This document shows, piece by piece, positions 1-64,000 of a stretch of 64,000 nt of DNA. Numbering within the stretch: position 1 is the stretch's first letter; each line of letters opens with the position of its first letter. Made by a program: the position numbers and the translations under genes. The stretch is taken from the NCBI RefSeq assembly GCF_000011905.1, contig NC_002936.3, forward strand, positions 558,001 to 622,000. Reading direction: 5' to 3'. Origin of the DNA: Dehalococcoides mccartyi 195 (GTDB lineage: Bacteria > Chloroflexota > Dehalococcoidia > Dehalococcoidales > Dehalococcoidaceae). The notes beneath the pieces were generated by a model. That model was not told the DNA's origin. It did no database searches and saw only the letters and a program-made list of their open reading frames with translations.

Positions 1-426
1 ATGGAAGTTTGGGCTATGTACGCTTATGGTACAGCCCATAACCTGCAGGAAATGCTGACTATCAAGTCAGACGATATTGCCGGGCGCGCCAAGGCTTATG
101 AATCCATTGTAAAGGGTGAGGATGTAATCCAGCCCGGTGTCCCTGAATCCTTTAAGGTACTGGTAAAAGAGCTTCAGAGCCTGGGTTTGGCTGTTGAAGT
201 AATAAATGAAGAAGTCAAGATTGCCCCCTCCGAAAAGGTGGCCGCACTGACTGAGGCCAACCTGCCGGGCAGTGAAGATGTTTCTGCTGAAATACTGCCT
301 GAGACCCTGTATGCAGGCGCCGAGGATATTGAAGACTCCATGATGTCGGTAATTGATACTGACGACCAGGATTTGGCAATGTCATCAAATGATGAAGAGG
401 TATCCGAAAACGATGAACGAAGTTAA
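1..426 (+). CDS. rpoB: RNA polymerase beta subunit, C-terminal part
   Basis: This is the last ~141 codons of the RNA polymerase beta subunit; the gene enters from the left edge, so the ATG at base 1 is an internal codon. The first residues ([11 protein letters not shown], then [11 protein letters not shown]) match the conserved C-terminal clamp segment of beta, and [16 protein letters not shown] follows as in other bacteria. A further ~75-residue acidic tail ends at the TAA at 424-426. The stop lies inside the start region of rpoC, so the two subunits are translationally coupled. Confidence 0.97.
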
Positions 427-3400
427 TGATTTTGATGCAATACGGATTTCACTGGCTTCCCCTGACCAGATAAGAAGCTGGTCTTATGGTGAGGTTACCA
501 AACCTGAAACCATAAACTATCGTACGTTAAAGCCGGAGCGGGACGGTCTGTTCTGTGAGCGTATCTTCGGCCCTATAAAGGACTTTGAGTGTGCCTGCGG
601 CAAATACAAACGTATCCGCTACAAGGGCATTATATGTGACAAGTGCGGCGTGGAAATTGCTCGTGCCAAGGTACGGCGTGAACGGATGGGGCATATTGAA
701 CTGGCCTGTCCGGTAGGCCATATCTGGTTTACCCGCGGTATTCCCAGCCGGGTAGGCCTGCTGCTTAATTTGTCCACCCGCAGCCTTGAAAGGATAATTT
801 ATTATTCCCATTTCATTATAACCGGGGTAAATGACGAAGCCCGTGAAAAGGCCATTAAAGATTTGGAGGTTATTTCCTCCCAGCGGGTAGCTGATAAGGG
901 CAGCGAGGTAGATACCAGGGTTGCCCAGATGGAAGCCGAAGATGCCACTGTTGAAGCCATAAATCAGGTTCGCCGTGATTTTTCAACTGAACGTGAGCAG
1001 ATGGAAGAAGATATCCAGCTGCTTATAGACCAGCTGAAAGACCTCCAAATAGGCAATTTGCTGACCGAAAACCAGTATTACGAGCTGAAACAGCGTTTCA
1101 GCAATGTTTTTGAGGCCTCCATGGGTGCCGAAGCTCTGCTTAAGCTGCTTTCTTATATAGATATGGATAAGGAGCGGAGCAAACTTATTCAGGAAACCCG
1201 CTCCACTTCCGGCCAGCGCCGCAAAAAGGCTGGCAAACAGCTTCAGCTGGTAGAGGCTTTCCGCCGCTCCAGCAACAAGCCTGAGTGGATGATTATGACG
1301 GTTCTGCCGGTACTGCCGCCTGACCTGCGTCCTATGGTTCAGCTTGACGGCGGCCGTTTTGCCACCAGTGACTTAAATGACCTTTACCGCCGGGTTATCA
1401 ACCGGAACAACCGTCTCCAGCACCTGATGGAAATCGGGGCGCCGGAGATTATTATCCGCAACGAAAAGCGTATGCTTCAGGAAGCGGTGGATTCACTTAT
1501 TGATAACGGACGCCGCGGCAAGAGCGTGGCTGTAAATGGTGACCACAAAGCCAAGTCCCTTTCTGACCTGCTTCGCGGCAAACAGGGACGCTTCCGCCAG
1601 AACCTGCTGGGTAAACGGGTTGACTATTCAGGCCGTTCGGTTATTGTGGTAGGCCCTTCACTCAAACTTTCACAGTGCGGTCTGCCCCGCCGTATGGCAC
1701 TTGAACTCTTTAAGCCCTTTGTCATGCACCGCTTGGTACGGGACGGCTTAGCCCCCAATATCAAGAGCGCCCGCCGTCTGGTAGAGCGCGCCCGCCCGGA
1801 GGTTTACGATATTCTGGAAGAGGTGGTCAAGGAGAGGCCGGTTATGCTTAACCGCGCTCCCACTCTGCACCGCCTTAGTATCCAGGCCTTTGAGCCGGTG
1901 CTTATTGACGGCAGTGCCCTCAGGCTTCACCCGCTGGTCTGTTCAGCCTTTAACGCTGACTTTGACGGTGACCAGATGGCTGTCCACGTGCCCCTTTCCA
2001 AAGCGGCCGTGAAGGAAGCCCGTGAAACCATGCTGTCCATTCATAATATGATGCTTCCCTCCAGCGGTGAGCCGGTGGTATCCCCCAGCCTTGATATGGT
2101 CTTCGGGTGTTATTACCTGACTACTACCCGGCCGGGTGCTAAGGGTGAAGGCAAGATATTCAGTGACTTTGAAGAAGCCAAGCACTATTACGAAATGGGT
2201 ATTATTGACCTCAGGGCTATTATCAAAGTCCGTGACGGCAAGGGTAATATGCTGGAAACCACTACCGGGCGGATTATATTTAATGATGTCCTGCCCAAGG
2301 AAGTAGAGTTCCAGAATATGGATATACCCAAATCCGCCATCAAAAAGATAATCGGCCGCTGTTACAAGATTCTTTCCAGCCAGGATATGGCCGTCATGCT
2401 GGACAAGATAAAACAGCTTGGCTTCAAATACGCCACCAGCTCAGGCATTTCCATTGCCATGAGTGATATTTCGGTGCCGCGTGAAAAGGCCAAGCTGGTA
2501 GCTGCCGCTGATGAGCGGACTGCCATTTCCGAAGGTCAGTTTGCCCGCGGTCTTATCACCGAAGACGAACGCTACAACAGCATCATTGAAACCTGGATGG
2601 AAACTACTGACCGCATTACAGATGCTATTCAGGCCGGTTTTGACAAACAGGGTTCCGTGTACATGATGGCTAACTCCGGCGCTAAGGGTAATATTTCCCA
2701 GATACGCCAGATGGCCGGTTTACGCGGCCTTATGACTAACCCGTCCGGCCGTATTATTGACTTCCCCATCAAGTCTTCCCTGCGTGAAGGCCTGACTACT
2801 CTGGAATACTTTATATCTACTCACGGTGCCCGCAAGGGTCTGGCTGACACCGCTTTACGTACGTCCGGTTCAGGTTACCTGACCCGCCGCCTTATAGACG
2901 TAACCCAGGATGTTATTATCCTTCAGGAAGACTGCGGCACTTCAAACGGCACCTGGATAGTAGAACCCAAAGAAAAGGGTATGCTGCCCCCGCTGGTTGA
3001 CCGTGTACTCGGCCGCTGGGCAGCTCACAATGTGGTTCACCCCCAGACCGGCGAAATTATCGTGGGTAACAATGAAGAGATTGACGAAGCTAAGGCTAAG
3101 GCTATCGGCGAAGCCGGTATCACCGAAGTCTTTGTCCGCTCTCCGCTTACCTGCGAAGCTACTCACGGCATGTGCCGCCGCTGTTACGGGCGTGACCTTG
3201 GCCGTGTCCGTCTGGTAGACATGAATACCGCCGTAGGTATCATTGCCGCCCAGAGTATCGGTGAGCCCGGTACCCAGCTGACACTCCGTACCTTCCATAC
3301 CGGCGGTGTGGTAGGCGTAGATATTACGACCGGTCTTCCCAGAGTTGAAGAACTCTTTGAGGCCCGTCCGCCCAAGGTTCAGTCCATTATTTCTGAAATA

Positions 3401-4300
3401 GACGGTGAGGCCGAGGTTATTGAAAATGAAAACGGCCGCCATATCCGCATATTCTCTGATGAAGTATATCAGGACGAATATGAGCTGCCTTCCGGCTGGA
3501 AGACTCAGGTTCAAAGCGGACAGTGGGTGGATTCCGGCATGGTGCTGGCTTCGCCTGAAATGGAAGGCAAGTCCAAGGCGGTAGTTCAGAGTGACCAGAA
3601 TGTGGTTGCCAGAGTGGCCGGTGAAGTTTCAGTGGATGGCAGCCTTATCACCATCAAATACAGCGAAAGCGAAGAACGTGAATACGCTATACCTGCCGCC
3701 ATGCAGATAAAGGTTAAAACCGGGGATAGTGTCCGTGCCGGTCAGCAGCTGACTGACGGCTCTATAAACCCGCAGGATATTCTGTCCATTTTGGGCAGGG
3801 ACGCTGTCCAGAAGTATCTGGTTGAAGAAGTCCAGAAGGTTTACTACTCTCAGGGCGTACATATCAACGATAAACACATAGAGGTTATTGCCCGCCAGAT
3901 GCTTATCAAGGTACGCATTGACTCCTCAGGTGATACTGACCTGGTTCCGGGTGAACTGGTAGACAAGTTCCGCTACGAGGATATCAACGCTAAGGTTCTG
4001 GCCGAAGGCGGCGAACCGGCAACCGCCCATACCGTGCTTATGGGTATTACCCGTGCTTCACTCAGCACCGAAAGCTGGCTGGCGGCGGCCTCCTTCCAGG
4101 AGACCACCCGTGTCCTTACTGATGCCGCCATTTACGGCAAGGTGGATAAGCTGTCCGGCCTTAAGGAAAATGTTATCATAGGCAAGCTTATACCTGCCCA
4201 GTGCAAATCCTGCAAGGAAGCTACGGTTGAAAGAGCGGAACGGATAGCCGCTGCCGCTGCCGCACCTGCGGTCAGCACTCTGCCGGAAAATTGCCTTTAG
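413..4300 (+). CDS. rpoC: DNA-directed RNA polymerase subunit beta'
   Basis: This encodes the catalytic beta' subunit, 1295 residues. I chose the ATG at 413 ([12 protein letters not shown]), which overlaps rpoB by 14 bases and has GAAGAGG upstream, over an upstream ATG at 353 that gives a non-homologous leader. The N-terminal zinc site (CAC...CDKC) follows the ERIFGP block. The Mg-binding NADFDGDQM motif lies near bases 1950-1980 and the second zinc cluster ([13 protein letters not shown]) near 3150-3183. The bridge-helix/trigger-loop region with [15 protein letters not shown] follows. The length is typical of a beta' without large lineage insertions. A strong terminator closes the rpoBC transcript. 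Confidence 0.98.
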
Positions 4301-4331
4301 GCTTAAATAAGCTTCGGTTGTTATAGTCTTG

Positions 4332-4360
4332 AAAAGAGGGGCGTAACGCCCCTCTTTTTA
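4332..4360 (+). terminator. Intrinsic terminator after rpoC
   Basis: A GC-rich stem (AAAGAGGGGCG pairing with CGCCCCTCTTT) around a three-base loop is followed by a T-run. It lies 31 bases after the rpoC stop and ends the rpoBC transcript. Confidence 0.92.
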
Positions 4361-4457
4361 TTATCCCGATATAGCCTGTTTTATCAGTCCGCAAGGCATA
4401 TGACCCGTCAAACACCCCCTTTAAAGCCCGATTATTGAGGGCGTTTTGGAATATTTG

Positions 4458-4466
4458 TGCTATAAT
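4458..4466 (+). promoter_or_regulatory. Extended -10 promoter of ruvB (probably leaderless)
   Basis: TGCTATAAT is a perfect extended -10 element. With normal spacing, transcription would start at about 4473, one base before the ruvB ATG at 4474. No Shine-Dalgarno sequence lies in between, so the message is probably leaderless. A -35 match is weak (TTGAGG at 4435, spacer 20). Confidence 0.65.
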
Positions 4467-4473
4467 ATTTCAA

Positions 4474-5523
4474 ATGTCAGAGGAAAAAGAGCGTCTTATA
4501 TCCGGGAAACTGGCCGCCGATGATGCCAAGCTGGATACCAGTCTCCGCCCCCGTTGCCTGTCTGATTTTATAGGTCAAAAACGCCTCAAGGATAATCTTG
4601 GGGTAGCCATACAGGCGGCCAAGCAAAGGGGAGAGGCGCTGGACCATGTTTTGCTTTACGGGCCGCCGGGGCTGGGTAAAACCACTCTGTCCCATATAAT
4701 AGCTTTGGAGATGGGGGTGAATATCCGCATCACTTCCGGCCCGGCCATTGAAAGGCAGGGTGACCTGGCAGCTATTTTAACTAACCTTAAGCCTTTTGAT
4801 ATTTTGTTTATAGATGAAATTCACCGCCTCAGCCGGAATGTGGAGGAAGTCCTTTACCCGGCTATGGAAGATTATGCACTTGACATAATGGTAGGAAAAG
4901 GGCCGGGTGCCAGAAGCCTGAGGCTGAAACTGCCTCACTTTACCCTGATAGGGGCGACTACCCGCTATGCCATGCTTTCCGCACCTCTGCGTGACCGTTT
5001 CGGTTCTATATTCCGGTTGGATTTTTATGACGAAGATGCCATTCATGATATTGTCAGCCGTTCTGCCCATATACTGGGGGTGGAGGCGGAAGAAAACGGT
5101 ATCCGCCAGATAGCCTGCCGTTCCCGCGGCACTCCCAGAGTAGCTAACCGTCTGCTTCGGCGGGTGAGGGATTATGCTCAGGTAAAAGGAAACGGGCTGA
5201 TTACCGGGGATATGGCAGCAGAGTCTCTGGCCTGTCTGGAAGTAGACCGTTTGGGGCTTGATGAGATTGACCACAAGGTTTTAAAAACCATTATCCATAA
5301 ATTCGGCGGTGGGCCGGTAGGGCTTGAAACCATTGCCGCCGCTATTTCCGAAGAGGCAGATACTATTATGGACGTTTACGAACCGTATCTGCTCCAACTG
5401 GGTTTTCTGGAAAGAACACCCAGAGGGCGTCAGGCGACCCGTCTGGCCTACCAGCACTTGAATATACCTTACCCGGCTGATAAAAATAACCAGCAGGGGC
5501 TTTGGGCGGAGAATGGCACCTAA
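4474..5523 (+). CDS. ruvB: Holliday junction branch migration ATPase RuvB
   Basis: RuvB is the AAA+ motor that drives Holliday junction branch migration with RuvA; it acts in recombinational repair. The product has 349 residues, the normal length. [12 protein letters not shown] opens the domain, [10 protein letters not shown] is the Walker A motif, LFIDEIHRL is Walker B, and [18 protein letters not shown] is sensor 1 with the arginine finger region. The C-terminal winged helix ends with [16 protein letters not shown] prefer the ATG at 4474 (MSEEKERL) over an in-frame ATG at 4435, because a -10 element lies between them. The stop overlaps the next gene by 11 bases. Confidence 0.96.
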
Positions 5524-6061
5524 ACTTCTCCTTCATGGCTGTTGCGCCCACTGTACCGCTTACTCTTTTAAATACTGGCAGGAACAGGGTTTTGCGGTCA
5601 GTGTTTACTGGTATAACCCTAATATTCACCCATTTATGGAGCATCAAAGCAGGCTTGAGGCTATGCGGAAACTTTCAGCTGAAATGGGTTTTGAGCTTAT
5701 AACAGAGCCTTCATATCACATGGCCGAATATTTTAAAAATGTATCCGCCAATGTGGACGGGCGCTGCCGAATCTGTTTTGATATGCGGCTGGGGCAGACT
5801 GCCGCTTATGCCGCAGGGCATGGGTATGAATATTTTTCTTCCAGCCTTTTTATCAGCCCCCACCAGAAACACCAGGATGCAGTCTGCTCGGCTGAAGCTT
5901 TGGCTAAGGAAACGGGGGTCAGGTTTGCCTATGCAGACCTTCGGAAACGTTATTCGGACAGCCGCCATATTACCAAGCCCTTAGACCTTTACCGCCAGCA
6001 ATACTGCGGGTGTGTATATAGCGAATATGAAAGGTTCGGCAAGCCAAATTCACCCGCCTGA
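5513..6061 (+). CDS. queH: Epoxyqueuosine reductase QueH (DUF208)
   Basis: The 182-residue product belongs to the QueH/DUF208 family, whose members reduce epoxyqueuosine to queuosine in the tRNA wobble position and replace QueG in many anaerobes. The CCAHC motif at residues 10-14, a central CRICFDMRL motif and a late [11 protein letters not shown] motif supply the cysteines expected for an iron-sulfur and metal site. It overlaps the ruvB stop by 11 bases and so is probably cotranscribed with it. No other queuosine gene is in the window. The family assignment is from motif recognition. Confidence 0.88.
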
Positions 6062-6095
6062 TAGGCTATTTTGTACCCTTTTATTTGGGCATGTA

Positions 6096-6104
6096 TGTTA
6101 AAAT
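6096..6104 (+). promoter_or_regulatory. Extended -10 promoter before rimI-like gene
   Basis: TGTTAAAAT is an extended -10 element. The predicted start near 6111 gives a ~25-base leader carrying AGAGG before the ATG at 6136. No good -35 at 17 bases was found, which suits an extended -10 promoter. Confidence 0.5.
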
Positions 6105-6135
6105 ATCCGGGCAGTGTTTGCAAGAGGTTTATTAA

Positions 6136-6777
6136 ATGACCTATTTAATCCGTCCTATAAAAGACCAGGACATACCGGAACTTAACCAGATAGATAAAGA
6201 AGCATTTCCCACCATGTGGCCGGCTACCAACTTTAAGCGTGAGATGGAAAACATCATGGCCCATTATATGGTGCTGGTTGATGAAGATATTTCCCGTGGT
6301 GCTTCGCCTAAAATCAGCCCGAATATCTGGAAACGGCTGTGGGATTGTATCCGCCGTGACAGCAACGCCGCTGGGACGCTTGCCGATAATCCAAAGGTTA
6401 TCGGTTACAGTGCCATATGGGTTATGGCCGGCTCTGCCCACTTGGTAAGCGTGGCAGTCCGGGATGCCTTTCGCCGTAAAGGGTTTGGCGAATTGCTCCT
6501 GATAAGCTCCTTGAAAGAGGCTATAAAATACAAATGCTTTGAAATGACCCTTGAGGTTAGGGTTTCAAACATTGTGGCTCAAAACCTGTATCTGAAATAT
6601 GGTTTTGCCATAAAAGGCATACGGAAAAAATATTATTTGGATAACCATGAAGATGCTCTTATTATGACGTTGGACAGCATTGATAGTCCTGATTTTCCGT
6701 CTAAACTGGATGAATATAAAAACAGCCACACCCGGAAATGGAAGACCACACCGGGCATGGCCGAACTGGCTTCATAA
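6136..6777 (+). CDS. rimI: GNAT N-acetyltransferase, RimI-like
   Basis: This is a GNAT acetyltransferase of 213 residues most like RimI, which acetylates the N-terminus of a ribosomal protein. The opening IRPIKDQDIPELNQIDKEAFPT and the acetyl-CoA loop VRDAFRRKGFGELLL (about residues 112-126) are typical, as is the closing NLYLKYGFAIKGIRKKYY. Compared with RimI (~150 residues) it carries an insert of ~35 residues between the second and third strands and a C-terminal extension of ~35 residues. The true substrate is therefore uncertain. The start has AGAGG seven bases upstream. Confidence 0.8.
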   Translation: MTYLIRPIKDQDIPELNQIDKEAFPTMWPATNFKREMENIMAHYMVLVDEDISRGASPKISPNIWKRLWDCIRRDSNAAGTLADNPKVIGYSAIWVMAGSAHLVSVAVRDAFRRKGFGELLLISSLKEAIKYKCFEMTLEVRVSNIVAQNLYLKYGFAIKGIRKKYYLDNHEDALIMTLDSIDSPDFPSKLDEYKNSHTRKWKTTPGMAELAS

Positions 6778-6794
6778 GTTTATTAAAGGGAAGG

Positions 6795-7022
6795 CTACTC
6801 TTCGTCCCCGCCCCGTGATTTGCGTTTTAAGTCACCCAGGGATTTCAGCCGTTCAAATTCTGCTTCGTCTATGGGCTCGCAAAGCTGTACAGAACCCCGC
6901 TCAATGCGTATTTTGAAAAGTTTGCGGCATTTCCAGCATTTATAAGGCCCTTCATATACCTCGTCAGCTAATGAAAAACTGCCAATTACTCCACAATCAG
7001 GGCAGGGGATTCTTACCATCAT
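6795..7022 (-). CDS. Small zinc-ribbon protein, unknown function
   Basis: This 75-residue protein has two CxxC pairs (CPDC at residues 7-10 and CWKC at 29-32) spaced as in a zinc ribbon, then an acidic and basic tail. It starts with two adjacent Met codons, so translation could begin at 7022 or 7019. It converges on the rimI-like gene with 17 bases between stops. I do not recognise the family; such ribbons often bind nucleic acid or partner proteins, but nothing here shows which. Confidence 0.65.
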   Translation of the reverse strand: MMVRIPCPDCGVIGSFSLADEVYEGPYKCWKCRKLFKIRIERGSVQLCEPIDEAEFERLKSLGDLKRKSRGGDEE

Positions 7023-7086
7023 CTCTCAGGTACTTCCTTTCGCCAACTTACGTTTACAGCCTAATAGTTTATTCCTGTGGATAAAA

Positions 7087-7626
7087 CTATTCAAGCAGGT
7101 TTACTTTTGAGAAAAGGGCATTGGCCAGCATACCTGCGGCAATAGGCATCAGGGCGGTTACTGCCAGCCGTATAAGGGCAAATTTCCAGCCCAGCATACC
7201 AATCTCAAGGGGGAGGCGGTTGACCGCCAGCAGAGACCAGCCGGTCATAAAAGCAACCATAGTGCCTGCTCCGGCGCCCCTGCCCAGCAGACCGGCGGCA
7301 ATAGGCATACAGCTGTAAGGCCCGCCCGGCATCAGTCCGCCTAAAGCCGTGCCGATAAGTACGCCCTTGAAACCTGATTCCTGCCCCAGCCACTGGCTGA
7401 TAGTTTCCTGGGGTATAATAACCCTGAGCATACCGGCAATAATAAAAGCCAGTACCATCATGGGTAATACCTGAATGAATATATCCCAAGCGGCTTTAAA
7501 CCCTTCGGTGTGGGCGCCGTTTTTGTTATACGCAATAATGCTGACCACCACCGCTACAACCGCCAGAATTATGGTGGGGATTATCATAGAAGAACCGGAG
7601 CCTCTTTCGCAGCTGTTATTTGCCAT
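7087..7626 (-). CDS. Half-length permease of the YraQ/ArsP type
   Basis: This is a 179-residue membrane protein with about five hydrophobic segments. The central motif GGLMPGGPYSCMPIAAGLLGRG followed by MVAFMTGWSLLAVNRLP resembles the repeated unit of the predicted permease family (DUF318/ArsP_1), whose members usually have ~300 residues and two such units. This gene encodes only one unit, so it may act as a dimer or with a partner. The substrate is unknown. It is separated from the zinc-ribbon gene by 64 bases and from the methyltransferase by 28 bases on the same strand. Confidence 0.7.
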   Translation of the reverse strand: MANNSCERGSGSSMIIPTIILAVVAVVVSIIAYNKNGAHTEGFKAAWDIFIQVLPMMVLAFIIAGMLRVIIPQETISQWLGQESGFKGVLIGTALGGLMPGGPYSCMPIAAGLLGRGAGAGTMVAFMTGWSLLAVNRLPLEIGMLGWKFALIRLAVTALMPIAAGMLANALFSKVNLLE

Positions 7627-7654
7627 CTCACTTATTACAATATAACCTAAAGTA

Positions 7655-8329
7655 TTATTTTTTTAAAGTTTGCTTCTCAAGCACCAGGCATATATTCCGG
7701 GCAAAATATTTCGGCCCGCGGTGGTTTTTTTCACCAAAAGAGCTGACTACTCTGAATCCGGCTTTTTTTACCAGTGCCTCTATCTCCCAGCAGGTATACA
7801 GCCGGTAATAACGCATAAGTACCCGGTCTTGGCTTTTCCATGGCACCAGCGTTTCACGCCCCTTAAACCAGAAGCGGGGCTGCAGGCGGTTCCAGACGGT
7901 CAGGAATACCTGCCCGCCATCTTTCAGTACCCGCCCGAATTCCTTTAAGGCTTTCTCTTGGGCATCCTGCCCTTTCAGGTGATGGAAACTGGCCACCGCA
8001 ATCAGCCAGTCAAATTCGGCATCTTTAAAAGGCAGGTTTTGCATATCTGCTACTGACAGATTGGGTTTGAAGCCGTGCTTACGGGCATATTTCCCGGCCT
8101 GTTCTATCATTTCGGCTGAAAAATCTATGCCGTATAGCTCAAAGCTGTCTTTAAAGGGTATAAAATCCGCCCCGCAGCCGCAGCCCGCGTTTAATAGTTT
8201 GCCTGTTTGCCACTTTGCCGCCAGTGCTGAAAGCTCATGGCTGAAGATGGAACGATGGCGAAAGCTGTACCAGCCGTCGGCTATTTGGTCAAATACCTGT
8301 TCCTGGGAAGTAAAATTTTGTTCGTTCAT
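7655..8329 (-). CDS. SAM-dependent methyltransferase, Trm9/ALKBH8-like
   Basis: The 224-residue product is a class I SAM methyltransferase. Motif I is LNAGCGCGADF (about residues 46-56), motif II YGIDFSAEMI, and motif IV DWLIAVASFHHL. Outside the general fold, the VFDQIADGWYSFRH opening, the late ETLVPWK, and RYYRLYTCWEIEALVKKAG match the Trm9/ALKBH8 methyltransferases, which methylate 5-carboxymethyluridine at tRNA position 34. It is divergent from elp3 with 43 bases between the start codons. Elp3 would make exactly that substrate. The function is inferred from motifs plus context; a small-molecule methyltransferase cannot be excluded. Confidence 0.72.
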   Translation of the reverse strand: MNEQNFTSQEQVFDQIADGWYSFRHRSIFSHELSALAAKWQTGKLLNAGCGCGADFIPFKDSFELYGIDFSAEMIEQAGKYARKHGFKPNLSVADMQNLPFKDAEFDWLIAVASFHHLKGQDAQEKALKEFGRVLKDGGQVFLTVWNRLQPRFWFKGRETLVPWKSQDRVLMRYYRLYTCWEIEALVKKAGFRVVSSFGEKNHRGPKYFARNICLVLEKQTLKK

Positions 8330-8345
8330 AGCTTTAGGTTATAAT
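8318..8345 (+). promoter_or_regulatory. Promoter of elp3
   Basis: TTGTTC (8318-8323), a 16-base spacer and a perfect TATAAT (8340-8345) predict a start near 8352, giving a ~20-base leader to the elp3 ATG. The -35 lies within the first codons of the divergent methyltransferase gene. Confidence 0.7.
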
Positions 8346-8372
8346 TAACTATCCTTATAAATAAGAGTATAT

Positions 8373-9752
8373 ATGAAGAAGCTTTCCCGAACAATATCAG
8401 GCGTTACTCCGGTGGCGGTTATGACCAAGCCTTTGCCCTGCCCCGGCAAATGCGTATACTGCCCCACCTTTGAGGCTACTCCCCAGAGCTATACGCCTGA
8501 ATCTCCGGCTGTTTTGCGGGCCAAAAGCTGTGAATACCAGGCGTACCGGCAGGTTGCCCTTCGCCTGCGGATAATACAGGATATGGGTCACCCCACTGAT
8601 AAGGTTGAGCTTATAATCATGGGGGGTACTTTTCTTGCGGCAGATACTGCCTACCAGTATGGTTTTATTAAAGACTGTTATGATGCTTTGAACGGGGTAG
8701 TGGCCTCCAGTTTAGAGGAAGCCAAGGCTATAAATGAAACCGCCCAGCACCGCTGCGTGGGTTTATGCATTGAAACCCGCCCGGATATCTGCGGTGAGGC
8801 CGAAATACAGCGGATGATAGATTTTGGTACTACCAGAGTGGAACTTGGCGTCCAGATGCTGGATGATGATATTTATAAACTGGTTGAACGGGGGCATACA
8901 GTGGCAGATGTGGCTGAGTCCACCCGCCTTTTGCGTGAATACGGCCTTAAGGTTCATTACCACTGGATGCCCGGACTTCCCGGCTCTTCTCCTGAAAAAG
9001 ATTTAGCTCTTTCCCGTATGGTGTTTGAAGACCCGCGTTTCTGTCCTGACGGGCTTAAGCTTTATCCCACTATGGTAGTGGAGGGTACTATACTTGAAGA
9101 GTGGTGGAAAGAAGGCCGCTATACCCCGTACCCGAGTGATATTATGACCGGGCTAATTGCGGATATTAAAGCTCTGGTGCCGCCTTATGTGCGTATTTCG
9201 CGGGTGCTTCGGGATATACCGGCTGTATTTATCCGTGCCGGTCTCAAAGACTCACTGCGGGATGGAGTGCGGCAGATACTGGAAAGCCGTAACCAGAAGT
9301 GCAAGTGTATACGCTGCCGCGAGTATGGTCACCGCCAGCGCAAGGGTCAGACCAGCGGTGAGCCTGCCTTAAAACGTCTGGATTATCAGGCATCAGGCGG
9401 CAAGGAGATATTCCTTAGTTTTGAAGATGCCTCTGATACCCTTTACGGCCTGCTCAGGCTGCGCATACCGCAGGTTTCTCTGCCGGTACTTGATAAAAAA
9501 TATGGCGGTAAAACAGGGCTGGTGCGTGAACTGCACGTATACGGCACAGAACTTTCACTGGGTGAACAGGGCGAACAGTCTGCCCAGCACCGGGGTCTTG
9601 GCAGAAAGCTGGTAGCAGAGGCAGAGCGTCTGGTGCGGGACGAATATGGCCTTAGCTCACTTGCCATTCTAAGCGGGGTGGGTGCCAGAGAGTATTACCG
9701 CTCACTTGGGTATGAGCTTGTGGCTGGTTATATGTGTAAGTATTTGGGCTGA
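8373..9752 (+). CDS. elp3: tRNA uridine(34) acetyltransferase Elp3 (radical SAM + GNAT)
   Basis: This is a 459-residue bacterial Elp3, which attaches a carboxymethyl-type group to C5 of wobble uridine in tRNA. The radical SAM cluster motif CPGKCVYC gives C23, C27 and C30, and the SAM domain runs to about residue 300. A zinc-binding CKCIRCREYGH segment joins it to the C-terminal GNAT domain, where HRGLGRKLVAEAERL binds acetyl-CoA and AREYYRSLGYELVAGYMCKYL closes the fold. Elp3 acts alone in bacteria, without the other Elongator subunits. It is rare in bacteria but known in Dehalococcoides. The neighbouring Trm9-like gene suggests a two-step pathway. Confidence 0.95.
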   Translation: MKKLSRTISGVTPVAVMTKPLPCPGKCVYCPTFEATPQSYTPESPAVLRAKSCEYQAYRQVALRLRIIQDMGHPTDKVELIIMGGTFLAADTAYQYGFIKDCYDALNGVVASSLEEAKAINETAQHRCVGLCIETRPDICGEAEIQRMIDFGTTRVELGVQMLDDDIYKLVERGHTVADVAESTRLLREYGLKVHYHWMPGLPGSSPEKDLALSRMVFEDPRFCPDGLKLYPTMVVEGTILEEWWKEGRYTPYPSDIMTGLIADIKALVPPYVRISRVLRDIPAVFIRAGLKDSLRDGVRQILESRNQKCKCIRCREYGHRQRKGQTSGEPALKRLDYQASGGKEIFLSFEDASDTLYGLLRLRIPQVSLPVLDKKYGGKTGLVRELHVYGTELSLGEQGEQSAQHRGLGRKLVAEAERLVRDEYGLSSLAILSGVGAREYYRSLGYELVAGYMCKYLG

Positions 9753-9756
9753 TATT

Positions 9757-9779
9757 TCTGCGCCTTTGGCAGATTTTGT
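9757..9779 (+). terminator. Possible weak terminator after elp3
   Basis: TCTGC pairs with GCAGA around a seven-base loop and is followed by TTTTGTT. The stem is short, so termination may be partial. Confidence 0.35.
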
Positions 9780-9869
9780 TCTGTCTGGTTATAAATGCTA
9801 AACTACGGGTGTTAATTTTGGTGGTATATATAAAAATACCCCGTGTGAATGGTAAAAACGTTTTTTAGG

Positions 9870-9878
9870 TGCTAGAAT
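9870..9878 (+). promoter_or_regulatory. Extended -10 promoter of the vhu operon
   Basis: TGCTAGAAT forms an extended -10 in the 212-base gap after elp3. The predicted start near 9885 gives an ~80-base leader ending in AGGAGG (9954-9959), five bases before the vhuG ATG. I see no recognisable operator in the gap. Confidence 0.5.
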
Positions 9879-9964
9879 ATAAACAGTTGTTTTATATACT
9901 AACTTGTATGTATTACCGGATTATGCGGTGACGGCAAAGCAAAAGACATGGCTAGGAGGATAAA

Positions 9965-10903
9965 ATGGTCCGTGTTGCTGAAGAATGGTTTGCGGTATGC
10001 GGAGGGTGTGAACTTTCTCTACTGGATATAGGTGAATCGCTGCTGGATATTTTACCCAACTTGGAAATAGTACATATGCCGGTGCTTATGGACCACAAAC
10101 TTTTCGGGCAGAAGGGTGACGGCACTAAACCGGAAATCCCGGAAGCTGACCTTGGCCTGATTACCGGCGGTATCCGGAATGAGGAAAACAAGGAACTTGC
10201 TCTGGAAATGCGCAAGAAATGCAAGATAATAGTTGCCCTTGGCACCTGCGCCTGTTTTGGCGGCATTCCGGCTCTGGCAAACCTTTCCACTACCGAAGCA
10301 ATGCTGGACCAGATTTTTAATAAAGAAAAGGGTACTGACCCTTCTTCTCCTCCCAGTGACAAATCCCTCCCCAAGTTGCTTGACCGTGTTTATGCCGTAG
10401 ATGAAGTAATAAAAGTAGATATCCATCTGCCCGGTTGTCCTCCCACACCTGCCCATATAGTTGAACTTTTAAATGCAGTACTTGCAGGCAAGACATTTGC
10501 ACTTCCTGAAAGAAGTGTGTGTGATACCTGCCCCACCATACGTGAAAAACAATCTACCGGCGGGTCTATCAAACGCCCTCTGCAAAATGCCCAGTTTACC
10601 CCCGGCCGCTATGATAATATGCGCTGCCTGAATGAACAGGGTTTGTTCTGTCTGGGGCCGGTTACCAAAGCCGGGTGTAACCGCATCTTAGGAGCTGACC
10701 CCTCAGAAGAAATTCCCCGCTGCATCAAAGCCTATATGCCTTGCCGCGGCTGTTTCGGGCCGGTACGCCAGAGTTCCAACCCCACTGCTGATATAATGGG
10801 CTCTTTAAGCTATATCGGGCGTGACCCGAAGGAGATTGTTGACCGGGTGGCCACCATAAACCGCTTTATCGGTTCGGGTAGACTCCGCCCGCAGGATAAG
10901 TAG
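9965..10903 (+). CDS. vhuG: [NiFe] hydrogenase small subunit, Vhu/Mvh type
   Basis: This is the 312-residue iron-sulfur subunit of a cytosolic [NiFe] hydrogenase of the methyl-viologen-reducing type; it carries electrons from the active site. CGGCELSLLD (C12, C15) begins the proximal cluster, with ALGTCACFGGIPAL and LPGCPPTPAHI supplying the other ligands. Further cysteines (CLNEQGLFCLGP, AGCNRI, CIKAYMPCRGCFGP) form two more clusters. There is no Tat signal, so it stays in the cytoplasm, unlike the Hup-type uptake enzyme. The start has a strong AGGAGG. It precedes the large subunit by 29 bases. Confidence 0.9.
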   Translation: MVRVAEEWFAVCGGCELSLLDIGESLLDILPNLEIVHMPVLMDHKLFGQKGDGTKPEIPEADLGLITGGIRNEENKELALEMRKKCKIIVALGTCACFGGIPALANLSTTEAMLDQIFNKEKGTDPSSPPSDKSLPKLLDRVYAVDEVIKVDIHLPGCPPTPAHIVELLNAVLAGKTFALPERSVCDTCPTIREKQSTGGSIKRPLQNAQFTPGRYDNMRCLNEQGLFCLGPVTKAGCNRILGADPSEEIPRCIKAYMPCRGCFGPVRQSSNPTADIMGSLSYIGRDPKEIVDRVATINRFIGSGRLRPQDK

Positions 10904-10932
10904 TAACCACCTTTAGTTTATTCGGAGGATAT

Positions 10933-12372
10933 ATGAAACAGATTACAATACAGCCGGTTACCAGAATTGAAGGTGCTGCCAAGGTTGTGATAAACCTTGA
11001 TGATAATGGTAACGTATCTGATGCCCGCATGCATATTATAGAATTACGCGGTTTTGAAAAGTTCTGTATCGGGCGTCCGGTAGAGGAAATGCCCCGTATT
11101 ACCCCGCGTATCTGCGGTGTCTGCCCGCTTTCCCACCATTTGTGTTCGGCCAAAGCCTGTGATAATGTTTTCGGGGTTACCCCGCCTTCTGCCGGCCGCA
11201 AACTGCGTGAGCTGGCTAATGCTGCTGCTTATATGGAAGAGCATATCCTCCACTTCTTCTTCTTAGCCGGAGCAGACCTGGTAATGGGTCCGGGTGAAAA
11301 CTACTCCATGCGCAATGTTTTCGGTATAGCCCAGAAGATGCCTGAACTGGGACAGAAGGTTATACGCTCACGTCATCTGGCATCAAAACTGCTGGATTAC
11401 CTGCTGGGAAAAGATATTCACCCGGTAGCGGCTGTAGCCGGCGGTTTTTCCAAGCCGCTTACTGAAACCGAACGTGAAAAGATGATGGAAATGGCTAAAG
11501 AGCTGTTGGAGTTCGCCAAGTTCTCCATCGCCTATGCCAAAGAAAATCTTTTCGGAAAATATGAAGACCTTATTAAAGAAATTGGCGTTATCAAGACCGG
11601 TTTCTTGGGTACGGTAGATAAAAACGGGGCTTTAAACCAATATGACGGCCATCTTCGCCTGATGCACCCTGACGGTAAGTTTACCGAGTTTGACCCCAAA
11701 GATTATCTTGACCATATTACCGAACGGGTAGAAGACTGGAGTTATGCCAAATTCCCGTATGCTAAGGAACTGGGTGAATTCAATATGGATTTGGACAATC
11801 CCTCCGGCATTTTGCGGGTAAATACGCTGGCCCGTATAAATGTTTGTGAGCGCATTGCTACACCTTTAGCCCAGAAAGAACTGGAAGAGTTCCGCTCCAA
11901 GTTCGGACGCCCCGCCCAGCAGTCACTCCTTTTTAACTGGGCGCGCCTGATAGAGCTTTTGTATAATGCCGAAAGAGCGGTTGAACTTTTGTCTGACCCC
12001 GAAATCACCAGCACCAATACCCGTGTGCCGGTAACACCTAAAGCCGGCCGGGGAGTAGGGTGCATAGAAGCCCCCCGCGGCACGCTTATCCATGACTATA
12101 CCACAGATGAAAATGGTCTGGTTACTGATGCCAATCTGCTGGTTGCCACGGTTATGAACAATGCGGCTATAAATATGTCGGTAAAACAGGCTGCCCAGAC
12201 CCTGATTAAGGGCGGCAAATATGACGAAACCATTTTAGATGAAATAGAAATGGTGATACGGGCTTATGACCCCTGTTTGTCCTGCTCTACCCATGAGCTG
12301 AACGGCAAATTAGCGGTCAATCTGGATATAGTTGACGCCAAAGGTCAGCTGGTCCAGACTTACTCCAACTAA
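10933..12372 (+). CDS. vhuA: [NiFe] hydrogenase large subunit, Vhu/Mvh type
   Basis: This is the 479-residue catalytic subunit. The N-terminal nickel motif is RICGVC (C61, C64) and the C-terminal motif DPCLSC (C448, C451) is followed by STH at 452-454. The last 25 residues after H454 are the peptide removed by a maturation protease once nickel is inserted, and that protease is the next gene. All four nickel-binding cysteines are present, so the enzyme should be active. It starts 29 bases after vhuG with GGAGG upstream. Its electron acceptor is not encoded alongside. Confidence 0.93.
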   Translation: MKQITIQPVTRIEGAAKVVINLDDNGNVSDARMHIIELRGFEKFCIGRPVEEMPRITPRICGVCPLSHHLCSAKACDNVFGVTPPSAGRKLRELANAAAYMEEHILHFFFLAGADLVMGPGENYSMRNVFGIAQKMPELGQKVIRSRHLASKLLDYLLGKDIHPVAAVAGGFSKPLTETEREKMMEMAKELLEFAKFSIAYAKENLFGKYEDLIKEIGVIKTGFLGTVDKNGALNQYDGHLRLMHPDGKFTEFDPKDYLDHITERVEDWSYAKFPYAKELGEFNMDLDNPSGILRVNTLARINVCERIATPLAQKELEEFRSKFGRPAQQSLLFNWARLIELLYNAERAVELLSDPEITSTNTRVPVTPKAGRGVGCIEAPRGTLIHDYTTDENGLVTDANLLVATVMNNAAINMSVKQAAQTLIKGGKYDETILDEIEMVIRAYDPCLSCSTHELNGKLAVNLDIVDAKGQLVQTYSN

Positions 12373-12374
12373 AT

Positions 12375-12878
12375 ATGGAATGTTTACCGGAGTATTGCTT
12401 CCGTAAGGTAGTTGTGTTTGGCTGCGGGAATATACTCTACGGGGATGACGGTTTTGGCCCGGCGGTGGCAGATTACTTAAATGCCCACTGCCGGGTTCCT
12501 GATTTTGCCTGTGTTATGGACGTTGGCACTGCTATCCGCGAGCTGTTATTTAACATAATAATCAGCGAGGTTAAACCCAAAGTTATCGTGCTGGTAGATG
12601 CTATGGAAACCGGCCTGGGGGTGGGGGAACTGGGGCATCTGAGGGTTGAGCAGGTCTCACCGGAAAAGATAAATGATTTTTCTCTTCACCTTATGCCCAC
12701 CCTGAATATGCTTGAAGAACTCCATGCGGACGGCGGGGTGAAAATAGACGTGCTGGCGGTTAAACCCGAATGCATTCCCACCGAAATGGCACAGGGTCTG
12801 ACCGAAAAAGTGGAAAAAGCGGTAGCTGAAACAGCCGGATATATAGCGGATACCTATTTCAGCCAGCCCCCGCTTTAG
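12375..12878 (+). CDS. Hydrogenase maturation protease (HyaD/HycI/FrcD family)
   Basis: This 167-residue nickel-dependent endopeptidase removes the C-terminal tail of the hydrogenase large subunit. The opening VFGCGNILYGDDGFGPAVADYL is the family signature and its Glu/Asp positions bind nickel; LVDAMETG marks the second metal-binding block. The start lies two bases after the vhuA stop, so it belongs to the vhu operon and VhuA is its likely substrate. The stop overlaps the convergent gene by four bases. Confidence 0.9.
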   Translation: MECLPEYCFRKVVVFGCGNILYGDDGFGPAVADYLNAHCRVPDFACVMDVGTAIRELLFNIIISEVKPKVIVLVDAMETGLGVGELGHLRVEQVSPEKINDFSLHLMPTLNMLEELHADGGVKIDVLAVKPECIPTEMAQGLTEKVEKAVAETAGYIADTYFSQPPL

Positions 12879-13180
12879 GTGATTTCCTGACTCCAGTTCT
12901 GCATTATTTCCTTTATCTTTTGGGCCAGTTTAGGGTTATTGCGCAGGCGGTCAATAAAAATAGGGCAGGCTTCCAGCATAGAGTTCTGGGCAGCCGAAGC
13001 CATAGATAACATTTGCTGCATGGCTGCCTCGTCCTGGGGTGCGTTCATGCCCGGGCTTCCGCTTTGTACCTGCCGGCGGATATCTTCAGAAGTGTAACGC
13101 ATAGGGGTTGTGCATGCCCTGTACCAGGGGCATTCCTTGCATTGGGCTATGTTTGAAGCTTCATTTAATATATCTGTCAT
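12875..13180 (-). CDS. Hypothetical Cys-containing small protein
   Basis: This is a 101-residue protein of unknown family. The N-terminal cluster CKECPWYRAC (C14, C17, C23) could bind a metal or iron-sulfur cluster, and a further Cys occurs in EACPIF. The middle is rich in Met, Gln and Ala (AAMQQMLSMASAAQ). It has an AAGGAG ribosome site and lies 16 bases before the TlpA-like gene on the same strand, although downstream of it in transcription. It may be the last gene of the ccdA-tlpA unit. Confidence 0.6.
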   Translation of the reverse strand: MTDILNEASNIAQCKECPWYRACTTPMRYTSEDIRRQVQSGSPGMNAPQDEAAMQQMLSMASAAQNSMLEACPIFIDRLRNNPKLAQKIKEIMQNWSQEIT

Positions 13181-13196
13181 ATTTACTCCTTGATAT

Positions 13197-13733
13197 TCAG
13201 GTTATTTTTTTAAGCTGATTGTCAAAATCTGCCTGGCTGGAAACCCCCCCGAATTTTATGGCTTTTATTATACCCTCGGCATTTATGAAATAAGTAATGG
13301 GGATATAGTTTGCATTATAAAGCTGGCCTATATCACCGGTAGTATCCAGCAGTACCGGAAAGGTGAAACCTGTGTTTGCCATAAACCGCTCTATCAGGGA
13401 CTGGCTTTCCCGGATGTTTACCATAAAAACCTTGATACCGCTGGGGAGTGACTTGTTTTCATTATAGGCAGCTTCAAAGAAAGGCATCTCGTCTTGGCAG
13501 TAACCGCAGCTTATCATCCAGAAGTTCAGAACTACCCCAGAGCCCTTCAGTCCGCTTAAACTTATATCCTGCCCGGTCAGGTCTTTAAGGGAAAAATCAG
13601 GTGCCAGGTTGTTTATTCTTATGCCTGTTAGCGCTTCCCCGTCATCCGGCGGTAGGGGGGCAGCTTGATTGCAGGCGGACAGGCAAAGGCTGCCTATGAG
13701 CAGGAAACTGAGAGTTATCAATTTTCTTTTCAT
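13197..13733 (-). CDS. TlpA/ResA-like thioredoxin lipoprotein
   Basis: This is a 178-residue membrane-anchored thioredoxin-like protein. A signal sequence ends in the lipobox LSAC (C21). The redoxin domain begins at NLAPDFSLKDLTG and contains the redox pair CGYC in NFWMISCGYCQDE, then YIPITYFINAEG with the cis-Pro. It lies directly after ccdA (one-base gap), and CcdA would pass reducing equivalents to it across the membrane. In other bacteria this pair serves cytochrome c maturation or extracytoplasmic disulfide reduction; no cytochrome c gene is seen here. Confidence 0.87.
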   Translation of the reverse strand: MKRKLITLSFLLIGSLCLSACNQAAPLPPDDGEALTGIRINNLAPDFSLKDLTGQDISLSGLKGSGVVLNFWMISCGYCQDEMPFFEAAYNENKSLPSGIKVFMVNIRESQSLIERFMANTGFTFPVLLDTTGDIGQLYNANYIPITYFINAEGIIKAIKFGGVSSQADFDNQLKKIT

Positions 13734-13734
13734 T

Positions 13735-14457
13735 TTAAATTTGCAGAGTACTAAAAAACCCTATTTGATTGCTCAGTATAAGTATACCAATAACTATCAG
13801 TATCCCGCCACTTATCCCGTATACAGCTCCTGAGTAGCGGCTGTGTTTGCGGATAAGAGGCAGGGTTTTTTGAAGCAGCAAACCTAATACAAGAAAGGGT
13901 ATACCCATGCCCAGTGAAAAAACAGCCAGCAGAGCCGAACCGTAAAGCGGGCTTTCCCCTCCGAAGGTAAGGCTAAGTATGCTTCCCAGTATAGGGCTTA
14001 TGCAGGGCGTCCAGGCAAGGGTAAAAATAGCCCCGCTTAAAAAAGAGCGGACATAACTGCCACCACGCAGGCTTTGCTGGCCGAACAGGTGTTTTTCAAA
14101 ACTGAGGGATGGGAAACGGAGGCTAAGCAGCATATATCCGCCGAAGATGACAAGTATTCCCCCGGAAAGTATTCTTATCCAGAGTTCGCTTGGGTTTATA
14201 ATGACGCCTCCCAGTCCGGCTAATGCTCCCAGGCTGGTAAAAACAAGGCTGAAACCGGCTACAAAGGCGGCTGAATGCGGCAGAGTTTTAAAAGAAACGG
14301 CAAAGTCCGGTCGGGTATCCAGTATCTCTCTGCCGGTCAGACTGGCCAGATATACAGGCATCATAGGCAGCACACAGGGAGAGAAAAAGGCGGCCAGACC
14401 GCCCCCCAGGGCTAAAAGGTAAGAGATATCTTCCAAGCCTGTTTTACACCTTCCCAT
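13735..14457 (-). CDS. ccdA: CcdA-type thiol-disulfide transmembrane reductase
   Basis: This is a 240-residue protein with six hydrophobic segments. The two redox cysteines lie in FFSPCVLPMMPVYL and LAWTPCISPILGS, the hallmark of CcdA, which moves electrons from cytoplasmic thioredoxin to extracytoplasmic partners. The partner is very probably the TlpA-like lipoprotein encoded immediately downstream. The ATG at 14457 gives a short polar leader before the first membrane segment; a slightly later start is possible. Confidence 0.88.
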   Translation of the reverse strand: MGRCKTGLEDISYLLALGGGLAAFFSPCVLPMMPVYLASLTGREILDTRPDFAVSFKTLPHSAAFVAGFSLVFTSLGALAGLGGVIINPSELWIRILSGGILVIFGGYMLLSLRFPSLSFEKHLFGQQSLRGGSYVRSFLSGAIFTLAWTPCISPILGSILSLTFGGESPLYGSALLAVFSLGMGIPFLVLGLLLQKTLPLIRKHSRYSGAVYGISGGILIVIGILILSNQIGFFSTLQI

Positions 14458-14490
14458 AGCCCTGAAAACAAGGCTATAATGTACGTTAAT

Positions 14491-14499
14491 ATTATATCA
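14491..14499 (-). promoter_or_regulatory. Extended -10 promoter of ccdA-tlpA
   Basis: Read on the minus strand the bases give TGATATAAT, a perfect extended -10, with a predicted start near 14484 and a leader of ~27 bases. A TATAAT on the plus strand at 14474-14479 may serve the divergent nuclease gene. Confidence 0.55.
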
Positions 14500-14519
14500 G
14501 TTTTGCAGGCGGAGTATTT

Positions 14520-15659
14520 ATGCGCCCTCTTTCCTACAGCCAGATAGACCAGTATCAAAGCTGCCCTCTGAAATATCGTTTTTTATATATTGACGGCTTA
14601 AAACCGCCGGCAAAGGGGTATTTCAGTTTCGGCACAACTTTGCATGATTGTGCGGAGTACTTTTTCCGGGTAAAAGTACCCCCGCCGCCCAGTCTGGAAA
14701 ACCTGATGGAGTATTACTGTTTGCACTGGCGGTCTGAAGGGTATGAGTCTGCTGAGGCAGAAGAAAATTACCGTCAGTTAGGCGGGAAAATACTGGCAGA
14801 CTTCCACCGGATACATAGCGCAGATTTTCATATGCCGCTGGCGGTGGAGCACCAGTACACTGTAAATCTGGACGGGGTCAAGCTAACCGGCAAGATTGAC
14901 CGGGTGGATAAACTCCCTTCCGGCGAACTGTGTATTATAGATTATAAAAGCAATAAAGATTTATTTTCAGCCGAATATGTTCAAAACAATTTGCAGTTAA
15001 GCCTTTATCAGCTGGCAGTGGAACAGATTTGGTTTTTGCCGGTAGGTGAGCTTTGTTTGTATCACCTGCGCTCCAATACTGCCATGCGTTGTCCTGCCCG
15101 CAGTAAAGAGGTTATTGCCGATGCCCGGAATCTGGTGCTGGAAGTAGCTGAAAAAATAGAAAAAGCTATTTTCCCTGCCTGTGAAAACAGCTTTTGCCCG
15201 TGTGATTTTGCCCATCTCTGCCCGCTGTACCGCCACAAATACGCCCCTCCGCCCCAGTTGCCCCAAGCACCGCCCGTAGATATATCCCACGCGGTTGAGG
15301 AATATGTGGAACTCCAGTCCCGCAAGGGCGAAATTGAGGCCAGAATAGACACCCTGAAAGAGGCTATTATTGAGTATTGCCGGGCTAATTCACTGGGGAG
15401 GGTCTTCGGCAGTGAGCACGCGCTTAGCTACAAGGAAGTTTTGCGGACTGCTTACAACAATAAAGCTGTACGTGATTTGCTGGAGCCGCTGGGATTGTGG
15501 AATCAGGTGTCCAGTTTGGATAAAACCCTGCTTGAGGAATATCTGGAAACAGATGCCTGCGGTCAGGAACTGAAAAAACGGATACTGGCTTTAAAAGAGG
15601 TTATTTCCTCCTCTCCGCGGCTGTATGTAAAACAGATTTCAAAAGACCAGGACAACTGA
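14520..15659 (+). CDS. PD-(D/E)XK nuclease with Cas4/AddB-like Fe-S staple
   Basis: This is a 379-residue nuclease of the RecB/PD-(D/E)XK superfamily. SYSQIDQYQSCPLKYRF opens the domain, GKIDRVDKLPSGELCIIDYKSNKD holds the catalytic Asp and the Asp-x-Lys of motifs II and III, and LQLSLYQLAVEQ is the QxxxY motif. One N-terminal Cys (CPLKY) and three C-terminal Cys (CENSFCPCDFAHLC) are arranged like the iron-sulfur staple of Cas4 and AddB. About 120 further residues follow. No helicase or CRISPR gene is nearby, so it may be a free-standing repair nuclease. GGCGGAG precedes the ATG. Confidence 0.82.
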   Translation: MRPLSYSQIDQYQSCPLKYRFLYIDGLKPPAKGYFSFGTTLHDCAEYFFRVKVPPPPSLENLMEYYCLHWRSEGYESAEAEENYRQLGGKILADFHRIHSADFHMPLAVEHQYTVNLDGVKLTGKIDRVDKLPSGELCIIDYKSNKDLFSAEYVQNNLQLSLYQLAVEQIWFLPVGELCLYHLRSNTAMRCPARSKEVIADARNLVLEVAEKIEKAIFPACENSFCPCDFAHLCPLYRHKYAPPPQLPQAPPVDISHAVEEYVELQSRKGEIEARIDTLKEAIIEYCRANSLGRVFGSEHALSYKEVLRTAYNNKAVRDLLEPLGLWNQVSSLDKTLLEEYLETDACGQELKKRILALKEVISSSPRLYVKQISKDQDN

Positions 15660-15680
15660 AAGCGCAGGTTGGGGGAGTAG

Positions 15681-16169
15681 ATGTTCTTTCAAGTAATAGG
15701 GGTATTTTTACTGGCGCTGCTGGAAATCTGGCTGGCAATACCGGCTGGTTTGATTTGGGGTTTGAACCCCGCTCTGGTTATCCTGCTGGTATGCGGCGGT
15801 ACTCTAAGCGGCGTTGGTGTGATTCTGCTTCTTTCAGAGAAGATACGGGCAGGCTCAAACCGCTGGCTGGATAAAAACCGTACCGGTGATGCATCTTTAA
15901 GCCTGTCAGCCCTGTTTGCCCAAATCATTATATCCCTGCAGGAGAGGCTTCGTTCGGGCCGCCTGTACAAGGTATGGCTGAAATACGGAATTATCGGGTT
16001 GGGGCTTTTATCCCCGGTGCTGACCAGCGCTCCCATAGCGGCTTTTCTGGGAGTAATGCTGAATGCAGGCAGGTTAAAATTGTTTGTCTGGATAGCAATC
16101 GGGGTGGCGGTGTGGACTACCGGGCTCACTCTGGCTATGCATTTCGGGCTGATACTGCTGGGAATCTAA
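15681..16169 (+). CDS. Small multi-drug export-like membrane protein
   Basis: This is a 162-residue integral membrane protein with about four hydrophobic segments: residues 3-22, 28-50, 97-125 and 130-160. The pattern LLALLEIWLAIPAGLIWGLNP with a late GLLSPVLTSAPIAAFLGVMLNAGRL resembles the putative small multi-drug export family (PF06695). That name rests on weak evidence even in the family, so the substrate is unknown. It follows the nuclease gene by 21 bases with GGGGGAG before the ATG and may share its transcript. Confidence 0.6.
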   Translation: MFFQVIGVFLLALLEIWLAIPAGLIWGLNPALVILLVCGGTLSGVGVILLLSEKIRAGSNRWLDKNRTGDASLSLSALFAQIIISLQERLRSGRLYKVWLKYGIIGLGLLSPVLTSAPIAAFLGVMLNAGRLKLFVWIAIGVAVWTTGLTLAMHFGLILLGI

Positions 16170-16280
16170 AAAAGTATCCGAAATGCTTAGTGAAAAAATA
16201 AAAAAACCTGATGCCAAAAGCCAAAACATGTGGTACAATAAATTCTAGCAAACCAAGAGCCAGAGTGCTAAAGACGATTA

Positions 16281-16309
16281 TTGTTTGGGTATTTTAACAA
16301 TGTTATACT
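16281..16309 (+). promoter_or_regulatory. Promoter of the radical SAM-nrdJ operon
   Basis: TTGTTT (16281-16286), a 17-base spacer and TATACT (16304-16309) form a good sigma-A promoter with a start near 16316. The leader holds a small hairpin (GCGAGCCT pairing with AGGCTTGC, 16318-16339) and GGGGGA before the ATG at 16360. No cobalamin riboswitch is present here. Confidence 0.7.
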
Positions 16310-16359
16310 TATAAAAGCGAGCCTTTCTGCAGGCTTGCTAATCATGTTTGGGGGACTGA

Positions 16360-17109
16360 ATGAAGGTTTATCATCTGGCATATGAGCCAAGTTACCATTC
16401 AATGGATTTTCATTTTTGGACTGAATGTAATTTAAAATGCCGCGGTTGTTATACCAATTATGAGGTTTATGATTTTGGCCTGATGGATGACCCGGTAGCT
16501 GAAATAATTACCCATGAAAGACAAGCCCCTCCCACCGAATTTCTGTCTTTTGACCAGGTTATGGAAAAGATAGATGGATATACTATAAAATATGCGGTTT
16601 TTCTGGGTACGGAGGCGGTGCTTGACCCTGAGCTGCCTAAACTTGCCAAGGCTGTCCATGAAAAATATGGCTCTTACAACATACTTTTAACCAATGGCAT
16701 CCGGATGCCAGACCTTACGGATATTGACCAGGTTATTTTCAGCCTGAAGGCTTATTCCGAAGATATTTACCGTGATTATACCAGCCGCTCAAACAAGTCA
16801 GCCCTGGAAAACCTGAAGAAAATACATGCGGCTTTGGGTGACCGCAAACTTCACGTAGAAGTGGTGTACATACCTGATTATATAGCCAAAGACGAAATAG
16901 AAAAGGTAGCCCAGTTTTTAGCCAGCATAGATAAAGATATGTCCTTCCGTATAGATGCCTATTTCCCCATTCCGGGTTGCCCCTGGCGGGCGGCCAACAA
17001 GGAAGAGGTGGAAGAAGCCGCTGAGGCTGCCCGTAAGTATTTGAATAATGTGGTGGTGCTTACCCTGGATATGAAACGAATCGGTGATAAGGCCATTAAG
17101 GTTTTTTAA
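16360..17109 (+). CDS. Radical SAM protein coupled to class II RNR
   Basis: This is a 249-residue radical SAM enzyme. ECNLKCRGCY supplies the three cluster cysteines (C23, C27, C30), VFLGTEAVLD takes the place of the usual GGEP motif, and NILLTNGIRM follows. It lacks an extra ferredoxin or SPASM cysteine cluster, so it resembles the small glycyl-radical activases and anaerobic RNR activators. Its stop touches the start of nrdJ (no gap), so the two are co-translated. A class II RNR makes its radical from adenosylcobalamin and should not need an activase, so the role is unclear. Confidence 0.8.
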   Translation: MKVYHLAYEPSYHSMDFHFWTECNLKCRGCYTNYEVYDFGLMDDPVAEIITHERQAPPTEFLSFDQVMEKIDGYTIKYAVFLGTEAVLDPELPKLAKAVHEKYGSYNILLTNGIRMPDLTDIDQVIFSLKAYSEDIYRDYTSRSNKSALENLKKIHAALGDRKLHVEVVYIPDYIAKDEIEKVAQFLASIDKDMSFRIDAYFPIPGCPWRAANKEEVEEAAEAARKYLNNVVVLTLDMKRIGDKAIKVF

Positions 17110-18909
17110 ATGACAGTAGAATTCGGCAGGCAATCAGTTCTGGCAGATGTACGCTTATCTACTACCGCCAAGAGGGTACTAGAAAAACGTTATCTAAAGA
17201 AAGATGCCAACGGGCGGGTGATTGAAACGCCGGAGGATATGTTTCGCCGGGTTGCCAGAGTAGTGGCATCTGCCGAATGCAAATATGCACCAGGGGCGGA
17301 TACCAGCCGGATAGAAGATGAATTTTATCAGGCTATGTCCCGCCTGGAGTTTCTGCCGAATTCGCCCACTCTGTTAAATGCCGGGCGGCAGGTGGGGCAG
17401 CTTTCGGCCTGTTTTGTACTGCCGGTAGAGGATTCTATTGAGTCTATTTTTGATGCGGTCAAGCAGACAGCTCTTATTCATAAAAGCGGGGGCGGTACCG
17501 GATTTTCCTTTTCAAATCTCAGGCCTGCCGGAGACAAAGTAGGGGAATTAACAGAAGTAGCCGGAGGGCCGGTTTCTGTCATAAACATATTTTCCGCAGC
17601 AGCAGATTATGTGCGCCAGGGCGGGGTACGCCGCGGGTGTAATGCCGCTATTTTAGACGTAACCCATCCTGATATTCTCAAGTTTATATCCTGCAAGGGT
17701 GACCCTAATGCACTGACCAATTTCTACATTTCGGTTGTGGTCACCAGAGAGTTTATGACTAAAGTCCGCAGCGGTGAAGATTACGATATTATCAACCCTC
17801 ATACCGGCGAAGTAGTCCAGCGGCTCAATGCCGCCTGTGTGTTTGACTGTATTGTGGACCAGGCCTGGAAAACAGGTGACCCCGGTCTGGTATTTATAGA
17901 CCGGATAAATGATGATAACCCCACCCCGGAATTAGGCCGTATCAGGCATGTGAGCGGCTGTGGTGAGCAGACCCTTTTGCCGTATGAATCCTGCAATCTG
18001 GGTTCAATCTCCCTGCCCCGTATGCTTAAGCGTGACGGTGAGAGGGTAGTAGTAGACTATGAAAAACTGGGACGGACAGTCAAAATGGCTATCCGCTTTT
18101 TGGATAATGTAATAGATGTAAATAGATTCCCCACCCCTGAGATTGAAAAAGCCACCTTGCGTAACCGCAAGATAGGCTTGGGGGTGATGGGCTTTGCCGA
18201 TATGCTGGTTTTGATGGGTATACCATATAATTCCGAAGAGGCTATATTTCAGGCTGACCAGATAATGGAGTTTATCAAGGAAACCTCCCACCGTGCTTCG
18301 TCCAAACTGGCCGAAGCCAGAGGCTCTTTCCCTGCTTATGAGGGCAGTATTTATGACGTACCCGGCGGACGCCCCATGAGGAACGCCACCTGTACCAGTA
18401 TAGCCCCCACCGGCACCCTTTCCATTATCGCCGGGGTTTCTTCGGGCATAGAGCCTTCTTTCGCTATGGTATTCGTCAGGAATATTCTGGATGGTGAAAA
18501 TCTGCTGGAGATAAACCCCTATTTTGAGGAAATGGCCAGACGTGAGGGTTTTCATTCCAAAGAGCTGTTTGAAAAGCTGGTTTCGTCAAACCATCTGCAT
18601 GATATGGAGTGTGTGCCGGACTGGCTGAAACGGCTGCTGGTTACCGCTCACCGCATTCGCCCCGAATGGCATATCCGCATTCAGGCGGCTTTCCAAAAGT
18701 ATACTGACAATGCTGTTTCCAAGACGGTAAATTTCTCCCATGAAGCTACCCGTGAGGATATGGCCAATGTGTTTAATCTGGCCTACGACAAGGGTCTTAA
18801 AGGGATAACGGTTTACCGTGACGGAAGCCGGGCAGCCCAGCCTTTATGCACCAGTGAATCCGGCGTCAAGCTGGTAGACCAGTATCTGGATAACTGCTCT
18901 TGCCATTAG
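17110..18909 (+). CDS. nrdJ: Ribonucleotide reductase class II, adenosylcobalamin-dependent
   Basis: This is a 599-residue ribonucleotide reductase that makes deoxynucleotides anaerobically with B12. FLPNSPTLLNAG and QLSACFVLPV (C101) are in the N-terminal half, LPYESCNLGS gives the partner C295, and IAPTGTLSIIAGVSSGIEP is the phosphate-binding loop. The C-terminal CSC pair (NCSCH) probably re-reduces the active site. The catalytic block normally read as NPCGEQ is SGCGEQ here, so the radical Cys (C284) and Glu (E286) are kept but the Asn is Ser282. It is shorter than many NrdJ. It is coupled to the upstream radical SAM gene and overlaps the convergent gene by four bases. Confidence 0.93.
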   Translation: MTVEFGRQSVLADVRLSTTAKRVLEKRYLKKDANGRVIETPEDMFRRVARVVASAECKYAPGADTSRIEDEFYQAMSRLEFLPNSPTLLNAGRQVGQLSACFVLPVEDSIESIFDAVKQTALIHKSGGGTGFSFSNLRPAGDKVGELTEVAGGPVSVINIFSAAADYVRQGGVRRGCNAAILDVTHPDILKFISCKGDPNALTNFYISVVVTREFMTKVRSGEDYDIINPHTGEVVQRLNAACVFDCIVDQAWKTGDPGLVFIDRINDDNPTPELGRIRHVSGCGEQTLLPYESCNLGSISLPRMLKRDGERVVVDYEKLGRTVKMAIRFLDNVIDVNRFPTPEIEKATLRNRKIGLGVMGFADMLVLMGIPYNSEEAIFQADQIMEFIKETSHRASSKLAEARGSFPAYEGSIYDVPGGRPMRNATCTSIAPTGTLSIIAGVSSGIEPSFAMVFVRNILDGENLLEINPYFEEMARREGFHSKELFEKLVSSNHLHDMECVPDWLKRLLVTAHRIRPEWHIRIQAAFQKYTDNAVSKTVNFSHEATREDMANVFNLAYDKGLKGITVYRDGSRAAQPLCTSESGVKLVDQYLDNCSCH

Positions 18910-19910
18910 GTATTGTTGTTTACACGGGAAAAAACAGCTAAAATCTCCGGGTCAAACTGTGTGCCTGAACATCTCTTCAGTTCTTCCCAGGCTTCTTTAT
19001 CTGTCATTGCTTTGCGGTATGGCCTCAGGGAGGTCATGGCGTCATAGGCATCAGCCAGCGCCATTATCCTGGCGCCCAGCGGTATTTCCTCGCCCTTTAG
19101 TCCGTCAGGATATCCGCTCCCGTTGAAATGTTCGTGGTGGTGGCGGACTATTCTCAGGATTTCGCGGTCCTCGGTTATAGGGGAAAGAATACGTTCACCT
19201 ATGCCGGGGTGGGTTTTGATATGGGTGTATTCCTCTTCGGTCAGGTTGCCGGCCTTATTCAGGCAGGCACTTCTGATACCTATTTTGCCAATGTCATGCA
19301 CCAGCCCGGCCAGACGTATCTGCTCAATGGCAGCAACCGGCAGTTCCATAGCGCTGGCAATAGAAACCGAGGTTTCAGCTACCCGCTGTGAATGGCCTAT
19401 GGTATAGCTGTCTTTAGCTTCAAGCGCATAAGCCAGGGAAGTAATGGCGTTGAAAAAAGAACTGCGGATTTTTTCCGCCTGGTCTTTGATTTTTATTTCC
19501 AGATGCTGCTGGTAATCCCGGTTGTCCAGTACAAGGCGGCGTTTTTCCAGTGCCCGTTCTATGCTCATCATGACTGCATCCAGTTTAAAGGGTTTAGTCA
19601 CATAGTCATATGCACCCAGTTTCATGCAGGCTATAGCAGTATCGGTGTCGCTTATAGCTGTAGCCATTATAACTGCGGTATCAGGTGAGATAGTACGGAT
19701 TTCCGGGAAAATATCCATTCCGGAAAGGCCGGGCATTTTTATATCCAGTATGGCCAGTGAAACATCCTGGCTCTTTATTATTTCCATAGCTTCGGTGGCG
19801 TTTGAGGCGGTCAGGCATTTGTAGCCTTCGCTGGTTAGTTTCTGGTAAAGCAGGCGGCGTATTGTATCTTCGTCGTCCACTGTTAGAACGGTTTCATTTT
19901 TTGTAGTCAT
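18906..19910 (-). CDS. Response regulator with HD-GYP phosphodiesterase domain
   Basis: The 334-residue protein has a receiver domain (about 1-125, phospho-Asp in LAILDIKMPG) followed by an HD-GYP domain. LVHDIGKIG carries the HD pair, and HHEHFNGSGYPDGLKG contains the GYP signature, so it should hydrolyse cyclic di-GMP. RIMALADAYDAMTSLRPYR is also typical. It lies 26 bases after the PAS histidine kinase on the same strand and is probably its partner. The stop overlaps that of convergent nrdJ by four bases. Confidence 0.9.
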   Translation of the reverse strand: MTTKNETVLTVDDEDTIRRLLYQKLTSEGYKCLTASNATEAMEIIKSQDVSLAILDIKMPGLSGMDIFPEIRTISPDTAVIMATAISDTDTAIACMKLGAYDYVTKPFKLDAVMMSIERALEKRRLVLDNRDYQQHLEIKIKDQAEKIRSSFFNAITSLAYALEAKDSYTIGHSQRVAETSVSIASAMELPVAAIEQIRLAGLVHDIGKIGIRSACLNKAGNLTEEEYTHIKTHPGIGERILSPITEDREILRIVRHHHEHFNGSGYPDGLKGEEIPLGARIMALADAYDAMTSLRPYRKAMTDKEAWEELKRCSGTQFDPEILAVFSRVNNNT

Positions 19911-19936
19911 GCATACCCCTTAGAATGTCTGACAGT

Positions 19937-22498
19937 TTATTGGGCTGGCGGGTTGATTGGAAGCTCTATAAAAAAGGTAGCGCCCTTACCTTCGGAACTT
20001 TCTGCGTACAGTTTACCACCATGCTGGGTGATTATACCATGTCCGATGGATAATCCTAACCCCGTACCTTTGCCTACTTCTTTAGTAGTGAAAAACGGGT
20101 CAAATATACGATTTAAGACGTTTTCAGACATGCCCGGACCATCGTCCTTAATAGATATCCGGATATTATCTCCGAATCGGGAACTGGAGATAACTATAGT
20201 ACCCTCACCGTGTGCCTTGGTTATGAAATATTCGGCATTTATAATTATATTCAAAAGTACCTGCTGCATCTGAAAATAGTCCGCTTTTATTTCCGGCAGA
20301 TCTGCATCCAGATTGGTAACTATATGAATATTGTTTACCCTTTGTTCGTAGTTGCAGATATCAAGCACTTTGTGGATTAGCACATTCATATCCACCCAGT
20401 CTTTAGATGGTTCATGGCGGCGGGCAAATGCCAGCAGATTGCGGATTACTTCGGCTGCCCGCAGGGCTTCCTGGCTTATTATCTGGATATCACGCTGCAG
20501 GTCTTCGGGCAGTTTTTTTTCCTGAAGGAGTTCGGAAAATCCTATAACGCTGGTCAGGGGGTTATTAAGTTCATGAGCAAGCCCGGCGGCCATTTCACCT
20601 ACCGAAGCCAGTCTATCCGTTATCATCAGCTGGGCGGCCATTTTATGGTGCTCAGTGAGGTCTTTTAGGATATGGACAGTTCCCAGAGATTGCCCGTCTG
20701 TATCCAGAATGGGGTCAATGGTTTCCTGAAAATGCTTCTCAATAGTTTCTTCAAAGTAATTTATATACTGGGTCTTTTGGGTATCGGAAGCTACTAACTT
20801 GGGGCAGTTTACTTGAGGGCAATTGGTGTGGTGCAGCACCTCGTAGCATTTCTTGTTTAAGATTTCTTGCGGCTGGCAGTTCAAAGCTTTGGCAAAAGCC
20901 CGGTTTGCCCGCTGGATATTAAAATCATTATCCAGCAGAAACACTATTTCGGATATATTATCAAAGGTGATTCGCCATTCCTCGGCGGCATGTAGCAACT
21001 TGGCATATACATTCTTGCGTTCGGTTATATTCCTCACTACTGCACAGCAATAATCAACTCCCTCAAACTCCAGGAAATTGCACATCACGTCAATAGGTAG
21101 TTTCTGACCGTTTTTAGTAATCAGGGCAGTTTCCATAGCATATTTTATATCATGCTTTAGTCTGCCCCAGAGGGTCTTCCACCTTTCCGGAGTGCAGACA
21201 GGGTTTATATCCTCTACGGTTAAACTGCATAGCTCGTCATGGGTGTAGCCCAGTGACTGGTAGGCTGAGCGGTTGGCACCTATGATATTGCCGTTCTGAT
21301 TTACCCATATTATAAGATCTGCCGAATGTTCCATTGAGAAAGAGGTGAACTTTAGATGCTTTTCGGCTTCTTTGCGCTGGCGGATATTCCGGACTATGGC
21401 TATGTTGTATTCCATCTTGTCGTACTGAAGATAATTGGCGGTTATTTCCACTGGAATACTGCCGCCCTGTATATTCCGGTGAACAGATTCAAAGTGCAGG
21501 TAAGTACGGGCTTTCAGCTTTTCCCAATGTTTTTCCCAATCCGTCTGGCTGGTTATGAGGGTATCTATATCAGTAACTTTTAATTTGAGCAGGTCTTCGC
21601 GCTGGTAGCCAAGTGAGTCACAGGCTGATTGATTTACATCTACAAATTTACCCCCGGCATCAGTCCAGAATATTGCATCTGTAGCCCTTTCTACCGCAAA
21701 TCTGGTTAGCAGGAGCATTTTTTCAGACTTTTTGCAGATGGTGATATCTCTGGCAGAGAGCTGCAAGTATGGGGAAACAGTACCCGGGTTTATTATCTGG
21801 CTGTGGCCGGAAAGCCAGCAAGTCTGGCCATTTTTATGTATCAGGCGGATTTCAAAGGGCTGAATACTGTCATTTTGGCTGTTCTGGAGCATTTGGGCAA
21901 TACGCTCCCTTGCCTCCTCACTAAACAGCCCGCAGGACTGCCATTTATCACCGCTTATTTCACTTGCCGGATAACCGGTTGCTTCCTCAAATATCCGGTT
22001 GGCAAATAATAGTTTGCCGTCCGGTTCAAAACCTATTATCAGCGGCATAAGGGTAGGGGCTTCATCAAAAAAGGCCAGTTGATTGGGGTTATTCTGCACC
22101 TGGCCGTGACAGTGTATAAGGCAGATTAGTTTGCCCGAATAAAGTTTACATAACAATTCACCTGAGAGGGGTAATCCAGTTTTGCTGGGGATATAGCAGG
22201 GTATAGGGCCCAGGGGTGTTTTAAATTGTTTGGGTGTTTGGGTATCAAGGTTTAAACCAGCGGGTTTCAATATTTCATCTAACAAAGCAGGGTTAGACAG
22301 ATAATCAGCAGGCAAATAGCCGCTTAGAGCGGGTGTATTTGAACTGGCATAAATCAAGCGGAATGGGGAGGAGGTTTCAAATATAAATGCCATAGTTCGG
22401 GTACTTTCTATCATGGAAAGTATCTCGGCCAGGCAGGCACTTTCGGGCAAAACGCTTTGCTCTGCATTGGTGCGGCAGGATTTATATTGGTCTTGCAT
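19937..22498 (-). CDS. Multi-PAS sensor histidine kinase
   Basis: This is an 853-residue sensor kinase without clear membrane segments, so probably cytoplasmic. At least four PAS-type modules precede the kinase (ANRIFEEATGYPASEI, VDVNQSACDSLGYQREDLL, IGANRSAYQSLGYTHDEL, IQRANRAFAKALNC), several with PAC-like ends. The fourth contains several Cys (KKCYEVLHHTNCPQVNCPKLV), as seen where PAS domains bind a cofactor. The H-box is GLAHELNNPLTSVIGF near residue 640, and the ATPase has DDGPGMSENVLNRIFDPFFTTK and GTGLGLSIGHGI. It precedes the HD-GYP regulator. Confidence 0.92.
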   Translation of the reverse strand: MQDQYKSCRTNAEQSVLPESACLAEILSMIESTRTMAFIFETSSPFRLIYASSNTPALSGYLPADYLSNPALLDEILKPAGLNLDTQTPKQFKTPLGPIPCYIPSKTGLPLSGELLCKLYSGKLICLIHCHGQVQNNPNQLAFFDEAPTLMPLIIGFEPDGKLLFANRIFEEATGYPASEISGDKWQSCGLFSEEARERIAQMLQNSQNDSIQPFEIRLIHKNGQTCWLSGHSQIINPGTVSPYLQLSARDITICKKSEKMLLLTRFAVERATDAIFWTDAGGKFVDVNQSACDSLGYQREDLLKLKVTDIDTLITSQTDWEKHWEKLKARTYLHFESVHRNIQGGSIPVEITANYLQYDKMEYNIAIVRNIRQRKEAEKHLKFTSFSMEHSADLIIWVNQNGNIIGANRSAYQSLGYTHDELCSLTVEDINPVCTPERWKTLWGRLKHDIKYAMETALITKNGQKLPIDVMCNFLEFEGVDYCCAVVRNITERKNVYAKLLHAAEEWRITFDNISEIVFLLDNDFNIQRANRAFAKALNCQPQEILNKKCYEVLHHTNCPQVNCPKLVASDTQKTQYINYFEETIEKHFQETIDPILDTDGQSLGTVHILKDLTEHHKMAAQLMITDRLASVGEMAAGLAHELNNPLTSVIGFSELLQEKKLPEDLQRDIQIISQEALRAAEVIRNLLAFARRHEPSKDWVDMNVLIHKVLDICNYEQRVNNIHIVTNLDADLPEIKADYFQMQQVLLNIIINAEYFITKAHGEGTIVISSSRFGDNIRISIKDDGPGMSENVLNRIFDPFFTTKEVGKGTGLGLSIGHGIITQHGGKLYAESSEGKGATFFIELPINPPAQ

Positions 22499-22571
22499 AT
22501 CCTAACGCTTTTCTATACTTTGTTAAAGAAGCAGGCAGAGGTCTCATATATACCCAAGTATAACTGATTTT

Positions 22572-22580
22572 AGTATAGCA
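22572..22580 (-). promoter_or_regulatory. Possible promoter of the PAS kinase gene
   Basis: On the minus strand the sequence is TGCTATACT, an extended -10 lying 73 bases before the kinase start. The 154-base gap holds no other clear signal. Confidence 0.4.
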
Positions 22581-22652
22581 GGGGAAGTGCCCAGTTGTCA
22601 TGTGTTTTGTCAAAAAAAAGGCTTTGCTTCGGGAAAATAAAGACAAAAAGCA

Positions 22653-22994
22653 CTAAGGCTGCAAACCTTCGCGGCATTCGCGGTGTTTGAGACTGGGCTG
22701 GTAGTCACGGCAGGCCTGAGGTTTGAAATCATGAATGGTACACAGGGATAAATTGTCTACGCCGCGGCCCAGGAAAATACAGCCGTTTTCATTGTGGCGG
22801 ATTAGCATGGTGCGCTGGCCTGGCCAGCGTTTATCAGCGTATTTCTGCTTAAATTCTTCCAGACTTAGACTTAGATGTCCTGCAATTCTTTGAGCCTCAT
22901 CCATTTCCAAATGGGGCTGAAAGTGAGAGCAGCAGTTGCCGCAGCGTCTGCATTCAAAAACCTCAGTGTTTTCAATATCACTCATGGGCTTCAT
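22653..22994 (-). CDS. YkgJ-type CxxCxxCC cysteine-cluster protein
   Basis: This is a 113-residue protein of the UPF0153/YkgJ family. The N-terminal CRRCGNCC and the later cysteines of SLCTIHDFKPQACRDY are the conserved metal-binding set, thought to hold zinc or an iron-sulfur cluster. The function is unknown. The first Met is at 22994; a second at 22985 (MSDIENTEV) may be the real start. It is divergent from the surface protein gene. Confidence 0.8.
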   Translation of the reverse strand: MKPMSDIENTEVFECRRCGNCCSHFQPHLEMDEAQRIAGHLSLSLEEFKQKYADKRWPGQRTMLIRHNENGCIFLGRGVDNLSLCTIHDFKPQACRDYQPSLKHRECREGLQP

Positions 22995-23029
22995 TATAGA
23001 TGCCGGTTTATGCTATTATCAAGGTAATG

Positions 23030-23057
23030 TTGAATACTCATGTGTAAGTGATATAAT
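23030..23057 (+). promoter_or_regulatory. Promoter of the surface protein gene (near-leaderless)
   Basis: TTGAAT (23030-23035), 16 bases, then TATAAT (23052-23057) with an upstream TG make a strong promoter. The predicted start near 23064 leaves only about four bases before the ATG at 23068 and no ribosome binding site. Confidence 0.65.
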
Positions 23058-23067
23058 CATTAAAAAT

Positions 23068-24333
23068 ATGAAAAAGAAAAAAGACTACATAATTAGACTT
23101 TTAGCCACTCTGGTGATAAGCGGAGTGCTGTTTTTGGGTTCTCCCGTTGTAAACAAAGCAGCTCTGGAAGGTGAGTTGTCTTTTTCTGATATTATTCTCA
23201 AGGTAGGTGCTGAGCTGACCGTATATGGTCAGAATTTCCTGCGCCAGAGTGATATTAAGCTCTATTTTGATGATGAAGAGGTCGCCTTCGGGGCTACCAA
23301 CCAGCTGGGGGAGTTTACCCTTAGCTTTGTTGTTCCGCCATCAGGGCGGGGATTACACCTTATAAAGGCGCTGGATGCTGATTATAATACGGGCAGCGGG
23401 CTAGTTCTGATTGAAAGCTGGATTGACCTGTCAAAATCTGAGGCCGCCATTGGCGAGACTGTTAATATAAACGGTACAGGTTTTACTCCTTTAGCCTCGG
23501 TAAATTTTTATTACAATAACACCCCGCTGGAAGTAATTCCGGCTAATGTTAAAGCTGATATAACAGGCAGCTTTTCCGTGAGTTTTGCTGTTCCGGAGCG
23601 TTTTGCCGGAGTTTATCTGGTGGAAGTACGCCAGGGTGATTATATAAACAGCCAGAGTCTCAAGGCCAATGTCTGGCTGGATATTAACCCGGAAATAGGT
23701 CTGGGTAAATTAATTGATGTTGGAACGCAACTGAATATTTCCGGCAAAGGTTTTAAACCTAACGGCCAGGTAGATTTGCAGTATGATGGTGTTTCTTTAT
23801 TAAAGGTAAGTGTAGATGATAAGGGCACCTTCTTTGCCCAGATAGTTATTCCTTCAAGTGCATCTGCCAGCCACAGCCTGATACTGGATGACGGGCAGAA
23901 CCGGATAGTGCGTGAAATCTGGCTGGAAAATACGCCGCCGCCTGCACCTGATATAACAATACCTGTTTCGGGTGAGGCACTTGATGACCCCTTTACTTTC
24001 GGCTGGGCAGGGGTGAGTGATTCAAGCGGTGTTACCTATACTTTGCAAGTAGCCTCTGACAGCGGGTTCGGCAATATCCTCTTTGAGCTGAAAGATATAA
24101 AAACCAGCCAGTATATTCTGGCCGATAACCAGGACATAAATAATTCTTCGGCGGACACTTTTTACTGGCGGGTTCAGGCGGTTGACGGTGCCGGTAATGC
24201 AAGTGCCTGGTCTGAAACAGGTACTTTTACCAGGACTTCTCTGGTTCAAAATCTGGGTTTGGTAGTCGGGGTCGGTGTGGGGCTGGTGGCTATTATAATA
24301 TTTATGTGGTGGGCTATCCGGAACCGCCGTTAG
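23068..24333 (+). CDS. Membrane-anchored surface protein with tandem Ig-like repeats
   Basis: The 421-residue product has a positively charged N-terminus and a signal/anchor at residues 8-28. Three related ~85-residue repeats start near 45, 128 and 217; each has a V/IG..L.V.G..F block and ends in a SF.VP/IVIP strand with a short loop. They resemble IPT/TIG or Ig-like folds. Residues ~290-390 look like a fibronectin III-type module (FYWRVQAVDGAGNASAWSE). A C-terminal membrane helix (397-415) with RNRR anchors it, the body facing outside. The start at 23068 is set by the promoter just upstream; an in-frame ATG at 22936 lies inside the divergent gene. The role is unknown. Confidence 0.75.
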   Translation: MKKKKDYIIRLLATLVISGVLFLGSPVVNKAALEGELSFSDIILKVGAELTVYGQNFLRQSDIKLYFDDEEVAFGATNQLGEFTLSFVVPPSGRGLHLIKALDADYNTGSGLVLIESWIDLSKSEAAIGETVNINGTGFTPLASVNFYYNNTPLEVIPANVKADITGSFSVSFAVPERFAGVYLVEVRQGDYINSQSLKANVWLDINPEIGLGKLIDVGTQLNISGKGFKPNGQVDLQYDGVSLLKVSVDDKGTFFAQIVIPSSASASHSLILDDGQNRIVREIWLENTPPPAPDITIPVSGEALDDPFTFGWAGVSDSSGVTYTLQVASDSGFGNILFELKDIKTSQYILADNQDINNSSADTFYWRVQAVDGAGNASAWSETGTFTRTSLVQNLGLVVGVGVGLVAIIIFMWWAIRNRR

Positions 24334-24381
24334 TTCATAAAAAATATTTTTTGCCTTCCCCTGACCCACGTTTGGGCTTCC

Positions 24382-24409
24382 TTGACAGTAGCTATGTTTC
24401 GTGTAGAAT
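24382..24409 (+). promoter_or_regulatory. Promoter of the kamA operon
   Basis: A perfect TTGACA (24382-24387), a 16-base spacer and TAGAAT (24404-24409) predict a start near 24416. That start falls inside the 30-bp palindrome that follows. Confidence 0.8.
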
Positions 24410-24410
24410 A

Positions 24411-24440
24411 TTACTCACAATTATACGTAATTGTGAGTAA
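24411..24440 (+). promoter_or_regulatory. Perfect 13-bp inverted repeat, operator of kamA
   Basis: TTACTCACAATTA (24411-24423) and TAATTGTGAGTAA (24428-24440) are exact reverse complements around a four-base centre. The palindrome begins two bases after the -10 and covers the predicted transcription start, the usual place for a repressor site. It has no T-run, so it is not a terminator. The regulator is not identified; no regulator gene is adjacent except the Fur-type one 2.5 kb downstream. Confidence 0.75.
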
Positions 24441-24475
24441 ACGCCATAAATTCTTAAGGAGGCTTCAGGCCTAAC

Positions 24476-25795
24476 GTGACCACTACCGAAGAAAATAAAA
24501 ACACACAATCAGATGACCCTCTCGGCGCAGGTGCAGTCGAAACTTATGGCAAGGTAGACGATGAGCCTCCCAGTAGGCTTGGCCAAACAAAAAGATTTAG
24601 ACTTAAATATTTCCCCAAAGTAAGTGACCAGAACTGGAATGACTGGCACTGGCAGTTTAAAAACCGTGTTACTTCTGTAACAGAAATAGCAAGGTTTTTT
24701 CATTTGTCTGCAGAAGAATACAGGGATATGGAGGCCGTTTCTGCGGTTTTCCCCCTTTCCGCCACCCCTTATTACCTCAGTCTGGTAGATTTTGACAATG
24801 TAAATGACCCGGTAAAGTGTCAGCTTATGCCGGATACAGCTGAACTTAATTTTGATACCCGCTGCTGTTCTGACCCTTTGGAAGAGGCTCATAGTTCGGT
24901 AGTGCCTGGGCTGGTACACCGTTATCCTGACAGGGTGGTCATGGTGCTGACTGATATATGCCCGGTACTGTGCCGCCACTGCACCCGTAAAAGGGAATGG
25001 AAAAACGGCGGTTGGGTGCATACCCAGGCAGAGATAGATGCCATGCTGGCATATATACGCCAGCATCAGGTTATCCGGGACGTAATTATCTCCGGCGGTG
25101 ACCCCTTAACCCTGTCTACACCCCGCTTGGAAAGTGTTCTTTCGGCTCTGCGTTCAATACCCCATGTGGAAATTATCCGTATAGGTACCCGCTATCCTGT
25201 GGTCTTACCCCAGCGGATAGATGATGAACTATGCAATATGCTTTCCAAGTACGGTCCTATCTGGCTTAATACCCATTATAACCACCCTAATGAAATTACC
25301 GAAGAATCCCGTCAGGCCTGTGACCGTCTGGTCAGGGCGGGCGTACCTGTAAATAACCAGTCGGTACTTTTAAAAGGCATAAATGACAGTGTGTCTGTGC
25401 AGAAATCCCTTTGCCACAAGCTTTTAATGAGCAAAGTGCGCCCTTACTACCTTTTCCAGTGTGACAATGTGCAGGGTACAGAGCATTTCCATACCCCCAT
25501 TGAAACCGGGGTGGGGATTATTGAGGGCTTGCGCGGTTATACCTCCGGTTTGGCTGTGCCGAATTACGTTATAGACTTACCGGGTGGCGGCGGCAAAATA
25601 ACTATTCAGCCGGACTACGTGCTGGATAAACAGGCTGACGAATATATAATCCGTAATTACAAGGGTGATATAATCCGTTTTAAAAATCCGGGTGACCCCA
25701 AAGTTTACAGCAATACCGGCCGGACAGATTTACTTAATAATGCCGCTAAAATAAAGAGAGAAACAGATGCAGATAGGGCTGTCATACGATCTTAA
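24476..25795 (+). CDS. kamA: Lysine 2,3-aminomutase family radical SAM enzyme
   Basis: This is a 439-residue radical SAM/PLP aminomutase. CPVLCRHC gives C162, C166 and C169; DLPGGGGK contains the PLP lysine K374. The two acidic residues that hold the substrate side-chain amine in lysine 2,3-aminomutase appear to be kept (D330 in FQCDN, D367 in VIDLP); glutamate aminomutases differ there, so lysine to beta-lysine is the likely reaction. The start is GTG at 24476 with AAGGAGG 13 bases upstream. It overlaps the ATP-grasp gene by 29 bases. No ablB acetyltransferase follows, unlike osmolyte pathways. Confidence 0.88.
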   Translation: MTTTEENKNTQSDDPLGAGAVETYGKVDDEPPSRLGQTKRFRLKYFPKVSDQNWNDWHWQFKNRVTSVTEIARFFHLSAEEYRDMEAVSAVFPLSATPYYLSLVDFDNVNDPVKCQLMPDTAELNFDTRCCSDPLEEAHSSVVPGLVHRYPDRVVMVLTDICPVLCRHCTRKREWKNGGWVHTQAEIDAMLAYIRQHQVIRDVIISGGDPLTLSTPRLESVLSALRSIPHVEIIRIGTRYPVVLPQRIDDELCNMLSKYGPIWLNTHYNHPNEITEESRQACDRLVRAGVPVNNQSVLLKGINDSVSVQKSLCHKLLMSKVRPYYLFQCDNVQGTEHFHTPIETGVGIIEGLRGYTSGLAVPNYVIDLPGGGGKITIQPDYVLDKQADEYIIRNYKGDIIRFKNPGDPKVYSNTGRTDLLNNAAKIKRETDADRAVIRS

Positions 25796-26783
25796 ACAGG
25801 CGTTAAATCCGGTTAGCGGCGGCCCTGATGATGCGCTGGAAGAATATGACTCACCGGAGACGGTTGAAGCTATCACTAATGCTTTAACCCAGGCCGGGCA
25901 TACGGTTTACCGCTTGGGTGGGGGAAAAGAGTTTTTACGCAGGGTACAGGAACAAAAACTTGACCTGGTTTTCAATATTGCGGAGGGTTTGGGCAATTAC
26001 CGCAGCCGTGAGGCTCAAATTCCCGGTATTTTAGAGATGTTAGATATACCGTACACCGGCTCAGATCCGCAGACACTGGCGGTCTGTCTGGATAAACCCC
26101 TGACTAAGAAACTGGTAGCTGATGCCGGTATAAAAACTGCCCGGTGGCAGTTAGTCACCAGCTGCGAAGAGCTTTCGGCTATAGACTGGTCAGGGTTCCC
26201 CTTGCCGGCTTTTCTTAAGCCTGCCTGTGAGGGTTCTAGCAAGGGTGTCAGGTTTGCTTCACGCGCCGGAAGTGCCAAAGAAATAGTAAGCATGGCGGCA
26301 GAGCTGCTTACTGCCTATGAGCAGCCTGTTTTGATAGAAGAATTTATAAGCGGCGAAGAGATTACGGTAGGGGTTATCGGTAATATACAGCCCAAAGTTT
26401 TGGGTATCATGCGGGTTGTCCCCAAAACCAAAACTGATTATTTTGTCTACTCTGTAGAGGTGAAACGCAACTGGCGGCAGATGGTGGAGTATGAGGTACC
26501 GGCGGCTTTGCCTGCTGAGACTTTATCCCGCATTGAAAAGGCTACGCTGGATGCGTATAAGGTGCTGGGCTGCCGTGACCTGTGCCGTATGGATTTCAGG
26601 GTCAGCCCTGACGGCATACCTTATTTTCTGGAAGTAAACCCTTTGCCCGGTCTGAACCCTGTCAGCGGAGATTTGCCGATTATGGCATCTAAACTGGGTA
26701 TCAGTCATGCTGAGTTGGTGTTAAAAATACTTGACACTGCTCTGGCCCGCCACAGTCTGACTGCGGCAAACTGCCTGCCTTAG
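25767..26783 (+). CDS. ATP-grasp ligase, D-Ala-D-Ala ligase-like
   Basis: This 338-residue ATP-grasp protein would form an amide bond between a carboxylate and an amine. FLKPACEGSSKGV is the nucleotide loop, VLIEEFISGEEITVGVIG the grasp strand, and CRMDFRVS plus YFLEVNPLPGLNP the metal-binding residues. It differs from true Ddl: the usual HG..GEDG block is FNIAEGLGNYRSREAQIPG. Organisms of this type are reported to lack peptidoglycan, so cell-wall Ddl activity is doubtful. It overlaps kamA by 29 bases, so a substrate made by KamA is likely. A terminator follows. Confidence 0.8.
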   Translation: MQIGLSYDLKQALNPVSGGPDDALEEYDSPETVEAITNALTQAGHTVYRLGGGKEFLRRVQEQKLDLVFNIAEGLGNYRSREAQIPGILEMLDIPYTGSDPQTLAVCLDKPLTKKLVADAGIKTARWQLVTSCEELSAIDWSGFPLPAFLKPACEGSSKGVRFASRAGSAKEIVSMAAELLTAYEQPVLIEEFISGEEITVGVIGNIQPKVLGIMRVVPKTKTDYFVYSVEVKRNWRQMVEYEVPAALPAETLSRIEKATLDAYKVLGCRDLCRMDFRVSPDGIPYFLEVNPLPGLNPVSGDLPIMASKLGISHAELVLKILDTALARHSLTAANCLP

Positions 26784-26802
26784 GTTAAATAAAATGTTAT
26801 AT

Positions 26803-26829
26803 AAAGGCCTCCTCCGGGAGGCTTTTTAT
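26803..26829 (+). terminator. Intrinsic terminator after the kamA operon
   Basis: GCCTCC (26807-26812) pairs with GGAGGC (26817-26822), flanked by AAA and followed by TTTTTATTTT. It separates the kamA pair from the metal-uptake operon. Confidence 0.85.
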
Positions 26830-26857
26830 TTTAAGGGATAATTAACCCCCGTGATTC

Positions 26858-26886
26858 TTGCTATTTGAAAAAGCCGAAGCTATAAT
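26858..26886 (+). promoter_or_regulatory. Promoter of the zur-znu operon
   Basis: TTGCTA (26858-26863), a 17-base spacer and a perfect TATAAT (26881-26886) predict a start near 26893, 24 bases before the GTG start. Confidence 0.75.
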
Positions 26887-26904
26887 TGAGAAAACCTATC
26901 AATT
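26884..26904 (+). promoter_or_regulatory. Inverted repeat over the -10, possible Zur/Fur box
   Basis: AATTGA (26884-26889) and TCAATT (26899-26904) are exact inverted arms nine bases apart; the left arm overlaps the -10 and the whole covers the predicted start. The position suits autorepression by the Fur-family product. The arms are short, so chance is possible. Confidence 0.45.
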
Positions 26905-26916
26905 AGAAGGATTACA

Positions 26917-27348
26917 GTGCCAACTATTCAGAGCCGTATCCGCCAGAATAAATACAAGATTACGCCCCAGCGGCAGGCTGTTTTAAAGGTATTGTCTGCT
27001 GCTACCCAGCCGCTAAGCCCGTCAGAAGTGCATGAACTGGTGCAGGCGGCTAAACCTTCAACCGGTATGGCAACTGTCTACCGTTCTCTCCAGCTTTTGT
27101 CCGAACTGGGGCTTGTTTGCGAGCTGCATACCGCCGGTAATTGCCACCGCTATCTGCTTAGGCGTATTGATTCCCATCACCACCATTTGATTTGTTCCGG
27201 TTGCGGTCAGGTTATTCACGTGGAGGGGTGCGGGCTTAAAGAGATTACGGAAAATTTGTCCCGGCAGACCGGGTTTGCTATAGATGCCCATTTGCTGGAG
27301 TTTATCGGGCGTTGCCGGAATTGTCAGAAAGAGGCGGGGAAAGTATGA
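26917..27348 (+). CDS. zur: Fur-family metal-responsive repressor, probably Zur
   Basis: This is a 143-residue Fur-family regulator. KITPQRQAVLKVL and GMATVYRSLQLLSELGLV form the winged helix; SHHHHLICSGCG carries the regulatory metal histidines and the first zinc Cys pair, and CRNC near the end is the second. The start is GTG at 26917 with AGAAGG upstream. It overlaps a ZnuABC-like transporter by four bases, so it probably senses zinc, but manganese or iron cannot be excluded by sequence. It lacks a preceding sensor of another type and would repress its own operon. Confidence 0.82.
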   Translation: MPTIQSRIRQNKYKITPQRQAVLKVLSAATQPLSPSEVHELVQAAKPSTGMATVYRSLQLLSELGLVCELHTAGNCHRYLLRRIDSHHHHLICSGCGQVIHVEGCGLKEITENLSRQTGFAIDAHLLEFIGRCRNCQKEAGKV

Positions 27349-28217
27349 AATTAAGGACATTATTTTTGAGTTTGGCTTTAGGCGTTACCCTGCTTAGCAG
27401 TTTACTGCTGGCGGGTTGTCAGGAAGATTCATCTTCTGCTGCCAAGCTCAAAATTGCAGTCAGTATAGTGCCCCTGAAAGAATTTACCCAGCAAATTGCC
27501 GGGGATAAGGCTGAAGTAATTCTTATGGTTCCTCCCGGGGCGGAGCCGCATACCTACCAGCCGCTTCCTTCCCAAATGGTAGATATAAGCCAGGCAGATA
27601 TGTACGTGAAGCTGGGCTCTGATTTTGGTTTTGAGCAAACCTGGATTTCAAAAATATTGGCTTTAAACCACTCTATGCTGATGGTAGATAGTTCGGTAAA
27701 TATTACACTGGAAAGCAGTTCGGAAGGTGACGGGGCAGACCCGCATATCTGGCTTTCACCGCGTAATGCTATCCAGATGGTCAAAAATATCACTACGGGG
27801 CTGATGAGCCTGGACCCGGAAAACAAGAGCTATTATGTAGCCAACCGGGATGCTTATTTAGCAAAGCTTGAGCAGTTGGATAATGAAATAACCCTGGCTC
27901 TCAGCCACCTGCATAACCGTACCTTTCTGGTTTTTCATCCTGCCTGGGCTTATTTTGCCAGAGACTATAATCTGAAAGAACTTTCCATTGAAATAGAAGG
28001 CAAAGAACCCACCCCCCAGCAGATGATAGAAATAATAGATTTGGCTATACAAAATAATATCAGCATTGTCTTTGCTTCCCCCCAATTTTCCAGCCGGAGT
28101 GCAGAGTCAATTGCCTCTGAAATAGGCGGGCAGGTGATAATGATAGACCCGCTGGCCCAAGATTACATAAAGAATATGGAATTTGTTTACAAGCAAATGC
28201 AAGAGGTTATGAGCTGA
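27345..28217 (+). CDS. znuA: Metal ABC transporter substrate-binding lipoprotein (ZnuA-like)
   Basis: This is a 290-residue solute-binding protein of the cluster 9 family for zinc or manganese. The signal peptide ends in the lipobox LLAGC (C25). Metal-binding His residues are seen in GAEPHTYQPLPSQ, DPHIWLSPRN and VFHPAWAYFA, and a late Asp in IDPLAQDY completes the site. It lacks the long His-rich loop of many zinc-specific members, its acidic stretch being ESSSEGDGADPH. The ATG at 27345 overlaps the regulator stop as ATGA; an upstream in-frame start at 27312 would add residues before the signal peptide. Confidence 0.88.
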   Translation: MKLRTLFLSLALGVTLLSSLLLAGCQEDSSSAAKLKIAVSIVPLKEFTQQIAGDKAEVILMVPPGAEPHTYQPLPSQMVDISQADMYVKLGSDFGFEQTWISKILALNHSMLMVDSSVNITLESSSEGDGADPHIWLSPRNAIQMVKNITTGLMSLDPENKSYYVANRDAYLAKLEQLDNEITLALSHLHNRTFLVFHPAWAYFARDYNLKELSIEIEGKEPTPQQMIEIIDLAIQNNISIVFASPQFSSRSAESIASEIGGQVIMIDPLAQDYIKNMEFVYKQMQEVMS

Positions 28218-28219
28218 AA

Positions 28220-28984
28220 ATGTCTGACACGCCAGCCCTGGTGTTTAGGGGAGTTAGTGCCGGTTTTGACGGCCTTACAGTACTGGAAGATATTACTTTT
28301 TCCCAGCCTGCAGGACGGATGCTGGGGATTATAGGCCCGAATGGCGGGGGAAAAACTACCCTCCTAAAGCTGATTTTGGGTCTTATTCAGCCTGACTGCG
28401 GCAGTATCAAGGTTTTGGGTAAAAGCCCCGAAGATGCCCGGCCAGAGATTGGCTATGTTTCCCAATATCACCTTTTTGACCGTGACTTTCCCATAAGTGT
28501 TTTGGAAGTGGTGCTGATGGGCAGGTATGCCAAAAGGGGTTTAGCCCGCCGCTACTCCAGTGGGGATGTGGCCTTGGCTAAGGAGTATCTGGATAAAGTG
28601 GGTATGCTGCCGTTTGCTCACAGACAGATTGGCCAGCTTTCAGGCGGTCAGCAAAAGAGGGTATTTATTGCGCGGGCGTTGGTTAATCAGCCGAAACTGC
28701 TTATCCTGGATGAACCGACTGCCGGGGTAGATGCCGCCATGCAAACCGGGCTGTATGAACTTTTGGAAACATTAAAAAAAGAGATGACCATTATTATGGT
28801 TACCCATGATATCAGTGCGGTAGCAGTATGTATAGATGATATAGCCTGTTTAAACAAGCATTTGTCGTATCACCATGCCGAGGAAGGGCTGACCGCAGAA
28901 GCTTTGTCTGAAACCTATAACTGCCCAATCCAGCTTATTGCGCACGGGCAGGTGCCCCACCGGGTGCTGAAGGAACACGTATGA
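28220..28984 (+). CDS. znuC: Metal ABC transporter ATP-binding protein (ZnuC-like)
   Basis: This 254-residue ATPase drives the ZnuABC-like importer. [14 protein letters not shown] is Walker [16 protein letters not shown] the signature, [12 protein letters not shown] Walker B, and MVTHDI the switch His. Its start is two bases after the znuA stop and its end overlaps the permease gene by four bases. The C-terminal ~35 residues ([21 protein letters not shown]) contain two His, as in metal-specific members. Confidence 0.9.
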
Positions 28985-29802
28985 TAGAGGCTTTGGGGTA
29001 TGGTTTTATCCAGAATGCTATTTGGGCTGGTCTGCTGGCGGCCATAGGCTGCGGGATTATTGGCAGTTATGTAGTAGTAAAAAAACTGGTATCTATAAGC
29101 GGCGGTATTGCCCATGCTTCATTCGGGGGAATAGGGTTGGGATATCTGCTGGGTATCAGCCCTGTGCTTGGGGCATTGGTATTCAGTCTGCTGGCCGCGG
29201 CCGGCATGGGTGCCATTACCCGCCGGGGACGTATAAGTGAAGATACGGTTATCGGTATGCTCTGGTCTTTGGGTATGGCTCTGGGTGTTATTTTTATAGG
29301 GCTGACACCCGGTTATGCCCCGGACTTATTCAGTTATCTTTTCGGCAATATTCTGACAGTGCCGTCTTCAGATTTGCTGCTTATGCTGGTGCTGGATGCC
29401 CTGATAATAGGGGTGGTCTGGCTTTTTTATAAAGAGTTTCTGGGTATATCTTTTGACGAAGAGTTTTGCCGTGTCAGCGGTATGCCTACCGGCCTTTTAT
29501 ACATAATAATGCTGGGGCTTATAGCTTTGACAGTAGTGATGCTGATACGGGTAGTGGGCATAATACTGGTGATAGCTTTGCTGACTATACCGGCAGCGGT
29601 TGCCCGCCGTTTTACTGATAACCTTTTTAAAATGATGCTGCTTTCAATTGGATTTGGTATGGTCTTCTGTTTGGGCGGTTTGTGGCTTTCATATGTGCTG
29701 GACCTGGCTTCGGGGGCTACTATCATACTCTTTAGTGCGGCTGTATTCCTTTTGGTTTGGGCTTTTAAAAACAAAAAGAAGCAAGAGCCGGTCAGAGACT
29801 AA
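28981..29802 (+). CDS. znuB: Metal ABC transporter permease (ZnuB-like)
   Basis: This is a 273-residue permease with about eight hydrophobic segments. [30 protein letters not shown] is the family signature near the N-terminus and [21 protein letters not shown] the loop that contacts the ATPase. It ends the zur-znuACB operon with no clear terminator; the next gene is convergent after 49 bases. Confidence 0.9.
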
Positions 29803-29851
29803 ACCGGCTGTACCCGCTCCGGATAAAGCCCTTCTTTTCTGGTTAAAAAAA

Positions 29852-30232
29852 CTAGTGTGTACCCAGAGGTCTGGTTTGGGGAAAAACATTCAGCCCGATT
29901 AGCTTTCGTCTGGAAAAGTTTTGCTGCTGTTTCCATTCCATATTCCCCAGGCGGGTTACCATTTCCCTGAGTTCCGGTTCACTGGTCAGATAATACAGCT
30001 CAGCCCCGCCTTTCTGGCAGAGCTTAATTATGCCGCTGGAAACCAGTGACTGCAGGGTGGGCAGGATATCGCTGCCGCCTTCTATAGTGCTGGCAATGGC
30101 AGAGCGGTCAAAACGGGCAAAGGGGTGTTTGCTGAAAAGAAGGATTATCTGGCGGCTGGTATAATCTACGGCACTCTGTTTCAGAAACTCGTCAAGTTCC
30201 ATCTTCGTTTCCTTATCTATGTCAACCCTCAT
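29852..30232 (-). CDS. Winged-helix DNA-binding-like protein
   Basis: This is a 126-residue protein with a predicted winged helix in the middle: ILLFSKHPFARFDRSAIAS, then DILPTLQSLVSSGIIKL and a YYLTSEPELREMV wing. It resembles MarR/ArsR-like regulators but I do not recognise a named family. Translation may begin at 30232 or at the later MELDEFL (30199). It lies 86 bases after ftsZ on the same strand, behind a hairpin. A near-palindrome (TAGACTTTAATGTCTA, 30241-30256) just before it could be its own operator. Confidence 0.62.
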   Translation of the reverse strand: MRVDIDKETKMELDEFLKQSAVDYTSRQIILLFSKHPFARFDRSAIASTIEGGSDILPTLQSLVSSGIIKLCQKGGAELYYLTSEPELREMVTRLGNMEWKQQQNFSRRKLIGLNVFPQTRPLGTH

Positions 30233-30255
30233 TAGCTTTTTAGACTTTAATGTCT

Positions 30256-30294
30256 AGAGAGTGGCAGGGGAGGGAGTTCAACCTGCCACTCTCT
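30256..30294 (-). terminator. Strong hairpin between ftsZ and the winged-helix gene
   Basis: Two exact 13-base arms, AGAGAGTGGCAGG (30256-30268) and CCTGCCACTCTCT (30282-30294), enclose a 13-base loop. On the minus strand the hairpin lies 25 bases after the ftsZ stop and probably ends or attenuates the ftsAZ transcript. It lacks an immediate long T-run, so it could act as an RNA stabiliser instead. Confidence 0.6.
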
Positions 30295-30318
30295 TTCAAG
30301 ATATAAAAATGTAGGTTA

Positions 30319-31449
30319 TTATCTGCTTAAGAAACGCGGCGGGGCCTGATGGGCGGGGGGAGCCGGTTTCCGGATGGAAGGCTGAGCGGAGCGGTAGCGC
30401 ATAAACGAGGGCACTTCCAGTTCTTCCTGGGTCTTGCTGCGCAGACCTTTCATCATACGGGTCATTTCTTTTTCATGGTTATTGGAGAGCATGCTCTCTT
30501 TGGTGGCAAAGCCGGTGGCTATCAGGGTTATCTGTACTTCCTTACCCATGCGGGGGTCAGTGCTTACACCAAAGATAATATTGGCCTCAGGGTCAACCGC
30601 CTGGCGGATAACATCAGCCGCGGAGTTTACTTCCATAAGGGACAGGTCTTCACCGCCGCAGACGTTATAAATAACACCCTTAGCCCCGTCCACCGCAATA
30701 TCCAGCAGGGGGCTGGCCAGGGCGGCTCTGGCGGCATCGGAAGCCCGGTTTTGTCCGGCACCTTTGCCTATAGACATCCAGGCGGGACCGGCATCTTTCA
30801 TGACGGCTTTTACATCTGCAAAGTCCAGGTTGATGATACCCGGCACGGTGATAACCTCGGCAATAGCTTTGACGCCGTTGCACAGAACTTCGTCAGCCAG
30901 TTTAAAAGCCCCGTCAACCCCTGTTTTCTGGTCAACCATGTCCAGCAGGCGGTCATTGGGGATAATTATAAGCGTATCCACGCTGTCTACTATATTATTT
31001 ATGCCCTCTTCGGCGGTTTGCATACGGTGAGCGCCCTCAAAGCAGAAAGGCTTGGTGCATACTGCAATGGTCAGGGCACCTGATTCCTTGGCTATTTTGG
31101 CAACCACCGGGGCTGAGCCTGTGCCTGTGCCGCCACCCATACCGGCGGTTACAAAAACCATATCAGCGCCTATTACGTTTTCCTTGAGCTCACTCATGCT
31201 TTCTTCGGCAGCAGCTTTGCCCATGGTGTGGTTACCGCCGGCACCCAACCCGCGGGTGCAGCGTTCGCCAATCTGGATTCGGGTAGCTGCTTCGGTAATA
31301 GCCAGATGCTGGGCATCTGTATTTACGGCTATAAACTCTACCCCCTGGATATTATCCCTGACCATACGGGTTACAGCGTTGCTGCCTGCGCCGCCGCACC
31401 CGATAACTTTAATCTTTGCGCCACTGGGTACATATACTTTCTTTGACAT
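30319..31449 (-). CDS. ftsZ: Cell division GTPase FtsZ
   Basis: This is a 376-residue FtsZ, the tubulin-like GTPase that forms the division ring. [17 protein letters not shown] opens the fold, [15 protein letters not shown] is the GTP signature, NDRLL and [11 protein letters not shown] lie in the T7 region. The C-terminal tail is short and basic with Pro ([16 protein letters not shown]) and includes the conserved peptide-like PSFMRYR, the usual FtsA docking site. It follows ftsA by 32 bases on the same strand. GGAT lies upstream of the ATG. Confidence 0.97.
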
Positions 31450-31481
31450 TTTATTATCCTTAGTAAACTATTATCCTTTCG

Positions 31482-32684
31482 TTAATTTTTTGGATTCCCG
31501 AACATTCGTGAGATAAAGCCGCCTTTGGCGCTCTCTTCATTGGCTGGATGGCTTTTTGAAGCATCACGGTTATTGATACTCCAAAGCAGCATACCGACAA
31601 CATTGGTACAGGCGGGGTCATTTAAGATATCCGATACACCAAATAAATTGGGGGGAGTACCTACCCGTACCGGAATCCGCAGTACTTCGCTGCCAAGCTC
31701 GGCAATGCCGGGCAGGTTGGCAGTACCGCCGGTTATTACCAACCCGGAAGGCACCATCTTGGAATAATCATCACTGGGTAACTCAAGGATAGTAAGGCGA
31801 AGCAGCTCTTCCACCCGCATCCTGACAATCTCGCAAAGGTCAGGATAAGAGAAGGTATGTCCGCTTTCAACAAAGCTTGCGTCATTACATTCACCGGGTA
31901 TTACACTGCTGTATCTCTGTTTGATATCATCGGCCATTTCAAAGGGGATGCCCAAGCCCACAGAAATATCATGGGTTACCTGTGAACCGGCAATGGGCAG
32001 AACCGATGTATGGTAAATACTGTTGCCTTTAAAGGCAGCTATATCTGTAGTGCCGCCACCGATGTCAGCCAGAATAACGCCCTTTTCGCGTTCCTCATCG
32101 GTTAGTGCTGCTTCAGCACTGGCTAAAGGATTGAAGACCAGGTCATCAATCTCTACGCCGGCAGCACGGATGCACTTGGTTAAATTTTCAATTGAATTGG
32201 AAGCGGCGGTAATAATATGGGTTTCTACATCCAGGCGGAAGCCATGCATGCCCACCGGATTACTGACGCCTTCCTGCCCATCCACCGAATAATTGCGGGG
32301 GATGATGTGGAGTACTTTTCTGTCCTGGGGCATGGTGATGCTGCTGGCAATATCTATAGCCCTTTGCAGGTCACTCTGGCGCACCAGGTGGTCATTGCGG
32401 GTTATACTGATAACCCCGCGGTTGTTTTTGGAGTTAATGTGTTTTCCGGTCACGCCTATCAGGGCGGATTTGAGTTTATAACCGGCAGTTCTCTCTGCCA
32501 TGCTTACCGACTCACGGATGGCTTCTTTGGCTTCATTCAGGTTAACCACCATGCCCTTTTGCATACCGCGGGATGCTACCACCCCTACGCCCAGTATCCT
32601 AAGGTCTCCGTTTTCGGTGTCAGCCATAACGGTACAGATTTTACTTGTACCAACGTCTATGGCTGCTATCTGTCTCCTTTTCAT
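31482..32684 (-). CDS. ftsA: Cell division protein FtsA
   Basis: This is a 400-residue actin-like ATPase that tethers FtsZ to the membrane. [16 protein letters not shown] is the first phosphate loop, [15 protein letters not shown] the second, and [12 protein letters not shown] the adenosine motif. The C-terminal end, [10 protein letters not shown], is an amphipathic membrane-targeting helix. GAGAGG precedes the ATG. No peptidoglycan synthesis gene flanks this pair, unlike the dcw cluster of walled bacteria. Confidence 0.96.
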
Positions 32685-32733
32685 TTTATTGCCTCTCCCT
32701 CATTTTTTATCCCCTGGCAACCCCTATATATAA

Positions 32734-32747
32734 TAGGTAGTTACCTA
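32734..32747 (-). repeat. Short inverted repeat upstream of ftsA
   Basis: TAGGTA and TACCTA flank a two-base centre in the 60-base gap before ftsA. It sits at the stop of the small upstream gene. It may be a regulator site, but I see no promoter beside it that would decide this. Confidence 0.3.
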
Positions 32748-32954
32748 CTTGACTTGGCGAAAATGGACATTCCACTTACCGGATAGTGACTCAATAAAAG
32801 CCTTTGAATCAGTGCTGGGCGCGCGGTATAATTCAGCCAGGAATCCGTGCAGAAGTTCGCCGCCGCTCATGCCGGGCATAGGCTCGGCCGGGCCGGGTAG
32901 ATTGATGTGTACAATCTCCGTCATCAGCTTCTGATACTCAATTGCAGTCCCCAT
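32745..32954 (-). CDS. Small hypothetical protein upstream of ftsA
   Basis: This is a 69-residue acidic-to-neutral protein (MGTAIEYQKLMTEIVH...). A strong GGGAGGG ribosome site lies ten bases before the ATG and the frame ends 60 bases before ftsA on the same strand, which supports a real gene. No membrane segment or known motif is seen; a PGPAEPMPGMSGGE segment is Gly/Pro-rich. It could be a division accessory factor, but that is only positional. Confidence 0.5.
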   Translation of the reverse strand: MGTAIEYQKLMTEIVHINLPGPAEPMPGMSGGELLHGFLAELYRAPSTDSKAFIESLSGKWNVHFRQVK

Positions 32955-33147
32955 AGGTATTTTCCCTCCCTTTGAAGATTCAGTTGTGCCACATATTAGT
33001 CCGTTCCAAATAGAGCCGTCAAATTTAGTCCAAAAAAATTTTGGAATATTCTAGCTGGAATTAGAACACTTGGAACTATATTAAAAAACGTCCTCAAGAA
33101 TACCAACTAATCCAGATCTGGAATATACAGAAAAACAGCTGAAAGCC

Positions 33148-33176
33148 TTGCCATTTCAGAATTTATGGAATAGAAT
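33148..33176 (+). promoter_or_regulatory. Promoter of the DUF5343 gene
   Basis: TTGCCA (33148-33153), 17 bases and TAGAAT (33171-33176) predict a start near 33183, directly before CGGAGGAG and the ATG. The ~190 bases before it are AT-rich and hold no other signal I can support. Confidence 0.65.
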
Positions 33177-33193
33177 ATCTGGACGGAGGAGAA

Positions 33194-33883
33194 ATGGCTA
33201 ATCTGAAAGGCTCAAAACCCTTACCCCCATATGTATCATACCGGACCTTTTTAAACTTTCTTTTAGGCTTACAGGAGGCCATTCCGTCCCGCCTTGACCG
33301 CAGTTTTTGGGGTGATAAGTGGTCAGGCAGTACCGGTACCCAGCTAATGGCGGCTTTGCGGTTTTTGGGCTTGGCGGATAATGAGGGTATGCCGAGGGAA
33401 AAGCTGCGCCGTTTGGTGGATGCCAAAGGGGAAGACAGAACGCTGATACTCAGGCAGATTGCCCTTGAAGGGTATGAGTTTGTGTTTAATTCGTCTGCTG
33501 ACCCGGAGTCCCTTACCTATGCCCAGCTGGAAGAGCTCTTTCATAATAGCTTTAAAGTAGCGGATGACGTAGTCCGCAAGTGCATAAAGTTCTTTTTGGG
33601 GCTGGCGGAAGATGCGGATATACCAATTTCCCCGTTTGTTACCAAAAAATCACGTACTGCCAGGTCAGGTGCCGGTACTAAAAAGGTGTCACGGAAGATT
33701 ATGCCGAGGACTGCTTCGCATGTTCTAATTCCGGATAATACAATGAAAATTCCAGAAAATTCAGATATGGACAAGGTATTACTGGGTAAATTCCCCACTT
33801 TTGACCCTGCCTGGACGGACGAAGTTAAGGTAAAATGGTTTGAAGCTTTTGACGTTTTGCTTAAAAAAGTGTCAAAGAGCTGA
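33194..33883 (+). CDS. DUF5343 family protein
   Basis: This 229-residue protein begins with PPYVSYRTFLNFLLGLQEAIPSRLDRSFWGDKWSG, the DUF5343 pattern. The rest of the domain (about 10-150) is mixed helix, and a basic linker (TKKSRTARSGAGTKKVSRK) leads to a C-terminal segment that ends PTFDPAWTDEVKVKWFEAFDVLLKK. The family has no established function; the C-terminal motif resembles short PxFxPxW tails found in winged-helix-like accessory proteins. It has GGAGGAG at the start and its own promoter. Confidence 0.72.
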   Translation: MANLKGSKPLPPYVSYRTFLNFLLGLQEAIPSRLDRSFWGDKWSGSTGTQLMAALRFLGLADNEGMPREKLRRLVDAKGEDRTLILRQIALEGYEFVFNSSADPESLTYAQLEELFHNSFKVADDVVRKCIKFFLGLAEDADIPISPFVTKKSRTARSGAGTKKVSRKIMPRTASHVLIPDNTMKIPENSDMDKVLLGKFPTFDPAWTDEVKVKWFEAFDVLLKKVSKS

Positions 33884-34011
33884 CCTTAAAAGTAGTACTA
33901 TCCGCTAGATTTTGATTGTACGCCCTCTAATATTATGGCATATTTTAAAAATTACGCCATATTTTTTCTTTGCCCATGAAAAATAATATTCCACAGACTA
34001 GATGTATGGGG

Positions 34012-34017
34012 TATAAT
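34012..34017 (+). promoter_or_regulatory. -10 of the universal stress protein gene
   Basis: A perfect TATAAT lies 27 bases before the ATG at 34044, with TTCCAC at 33989-33994 (spacer 17) as a moderate -35. GAGG is in the leader. Confidence 0.55.
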
Positions 34018-34043
34018 CTTCTGAGAACATTTGAGGTCAGAAG

Positions 34044-34907
34044 ATGTATTTTAAGCGCATACTGGTTGCTCTTGATGGGACAAAAACTGCTGAAAAAACC
34101 CTGCCCATAGCTGAATGTATGGCTGGGGCTGCCGAAACACAACTCCTGCTGGTAAGTATATGTGACCCCAAACCCAAAATCACCGATGAGCGCCAGAAGT
34201 ATTTGGATATCAAAGCGGCTGAGTTGCAGGCAAAAGGCATTAAATCCAGCGGAAAAATGTTTTGCGGTGAACTGCTGCCGCTCATTTTGAAGTGTATAAG
34301 GGATAATGATATTGACCTGCTGTGTGTGGCTTCTCATGGATATACCGGTATTAAGAAAATGGTACTGGGCAGCGTTTCCGAAAAGCTTATTAAATCTACC
34401 AATCTGCCGGTTTTGCTGGTAAAAGATGGGTACGACGCAGACAAGGCAGCTTTCGGGAATATTTTATTGCCACTGGATGGCTCTCTTTTTTCAGAGGCTT
34501 GTCTGAAGCAGGTATCAGTTCTGGCCCGTGATTTTAAAAGCAAACTTACCCTGCTGGTGGTTATTCAGCCCCCCTGCATACCCTCAGATCGTTCCCCCAG
34601 TATTCAACCCAGCTGGGATGAATACTATCAGGCGCTTCTGGAGGAGCTTAAACAACAGGCGCAGGCCTATCTGGAGCGGCTTACCGGCGAATTGCGGGAA
34701 AATGGAATTGAAACTGAATTCCGTATGGAAGTTTCAGATAATATTCCTGAAACTATTTTGAGTACCGCCGAAGATATAAATGCCTCTCTTATTTCATTTA
34801 CCACCCATAACCGCTCCGGAATAGAGAAATGGTATTATGGAAGTGTGGCAGCCGGTTTGATTGAAAATTCCCCGCGCCCCATGCTGTTATGGCGGAACAG
34901 CATTTAA
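34044..34907 (+). CDS. Tandem universal stress protein (two UspA domains)
   Basis: The 287-residue product has two UspA domains, about 1-135 and 140-287. Each ends with an ATP-binding-like loop: GYTGIKKMVLGSVSEKLI in the first and NRSGIEKWYYGSVAAGLI in the second, followed by a LPVLLVK or RPMLLW strand. The opening KRILVALDGTKTAEKTLP is typical. Such two-domain Usp proteins usually bind ATP and are induced by stress, with no known partner. The gene has its own promoter. Confidence 0.88.
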   Translation: MYFKRILVALDGTKTAEKTLPIAECMAGAAETQLLLVSICDPKPKITDERQKYLDIKAAELQAKGIKSSGKMFCGELLPLILKCIRDNDIDLLCVASHGYTGIKKMVLGSVSEKLIKSTNLPVLLVKDGYDADKAAFGNILLPLDGSLFSEACLKQVSVLARDFKSKLTLLVVIQPPCIPSDRSPSIQPSWDEYYQALLEELKQQAQAYLERLTGELRENGIETEFRMEVSDNIPETILSTAEDINASLISFTTHNRSGIEKWYYGSVAAGLIENSPRPMLLWRNSI

Positions 34908-34914
34908 ACTTTGC

Positions 34915-34944
34915 TTGACACTTGCCTTTACTCCTTCCTACAAT
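34915..34944 (+). promoter_or_regulatory. Promoter of the cyclase gene
   Basis: A perfect TTGACA (34915-34920), 18 bases and TACAAT (34939-34944) predict a start near 34951, giving a ten-base leader to the ATG at 34961. Confidence 0.7.
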
Positions 34945-34960
34945 TAGACAAGAAAAAGGC

Positions 34961-35587
34961 ATGAAAAAGATTTATGACTTAAGCCCCGAAATACGCCCTG
35001 AAATGATTAGCTGGCCGGGTGATGGCCCTCCGCAGATAAAGCTTTTGCATAGTATCAGGGGTGGTTTTCCCACCAACCTCGGTCAGCTTACCATGACATT
35101 ACATAACGGCAGCCATATTGATGCCCCCCTCCATTTTTTTGAAGATGGCGATGGGGTGGGTGAGATACCCCTTGAGATACTTATTGGCAATGTCCGTGTT
35201 TTGTGCTTTAGCGGGGTGAAAACTATAACCCGTGATATGCTTGAGCAGGCTGAACTAAGGGGGGTAACCCGGCTTATACTGGCTACGGATAATGAAACCC
35301 TTTGGGATAAGCCTGATTTTGACCGGAACTATACTTATATAGACATCGGGGCTGCCCGTTATCTGACCGAGATAGGTATACGCCTGCTGGGTATAGATTA
35401 CCTTTCGGTAGAGGATTTTGAAGAGACTCAGGGAGTGCACAAGCACCTTTTAAGCCGTGGGGTAGTTATATTGGAAAGTCTGCAGCTTGCAGGTGTGGCT
35501 GAAGGGGATTATGAGCTTTTTTGCCTGCCCTTGAAACTGGGTAAAGTAGACGGTGCCCCCGCCAGAGTAATATTAATAGAGAGATAA
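34961..35587 (+). CDS. Cyclase family metal-dependent hydrolase
   Basis: This 208-residue protein belongs to the cyclase/kynurenine formamidase family. HNGSHIDAPLHFF gives the H-x-G-x-H-x-D-x-P-x-H metal motif, and a second His lies in GVHKHLL. Members hydrolyse amides or lactones of small acids. No tryptophan degradation gene is nearby, so the substrate is unknown. I chose the ATG at 34961 (MKKIYDLSPEI) with AAAAGG upstream over a start at 34922, which lies within the promoter. It ends four bases before the epimerase-like gene. Confidence 0.82.
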   Translation: MKKIYDLSPEIRPEMISWPGDGPPQIKLLHSIRGGFPTNLGQLTMTLHNGSHIDAPLHFFEDGDGVGEIPLEILIGNVRVLCFSGVKTITRDMLEQAELRGVTRLILATDNETLWDKPDFDRNYTYIDIGAARYLTEIGIRLLGIDYLSVEDFEETQGVHKHLLSRGVVILESLQLAGVAEGDYELFCLPLKLGKVDGAPARVILIER

Positions 35588-35591
35588 CAGT

Positions 35592-36254
35592 TTGAAAGAC
35601 GTAAAGATAGTGCCGGCTGTACTTACCGATGACCCTGCGGCCTTTGAGTGTATGCTAAACCAGCTGGAGAGTTTTGCTCCTTCTGCCCAGATAGATATTA
35701 TGGACGGGCAGTTTGTGCCTTCGCTAAGCATCCCACCTGAAGTACTGGGCAGATACAAGCCCCGTTTTGCCTCTGAAATACACCTGATGACCCTTAATCC
35801 AGAAGAATACCTTACCTATTGCAAGCAGCACGGCGCTTTCAGGGTAATATTCCATTTTGAAGCAACAACCCGCCCCGAATATGTTATCAGCAGGATAAAG
35901 GAATTGGGTTTTCAAGCAGGGCTGGCGGTGAACCCTGAAACACCTGTTTCAGATTTTGCTTATCTGGTGCCGCAGCTGGACATGGTGCTTTTTATGTCGG
36001 TTATTCCCGGTTTTTACGGCGCGCCGTTTATACCTGAGGTGCTCCTGAAGGTAAAAGAGTTTAAACGCCGTTTTCCCGAAACTGAAATAGGTCTGGACGG
36101 CGGTGCTAAAGAGGGCAACATACCTGAGATTGTGGCGGCCGGGGTAAATGATATATGCGTGGGAAGTGCTATCTTCCGGCAAACTGACCCTAAGTCAAGC
36201 TACCTGTATTTGGATAAACTGGCTAAAAATGCCTCCAAAGAAGCGGGTATTTAG
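35592..36254 (+). CDS. rpe: Ribulose-phosphate 3-epimerase-like protein
   Basis: This is a 220-residue TIM barrel of the Rpe family. IDIMDGQFVPSLSIPPEVL, EIHLMTLNPEEYL, FHFEATTRP, SVIPGFYGAPFIPEVL and LDGGAKEGNI follow the family motifs. One metal-binding His, two before the first Asp in Rpe (HFDVMD), is Gln here (QIDIMD). It could therefore act on another sugar phosphate. The start is TTG at 35592, four bases after the cyclase stop. Neighbours rpiB and tkt on the other strand support a pentose phosphate role. The stop overlaps rpiB by four bases. Confidence 0.75.
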   Translation: MKDVKIVPAVLTDDPAAFECMLNQLESFAPSAQIDIMDGQFVPSLSIPPEVLGRYKPRFASEIHLMTLNPEEYLTYCKQHGAFRVIFHFEATTRPEYVISRIKELGFQAGLAVNPETPVSDFAYLVPQLDMVLFMSVIPGFYGAPFIPEVLLKVKEFKRRFPETEIGLDGGAKEGNIPEIVAAGVNDICVGSAIFRQTDPKSSYLYLDKLAKNASKEAGI

Positions 36255-36715
36255 CCCTCTTTTTCAGCCTGAAGCAGCTTTTCCAGGCGGCGTTTGTGCC
36301 GTTCTTCGCCGGTAAAGCGGGCATTTAAAAAGGCCGTAATAATCTCTTTGGCTACTTCAATGCCTATTACCCTGGCCCCTAAACAAAGCACGTTCATATC
36401 ATCATGCTCCACCCCCTGGTGGGCGGAGTAAACATCGTGGCAGAGGCCGGCCCTGACGCCTTTGATTTTATTGGCGGTGATACAGGCGCCCACCCCGCTG
36501 CCGCAGATGATAATGCCGCGGTCTGTCTGCCCGCAGGCAACCTTTCGGGCCACCGCTAAAGCAAAATCAGGATAGTCATCAGCACTATCATAGGTACATG
36601 CCCCCAAATCCAGCACCTTTATCCCCAATTGATTTAAAAAGGGTAAGAGGTCTGTTTTCAGGCCGTAACCGCCGTGGTCTGCCCCGATGGCAACAGAGAT
36701 ATTACTCATCTTCAT
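36251..36715 (-). CDS. rpiB: Ribose 5-phosphate isomerase B
   Basis: This is a 154-residue RpiB that interconverts ribose and ribulose 5-phosphates. [13 protein letters not shown] and the [22 protein letters not shown] loop with the catalytic Cys are intact, as is LGARVIG. The gene overlaps tkt by 14 bases, so both are co-translated in a non-oxidative pentose phosphate unit. The last residues are charged ([15 protein letters not shown]), as usual. Confidence 0.94.
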
Positions 36716-38702
36716 TCTCCAAAAGCTTTAAAGCCTTTTCAGCCATATTTTCCGGGGTTAGCCCAAAGTGTTGGTAAAGCACAGGCGCCGGGGCTGATGC
36801 CCCGAAATGGTCAATGGAAATAATATCACCGTTTGCGCCCAAATATTTGCACCATCCCTGTGCACTGCCGGCTTCTATTATTACCCGCGGCAGGGAAGCG
36901 GGCAAGATGCTCTGGCGGTAGGTCCGGGGTTGGGCCTCAAAAAGCTGCCACGAAGGGAAGGATACTACCCTTGACGAGACGCCTTTATTTTTAAGTATTT
37001 CAGCCGCCTGAACGGCTATGCTTACTTCTGAGCCGCTGGCTACCAGGGCAACCTGCGGGCGGGAATCTGTTTCTGCCAGTATATATGCCCCTTTGGCCAA
37101 GTTTACGGAATTTGCCTGTGAGTTATCTAAGAGAGGCAGTTTCTGGCGGGAGAGGGCAATGGCGGTCGGGCCGTCCTTGCGGAGTATGGCCGTTTTCCAT
37201 GCCTGGGCTGTTTCATACGAATCTGCCGGGCGGATAGTAACCAGACCGGGCACCGAACGTAAACCGGCCAGCTGTTCAATAGGCTGGTGGGTAGGGCCGT
37301 CCTCTCCCAGACCGATAGAGTCATGGGTAAAAATATAAATAACCCTTTGACCCATAAGGGATGCCAGCCTTACCGCCGGACGCATGTAATCATAAAATAT
37401 AAGGAAAGTGGCAACATAAGGTATAATCCCGCCGTGGAGAGCCAGCCCGTTGGCTATTGCTCCCATGGCGTGTTCACGTACGCCGAAATGGATATTCCGC
37501 CCCTCATAATGCGGCGGTTCATATTCGCCGCCGTCTTTGATAACAGTTTTGTTAGACGGGCTGAGGTCTGCCGAACCGCCCATAAGGGCTGGCAGGCGGG
37601 AAGCCAGTGTATTTATAATCAAACCGGAAGCCTCGCGGCTGGCCATAGCCTTGTCAAAAAGTTTATCCAGCTCATTATCCCAGTTGTCTGGCAGCTTACC
37701 AGAAAGCCTGTCCTGCAAAAGGGCGGCTTTTTCGGGATAACGGCTTGAATAGTAGTCCAGCTTGGATTGCCAAACCTGCTGGGCTGTTTTGCCTTTATCC
37801 AGTGCCATGCGGAATTCCGCCAGAGCTTCAGGCGGTATTACAAAAGGCTCGTAATCCCACCCTAAAGATTTGCGGCTTTTGGCCACTTCGTCTGTTCCCA
37901 GCGGCTCACCATGGGCAGAGGCCTTGCCGGCCTTGTTCGGGCTGCCAAAACCGATAACTGTTTTACAGATAATCAGGCTGGGGCGGGCGGAATCTGACTG
38001 GGCTTCTTTGATAGCCCCTGAAACTGCCTCAGGGTTAAGCCCGTCTACCGGGCCAATTACCTGCCAGCCGTAACTTTCAAAACGCAGAGCCGTATTTTCG
38101 GTAAAAGCCAGCTCTGTTGAACCTTCAATAGATATTTCATTATCGTCATACAGGTAAATCAGCTTACCCAGTGCCAAATGCCCCGCCAAAGAGGCGGCTT
38201 CCGAGGCTACGCCCTCCATCAAATCCCCGTCAGAGACTATGCCGTAGGTATAATGGTCTATTATTTTGCAATCCGGCTGGTTAAAAACCGCGGCCAGATG
38301 GGCTTCGGCCATAGCCATACCCACACCGCTGGCAAAACCCTGCCCAAGCGGGCCGGTAGTCATCTCAACGCCGGGGGTCAGGCCGTATTCCGGGTGCCCC
38401 GGGGTTTTACTGCCCCACTGGCGGAAATTTTTAAGCTCATCCAGCGGCAAATCATAACCGGTAAGGTGGAGAAGTGAGTAAAGCAAGGCTGAGGCATGGC
38501 CGGCAGAAAGTATGAAACGGTCACGGTTAGGCCAGGCCGGGTCTTGGGGGTTATGCTTGAGGAAATTTTGCCACAGGGCATAGGCCATAGCGGCCATACC
38601 CATAGGTGCTCCGGGATGCCCCGAATTTGCCTTCTGAACGGCGTCTACCGCAAGAAAGCGCAGGGCATTTATACATAAACTATCTGATTTTGTATTTGAC
38701 AT
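36702..38702 (-). CDS. tkt: Transketolase
   Basis: This is a 666-residue thiamine diphosphate enzyme of full length. [34 protein letters not shown] (ThDP site), HIS-containing [17 protein letters not shown], and [20 protein letters not shown] with [18 protein letters not shown]-like sequence ([19 protein letters not shown]) are all present. It transfers two-carbon units between pentose phosphates and supplies precursors for nucleotides. It precedes rpiB. The gene starts 44 bases after the nitroreductase on the same strand. Confidence 0.96.
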
Positions 38703-38746
38703 GGCGTTTAATTTTAACGTTTAGCGGGCTCTTTTTCAAATCTGGT

Positions 38747-39262
38747 CTAAACCTGCCAGCCATTTTTGTGTATATGGCTTTCCAAATATCGCCCGGCCGG
38801 AGGTTTTACCTCCCCCTTCTTGCCAATGGCTATAAGGCTAAGCGGAGAGATATTGGCCGGAAGGTTTAAAAGCTGTGAGATGCCCTTTTTCCGTTCCTCA
38901 CGGGGGTGCAGCCCCAGCCAGCAGGCACCTAAGCCCAAAGCCTCGGCCGCCAGCAGGATATTCTGGCTGGCGGCAGCGCAGTCCTGTATCCAGTAACCGG
39001 GTTTGGTTTCGGCGCTTGTATCTGCACAGACCATAATAGCCATGGGGGCTTCTTTCAGCATTTTAGAGTAGGGGTGAATGTCGGGTATTTTATCAAGTAT
39101 GCGGCGTTCATCTATAACTACAAAATGCCAGACTTGCTGGTTTCCGGCGGAAGGGGCGGCCATGCCTGCCCTCAAAAGGGTATCCAGTTCGGAGGGGCTT
39201 ACATCTCCGTTTTGATAGTGGCGGGTGCTTCGGCGGCTGAATATTGCTTCAAGTGTGTCCAT
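38747..39262 (-). CDS. Nitroreductase family protein
   Basis: This 171-residue flavoprotein begins with FSRRSTRHYQNGDV and AGMAAPSAGNQQVWHFVVID, the FMN-binding blocks of the nitroreductase family, and has AAEALGLGACWLGLHP later. Members reduce nitro compounds, quinones or flavins with NAD(P)H; the substrate here cannot be told. AAGGAG precedes the ATG. Confidence 0.87.
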   Translation of the reverse strand: MDTLEAIFSRRSTRHYQNGDVSPSELDTLLRAGMAAPSAGNQQVWHFVVIDERRILDKIPDIHPYSKMLKEAPMAIMVCADTSAETKPGYWIQDCAAASQNILLAAEALGLGACWLGLHPREERKKGISQLLNLPANISPLSLIAIGKKGEVKPPAGRYLESHIHKNGWQV

Positions 39263-39388
39263 TTCATACTCCTTGACGAATACTGTTATCTCTTTATATC
39301 ATATCGTATTATGATCTGCTAAATACTTCCCGAATGTCAGGGGCTTAAGTGCCCGGTTTTCCATTTTTTAAAATAAAAGGGGAAGTTT

Positions 39389-40231
39389 GTGTTTAAAAAA
39401 CTGGCAGATATAAATAATAAGCCTGAGTTATATCAGCAGTACAGTGCGCCTGTACTCTGGAATGACCCTCATATCTCCTCCCGTATGCTGGAGTTTCACC
39501 TCAACCCGGATATTGAGCCTGCATCACGCAAAGCAGTCTTCATTGAAAAATCTGCCCGCTGGATAGCAGAATATTTTGGTTTGGGTGACGGCAAGCGGGT
39601 CTGTGATTTCGGTTGCGGGCCGGGGCTTTATACCAGCCATTTGGCGGCTGCGGGTGCAGATGTGACCGGTATAGATTTTTCAAGCCGCTCTATAGCTTAT
39701 GCCCGTGAATCCGCATCTGCCCATAATCTGGATATCCATTATATAGAGCAAAACTATCTGGAGTTTGCTGCCCCGAAGAAGTTTGACCTGATAACTCTTA
39801 TCTACTGTGATTACTGCGCGCTCAGCCCGGCCCAGCGTTGCCGGCTTCTTTCGGTCTGGCGGAAATGCCTGAAAGATGGCGGGCAGATATTGCTGGATGT
39901 ATTTTCTCTTTCAGCTTACGAAGGGCGGGCGGAAAGTGCAGCTTACGGACACCGCTTGATGGACGGCTTCTGGTCAGGCCATGATTATTTCGGCTTTGTT
40001 AACACTTTTAAATATCCGCTCGAAAAAGTAGTGCTGGATAAATACACTATTATAGAGGCGGATAGGGAGTGGCAGGTCTTCAACTGGCTGAAGTATTTTT
40101 CTGCCGCAGAGCTGAAAGACGAGTTAGCCGAAAACGGGTTTGAGGTAACAGGTGTATTTTCAGATGTTGCCGGGAAGGTTTACTGCGAAACTTCACCTGA
40201 AATTGCCGTAGTTGCCCGCAAGAAAAACTAA
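39389..40231 (+). CDS. SAM-dependent methyltransferase, class I
   Basis: This is a 280-residue methyltransferase. VCDFGCGPGLYTSHLA (about residues 71-86) is motif I, VTGIDFSSRSI motif II, and LITLIYCDYCALSP replaces motif IV. The extra N-terminal ~65 residues (APVLWNDPHISSRMLEFHLNPDIEPASR) and the C-terminal domain are family-specific but I do not recognise a defined substrate. The start is GTG at 39389 with GGGGAAG upstream. A terminator follows. Confidence 0.78.
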   Translation: MFKKLADINNKPELYQQYSAPVLWNDPHISSRMLEFHLNPDIEPASRKAVFIEKSARWIAEYFGLGDGKRVCDFGCGPGLYTSHLAAAGADVTGIDFSSRSIAYARESASAHNLDIHYIEQNYLEFAAPKKFDLITLIYCDYCALSPAQRCRLLSVWRKCLKDGGQILLDVFSLSAYEGRAESAAYGHRLMDGFWSGHDYFGFVNTFKYPLEKVVLDKYTIIEADREWQVFNWLKYFSAAELKDELAENGFEVTGVFSDVAGKVYCETSPEIAVVARKKN

Positions 40232-40255
40232 CTTATTAGCTAGGATACTGGTTTT

Positions 40256-40290
40256 AACAGCCGCAGTTTTTGAGTCTGCGGCTGTTTTAT
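40256..40290 (+). terminator. Intrinsic terminator after the methyltransferase
   Basis: AACAGCCGCAG pairs exactly with CTGCGGCTGTT around a nine-base loop, followed by TTTTATT. Confidence 0.88.
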
Positions 40291-40293
40291 TGA

Positions 40294-40322
40294 TTGAGAT
40301 AAACCCGTTTATTAGGTAAAAT
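40294..40322 (+). promoter_or_regulatory. Promoter of the LOG-like gene
   Basis: TTGAGA (40294-40299), 17 bases and TAAAAT (40317-40322) form a plausible promoter, ~49 bases before the ATG at 40371. Confidence 0.55.
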
Positions 40323-40370
40323 GGTTTGCAGTTATATATCCTTAAACCTTACAAGAGAGAAGCGAGCGTA

Positions 40371-40999
40371 ATGATAAAACCAACCAAGCTGATTCCGCCT
40401 TTTCCCCAGATGACAATAGGGGTTATGGGTTCTGCCGGCGGGGCAATGTCTGATGAAACCAAAAAAATCTACGTTGTCTGGGTGAGTGCATAGCCAAGCG
40501 TAAACATGTACTTATTACCGGTGCCTGTCCCGGTATGCCCCATGAAACTGTGCTGGGGGCTAAGGAAGAAGGCGGAGTAGTAGTGGGTATTTCTCCGGCC
40601 CTCAATCTGGAAGAACACGTAGAAAAATACCATTCTCCCACCCGCGGATATGACGCCATTATCTATACCGGCTCAGGTCTGATGGGACGGGAGATTGAAA
40701 ATATCCGCAGCTGTGACGTAGTTATATTTGCCGGGGGGCGCTCCGGCACTCTGGGTGAGTTTGCCATAGCTTATGACGAAGGCAAGGTTATAGGCGTGTT
40801 GCGGGGGAGCGGCGGTATTGCTGACCATCTGGACAAGATTATTGCCATGGTGGACAAGGAAACCGGTGCCCGGGTCTACTACGAATCAGACCCGCATAAA
40901 CTGCTGGACGTACTGGAAGCAGTTTACCGGGAACGTATTTTCCCCAGGCATAAGCTTCTGCTGGAAAACCACAGCCCTGACGGTATTTACGACGGCTAA
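40371..40999 (+). pseudogene. LOG/TIGR00725-like gene with -1 frameshift
   Basis: The ATG at 40371 opens MIKPTKLIPPFPQMTIGVMGSAGGAMSDE, then the frame stops at 40491. In the next frame the protein continues as LGECIAKRKHVLITGACPGMPHE and runs to the stop at 40997-40999, with the GGRSGTLGEFA loop of the LOG/Moco-carrier-like Rossmann family. The slip is at a run of seven A (40461-40467); with eight A the two halves would join into one 209-residue protein. It is a real mutation, a sequencing error, or a slippage site. The downstream half can start only at an internal ATG (40535), which would lack the first strand. A terminator follows. Confidence 0.82.
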
Positions 41000-41013
41000 T
41001 CTAATTTTAATCT

Positions 41014-41044
41014 GAAAGGGATTTAGTTTCTAAATCCCTTTTTT
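41014..41044 (+). terminator. Intrinsic terminator after the LOG-like gene
   Basis: AAAGGGATTTAG pairs with CTAAATCCCTTT around a TTT loop and runs into six T, separating the broken gene from the corrinoid leader. Confidence 0.9.
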
Positions 41045-41137
41045 ATGTCCCCGGAATGCTTGGGATAGGGGGTCTGTCAAAGCAGGTTTACGGGTCTGGT
41101 TTCCCTGAGAATATATTTCAGGTTTTTCGTTTATGTA

Positions 41138-41166
41138 TTGACTAAACAAAATAACTGGAGTAAACT
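41138..41166 (+). promoter_or_regulatory. Promoter of the btuFCD-cbiZ-cbiB-cobD operon
   Basis: TTGACT (41138-41143), 17 bases and TAAACT (41161-41166) predict a start near 41173, shortly before the first cobalamin aptamer. The ~90 bases before it show nothing further. Confidence 0.6.
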
Positions 41167-41186
41167 AAAATTTAGTTGAATATATG

Positions 41187-41310
41187 ACGGGATAGCTATG
41201 AGTGCAAGACCGGTGCGAATCCGGCGCAGTACCGCCTACTGTGACCGAGGGGAGACCTTCGGGAGCCAGAACCTCAAATTCCGTTACCAGGCACTCCGCG
41301 GAATAGGGAG
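41187..41310 (+). ncRNA. Cobalamin riboswitch, first of a tandem pair
   Basis: The aptamer core is clear: AGACCGGTGCGAATCCGGCG, then CAGTACCGCC, CTACTGTGA and GGGAGCCAGAAC, the conserved B12-box arrangement. ACGG (41187-41190) can pair with CCGT (41281-41284) in P1. Downstream, a small hairpin CTCC/GGAG (41294-41310) exposes GCGG that can pair with CCGC in the L5 loop, the usual kissing interaction. An intrinsic terminator follows. Confidence 0.9.
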
Positions 41311-41332
41311 GGTAGTCATTTTAAAGTGACTG

Positions 41333-41367
41333 AAATACCTTTGTCCGATGAGGCAGAGGTATTTTTT
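41333..41367 (+). terminator. Terminator of the first cobalamin riboswitch
   Basis: AAATACCT (41333-41340) pairs with AGGTATTT (41357-41364) and runs into T. It lies between the two aptamers, so the first one can stop transcription before the second is made. Confidence 0.8.
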
Positions 41368-41403
41368 ATGTCTGGCAGAGTATATAAAAAATAACAGGGC
41401 CTT

Positions 41404-41520
41404 GAACTTTGAGTGCAAGACCGGTGCAATTCCGGCGCAGTACCGCCTGCTGTAATGGGGCAAATACCCCGAAGTCAGAACTTCAAAGTTCGGTTTTAGA
41501 GGCTCTCCGCGGTAAGAGGA
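41404..41520 (+). ncRNA. Cobalamin riboswitch, second of a tandem pair
   Basis: GAACTTTGA (41404-41412) and TCAAAGTTC (41483-41491) form an exact nine-base P1. The core AGACCGGTGCAATTCCGGCG, CAGTACCGCC, CTGCTGTAA and GAAGTCAGAAC closely copies the first element. A hairpin CTCT/AGAG (41503-41518) presents GCGGTA in its loop, which is complementary to TACCGC in L5. No T-run follows, so control here may be on translation or by a structure near 41552-41582 (GGAAAC/GTTTCC). Confidence 0.9.
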
Positions 41521-41607
41521 GGTACGTGGCCATGCAGAAAAACTTGTAAGAGGAAACAGTTTTGCCCGTGGTTTTGGTTTCCGATATTAAAAATGAATGG
41601 AGCAGTT

Positions 41608-42624
41608 ATGCTGAGTGATATTAAAATGAAACTTAACAGTAAGAGTGCCCGCTTGGGTACGGCTGTTGCCAGTATCTTCTTAAGTTTGGTTTTGCTGCTG
41701 GGTTTGGCAGGCGGCTGTAAAACGGCAGACGATACCGAAAATGAAGATGATACCCCGGTAGTAACCGAAGTAAGCTATCCCTTGACAGTGACAGACCAGC
41801 TGGGCAGGACGGTAACTATTCAGTCCGAACCCCAGACTATAGTCTCTCTTTCCCCCAGCAATACCGAAACTATTTATGCTATGGGACTGGAAGATAAACT
41901 GGTGGGTGTGACTACTTACTGCAACTACCCTGAGGCCGCCGCAGATAAGCCCAAGGTGGGCGGTTTTTCAACCGTAGATGTTGAAGCGGTGACTGCTATA
42001 GGACCTGATATTATTCTGGCCTCCAATCTTCATGAATCTACCGTTATCCCTCAGCTTGAACAGCTGGGTCTGACTGTGATAGCTATCAGCCCGGATAATC
42101 TGGAAGAAGTAATCTCATCTATTGAGCTTATTGGCAAATGCCTTAATCAGGTTGAAAAAGCCAATTCGCTGGTAGACGGGATGCAAACCCGTATAGATGC
42201 GGTAACAGCCAAGGTCAAAAACCTGTCTGACAGTCAGAAACCGCGTGTTTTATACATTGTCTGGCATGAACCTCTTATGAGTGTTGGTTCTACTGCCTTT
42301 ATAACCGGCTTGATTACTGCTGCCGGAAGCGTTAGTATTACTGCTGATTCTGTAGAAGCTTATCCTACCATTAGTTTGGAAACAGTACTCGGGGCTAATC
42401 CCCAGGTGATAGTGGTGGGTACCGGTATGGGTTCAGGGGCGGATGCGCCGCTGATTTTTATGCAGGATGAGCCCCGTCTGGCGGCTATTGATGCCAGAAT
42501 AAACGGCAATATATATAGTATCAATACAGACCTTATCGGCCGTACCGGCCCGCGGATTGTAGATGCTCTGGAGCAGCTGGCCCAGATGCTCCACCCTGAA
42601 ATATTCGGGGCTTTCAGCGGATAA
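41608..42624 (+). CDS. btuF: Cobalamin-binding lipoprotein BtuF
   Basis: This is the ~338-residue corrinoid-binding protein of the B12 importer. A signal peptide ends at C37 (GLAGGC). PLTVTDQLGRTVTI and IVSLSPSNTETIYAMGLEDKLVGVT are typical of the periplasmic-binding family, with PKVGGFSTVDVEAVTAIGPDII and a late YPTISLETVLGANPQVIV. I chose the ATG at 41608, which has GGAG five bases upstream, rather than the ATG at 41593, which has none. It is the first gene after two cobalamin riboswitches. Confidence 0.92.
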   Translation: MLSDIKMKLNSKSARLGTAVASIFLSLVLLLGLAGGCKTADDTENEDDTPVVTEVSYPLTVTDQLGRTVTIQSEPQTIVSLSPSNTETIYAMGLEDKLVGVTTYCNYPEAAADKPKVGGFSTVDVEAVTAIGPDIILASNLHESTVIPQLEQLGLTVIAISPDNLEEVISSIELIGKCLNQVEKANSLVDGMQTRIDAVTAKVKNLSDSQKPRVLYIVWHEPLMSVGSTAFITGLITAAGSVSITADSVEAYPTISLETVLGANPQVIVVGTGMGSGADAPLIFMQDEPRLAAIDARINGNIYSINTDLIGRTGPRIVDALEQLAQMLHPEIFGAFSG

Positions 42625-42634
42625 AGAATTCGGC

Positions 42635-42658
42635 TGGGGCAGGTATATACCTGCCCCA
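42635..42658 (+). repeat. Perfect 24-bp palindrome between btuF and btuC
   Basis: TGGGGCAGGTAT and its exact reverse complement meet without a loop, in the 51-base gap. A hairpin here, followed by only four T, could be a weak terminator or a stabiliser that raises the level of btuF message over that of btuCD. Confidence 0.65.
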
Positions 42659-42675
42659 CAGTTTTGCAGGTAAGA

Positions 42676-43767
42676 ATGGGTGTTAATACAAGTCTGAATA
42701 AAGAAAACTGCCCGGCAGTACCCGGCGGTCTGCACCCTCACTGGCAGGGCAGGCTTTATGCAATGCTCGGGTTGCTTGGATTGCTGCTGCTGGCGGCAAT
42801 CTTTGCTATTTCATTCGGCTCGGTTGAAGTGCCGTTTTTTACCACTATATCCATTATAATTTCAAAAATCCCCTTTATACATATCAGCCCTGACTGGACT
42901 GTAAATACCCAGACTATTATTTGGGATATCCGTTTGCCCAGAGTCCTGCTGGCCGGAGTGGTGGGTATGGCTTTGGCTGTGGCCGGGGCTACATATCAGG
43001 GGCTTTTCTGTAACCCTCTGGCAGACCCTTATCTTATCGGTGTGGCCCAAGGGGCGGCGGTAGGCGCTGTACTGGGGCTGATACTAGGTATCGGTTTTGA
43101 TATACTGGGTATTTTCGCAACCCCGCTGTTTGCCTTTGTGGGGGCGTTCGGGGCGGTAGGTGTTGTGTATATGCTGGCCAGGGTGGGAAACCGCCTTACG
43201 GTTACCACTTTGATACTGGCCGGTGTGGCACTGGGCTCATTCCTTACGGCTGTTGTATCGTATTTGATTACGGTCAGCGGCGACAAGATTCACTCTGTTA
43301 TGTTCTGGCTGATGGGCAGTTTTTCTATGGCTGCCTGGGACAGTGTAAAAATAGTTGTACCTATTGTAATCATAGGTACTATAGTTATACTTTTATTTGC
43401 CCGTTCGCTGAACCTTATTCAGCTGGGTGAAGAGCAGGCTCAGGAACTGGGGGTAGATGTGGAGCGGATGAAAATCTTCCTCCTTACGGCAGCTACCCTG
43501 ATAACAGCCGCAGCGGTATCTTTTGTGGGTATTATCGGTTTTGTGGGTATTATAGTTCCCCACGCCGTGAGACTAATCTGGGGGGCGGATTACCGTTTCC
43601 TGCTGCCGCTTTCGGCTCTGGTGGGGGCGGTATTTATGATAATGGCTGACATTGCCTCCCGTACGTTGGTTGCTCCCAATGAAATCCCGGTGGGGGCTAT
43701 TACGGCACTGGTGGGTGCGCCCTTTTTCCTGTATTTGCTTAGAAAACGCACCCGAATGCTCTTTTAG
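42676..43767 (+). CDS. btuC: Cobalamin ABC transporter permease BtuC
   Basis: This is a 363-residue permease with about ten hydrophobic segments. WDIRLPRVLLAGVVGMALAVAGATYQGLFCNPLADPYLIGVAQGA is the FecCD/BtuC signature, and IGFVGIIVPHAVRLIWGADYR the ATPase-contact loop. I chose the ATG at 42676 (MGVNTSLNKE) with AGG in the leader over the TTG at 42664. It ends 11 bases before btuD. Confidence 0.93.
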   Translation: MGVNTSLNKENCPAVPGGLHPHWQGRLYAMLGLLGLLLLAAIFAISFGSVEVPFFTTISIIISKIPFIHISPDWTVNTQTIIWDIRLPRVLLAGVVGMALAVAGATYQGLFCNPLADPYLIGVAQGAAVGAVLGLILGIGFDILGIFATPLFAFVGAFGAVGVVYMLARVGNRLTVTTLILAGVALGSFLTAVVSYLITVSGDKIHSVMFWLMGSFSMAAWDSVKIVVPIVIIGTIVILLFARSLNLIQLGEEQAQELGVDVERMKIFLLTAATLITAAAVSFVGIIGFVGIIVPHAVRLIWGADYRFLLPLSALVGAVFMIMADIASRTLVAPNEIPVGAITALVGAPFFLYLLRKRTRMLF

Positions 43768-43778
43768 GTATATGAAAA

Positions 43779-44603
43779 ATGTTTGAACTTGAAGTCCGGG
43801 ATATAACCCTGGCCTATGGTGCGGTTGATGTTTTGAGGAATGTCAGCTTTAAAACCATGCCCGGTGAAATGATAGGCTTGGTAGGGCTGAATGGTTCAGG
43901 CAAGTCTACCCTGATAAAATCTTTGGCCAGAGTTATAGAGCCGCGTCTGGGGCATATTTACATAAACGGGCGTGATTCGCGTACTATTCCCCGCCTGGAG
44001 CTGGCTAAGATGGTAGGGGTTGTGCCTCAGATACCGGTACTTCCCAGCGCTTTTACCGCTTTTGAGATTGTCCTGATGGGCCGAAACCCTCATATGGGAA
44101 CGTTTCAATATGAAAGCCGCAAGGATATTGCCATTGCCTGGGAGGCGATGGAGAGGGCAGGGGTACTGCATCTGGCTGAAAGACAAATAGGCGAACTTTC
44201 GGGTGGTGAAATACAAAGTGTAGTCATTGCCCGTTCGTTATGCCAGAAAACCGAGGCTATTTTGCTGGATGAGCCTACTTCCAATCTGGATATAGGCCGC
44301 CAGATAGAGGTACTTGACCTTATAAAATCAGAGTGCCGCGAACGGAATATTACCGTAATTGCCGCCCTGCACGACCTTAATCTGGCTGCCCACTATTGTG
44401 AAAGGCTGATACTTATTGATCACAACGGCATTCATGCAGACGGCAGTCCGGCCGAGGTAATAACCACTGAAAATATCAGCCGTGTTTACGGCCCCGGCAG
44501 TTATGTCCATACTCATCCCCTAAGCGGACTTCCGGCGGTACTGCCGCGTTTAGGTAATACCCGCTGTGCAAACGGCGAAAAGGGAGGCACGGGTGCCCGC
44601 TGA
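43779..44603 (+). CDS. btuD: Cobalamin ABC transporter ATPase BtuD
   Basis: This is a 274-residue ATPase. GLNGSGKSTLIKSL is Walker A, LSGGEIQSVVIARSL the signature, AILLDEPTSNLD Walker B and ALHDLN the switch. A C-terminal ~35-residue tail (GSYVHTHPLSGLPAVLPRLG) is unusual in length. The last 11 bases overlap cbiZ. With btuF and btuC it forms a complete importer; no outer membrane receptor is expected. Confidence 0.93.
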   Translation: MFELEVRDITLAYGAVDVLRNVSFKTMPGEMIGLVGLNGSGKSTLIKSLARVIEPRLGHIYINGRDSRTIPRLELAKMVGVVPQIPVLPSAFTAFEIVLMGRNPHMGTFQYESRKDIAIAWEAMERAGVLHLAERQIGELSGGEIQSVVIARSLCQKTEAILLDEPTSNLDIGRQIEVLDLIKSECRERNITVIAALHDLNLAAHYCERLILIDHNGIHADGSPAEVITTENISRVYGPGSYVHTHPLSGLPAVLPRLGNTRCANGEKGGTGAR

Positions 44604-45363
44604 GAAGGTAAATATCCGGACAGTTGCCGAATTTCACGGCATAAAGGCCGAGGTTATTGAGCATGAGGTCTGGGGTGTTCCCGCCAATGCTTTAGTGGTT
44701 ACTTTTCCCGAAGAACGGCGGGCACTTTCCGGCAGGCAGGGTTACCGCAAGGTCAAGGCAGTCTGCAATATTTATCTGCCGGATGCTATCTGGCCGCGTC
44801 TGCATAATGATAAATTAAGCTGGAATGGCTATTACCGTCAGGTTTTTTCCAAAGCCCTGAGTGCTATCGGCATTCCCCTTTCCAAAGTGCTGGTTTTATC
44901 CACCGGGGTTACCATGGACCATCTGGCCTTCCATGAAGAAAAACAGGGTGATTTATGGGTGGTGGTTCTGGCTACCGCCGGGGTGGAGTCTAATGCCTTA
45001 CGCATTGGGCAGGATAAGTCTTCGGGTATTGACCGTAACGGCAAGTTCAAACCCTTCGGCACTATAAATACTATTATTCTTACCAGTGAAAGCCTGCCGC
45101 AGTCTGCTCTGGCTTCCTGTTTTATAACCGCTACTGAGGCGAAGACTATCGCTTTGGATGAACTGGGTGTCATGAGTGCTTATACCCCCGGCCTAAAAGC
45201 CAGCGGCACCGGCACTGACCAGATAGTGGCAGTTTCCGGCACAGGTGACAAGGCAACCTACGTGGGCGGGCATACTTTGCTGGGTGAACTGATGGGGCGG
45301 AGTGTTACCCTGGCTATAAAAGAAGCCCTGACCAAGCGTATGGCCAGCAGAAAAGGGCATTAG
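44593..45363 (+). CDS. cbiZ: Adenosylcobinamide amidohydrolase CbiZ
   Basis: This is a 256-residue CbiZ, which cleaves the aminopropanol loop from adenosylcobinamide or from cobamides with unsuitable lower ligands, giving adenosylcobyric acid for rebuilding. STGVTMDHLAFHEEKQGDLWVVVLATAGVESNALR and TEAKTIALDELGV are family blocks. The GTG at 44593 has a perfect GGGAGG five bases upstream; a GTG at 44566 would only add residues inside btuD. Together with cobT it would let the cell remodel scavenged corrinoids to its preferred lower ligand. Confidence 0.9.
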   Translation: MPAEKVNIRTVAEFHGIKAEVIEHEVWGVPANALVVTFPEERRALSGRQGYRKVKAVCNIYLPDAIWPRLHNDKLSWNGYYRQVFSKALSAIGIPLSKVLVLSTGVTMDHLAFHEEKQGDLWVVVLATAGVESNALRIGQDKSSGIDRNGKFKPFGTINTIILTSESLPQSALASCFITATEAKTIALDELGVMSAYTPGLKASGTGTDQIVAVSGTGDKATYVGGHTLLGELMGRSVTLAIKEALTKRMASRKGH

Positions 45364-45364
45364 G

Positions 45365-46291
45365 TTGGAAGTCCTTTTTATATTCCTGCTGGCGCTCATT
45401 ATTGATTTGGTTTTTGGAGACCCGCCTAATGCTTTTCATCCGGTAGCCTATATGGGCAGGGTAATTGCCCTTTTTGAGCGGGCAGGGTTTAAGGGCGGTA
45501 GGGTCTACCAGTTTGTTTACGGTATAGTCATGGTTTTTATTGCCATGGCACTTTTTTTTATACCGGTATATTTTCTGCTGGACTGGCTGCATGGAGTAAA
45601 CAGTGTAGTTTACATAATAGTGTCGGCCGTTTTACTCAAGATGTGTTTTACGGTAACCGGCTTGCGTAAGGCCGCTTTGCTGATTAAACAATTGTTAGAA
45701 AAAGATGACATTGCCCAGGCCCGTTTTGAGCTCCGCTCACTGGTTTCACGTGATACCTCCAAACTGCCTCAGCCCAAACTGGTGGCGGCGGCGGTGGAAT
45801 CTGTGGCGGAGAGTATCGGAGACGGGTTTGTGGCGCCGCTCTTTTTCTTTCTGATATTCGGCGTGCCCGGTGTTATGGCCTACCGGGTAGTTAGCACCTT
45901 TGACAGCATGGTGGGTTACCGCGGCAAATACGAATATCTGGGCAAGTTTGCCGCCAGATTTGATGATGTGCTTAATTTTATTCCGGCCAGACTGTCTGCC
46001 TTGTGCATACTGATTGCCAGCTTATTTGGGCGTTACAGCCCGGCAGGGGCATGGCGGATAATGTGGCGTGACCACGCCAAGACCCAAAGCCCCAATGCCG
46101 GCTGGCCAATGGCGACTGCGGCCGGTGCCCTTGAAGTTTGTCTGGAAAAAGTGGGACACTACTCACTGGGGGATAATATCAGGGAGCTTGTTCCCCAAAC
46201 TATCAGCCGTTCGCTGCTGCTTATAAACAGTGCGGCCTTTATCTGGGTTTTAATAAGCGCGGGAGTGATTTATTTTGTCCGTATCGCCTAA
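45365..46291 (+). CDS. cbiB: Adenosylcobinamide-phosphate synthase CbiB
   Basis: This is a 308-residue membrane protein of the CbiB/CobD synthase family, which attaches aminopropanol phosphate to adenosylcobyric acid. DLVFGDPPNAFHPVAYMGR is the N-terminal signature, and VESVAESIGDGFVAPLFFF with YRGKYEYLGKFAARFDDVLNFIPAR the centre. It starts with TTG at 45365, one base after the cbiZ stop. The end overlaps cobD by 17 bases. Its substrate is supplied by CbiZ and CobD. Confidence 0.93.
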   Translation: MEVLFIFLLALIIDLVFGDPPNAFHPVAYMGRVIALFERAGFKGGRVYQFVYGIVMVFIAMALFFIPVYFLLDWLHGVNSVVYIIVSAVLLKMCFTVTGLRKAALLIKQLLEKDDIAQARFELRSLVSRDTSKLPQPKLVAAAVESVAESIGDGFVAPLFFFLIFGVPGVMAYRVVSTFDSMVGYRGKYEYLGKFAARFDDVLNFIPARLSALCILIASLFGRYSPAGAWRIMWRDHAKTQSPNAGWPMATAAGALEVCLEKVGHYSLGDNIRELVPQTISRSLLLINSAAFIWVLISAGVIYFVRIA

Positions 46292-47381
46292 GCCGCAGGT
46301 AGAAAAATTAAAGCCGTGTTACCACGGCGGGCCGAACTATGCCGAGCTTAGAAAACTGGGTATCAGCCCGGATGCGGTTATGGATTTTTCGGTAAGCTCA
46401 AATCCCTATCCGGCACCTGTTGAGCTCAAAAACGCCCTTTGCTCTTTGGTTATTGACCGCTACCCTGATTCAGATTCTGCCGAACTAAAAGAATACCTGG
46501 CAGGCAGGCTTTCACTTAAGCCCGAAAACCTGATTATGGGCAACGGCTCTATGGAAATTATCCGTCTGGTTGCCGGGGCATATTTCGGGGTGGGGGATAC
46601 GGTTTTAATACTCAAACCCACCTTCGGGGAATATGAACTGGCAGCAGAAGTGGCCGGTGCGGATATAATTGAGCAGTGGGCAGACGAAGAGAGCGGCTTT
46701 AAGTTTGATTTGGATTTAACCTGCCGCATTATTAAAAAACACCAGCCCAAAGCGGTATTTATCTGCAATCCCAATAACCCTACCGGGGTTTATCTTTCCA
46801 AAGCGGATATTGAAAAAGTGCTGAGCGTCTGCACTGATACCCTGCTGGTGCTGGACGAAGCTTATATAGCCTTTGCTGAAGGCGGCTGGAAATCAACAGA
46901 TTTGCTCGAAACGGGCAATATTATAGTTATCCGCTCTATGACCAAAGATTGCGCTTTGGCCGGGCTGAGGCTTGGTTATGGCATGGCTTCGGCGGAGATA
47001 ATAACCAACCTCAAAAAGGTCTGTCCGCCGTGGAATGTTAATTCTGCCGCCCAGAAAGCCGGGCTTGTTTGCCTGTGTCACCCCAGCTATCTGGCGGAAT
47101 CTGAGAAAAAGATAAAGGCCTCTAAGGAGTATCTCAGGCAGGGTTTTGCAGGCTTGGGCTTTAGAGTGCTGCCCTCCGAGACCAATTTTTTCCTGCTGAA
47201 AGTGAAAAAGGCCGCGGATTTCCGTTCGGCACTCCTTAAGCACGGGCTTATGGTGCGGGACTGCACTTCATTCGGCTTGCCACAGTATGTCCGTATTGCT
47301 CCCCGCACCCAAAGTGAGTGTGAACGCCTGCTTGCGGTTGCGGCTGAATTGAAAAGTAAGTCTGAGATTTATCCAGCCTGA
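46275..47381 (+). CDS. cobD: L-threonine-O-3-phosphate decarboxylase CobD
   Basis: This is a 368-residue PLP aminotransferase-fold enzyme that makes aminopropanol phosphate for CbiB. FSVSSNPYPAPVELK, FICNPNNPTGVYLS and the PLP lysine in SMTKDCALAGLRLGYG are typical; HisC is a close relative, but the operon decides for CobD. The start is TTG at 46275 with GGGAG nine bases upstream, within the cbiB end. It is the last gene under the tandem riboswitches. Confidence 0.85.
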   Translation: MSVSPKPQVEKLKPCYHGGPNYAELRKLGISPDAVMDFSVSSNPYPAPVELKNALCSLVIDRYPDSDSAELKEYLAGRLSLKPENLIMGNGSMEIIRLVAGAYFGVGDTVLILKPTFGEYELAAEVAGADIIEQWADEESGFKFDLDLTCRIIKKHQPKAVFICNPNNPTGVYLSKADIEKVLSVCTDTLLVLDEAYIAFAEGGWKSTDLLETGNIIVIRSMTKDCALAGLRLGYGMASAEIITNLKKVCPPWNVNSAAQKAGLVCLCHPSYLAESEKKIKASKEYLRQGFAGLGFRVLPSETNFFLLKVKKAADFRSALLKHGLMVRDCTSFGLPQYVRIAPRTQSECERLLAVAAELKSKSEIYPA

Positions 47382-47410
47382 TTGACTGACAGGGTTTTGT
47401 CTGATATAGT
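47382..47410 (+). promoter_or_regulatory. Promoter of cobT and its riboswitch
   Basis: TTGACT (47382-47387), 17 bases and TATAGT (47405-47410) with an upstream TG start just after the cobD stop. The predicted start near 47417 is the first base of the aptamer. Confidence 0.78.
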
Positions 47411-47416
47411 TTTTAA

Positions 47417-47600
47417 TGGTGATTAGCAAACGGAACACGGTTTGAATCCGTGGCGGTCCCGCCGCTGTAACCGGGGACTTTGGTTTCTTAAAGCACTTTT
47501 TGTGCGGCCACTGTCAGGGCAGTACCCTGATGGGAAGGGCGGAACCGGGGGATAATCCGGAAGCCAGAAGACGTGTTAACACCAAACCGGATACCTGATG
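47417..47600 (+). ncRNA. Cobalamin riboswitch before cobT
   Basis: TGGTG (47417-47421) and CACCA (47580-47584) form P1. The core shows CACGGTTTGAATCCGTGGCGG, CCGCCGCTGTAA and GGAAGCCAGAAGAC. A long side arm (47480-47550) contains two hairpins, so this one is built differently from the tandem pair. It is followed by a terminator. Confidence 0.93.
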
Positions 47601-47602
47601 GT

Positions 47603-47656
47603 AAAGGGGCCGGCTCATCTTGAAGATATTTTGAGATGTGCCAGCCCCTTTTTTAT
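47603..47656 (+). terminator. Terminator of the cobT riboswitch
   Basis: AAAGGGGC, GGC and CATCT pair with AGATG, GCC and GCCCCTTT around a short loop, followed by six T, a classical expression platform for transcription control. The ~95 bases after it hold an orphan GAGGAGG (47671-47677) without a start codon in range. Confidence 0.9.
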
Positions 47657-47750
47657 TTGGGCAGGCGCCAGAGGAGGATAAACTGAGCATAGCCTGAAAT
47701 ACCACCATGGATATTATGACCAAAGTTTGTAATATAGGAGTTTTAAAAAT

Positions 47751-48809
47751 ATGGAACTATTAAATGCAACACTGGCAAAGATACACGGGCTTGATAAAGA
47801 GGCCATGACCAAGGCTCAGGCCCATCAGGATATCCTGACTAAACCACAGGGTTCTTTAGGCAAGCTGGAAGCCATTGCGGTTCAGCTTGCAGGCATTCAG
47901 GGGAATGCTAAGCCCCAAACTGCCCGCAAAGCCATTATCACCATGGCTGGCGACCACGGTATTATTGATGAAAAGTTTCACAACTGGCCCAAAGAAGTAA
48001 CCGCCCAGATGCTGCAAAATTTCGCCCATGGCGGTGCCGCCATAAATGTCCTTTCCAGACAGGTGGGGGCGCGTAATGTGGTGGTTGCTTTGGGGGTGGC
48101 CACCCCCATGGCGGAAGACCCGAATATAATCAACCGCAATATTGCCCCCGGTACCAATAACATGGTTTACGGTCCGGCTATGACCCGCGAGCAGGCGGTA
48201 AAAGCTATTGAAACAGGTATAGAGATTGTAAACGCCGAGGTTAAAAAGGGGCTGGATTTGGTAGGTACCGGTGATATGGGTATCGGCAATACTTCCCCTT
48301 CCGCCGCTATCTGCTCTGTCATTACCGGGCGGTCACTTGAAGAGGTAACCGGGCGGGGTACCGGTGCGTCAGACGAGCAGATGAAGCTGAAACGCAATGC
48401 CATTGCCAAGGCAATTGCCCTTAACAAACCCAATGCCCAAGATGCGCTGGATGTGCTGTCCAAGGTGGGCGGCTATGAAATAGGCGGTCTGGCAGGAGTA
48501 ATACTGGGTGCGGCAGCCAACAGAGTGGGGGTGGTTGTAGACGGCTTTATTTCAGGTGCGGCGGCACTTATTGCGTATACTATCTGCCCGCAGGCAAAGG
48601 ACTTTATGTTTGCCGCTCACCAGTCGGTAGAGCCGGGACACCGTATTTTGCTTGAACACATGGGGCTGGATGCTATTTTGAAAATGGATATGCGGCTGGG
48701 TGAAGGCACTGGTGCCGCCCTTGCCATGAATATTATCGAAGCATCCAACCGTATCCAGCACGAGATGGCCTCTTTTGCAGATGCCGGGGTTTCCGAAAAG
48801 CAAAGTTAG
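47751..48809 (+). CDS. cobT: Nicotinate-nucleotide:dimethylbenzimidazole phosphoribosyltransferase
   Basis: This is a 352-residue CobT that activates the lower-ligand base of cobamides as alpha-ribazole phosphate. LTKPQGSLGKLEAIAVQLAGIQG opens the domain, ITMAGDHGI and FAHGGAAINVL follow, GTGDMGIGNTSPSAAI is the phosphate loop, and GEGTGAALAMNII holds the catalytic Glu. Full length. It is the first gene after the third riboswitch, with TAGGAG in the leader. Its specificity decides which lower ligand is attached. Confidence 0.95.
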   Translation: MELLNATLAKIHGLDKEAMTKAQAHQDILTKPQGSLGKLEAIAVQLAGIQGNAKPQTARKAIITMAGDHGIIDEKFHNWPKEVTAQMLQNFAHGGAAINVLSRQVGARNVVVALGVATPMAEDPNIINRNIAPGTNNMVYGPAMTREQAVKAIETGIEIVNAEVKKGLDLVGTGDMGIGNTSPSAAICSVITGRSLEEVTGRGTGASDEQMKLKRNAIAKAIALNKPNAQDALDVLSKVGGYEIGGLAGVILGAAANRVGVVVDGFISGAAALIAYTICPQAKDFMFAAHQSVEPGHRILLEHMGLDAILKMDMRLGEGTGAALAMNIIEASNRIQHEMASFADAGVSEKQS

Positions 48810-48817
48810 GTGTATTC

Positions 48818-48826
48818 TGGTATAAT
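48818..48826 (+). promoter_or_regulatory. Possible internal promoter before cobS
   Basis: TGGTATAAT is an extended -10 in the 37-base gap between cobT and cobS. A start near 48833 would leave GAGG in a 14-base leader and would let cobSCU be made independently of the riboswitch. Confidence 0.5.
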
Positions 48827-48846
48827 CCCGGTTTGAGGAAATATAT

Positions 48847-49611
48847 ATGGGTTCATTCTTAGCGGCTTTCCGCTTTCTTACCAATATACCTGTACCCTGG
48901 CTGAAAGAAGACTGGCAGGGGGAGAAGTCACATCTGGATTTTGCCCGCTCACTTGGCTTCTACCCCCTGGTGGGTTTAATTGTCGGGTTGATACTGGCCG
49001 TTTTGGGCTGGGTTTTCAGCCTTTTTTTACCGGATGTACTTACGGCCGCTTTGCTGACAGTAAGCCTGGTGGTGATTACCGGCGGTTTGCATCTTGACGG
49101 CCTGACAGATACCTTTGACGGTATTGCCGCCGGCCACAAGTCCTTTGAACGCGCCCAGGAGGTAATGCATTTGCCGGGGGTGGGGGCTATCGGGGTACTT
49201 GCGGCAATCTGCCTGTTACTTTCAAAGTTTGCCGCTATCGTTAGCCTTCCTTCAGGCAGTTTCATAACCGGGCTTATCCTGTTTCCTGTAATCAGCCGCT
49301 GGGCTATGGTCTATGCGGTGGTTTGTTACCCGTATGTCAGGTCACAGGGTTTGGGCAAAGAGCTTAAGGGCGGGTCTGCAAAAGCCAGCTTGTGGCTTGC
49401 TACCATTTTCTGTCTGGCAGTCTGTGTAATACTGGGTGGCTGGGCAGGGTTGCTGGCTATGTTCGGCAGCTGGCTGCTGATTATGTATCTGGCATCTTTC
49501 TTCAGACGCAGGCTTGGCGGACTAAACGGGGATACTTACGGCTCAATTAACGAGTTTACCGAGGTAGCGGCGCTGATATTTATAGTGGCCTTGTCCGGGT
49601 ATTTCAGCTGA
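48847..49611 (+). CDS. cobS: Cobalamin synthase CobS
   Basis: This is a 254-residue membrane enzyme that joins adenosyl-GDP-cobinamide to alpha-ribazole (phosphate). FLTNIPVPWLK, then GLHLDGLTDTFDGIAAG with the metal-binding Asp residues, and RRRLGGLNGDTYGSINEFTEVA with the second acidic motif are the hallmarks. There are about six membrane segments. GAGG precedes the ATG. Confidence 0.94.
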   Translation: MGSFLAAFRFLTNIPVPWLKEDWQGEKSHLDFARSLGFYPLVGLIVGLILAVLGWVFSLFLPDVLTAALLTVSLVVITGGLHLDGLTDTFDGIAAGHKSFERAQEVMHLPGVGAIGVLAAICLLLSKFAAIVSLPSGSFITGLILFPVISRWAMVYAVVCYPYVRSQGLGKELKGGSAKASLWLATIFCLAVCVILGGWAGLLAMFGSWLLIMYLASFFRRRLGGLNGDTYGSINEFTEVAALIFIVALSGYFS

Positions 49612-49630
49612 AATAGAGGGAGTTTATAGC

Positions 49631-50233
49631 ATGAAACTGATACTGGTGCGTCACGGGGAGACCGAAACAGATAACTGCCGCTGTTACTGGGGGCATAGTG
49701 ATATCGGCCTTTCAGACTCCGGCCATGCTCAGGCTAACTCCCTGCGGGAATATTTGTCTGCGGTCAGGATAGATGCCATTTATTCCAGCCCTCTTAAACG
49801 CTGCATGGAAACTGCTGAAACCATTGCCTACGGGCGGCCTCTTTCAGTCAATAAAAATAATGACCTGAAGGAAATAGATTTCGGGCGGGTAGAGGGCCTT
49901 ACCTACGATGATGTTTTAGAACGCTACCCGGATATTGCCCAGAAATGGGCTGAGGGCAGTTTTGACGTGCATTTCCCGGACGGGGAAGGCATGGAACATT
50001 TTGCCCAGCGGGTTGTTAAATTTGTAAAAATGCTCTCCAAGCACCGGGAGGATGAGACTTTATTACTGGTGGGGCACGGGGGTGTTTTCCGTATCCTTAT
50101 CTGCCATTTTCTGGGCATTGATTACAAACACTGGTGGCAGTTTACGCTGGGTGTTGGCTCGGTAACTGTTCTGGATATTTATCCCGAGGGGTCTATACTG
50201 GAAAAACTGAACGATAAATCCCATCTGGGCTGA
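49631..50233 (+). CDS. cobC: Alpha-ribazole phosphatase, histidine phosphatase family
   Basis: This is a 200-residue phosphatase with LVRHGETETD (catalytic His) at the start, IYSSPLKRCMETAETIA, and LLVGHGGVFRIL (second His). It removes the 5'-phosphate from the lower-ligand nucleotide. The family also contains general phosphoglycerate mutase-like enzymes; the position between cobS and cobU decides for CobC. It starts 20 bases after cobS. Confidence 0.87.
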   Translation: MKLILVRHGETETDNCRCYWGHSDIGLSDSGHAQANSLREYLSAVRIDAIYSSPLKRCMETAETIAYGRPLSVNKNNDLKEIDFGRVEGLTYDDVLERYPDIAQKWAEGSFDVHFPDGEGMEHFAQRVVKFVKMLSKHREDETLLLVGHGGVFRILICHFLGIDYKHWWQFTLGVGSVTVLDIYPEGSILEKLNDKSHLG

Positions 50234-50286
50234 TTTTTAACTTTTGTTCAGGCAGGGCGTTTTTATAATACCGGAGGGTCATTAAA

Positions 50287-50853
50287 ATGAATTATTTACT
50301 TATCGGCGGTGCCCGCAGCGGCAAAAGCAGTTATGCGGAGGAACTGGCCAAATCCATAGGTGGCAATATTGTGTTTGTGGCAACAGCCGAAGCCGGTGAT
50401 GATGAAATGAAAACCCGTATCCTGCGGCATCAGCAGGCCCGTCCGCCTGAGTGGGGTCTTATAGAGGCCAGTCTGGGGGTGGGTGAAAAAATAAGCGCTC
50501 ACGGGAAAAATGCCGATGTGATTATACTGGACTGCATTACCCTGCTGGTAAATAACATAATGTGCCGGTATATGCTTGAACATGGTGATGAGCTTACCGG
50601 TGATGCGGCTGACTATCTGGATGCGGCGGTTAAAAAAGAAATAAACGATGTTATAAAAGCTATGGAAAAGACGGGTGCGTCATTTATTGTGGTGACCAAT
50701 GACGTGGGTGCGGGGCTTATCCCCCCTAATGCCATGGCCAGAATTTACCGGGATTTGCTGGGCAGGGCAAACCAGATGCTGGGTGCATATGTGGAATATG
50801 TGTACCTTATGGTGGCCGGACTGCCCATGCAGGTTAAGCCTTTGCTCCGCTAG
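50287..50853 (+). CDS. cobU: Adenosylcobinamide kinase/guanylyltransferase
   Basis: This 188-residue bifunctional enzyme phosphorylates adenosylcobinamide and then transfers GMP. IGGARSGKSSYAEELA is the P-loop and RILRHQQARPPEW contains the guanylylated His. VTNDVGAGLIPPN is also conserved. It closes the cobT-cobS-cobC-cobU group, followed by a bidirectional terminator. GGAGGG precedes the ATG. Confidence 0.94.
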   Translation: MNYLLIGGARSGKSSYAEELAKSIGGNIVFVATAEAGDDEMKTRILRHQQARPPEWGLIEASLGVGEKISAHGKNADVIILDCITLLVNNIMCRYMLEHGDELTGDAADYLDAAVKKEINDVIKAMEKTGASFIVVTNDVGAGLIPPNAMARIYRDLLGRANQMLGAYVEYVYLMVAGLPMQVKPLLR

Positions 50854-50881
50854 GGGCAATTTTATAGTAAAAAGAATATGA

Positions 50882-50911
50882 AAAACCCCCGCTAAAGACG
50901 GGGGCTTTTGT
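50882..50911. terminator. Bidirectional terminator between cobU and trxA
   Basis: AAAACCCCCG pairs with CGGGGGCTTTT around a seven-base loop. T-runs occur on both strands, so it can stop both convergent transcripts. Confidence 0.88.
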
Positions 50912-50930
50912 TTATAGGGTATTAAAAAAT

Positions 50931-51254
50931 TTACTTCTGGAGTAACTGGTCAATCTTCTGGCTTAAGGCAGATTCGGGTACTGCACCTACCACCATGTCA
51001 GCTACCTGACCGCTCTTGAAAAACAGCAGGGTAGGTATGGACATAACCCGGTATTGGGCGGCAGTAGTTTTATTTTCATCTACATTCAGCTTGCAAAATT
51101 TAAACTTGCCTTCGTATTTAGTAGATAATTTGTCTATTATGGGGGCTACCATGCGGCAGGGGCCGCACCACGGTGCCCAAAAATCTACCAGCACGGGTTT
51201 ATCTGATTTTAGTACCTCGGCCGCAAAACTCTGGTCGGTTATTTCCATTACCAT
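50931..51254 (-). CDS. trxA: Thioredoxin
   Basis: This is a 107-residue thioredoxin of classical length. [15 protein letters not shown] holds the redox pair, IIDKLSTKY and [12 protein letters not shown] the cis-Pro loop. It supplies reducing power to cytoplasmic enzymes; the class II RNR and CcdA encoded in this window are possible partners. TAAGGAG precedes the start. No thioredoxin reductase gene is nearby. Confidence 0.95.
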
Positions 51255-51344
51255 CTTGTTTCTCCTTAGTGTATATTCCTGTCTCTTTTAATACTACTTT
51301 GAGGTTCATTTGCTGTCAAGGCGGCCCGAAACTGGCATCAGGCT

Positions 51345-52490
51345 TTAAACCTCATTATCCTCCAGGTTGCCGGAATTTGGTACGGCTACTGTTACCATGG
51401 TACCTACCTCCGGTTTGGACTGGATGGAGAGCCGCCCGCCAATAAGCTGTGCCCGTTCCTGCATACCGGTCAGTCCCAGTTTGCCCAGAGCGGCCAAATC
51501 TCCTACCCGTTCCGGCAGCAAAAACCCCCTGCCGTTATCTTTTATGGTCAGGGTGGCTTTGTATTTGCCGAAGTCTATATAAACCCAGGCTTTGGTTGCC
51601 TGAGCGTGCTTGCCTACGTTACGCAATGACTCCTGGACTATACGGAATAACACCAGTTCGGTTTCGGGGGCAAAACGGCGGATTTCCCCGTTTACATCTA
51701 TATCAATATTTATGCCGAAGTGCTTTGAAAGGTCAGGTATCAGCCATTCCAAAGCCGGAATCAACCCCAAATCATCTAGTACCGAAGGCCGTAAATCCTG
51801 GGCAAAGCGGCGGACTTCACTTAAGGTGCGGTTTACATGGTTCTGCAGCTCTTCCAGTTCAGCCAGATTGTCTTCGCCCAGATTGGGGTTTTGGGTAACA
51901 AAGCGGTCTATGGCTCGTGATATGACAATCAGGTCCTGAGCGGTATCATCGTGCAGCTCCTGGGCAATACGGCGGCGTTCGTCTTCCTGGGCTATAGTGA
52001 TTTGTTTAAGATAAAAACGCAGGTTTTGCTGCATACGCTGAAGTTCGCGCTGGGCTGTTTCCATTTTGAGGTAAGCCTGCTGGCGGTGTTTTTTATCAGT
52101 CTCATAGCTTTCCAGCCAGAGGTTTACCACCAGCCCGATGATAATAATGCCGATAATTTCAATAATATCATCAGGGGTGACCGTATCAGTTACGAAAATA
52201 TTCGGAATAATAATAGCAATAGCCAGTACCAGGGAGAGAAGGCCCGGTCTTAAGCCAAATACCAGAGCGGTGTAGGTAACCGGCAGCAGCATTATAAGCC
52301 GTCCTACCGAATGGCGGGTCAGGTACAGAAAAGAATCAGGTTCTATCTGGCCTATAAAGGGCAGTAACTGGGGGTAATGCAGGAAAAAACCGCCGGTAAA
52401 AAGTAGTATCAGTATCCAGATATGCACATTGGCAAATAATCTGGGCAGGCGGCGGATTTGGCTGTAGAAGAAACTAAATACTTTTTTCAT
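51345..52490 (-). CDS. NarL-type sensor histidine kinase with membrane N-terminus
   Basis: This is a 381-residue kinase. Residues ~20-125 form about four membrane helices of the KdpD-like (DUF4118) type, with almost no extracellular domain. A coiled-coil stretch leads to the HisKA_3 H-box DERRRIAQELHDDTAQDL (H180), and the ATPase has VQESLRNVGKHAQATKAWV, IKDNGRGF and LGLTGMQERAQLIGG. The signal is unknown; the membrane sensor suggests a lipophilic or envelope cue. It follows its response regulator by 16 bases. Confidence 0.9.
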   Translation of the reverse strand: MKKVFSFFYSQIRRLPRLFANVHIWILILLFTGGFFLHYPQLLPFIGQIEPDSFLYLTRHSVGRLIMLLPVTYTALVFGLRPGLLSLVLAIAIIIPNIFVTDTVTPDDIIEIIGIIIIGLVVNLWLESYETDKKHRQQAYLKMETAQRELQRMQQNLRFYLKQITIAQEDERRRIAQELHDDTAQDLIVISRAIDRFVTQNPNLGEDNLAELEELQNHVNRTLSEVRRFAQDLRPSVLDDLGLIPALEWLIPDLSKHFGINIDIDVNGEIRRFAPETELVLFRIVQESLRNVGKHAQATKAWVYIDFGKYKATLTIKDNGRGFLLPERVGDLAALGKLGLTGMQERAQLIGGRLSIQSKPEVGTMVTVAVPNSGNLEDNEV

Positions 52491-52506
52491 AGGGTAATAT
52501 CAAGTT

Positions 52507-53181
52507 CTAGGGCAAATCTTCCATAATAAACCAGCCGCGTTTAAGCCCGTAGAGAATAGCTTCAGTCCGCGACCCTACGGATAACTTTTTGAAAATATTG
52601 GAGAGATGGGTCTGAATGGTACGGTTGGATAAATAAAGCTGGTCGGCTATATCTTTGTTGCTGACCCCCCGGGCGGCCATCTTAAGCACTTCTATCTCGC
52701 GGTCGGTCAGCGGGTTTACGGCTGAAACCTCTTCTGTCTTAGTGGCTTTGTTAATCAGCTGGTCAATAACCCGGCGGGTGGTAGAGGGCTGAAGTACTGA
52801 TTCTCCGGCATATACAGCCCGGATAGCTTCCAGCAGCTGAGTACCTTTAACATTTTTCAGCAGAAAGCTGGCTGCGCCTGCTTCCAGTATGGCCAAAATA
52901 TATTGCTCAGATTCGTAGGCGGTAAGTATAAGTATAGCCGTGGTGGGCAAAAGCTGTTTTATTTGCTTGGTGGCCTCAATCCCGTTTAAGCGGGGCATGG
53001 CAATATCCATAACAACTACGTCAGGGTGAACCTTCATGGACATTTCCACTGCCTCAACCCCGTCTGAGGCTTCGCCGACGACCATCATGCCGGATTCGCG
53101 CTGGATAAGCTCACGCGTGCCCTCACGCACAATTACGTGGTCATCTGCCAAAAGCACCTTTATCATCTGGGTAGTTTGCAT
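52507..53181 (-). CDS. NarL/FixJ-family response regulator
   Basis: This is a 224-residue regulator: receiver domain with phospho-Asp D59 (VVVMDIAMPR) and a LuxR-type helix-turn-helix (LTDREIEVLKMAARGVSNKDIADQLYLSNRTIQTHLSNIFKKL). It is the first gene of the two-component pair and has its own promoter, so it is not part of the upstream one-carbon operon. The target genes are unknown. Confidence 0.93.
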   Translation of the reverse strand: MQTTQMIKVLLADDHVIVREGTRELIQRESGMMVVGEASDGVEAVEMSMKVHPDVVVMDIAMPRLNGIEATKQIKQLLPTTAILILTAYESEQYILAILEAGAASFLLKNVKGTQLLEAIRAVYAGESVLQPSTTRRVIDQLINKATKTEEVSAVNPLTDREIEVLKMAARGVSNKDIADQLYLSNRTIQTHLSNIFKKLSVGSRTEAILYGLKRGWFIMEDLP

Positions 53182-53199
53182 TTCATTTCCCTCGTTCTA

Positions 53200-53228
53200 A
53201 TTATATACTCAGGACTGGGCTGCTTCAA
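53200..53228 (-). promoter_or_regulatory. Promoter of the two-component pair
   Basis: On the minus strand TTGAAG, 17 bases and TATAAT predict a start near 53193, shortly before the regulator gene. It separates this pair from the one-carbon operon. Confidence 0.78.
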
Positions 53229-53251
53229 CGCATTTATCAGACGGCATATCT

Positions 53252-53896
53252 TCAAGGGGTTTTTTGGCTGAGCCTGTGGCCAAGGTTCTGGCAGATTTCG
53301 GTAATGGCTTCAGTATCCAGATAGTGTGAAATGGAGCGGTCAAAGATAATATTACCCTCCGGGGGGAATTCATCGTCTCCCTGCCAGAATACCAGCCAGA
53401 GGGGCAGTCGGGGCAGGGCTTGAAATAAGAAACTCATATCAGCCTGGTCTGTTTTTTTACCGCCTAGTGACAGAGCGGATAAGCTCAGTTTAGCCTTATC
53501 TGCGGTATAAAGGGCTATCAGCCCTTTGAGCACCCTGTTATAGAAAACAGGCTGGTAGTTGGCACCTTCGGGCAGTTCTTTAAAGCTTATCTGTTCGTGC
53601 AGAACTGGTGTCCTGTCTGCCTTTAGCAGGTAATGCAGTATCAGGGCTTCTTCACGCAGTGACAGGTCTGTATCAGGGCTGGTTACGGCTGCGTTTCGGG
53701 TGTCTACCTTTACCTTAAACCCGAAATATTCCAGCTGGATAAAGGGCGGCTGGAATACCGCACCTGAGTTTTGGCATATCTTATTAAAATCCTGCGTGGC
53801 CAGAAAACGGCTGCGGTTAAGTTCAAGGGTGCGCTGGGTGGCCAGCTCAAAATTGCGCTGGTCAGGCAGGCGGAAACCTTCTCCTGAATTTATCAT
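53252..53896 (-). CDS. DUF3786 protein at the end of the acs operon
   Basis: This is a 214-residue protein resembling DUF3786, a family often found beside acetyl-CoA synthase or corrinoid genes in anaerobes. SLREEALILHYLLKADR and FKELPEGANYQPVFYNRVLKGLIALY, then LPRLPLWLVFWQGDDEFPPEGNIIFDRSISHYLDTEAI are recognisable blocks. No catalytic motif is visible. It starts 18 bases after acsC, so it belongs to the operon; a role in corrinoid or iron-sulfur protein handling is only a guess. Confidence 0.78.
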   Translation of the reverse strand: MINSGEGFRLPDQRNFELATQRTLELNRSRFLATQDFNKICQNSGAVFQPPFIQLEYFGFKVKVDTRNAAVTSPDTDLSLREEALILHYLLKADRTPVLHEQISFKELPEGANYQPVFYNRVLKGLIALYTADKAKLSLSALSLGGKKTDQADMSFLFQALPRLPLWLVFWQGDDEFPPEGNIIFDRSISHYLDTEAITEICQNLGHRLSQKTP

Positions 53897-53914
53897 TTAA
53901 CCCTCCGGTTTATG

Positions 53915-55261
53915 TTAGGGTTTAAACTGCTTTAAATAGGCCGGTATATGGGCGGCTTCACGCGGGCCGACCATTATCTCCCAGCCGGACAGCTCTTCTT
54001 CCAAGCCACCGCTTTCCATTGAGGCGTAGCCCGGTATAATCAGCTTGCGGTGGTTGATTTTAGCGGCAATACCGCTGTTTTTTACAAATTTACCGATTGT
54101 ATCCGCCCCGAATTTGCCTGCCGCCCAGGCGGTCATGACCGAAAGCCCTTCGGTGTCTTTTATCATCAGGTAACAGGGTACGCGGCTGTTTTCCATCTCA
54201 CCGGAGACAATAAAATATGTCAGCGAAAAATTGCAGGTGAGTATGACCGGTGAATTGGCATCCGGGTTGTTTATTTCATAAATACCCTCGGTAGTAGCCA
54301 AAGGCCGCTGGGGGTCAGTGTAAAGGTTCATACGAGTTACCAGCAAAGGGAACAGGGTTTCGCCGCTAAAGTCAGACAGCACCAGTATACCGGCGTATTT
54401 GGCAGTCAGTATGCCGGCAAACAGTGATTCTTTCATGGGGTCTTGGGTCATCTGGCCGGGGAAATTGATGACCGGAAAACCCATGGGGCGGAACTTTTTC
54501 AAAATGGCTGAGCGCCTTATGGCAACATTGTCAGATAAGGCCTGTTTTAAATTTTCGGCAGAGCTGTCAAGCACAATATCTTTTATTCCCAGTGATTGAA
54601 GCTTGACGCTAAGGTCAGCCAAATCTGCCAGGTTAGCCGCTTTGGCTACCAGCGGGCAGTTGTATTTTTTAGCCAGCTCTGCCATTTCGCTGCTGTTTTC
54701 GGCTGTGGCGGCGTAAAGAAGCGGTTTGCGTTCAGCGCAAATCTTCAAAGATTCATCAAGTACGGCTGTATCAGCACACATCAGCATGAGGCTGGCCGGG
54801 CATTTTCCGGCGGCCAGTTTGACCAGCTTCAGGTATTTTTCACCTGAGCCGCTGTCTGCCCTGAGTGCCAGCATATCCGGCTTCAGGATAGCACCCACCC
54901 GTTTGTACTGAAAACGGGTGAAAGCGGCCAGTTTGGCATCCTGTTCCGTCTCGCTCAGGCTGTCTGAGATGAGCAGGGCAATACCCGGCTGGTGCTCAAA
55001 GCGTTTTTCATGTCGGTGCATGACAGTTTCGCCGCCGGTTTTAAAAGAGTAATCACCTGTACCTATGCTCACTGTCCTGACCGGGGGGGCGGAAGCTTCC
55101 TCCAGCTTCTGTTTGGCTTCTTCCGAAACGTAAGGGCAGGCAGAAAGTTCAGCCCGGCCTCCTGCCAGACTCATGGCAAATGCCAGACAGGTGGGTACGC
55201 CGCATTCGCCGCAGTTAGTTCGGGGCAAAAATTTATAAATCTCTATACCGGTAGGTGACAT
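53915..55261 (-). CDS. acsC: Corrinoid iron-sulfur protein large subunit
   Basis: This is a 448-residue gamma subunit of the corrinoid iron-sulfur protein, which carries the methyl group to acetyl-CoA synthase. The N-terminal TNCGECGVPTCLAFAMSLAGG with a later ACPY gives the four-Cys 4Fe-4S site; the middle is a TIM barrel and the C-terminal part (MTAWAAGKFGADTIGKF) binds the corrinoid. It starts 20 bases after acsB. With AcsD it needs B12, linking this operon to the btu/cob genes. Confidence 0.95.
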   Translation of the reverse strand: MSPTGIEIYKFLPRTNCGECGVPTCLAFAMSLAGGRAELSACPYVSEEAKQKLEEASAPPVRTVSIGTGDYSFKTGGETVMHRHEKRFEHQPGIALLISDSLSETEQDAKLAAFTRFQYKRVGAILKPDMLALRADSGSGEKYLKLVKLAAGKCPASLMLMCADTAVLDESLKICAERKPLLYAATAENSSEMAELAKKYNCPLVAKAANLADLADLSVKLQSLGIKDIVLDSSAENLKQALSDNVAIRRSAILKKFRPMGFPVINFPGQMTQDPMKESLFAGILTAKYAGILVLSDFSGETLFPLLVTRMNLYTDPQRPLATTEGIYEINNPDANSPVILTCNFSLTYFIVSGEMENSRVPCYLMIKDTEGLSVMTAWAAGKFGADTIGKFVKNSGIAAKINHRKLIIPGYASMESGGLEEELSGWEIMVGPREAAHIPAYLKQFKP

Positions 55262-55281
55262 AATATCAAACGGGCTCCTTT

Positions 55282-57483
55282 CTAGATAAGTGGCTCAAGG
55301 GTCAGCGCCGGGTGTTGTTTTGCTTCAAGGAAGGGGAGTATTTCTTCCTCGGTAGTGCCTACGCTTTCGTCTGCAATCCGCTCCAGTAAATCCGGTATAC
55401 CCAGTTCGGCGGCTCTGGCATTAAACCGTTCCCGTATCTCGTCTTTCAGAGATTTGGGCATCCAGACCAGCCGGAGCAGTCCGTCTTCGGCGGAGATAAA
55501 TTTGCGTTGGGTAATATTGTATTTGCTGTGGCCCAGAAAACCGGGGGTGGTAATGCCCCCGCCGATAGTCCCGGCCAGAGTAGTAAATTTCATACCGCAG
55601 GGGGTCATACCGGCGTATTCCCGGTTTACGGTCATAACCCCGTTGCACAGGGGGAGTATGGCCGCAATACATTCGCAGCAGCCGCAGGTGGTCATGGGGT
55701 CATGGATTATGCTGTAAAGATTGTAATGGCTGACCACCCCGCCGGATGTTTTTTCTACAAACTGGTTTATACCTGACCATTGCCCCAGCTTGGCATCAAT
55801 AACTGCCCCCTTGTTTACCGGCTGGTTAGGCCCTAAATTATTAATCTCGTTGGAAGCCCGGCAGTCCATCCAGTTGTAAGCCCCGCACAGCCCGGTTCTT
55901 TCTGGGCTGACTATACAGACATGGCTGGGGGCAAATGACTGGCAGAGGGTGCAGGAATAAAAAGTCTCGGTATTTTCGTCAGTCATACCCTCAATGCGTT
56001 CATCCCGTTTGGCATAAATCTTTTTGGACTGCCCGCTTATCTCGGCCACTTTTTCAGGGGTGGTATATAGTTTTATCTGTATTTTGTCTACTATACCGCC
56101 GAAATCCTGATGCAGTTTGGCATGGAGAATAGAGCCGATATGCTTTAAGGAAAAGCCCTTGGCGGCTGCGCCTTTGCTTACACGCAGCCAGGCTATATCC
56201 CTCTGGCCGATATGCATAACACCCTGGGCGTAGTTCAGGAGGTGGTGTATCTGGCGTTCCAGTATAGGTTCGTAATCTTCATTCATTTTGTGTCCGGCTG
56301 CTTCTACCACTATAGCCAGCGGCAGGCGGGAGCCTTCGGGCACATTTGCTATATCCTGCCCGAACAGTTCTATTTTGCCGTCGGTAACATCATCCATTCC
56401 GGCGGTTGTTACCAGCTCTACCATCTGGGTGCGTCCGCCGCCGCATTCCAGATATATCTGTTCACCCCGTACCCGTTCGCCTTCGTAGGCAGGGCCGTAA
56501 GCCACCGGAACAGGCACTTTGGTTATATTTACTTTTATTCCCCGGACGTCCATAGCCTTGGAGACAATACGGTCATAAGGTATGCCTGCCAGCACTGAAT
56601 CAACCGTATCTACCCCCGGCAGAATGGGCAGCACGGATTTGTCCGCAATTATGGGGAAGCCGAAATTTAGCGCCCCGGCGGCATTGGCATACCATTCGTC
56701 ACTTATATCTCCCAGCGGCATAACAAAGGCCTTTATGCGCTCCTGGCTGTATTCAAACAGTTTGGCCCGGTTGCCCGGCTCTACATTGCCGAATGACAGG
56801 GCTACCCTGACGGCAAAGCCGAAGGCAAAGATGGCGGCGGTGGGTTCATCCCCGAAGGAAACCAGACGGGGTGTCCAGCCAAGCTCAACCCCGGCATCAG
56901 CCAGCTGGCTGGCAAAACGCTTGCCTTGAGATTCACCGCACATAAACGTATAAAGGTTTTTCTGCTGAAGCTCGGCGGCTATGCTTTCGGCCGTGGCGTT
57001 ATCAGGTGCCGCACCTATAATGGCGGCAAAACCGGGGGCGGTGCCGTCTACAAACTCTACCCCGCGTTTACGCAGAATAATATCATCAGCCGCACCCAGC
57101 CAGATATTATCCGGGGTGGGGTCTTCGGTATTGGTGTAATATTCCGGCTGGCTCAGATAACGCAGAGCTTCCAGCATTTCCTCTGCAAACAGGGTGGCCA
57201 GACCGGCCTCCAGCACCGCACCCAGCTCGGTTATCTCTTCGGCTTTTACCTCCGGCGGAGGCAGCATTTTGAAGCATTTATCAAAAACGGCCTCCATATC
57301 AGACAGTTTTTCAACCTGAATACCCAGTATGCCGTAAATAACCGGCAGGAAATAGGCGGTATTCGGGAAACCTACTGCTGTATCAGGGCAGTTTGCGGCT
57401 AGTTCTTGTTTAAATATTTTATAACTGGCATTTACTATGTTTCTGGCGCTATTTATAGAAGCTTCGGCTACTGTATTACTCAT
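55282..57483 (-). CDS. acsB: Acetyl-CoA synthase (CODH/ACS beta subunit)
   Basis: This is a 733-residue acetyl-CoA synthase of full length. The nickel A-cluster cysteines lie in CTLCQSFAPSHVC, LCGAYNW and TTCGCCECI, and the closing segment (about 690-733) is as in other bacteria. It normally joins a methyl group, CO and CoA. No acsA/CO dehydrogenase gene lies next to it in this window, so it may work in the direction of acetyl-CoA cleavage. It is 58 bases upstream of acsC. Confidence 0.95.
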   Translation of the reverse strand: MSNTVAEASINSARNIVNASYKIFKQELAANCPDTAVGFPNTAYFLPVIYGILGIQVEKLSDMEAVFDKCFKMLPPPEVKAEEITELGAVLEAGLATLFAEEMLEALRYLSQPEYYTNTEDPTPDNIWLGAADDIILRKRGVEFVDGTAPGFAAIIGAAPDNATAESIAAELQQKNLYTFMCGESQGKRFASQLADAGVELGWTPRLVSFGDEPTAAIFAFGFAVRVALSFGNVEPGNRAKLFEYSQERIKAFVMPLGDISDEWYANAAGALNFGFPIIADKSVLPILPGVDTVDSVLAGIPYDRIVSKAMDVRGIKVNITKVPVPVAYGPAYEGERVRGEQIYLECGGGRTQMVELVTTAGMDDVTDGKIELFGQDIANVPEGSRLPLAIVVEAAGHKMNEDYEPILERQIHHLLNYAQGVMHIGQRDIAWLRVSKGAAAKGFSLKHIGSILHAKLHQDFGGIVDKIQIKLYTTPEKVAEISGQSKKIYAKRDERIEGMTDENTETFYSCTLCQSFAPSHVCIVSPERTGLCGAYNWMDCRASNEINNLGPNQPVNKGAVIDAKLGQWSGINQFVEKTSGGVVSHYNLYSIIHDPMTTCGCCECIAAILPLCNGVMTVNREYAGMTPCGMKFTTLAGTIGGGITTPGFLGHSKYNITQRKFISAEDGLLRLVWMPKSLKDEIRERFNARAAELGIPDLLERIADESVGTTEEEILPFLEAKQHPALTLEPLI

Positions 57484-57542
57484 TTTTCATGTCCCTCCTT
57501 GATAATCAGGGCATTACCTGTAAGTGCATTACGCGGGCGGGG

Positions 57543-58484
57543 TTAGCTAAGTTCGTCTATCAGTTCACCCGCCAGCCGCATGGATTCCGGATGGCGTATT
57601 ACCAGTATATCCGCCCCGGCAATAAGTAAAATAGCAGCGGACATAGCTTCAATCATAATAGCCCGTTTTTCGGTATTGCCCATTTCCGGGCTTTCCGCTT
57701 CGGGTATTTTGGCTTCTTTGGTTTTCCAGGCTTCCCGCCCGATATTGCAGATAAGGGGGTACTGGAGACGTTCGTCCTGCTGGGTGAGCGCCGCCAGACG
57801 GATGCGTTCTATCACCGAATACGAATATTCTATGCCGTATCCTATGCTGCTGACAGTGGGGTCCATAATAAGCCCTTCGGCGGGTACGCCCAGATTGCCC
57901 AGCAGGATATTAAGCTGTTTAGCCAAGTTTATATCTATGGGTGACGAAGCGATAATAGTATGTTTATAGGCCATGGCCTGGGCGGCTATTTTCTTATAGT
58001 CACCCTCTTCCACCGGCCCCAGTATAAGCTTTTTATCAGGGCAGGCTTCACTTGCCTTGCGGAGTACCTCGGTGTCCTTTTCATGGTTAGCCGTTCCCCA
58101 GACTATCAGGGGTACATCCACGGCATCTGCCACTTCCCGGACAATTTTGGCAGATTCTTCGGCAGAACGGTCAAGCCCGTTCGGGTCAGTGCTTTCCAGT
58201 TGAAGGCAGATAAGCTCCGCCCCGTATGTATCAACACATTTTTTAGCCCAGCTGACCGGGTTATTGACTGCATCCCCAAAGGGCTTTAAAACATCTTCCG
58301 GCCAATCTTCAGGCGGGGTGTCCTGTATTTCCATGGCTATTTTAGGTTTGCGGGGCATTTCCCCCTCAAACAGGTAAAAGGGCATGGAAGTTTCACCGCC
58401 TACAGTGACGGCTTTCGGCCCTTCACCCAGGGTTATTTCCTTGATACGGCCGTTGTAGTTTATTTTGGGTATTTCAAATGCCAT
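57543..58484 (-). CDS. acsD: Corrinoid iron-sulfur protein small subunit
   Basis: This is the 313-residue delta subunit, a TIM barrel that pairs with AcsC. YNGRIKEITLGEGPKAVTVGGETSMPFY is the N-terminal family block, LICLQLESTDPNGLDRS and VWGTANHEKDTEVL follow, and LIMDPTVSSIGYGIEYSYSVIERIR is near the end. The length is normal. It lies between folD and acsB in the same operon. Confidence 0.94.
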   Translation of the reverse strand: MAFEIPKINYNGRIKEITLGEGPKAVTVGGETSMPFYLFEGEMPRKPKIAMEIQDTPPEDWPEDVLKPFGDAVNNPVSWAKKCVDTYGAELICLQLESTDPNGLDRSAEESAKIVREVADAVDVPLIVWGTANHEKDTEVLRKASEACPDKKLILGPVEEGDYKKIAAQAMAYKHTIIASSPIDINLAKQLNILLGNLGVPAEGLIMDPTVSSIGYGIEYSYSVIERIRLAALTQQDERLQYPLICNIGREAWKTKEAKIPEAESPEMGNTEKRAIMIEAMSAAILLIAGADILVIRHPESMRLAGELIDELS

Positions 58485-58519
58485 AAACTTTCCTCCATGA
58501 GGGGGTTAAAAGTATTTGT

Positions 58520-59410
58520 CTATTTTACCAGACCGGCAGCCCTTTTGGCGGCGGTCAGGGTATTTAGCATAAGCATAATAATAGTCATAGGACCTACACC
58601 TTTGGGTACGGGGGTAATGGCAAAGGCCTTTTCCTTGACGGCTTCAAAATCAACATCACCGGAAAGTATCCGCTTGCCTTCGGGTGTGTAGCCTATACAG
58701 GTTGTGCCTACATCTATCACCACCGCGCCCTGCCTGACCATATCTGCGGTGATAAATTTGGGCTTGCCCATGGCGGATACCAGTATATCTGCCTGCGAAG
58801 TTATCAGCGGCAGGTTTTTAGTGCCGCTGTGGCAGATAGTGACTGTGGCGTTTGCCCCCGGGGCTTTTTGGAGCAGAATATTGGCCAGCGGTTTGCCGAC
58901 CAGATTGCTCCGCCCCACTATAACTACATGGGTGCCCTCTATCTTTATGCCCGAACGGATTAAGAGTTCCTGAACGCCGTGGGGGGTGCAGGGCAAAAAG
59001 CAGGGTTCACCCAGGCACATTCTGCCTACGTTTACCGGGTGGAAACCGTCTACATCTTTATCCGGATTTATGGCATTTAAGACCAGATTTTCCGAAATCT
59101 GGACGGGCAGGGGTACCTGTACCAGAATACCGCTTATTTTGGGGTCTGCATTCAGCCTGGCTATCAGGGTCAGCAAATCCTCATTGGTGGCACTCTGTGG
59201 CAGCGGGTGATGCTCTGAATATATACCCAGATTCTGGCACATTTTTATTTTGGAGTCTACATAAGAGTGCGAAGCAGGGTCATCTCCCACCAGTACGGTG
59301 GCCAGACCGGGTACTATGCCGTGCTTGGCTTTAAGTGCAGTTACTTCACTGCGTATTTCTTCGCGGATGGCGGCGGCTATTTCTGTGCCGTTTATAATAT
59401 GTGCGCTCAT
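58520..59410 (-). CDS. folD: Methylene-THF dehydrogenase/cyclohydrolase
   Basis: This is a 296-residue FolD, which interconverts methylene-, methenyl- and formyl-tetrahydrofolate. SYVDSKIKMCQNLGI has the catalytic Lys, DKDVDGFHPVNVG and VGRSNLVGKPLANIL bind folate and NADP. With fhs it forms the folate branch in this operon. Its start overlaps the stop of the upstream accessory ATPase by one base. Confidence 0.96.
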   Translation of the reverse strand: MSAHIINGTEIAAAIREEIRSEVTALKAKHGIVPGLATVLVGDDPASHSYVDSKIKMCQNLGIYSEHHPLPQSATNEDLLTLIARLNADPKISGILVQVPLPVQISENLVLNAINPDKDVDGFHPVNVGRMCLGEPCFLPCTPHGVQELLIRSGIKIEGTHVVIVGRSNLVGKPLANILLQKAPGANATVTICHSGTKNLPLITSQADILVSAMGKPKFITADMVRQGAVVIDVGTTCIGYTPEGKRILSGDVDFEAVKEKAFAITPVPKGVGPMTIIMLMLNTLTAAKRAAGLVK

Positions 59411-60192
59411 TATTCTGATACCTCTGTACGGTTTTTAATGCCAAGCCGGGTTGAAAGTATTTTGGCCACTGCCTGCACTGCCGGAGAGTTGTCAGGCAAT
59501 TTAAGCAGGGGGGTTTGCTTCAGGTCAAATTCACGTATCATTTCATCTGCCGGCACGGTATCTGTATAGGCTATGCCCAGTTTATTAATCTCTGCTTCCA
59601 GACGCGGGTCAAGCGTTCCGGTGACCATGTTTATAATAACAGAAATCTGGCTGACATTAAGTTTCATTTCATCTACCAGCTGGCGTATCCGCCCCAGTGT
59701 CCGCACCCCTTTGACCGAGTGGTCAGATACTATAAAAAGGTGGTCTACATTCTGGGTGGTGCGGCGGGACAGGTGTTCCATACCGGCCTCGTTATCCATA
59801 ACCACATAGCGGTAGTTCTGGCTGAGCTTGTCTATATAACTGCGCAGGATGCTGTTAGGGTAGCAGTAACAGCCATCACCTTCGCCCCGGCCCATGCTTA
59901 TCATATCCAGCCCTGTGCTTTCCGCCAGAGTGGTATTCAGCTGATATTCCAGATAAGCTTCTTTGGTCATGCCGGGCGGCAGGTTTAATTTTACATTGTT
60001 AAAGCTGGCTATCAGCCCGCCCACAGTCTGCGGCACGTCTAAACCCAGGCTTTCCCCCAGATTGGCGTTGGCATCAGCATCTACCGCCAGCACCGGGGTG
60101 AGAGAGTTTTTTAAAAGCTGGCGTATAATCAGACTGGAAACGGATGTTTTGCCTACCCCGCCCTTGCCTGCCAGTGCAATAGTATAGGTCAA
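59410..60192 (-). CDS. acsF: MinD-type nickel-insertion ATPase, CooC/AcsF
   Basis: This is a 260-residue SIMIBI ATPase with the deviant P-loop GKGGVGKTS, then VDADANANLGESLG and DNEAGMEHLSRRT. The family matures nickel sites of CO dehydrogenase (CooC) or acetyl-CoA synthase (AcsF). Because no CO dehydrogenase gene is present in the operon, AcsF acting on AcsB is more likely. GEGDGCYCYPNS carries the Cys pair used for metal in CooC. It overlaps both neighbours. Confidence 0.9.
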   Translation of the reverse strand: MTYTIALAGKGGVGKTSVSSLIIRQLLKNSLTPVLAVDADANANLGESLGLDVPQTVGGLIASFNNVKLNLPPGMTKEAYLEYQLNTTLAESTGLDMISMGRGEGDGCYCYPNSILRSYIDKLSQNYRYVVMDNEAGMEHLSRRTTQNVDHLFIVSDHSVKGVRTLGRIRQLVDEMKLNVSQISVIINMVTGTLDPRLEAEINKLGIAYTDTVPADEMIREFDLKQTPLLKLPDNSPAVQAVAKILSTRLGIKNRTEVSE

Positions 60193-62111
60193 GTATTGCC
60201 TCCGTTAAATTTACTTAAAGCGGCATATACCTCAGGGAAATCACTGGATTTGGTATGAGGCAGGAACATGGCCGCCATATAGTTATCCATAAAGCTGGTG
60301 CTTTCAGACAGCTCTACATTGGTCATCATTTTGGCGGCGGCAGCGGCCTGTGTTTGGGCATTGGCATCAAAAGCACACAACCTGGCACCCGCCAAAGAGC
60401 CGTTGCCTACAAAAATGAAACGTTCTTCGGGAAGTTCGGGCAGCAAGCCTATATTGATAGCTTTTTTAATATTCAGTTTGGCCCCGAAAGTCCCGGCAAT
60501 AATCACCTTTTCAAGGTTGTCAAAACCGGCGCCAGCACTTTCCAGCAGTGTCTGGTAACCGGCATACATGGCAGCCTTGGCCCGGATAAGGTTGTCTATA
60601 TCTACCTCTGAAAGGGTTATATTCTGTCCCTGCCCGAATTCGCGGCCAAAGGCCAGTACATATTCGCAGCCGTCAGCACCTTTGCGAAGGCGGTTGGTTT
60701 TAATATTTGAGTTATATTTGCCGTTTTGCCCCAGCAGGCCGCATTTGAGCAGGGCGGATACCGTATTTATAAGACCTGCACCGCAGATGCCCTTGGGACT
60801 GCCGCCGCCTATAATGCTAAGTTTGGGTTCAAAATTTTGGGTATCCAGTTCAATATCTTCTACCGCCCCCGGTTTGGCCAGCATGCCGTTTTTTATGCCG
60901 CCGCCCTCAAAAGCCGGCCCGGCAGAGCAGGAAGCAGTTAACATAAAGTCTTTGTTACCAACTACTATTTCCCCGTTGGTGCCAATATCTATATACAGCA
61001 CCAAACCTTCCCGGCGGGGGATATTGGTGCTTATTACTCCGGCCACTATATCACCGCCCACGTAGCTGGCAACACAGGGCAGGGTGTATATATATGCCTG
61101 CGGGCAGATGCTCAGATTTATATGGCGGGCAGGTATCAGCGGCAGCTCATTTGCCGCGGGTACGTACGGGGCAAGCCTGAGGTGTTTGGGGTCAAGCCCG
61201 TAAAGCAGCTGGGTAATGGTGGTATTGGCGGCTATGGTTGCAAACGAAATATCCTCCGCGGTAAGTCCGTATTCGGAAAGCATGGCGTTACCCAGATTGT
61301 TAAGGGTGTTTACTACTGCCCGCTGAAGCTGAATAAGACCGCCCTCTCTGGCAGCATAGTTTATCCGGCTGATAACGTCTTCCCCGAAGGGTATCTGACC
61401 GTTATATTCGGTTGCCTGTGCCAGCACCTTAGATTCGGTAAACTCCACTAGCTGTCCGCGGACACCGGTAGTGCCTATATCAAAAGCAAAAGCGTATGTT
61501 GCCTTAGTCTGGTCTCCCGGTTGGATATTTATTATCTTTTCCCCGCCGGGGGTTTTAAGCAAACTCACACTTACTTCCCAGTTATTTTCCCGCAGGGTTT
61601 CGGAAAGACCCGAAAGCAGGTGATAATCTATATCCGGCTCTGCCGGACACACAGGTTTAAGAAAACGTTTTAATCTGGCAAGGTCACTTGCGTTATCCGT
61701 ACCGGACGGGGGGGTAAGTTTCAGAAAAACCTTTCGGAGAGGCAAAACGGCTTTATTTTCAGCAGGTTCAGGCTGGCTTTGCAGGGTGCAGCTTATAGTA
61801 TCACCGCTTAGGGCGGTATCAAAACGTGATTCGGCCAGAATCTCCACTGTTACGTTTGATATAAGACGGCTCTGGCAGGCCAGCCGTATTCCCTGGGCAA
61901 ACTCTTCAGCGCTTATCTGGAGGTGGTCTTCGCACTCCAGTTCGCCTTCCACCAGTTTTATACGGCAGCGTCCGCATACGCCTTCGCCCCCGCAGGAGGC
62001 ACATAGCCCTGTTCCGGCGGCAATAGCCAAATCAAGCAGGCTGTCCCCCTTCTGGCCATTTATAATTTTATGGCCGGGCTCAAAGCAGACGCTAAATTTC
62101 TTCTCGGTCAT
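60189..62111 (-). CDS. acsV: Reductive activator of corrinoid Fe-S protein (RACo)
   Basis: This is a 640-residue protein with an N-terminal [2Fe-2S] ferredoxin domain (CASCGGEGVCGRC, closing ACQSRL; about residues 1-95), a linker, and an ASKHA ATPase (FDIGTTGVRGQLV, YIDIGTNGEIVVG, VIIAGTFGAKL). Such proteins reduce inactive Co(II) in the corrinoid protein at the cost of ATP. AcsCD encoded downstream is the expected client. It overlaps the acsF start by four bases. Confidence 0.92.
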   Translation of the reverse strand: MTEKKFSVCFEPGHKIINGQKGDSLLDLAIAAGTGLCASCGGEGVCGRCRIKLVEGELECEDHLQISAEEFAQGIRLACQSRLISNVTVEILAESRFDTALSGDTISCTLQSQPEPAENKAVLPLRKVFLKLTPPSGTDNASDLARLKRFLKPVCPAEPDIDYHLLSGLSETLRENNWEVSVSLLKTPGGEKIINIQPGDQTKATYAFAFDIGTTGVRGQLVEFTESKVLAQATEYNGQIPFGEDVISRINYAAREGGLIQLQRAVVNTLNNLGNAMLSEYGLTAEDISFATIAANTTITQLLYGLDPKHLRLAPYVPAANELPLIPARHINLSICPQAYIYTLPCVASYVGGDIVAGVISTNIPRREGLVLYIDIGTNGEIVVGNKDFMLTASCSAGPAFEGGGIKNGMLAKPGAVEDIELDTQNFEPKLSIIGGGSPKGICGAGLINTVSALLKCGLLGQNGKYNSNIKTNRLRKGADGCEYVLAFGREFGQGQNITLSEVDIDNLIRAKAAMYAGYQTLLESAGAGFDNLEKVIIAGTFGAKLNIKKAINIGLLPELPEERFIFVGNGSLAGARLCAFDANAQTQAAAAAKMMTNVELSESTSFMDNYMAAMFLPHTKSSDFPEVYAALSKFNGGNT

Positions 62112-62148
62112 CTTACTATTTTATCAGCTTTAAACAGATTAGACCAAT

Positions 62149-63942
62149 TTAGAACAGGCCCTTAACCTTGCCGGTGTGAGTATCTATATCTATCCGCCTG
62201 AAATTGGGGTCAGACGAAGTACCGGGCATAAGTTTGATATCCCCCGCCACCGGCACTACCAGGCCTGCCCCCATATAGGTGAGTATATCACGTATAGGCA
62301 GGGTAAAGCCGCCGGGGCGTCCTTTAAGTGCGGGGTCATGCGAGAGGCTGAGGTGGGTTTTGACCATACAGCTGGGCATAAACTGGGTGTTGCCCGTGTT
62401 TTCCAGGCGGGCAAGTTTTTCCAAGGCTGTCTGGGTGTAGGAAACGCCGTCTGCCCCGTAAACCTTACGGGCAATGGTATAAATCCGTTCCCTCAGCGGC
62501 ATATCTTCGGGGTAAAGGAAGTGAAAGTCATTAGGTTCGTTACAGGCATCTATCACTGCTTCGGCCAGTTCGGCTGCCCCTTCACCGCCGTTTGCCCAGT
62601 GATAGGAAACAGCTACTCTGGCACCTGCCTGCTCGGCTGTGCGGCGGATAATATCTATTTCCTGAGCTGTGTCTGCGGCAAAGTGGTTTATGCAGACCAC
62701 CGGGTTTATGCCTGCCGTTTTTACGGTCTGGATGTGGGCAAGCATATTCTGGCAGCCCTTTTCCACCAGCGCCGCATTGGGAGTGGTATAGGCAGGGTCA
62801 AGGGGGGCGCCGGGAGTTACTTTGGGCCCGCCGCCGTGCATCTTTAAAGCCCTGACCGTAGCCACAATAACTGCACAATCCGGTTTTAAGCCGCTTAAGC
62901 GGCACTTTATATTCCAGAACTTTTCAAAACCGATATCCGCCCCGAAACCGCTTTCGGTCACATGGTAATCAGCCAGTTTAAGTGCCAGCCGGTCAGCCAC
63001 AATAGATGACTGCCCGATAGCAATATTGGCAAAAGGCCCGGCATGGACAAACACCGGCTGGCCTTCTATAGTTTGAAGCAGGTTCGGGTTTACCGCCCGA
63101 AGGAGCAGGGCGGTCATGGCGCCGTCTACCTCAAGGTCTGCGGTGGTAACCGGTTCGCCGTTTTGACGGTAGGCTACAATTATCTTGCTCATGCGTTCCC
63201 GCAGGTCTGCCAAGCCGGTAAAAACCGAAAGTATGGCCATCACCTCGGAGCTTACGGATATGCCGAAGCCGGAGTGCATCTGGTAGCCGTCTGTTTTACC
63301 GCCTATACCCATTATGATTTCCCTGAGGGACTGGGCGCAAAAGTCTATTGCCCATTTCAGTTCCACTCTGGCAGGGTCTATATCCAGCCGTTTTAAACTG
63401 CGGCTGGACAGAAATTCATCTGTATTATTCGCTTCGTGCTGAATCCTGGCCTGAAGGGCGACCATGGCCAGATTGTGGGAATTGGTAACAGCATCTATAT
63501 CCCCGGTCAGCCCCAGAGTAAAGGGTGAAAGCGGCAGGCACTGGGAGCGTCCTCCCCCGGCTGCCGAGCCTTTTATATTAAAGGTGGGGCCGCTGGAAGG
63601 CTGGCGGATTGCTCCGGTTACTTTCTTGCCCAGATTTCCCAGCCCCTGCACCAGCCCCATAGTGGTGGTGCTTTTACCTTCACCCAGCGGGGTGGGGGTA
63701 ATGGCGGTTACATCTATATACTTGCCGTTTGGTCTGTCTTTCAGGCGGGTAAGTACCCCGGCAAAATCCACTTTGGCAACATATTTGCCGTGGGGGATTA
63801 TTTCATCTTCGGTCAGGCCCAGTTCCTCGGCCAGCATTTTTGACGGTTTCAGGAATTCTTCGGCCTTTTCGGCTATTTCCCAGTCTTTCATCAGGCCGGG
63901 GTCAAGGTCTTTTAAGTGTGATTTGCGGTTATTTATAGTCAA
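62149..63942 (-). CDS. fhs: Formate-tetrahydrofolate ligase
   Basis: This is a 597-residue ligase, slightly longer than usual at the N-terminus. [18 protein letters not shown] is the ATP loop and [14 protein letters not shown] a substrate block; [14 protein letters not shown] and [24 protein letters not shown] are also conserved. It activates formate onto folate, or releases it with ATP gain. The start is TTG at 63942, supported by GGGGAG five bases upstream. It is the first gene of the one-carbon operon. Confidence 0.95.
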
Positions 63943-63979
63943 AATACTCCCCGTAAAATCTTTAAAAGGTACTGAACCC

Positions 63980-63988
63980 AGTATATCA
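63980..63988 (-). promoter_or_regulatory. Extended -10 promoter of the one-carbon operon
   Basis: On the minus strand the bases read TGATATACT, an extended -10, 37 bases before the fhs start. The -35 region would lie at the very edge of the window and cannot be fully judged. Confidence 0.5.
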
Positions 63989-64000
63989 GACAGCCCCTTT

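Follow-up and report, generated by a model that had tools for sequence, protein, structure and literature searches.

The window, a stretch of 64,000 nucleotides from the Dehalococcoides mccartyi 195 chromosome (positions 558001-622000 of a closed genome of 1,469,720 bases), carries two overlapping genes on the forward strand. The first, kamA (24476-25795), starts with GTG and encodes a 439-aa protein of the radical-SAM lysine 2,3-aminomutase family. The second, ligA (25767-26783), starts with ATG and encodes a 338-aa putative carboxylate-amine ligase of the ATP-grasp type, with a Ddl fold and an altered substrate pocket. An earlier sequence-only reading of this DNA had given these boundaries and an overlap of 29 bases (25767-25795, forward strand), and both are exact. 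The overlap recurs at precisely this length in 16 other loci of relatives, which suggests translational coupling of kamA and ligA.

Upstream lies a sigma-70-like promoter, TTGACA-N16-TAGAAT (24382-24409, forward strand), with 11 of 12 consensus bases, and the -35/-10 region is recognizable 5' of kamA in two sister Dehalococcoides genomes and in Dehalogenimonas-type genomes. Two bases past the -10 box begins a perfect inverted repeat, TTACTCACAATTA-TACG-TAATTGTGAGTAA (24411-24440), with 13-base arms around a 4-base center, which overlaps the expected transcription start. Zero such repeats are expected by chance; this one is unique in the window and in the genome, and no second copy of its 24-base core was found in the genome with up to three mismatches. 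The pair had been described as operator-controlled, and the palindrome is indeed real, unique, and a candidate operator of kamA-ligA. However, the two sister Dehalococcoides genomes retain only the outer half-sites, imperfectly, leaving a partly symmetrical palindrome, and no regulator was found, so that operator control is plausible only. A ribosome-binding site, AAGGAGG, can be read at 24456-24462 (forward strand). Past ligA, an intrinsic terminator (26803-26835, forward strand) consists of a 10-pair stem (26803-26826) followed by a T-rich tail, and the transcription unit is therefore probably limited to the two genes. Beyond it, at 26917-29802, a gene for a Fur-family regulator precedes genes for a zinc uptake protein of the ZnuA type, for an ABC ATPase, and for a membrane component.

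Residues and families of KamA and LigA

KamA passes the KamA subfamily model TIGR00238 (344 bits; cut-off, 199.2) and matches the solved Clostridium lysine 2,3-aminomutase, 2a5h, with an E value of 1.9e-127. Its D330, D367, and K374, singled out earlier as marks of lysine and pyridoxal phosphate (PLP) binding, align with Asp293, Asp330, and the PLP lysine Lys337 of 2a5h. Equivalents of Arg134 and Arg116 are kept as well, together with the FeS cysteines of the CxxxCxxC motif (C162, C166, and C169). We take the roles of these numbered residues to be those given in the literature on 2a5h and glutamate aminomutase. The positions of Asp293, Asp330, Lys337, Arg134, and the FeS cysteines are identical in 64 of 64 LigA-adjacent KamA relatives. 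The window protein thus shares with Clostridium AblA/KamA the sequence family, the radical-SAM cysteines, the PLP lysine, and the lysine-specific Asp pair. Unlike AblA, it stays under the AblA equivalog cut-off (TIGR03820, 474.9 bits against 525.4), aligns with the LAM C-terminal domain over positions 1 to 60 of 127 only, and has an ATP-grasp ligase rather than AblB as its partner. It also falls below the EpmB equivalog (TIGR03821, 254 bits against 369.3). The divergence from the strict AblA model could mean that the substrate is glutamate, arginine, or another amino acid, but we consider this highly improbable: the Asp pair that holds the lysine side-chain amine is invariant, and the protein falls 187 to 203 bits short of the models for glutamate and arginine aminomutases. 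The residues make a strong case that KamA converts L-lysine to free beta-lysine and is not of the glutamate type, as the sequence-only reading had proposed.

LigA matches PF07478 (Dala_Dala_lig_C) with 123 bits, and its predicted structure (pLDDT, 94) finds Ddl enzymes as its best PDB matches, with a TM score of about 0.78. It retains equivalents of the ATP/Mg residues Lys97, Lys144, Arg255, Asp257, Glu270, and Asn272 of E. coli DdlB, in the numbering of that enzyme, and shares an equivalent of Ser150. In contrast to this conserved core, the substrate pocket is not that of Ddl. Arg234 stands at the Tyr216 position and Glu73 at the His63 position, and residue comparison confirms the earlier remark that the N-terminal block differs from that of true Ddl. 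Glu73, Arg81, and Glu82 are invariant in 82 of 82 LigA proteins, where Ddl has His, Glu, and Asp. The Tyr216 position is mostly Arg or Trp among LigA proteins. In LigB, a second Ddl-like ligase, 25% identical, that is encoded beside LigA in relatives, it is Trp in 55 of 56. The His63 position is Glu in all LigA and in 55 of 56 LigB proteins, and the Ser150 position is Ala in 49 of the 56 LigB. Judged by these residues, LigA and LigB are ligases whose substrate site has changed and become more charged, and the LigA site would fit a diamino acid, beta-lysine being one. Ddl-like ligases of the bacilysin and pheganomycin type join substrates other than D-Ala. LigA would resemble them in this, although they are not known to be linked to KamA.

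The Pfam domain and the fold would also be expected of an ordinary D-Ala-D-Ala ligase left over from a peptidoglycan pathway. We rejected this role, which had already been argued against, as barely credible: LigA is under every NCBIfam Ddl cut-off (the best, NF002378, gives 193 bits against 243), Tyr216 and His63 are replaced, and the genome holds just one Mur-ligase-like gene. LigA is its only strong-scoring Ddl-like protein in a PF07478 search; the remaining matches sit in long proteins that we read as biotin carboxylase and carbamoyl-phosphate synthase. This supports the view, given in the sequence-only reading, that usual peptidoglycan synthesis is not encoded here, and a host lacking that pathway is a further difference from Ddl. 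The window does contain an ftsZ-like gene, at 30319-31449.

A four-gene cassette and its reduction in Dehalococcoides

A LigA search limited to one genome per species retrieved 80 loci, 79 of them scorable for KamA. Of these 79, 63 encode KamA on the LigA strand at a distance of at most 2.6 kb, and in 50 of the 63 the distance is at most 450 bases; several of the LigA loci without KamA stop at a contig edge. The pair is therefore conserved in relatives, as had been predicted, and well beyond them. The usual unit comprises KamA, LigA, LigB, and a GNAT acetyltransferase of about 160 aa. Its order is KamA-LigA-LigB-GNAT in 37 loci and LigA-LigB-GNAT-KamA in 9, with further permutations elsewhere. 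Since membership is kept while the order is permuted, the genes appear to be functionally linked. The bacterial hosts belong to the Chloroflexota, Planctomycetota, Acidobacteria/Aminicenantes, Ignavibacteria, Bacteroidetes, Omnitrophota, Thermodesulfobacteriota, and Gammaproteobacteria, and the archaeal hosts to the Bathyarchaeota, Nitrososphaerota, and Thermoplasmatota, so that the cassette spans at least 10 phyla and both prokaryotic domains. KamA, LigA, and LigB distances correlate with r values of 0.89 to 0.93 across 56 loci, although vertical descent alone would also produce a correlation. Not every LigA relative has a KamA nearby (L081 from Nitrosotalea, L056, and L079 are examples without one), and the ligase family is thus not always dependent on beta-lysine. 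We considered whether the cassette GNAT is a form of AblB and rejected this, as the similarity is that of GNAT proteins in general.

Several other genes recur around the cassette. Just 5' of kamA, many Dehalococcoidia encode a small winged-helix regulator in divergent orientation (L036:4101-4430 and 12 other loci); it is a candidate cassette regulator and is absent from the matching place in the window. On the 3' side of the cassette, often close behind the GNAT gene, is the gene for a 580-aa protein that has a histone-deacetylase-type domain (L025:8578-10317 and five more loci of Dehalococcoidia). A planctomycete has an ornithine/DAP-decarboxylase-like gene after its cassette (L063:9630-11084).

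In the sister genus, which we take to be Dehalogenimonas, KamA-LigA-LigB is present in 8 of 8 genomes, and GNAT adjoins the cassette in 6 of 6 loci read. Dehalococcoides has only KamA-LigA, in 3 of 3 genomes. In the window, KamA is directly coupled to LigA, with neither LigB nor GNAT alongside, and neither cassette gene was found elsewhere in this genome; the two sister Dehalococcoides genomes likewise lack LigB and have no GNAT beside the pair. In a quick tree, the window KamA nests within the clade of Dehalococcoidia cassette proteins (support, 99), next to the KamA of complete cassettes, which makes loss of LigB and GNAT the simplest reading. The sequence-only reading saw a stand-alone kamA/ATP-grasp pair. 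The pair is widely conserved, but from its sequence relationships what lies in the window is a reduced two-gene remnant of the KamA-LigA-LigB-GNAT cassette, with an acetyltransferase in its relatives.

Other beta-lysine genes in the genome

No ablB lies beside kamA, so the absence noted earlier is true of the locus, which is not an ablA-ablB operon. It is not true of the genome, which encodes a 741-aa AblA-AblB fusion 370 kb away (L003:6727-8952; genome positions of about 212.7-215.0 kb). The fusion passes the equivalog cut-offs of both AblA (757.6 bits against 525.4) and AblB (344.6 against 205.1). It is common to all three Dehalococcoides, is absent from the sister genus, and groups in the tree with the Clostridium enzyme, apart from the Dehalococcoidia cassette KamA. 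Its presence makes N-acetyl-beta-lysine a separate predicted product. On lysine fermentation the genome tells little: the lysine 5,6-aminomutase model PF09043 has no match in it, but has none in any control genome either.

Beta-lysine may have a further use in translation. An operon at genome positions of about 797.1-798.6 kb (L118:4614-6111) encodes EF-P and EpmA, both over their model cut-offs, in genes listed as overlapping by about 35 bases. The modifiable lysine of this EF-P, Lys31, sits in a PGKG loop, which we match to the Lys34 loop of the E. coli protein. A second EF-P in the genome (L156) has KHT instead. Among 31 related genomes, 17 have both EpmA and the cassette, 4 the cassette only, 10 neither, and none EpmA only; the Fisher p value of 2e-5 is too small because of shared ancestry. 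A cassette KamA match is present in 16 of the 17 EpmA genomes, and the 17th (G019), which is fragmented, has both cassette ligases on a contig that starts inside LigA. The EpmA-linked EF-P carries PGKG in 17 of 17 genomes, and EpmA-free genomes have only EF-Ps without it. In the flanks examined of cassette loci from other phyla, neither EpmA nor EF-P was seen. The genes epmA and epmB (yjeA and yjeK) occur together in 28% of genomes, and yjeA occurs alone in two organisms only (PMC2821294). The same paper describes Planctomyces limnophilus as having yjeA but lacking yjeK. This genome has EpmA and a PGKG EF-P, as in the EpmA/EpmB system, but the score of the window KamA does not make it an EpmB, and its gene lies apart from efp; indeed, neither KamA protein of the genome passes the EpmB model. 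In the sister genus, there is no second strong KamA match, which leaves the cassette KamA as the only obvious source of beta-lysine for EpmA there.

Predicted product and competing explanations

As a whole, the observations are best explained by a reduced cassette whose free beta-lysine is used by LigA and probably by EpmA for EF-P, a reading we regard as somewhat probable. KamA would make free beta-lysine from L-lysine by SAM, FeS, and PLP chemistry. LigA, for which the fold and the ATP/Mg residues are shown, would use ATP to turn a carboxylate into an activated acyl phosphate and then join it to an amine. Because kamA and ligA overlap and are co-inherited, beta-lysine is most likely one of the LigA substrates, a proposal drawn from this co-inheritance only. 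Where the cassette is complete, a second amide bond would come from LigB and acetylation of a primary amine from GNAT, and the product would be a small peptide of N-acylated beta-lysine; the two partners fit a small amide-bonded beta-lysine product. Since Dehalococcoides has neither, its predicted product is a dipeptide or an amide of beta-lysine. The same pool of KamA-made beta-lysine would probably serve EpmA for attachment to Lys31 of EF-P. Counting against this explanation, the substrates of LigA, LigB, and GNAT are all predicted, KamA is under the AblA cut-off, and common descent of the 31 genomes confounds the EpmA association. In addition, E. coli EF-P bears (R)-beta-lysine, whereas classical lysine aminomutases yield the (S) form (PMC2821294, PMC6544042).

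The broader proposal is that of a pathway of bacteria and archaea, independent of the ribosome and of nonribosomal peptide synthetases (NRPS), in which two Ddl-fold ligases build an N-acetylated beta-lysine di- or tripeptide, with beta-lysine shared with EF-P and a stripped-down form in Dehalococcoides. We put it forward tentatively. If true, a compact four-gene cassette found in at least 10 phyla of both prokaryotic domains, and retained in minimal version by organohalide respirers, makes an uncharacterized metabolite. It would also provide a candidate supply of beta-lysine for EF-P in the Dehalococcoidales, where EpmA and EF-P are present but neither of the two KamA proteins in this genome passes the EpmB model.

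Other explanations divide the roles of the two proteins differently. KamA could mainly be the missing EpmB of this lineage, supplying EpmA, with LigA having drifted to an unrelated amino-acid ligation and being retained by operon inertia. This would account for the EF-P/EpmA operon with its modifiable lysine, for the finding that EpmA never occurs without the cassette in the 31 genomes, and for the retention of KamA in Dehalococcoides when LigB and GNAT were dropped. The partial LAM C-terminal domain points the same way, as EpmB is without that domain (PMC2821294). We nevertheless think it rather unlikely, given that the EpmB cut-off is missed widely and that LigA has lost neither the ATP/Mg residues needed for catalysis nor the conserved overlap of 29 bases. 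The cassette is also found in four EpmA-free relatives and in archaea, which have aIF5A in place of EF-P, and in Dehalococcoides the second KamA, the AblA-AblB fusion, could supply EpmA. Protein-directed use of beta-lysine had been named in the sequence-only reading as something that would speak against its ligase idea. The EpmA/EF-P operon does exist, and KamA can therefore not be read as dedicated to the ligase, but the occurrence of the cassette in archaea and in EpmA-free relatives leaves the ligase idea unrefuted.

LigA itself might have a protein or another macromolecule as its target, much like RimK or EpmA, attaching beta-lysine to it or an amino acid to a beta-lysine derivative on it. 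One protein target for beta-lysine, EF-P, is already predicted in this genome, and other ATP-grasp ligases modify proteins (PMC4431377). However, the neighbors of the cassette in the various phyla do not include a conserved acceptor protein, and Ddl enzymes, which account for all of the closest solved matches of LigA, use free amino acids. We consider such a target unlikely.

The reading that we prefer, a small amide-bonded beta-lysine product, resembles a known type of pathway. Our literature search found no published account of the KamA-LigA-LigB-GNAT cassette among the papers it covered; an earlier mention is possible, most likely in the 2009 amidoligase survey of Iyer and others. The N-acetylglutaminylglutamine amide (NAGGN) pathway pairs an ATP-grasp amino-acid ligase with a GNAT protein and makes a small acetylated peptide, as proposed here. 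Unlike it, the cassette has no asparagine-synthase-like gene and uses KamA and two Ddl-like ligases.
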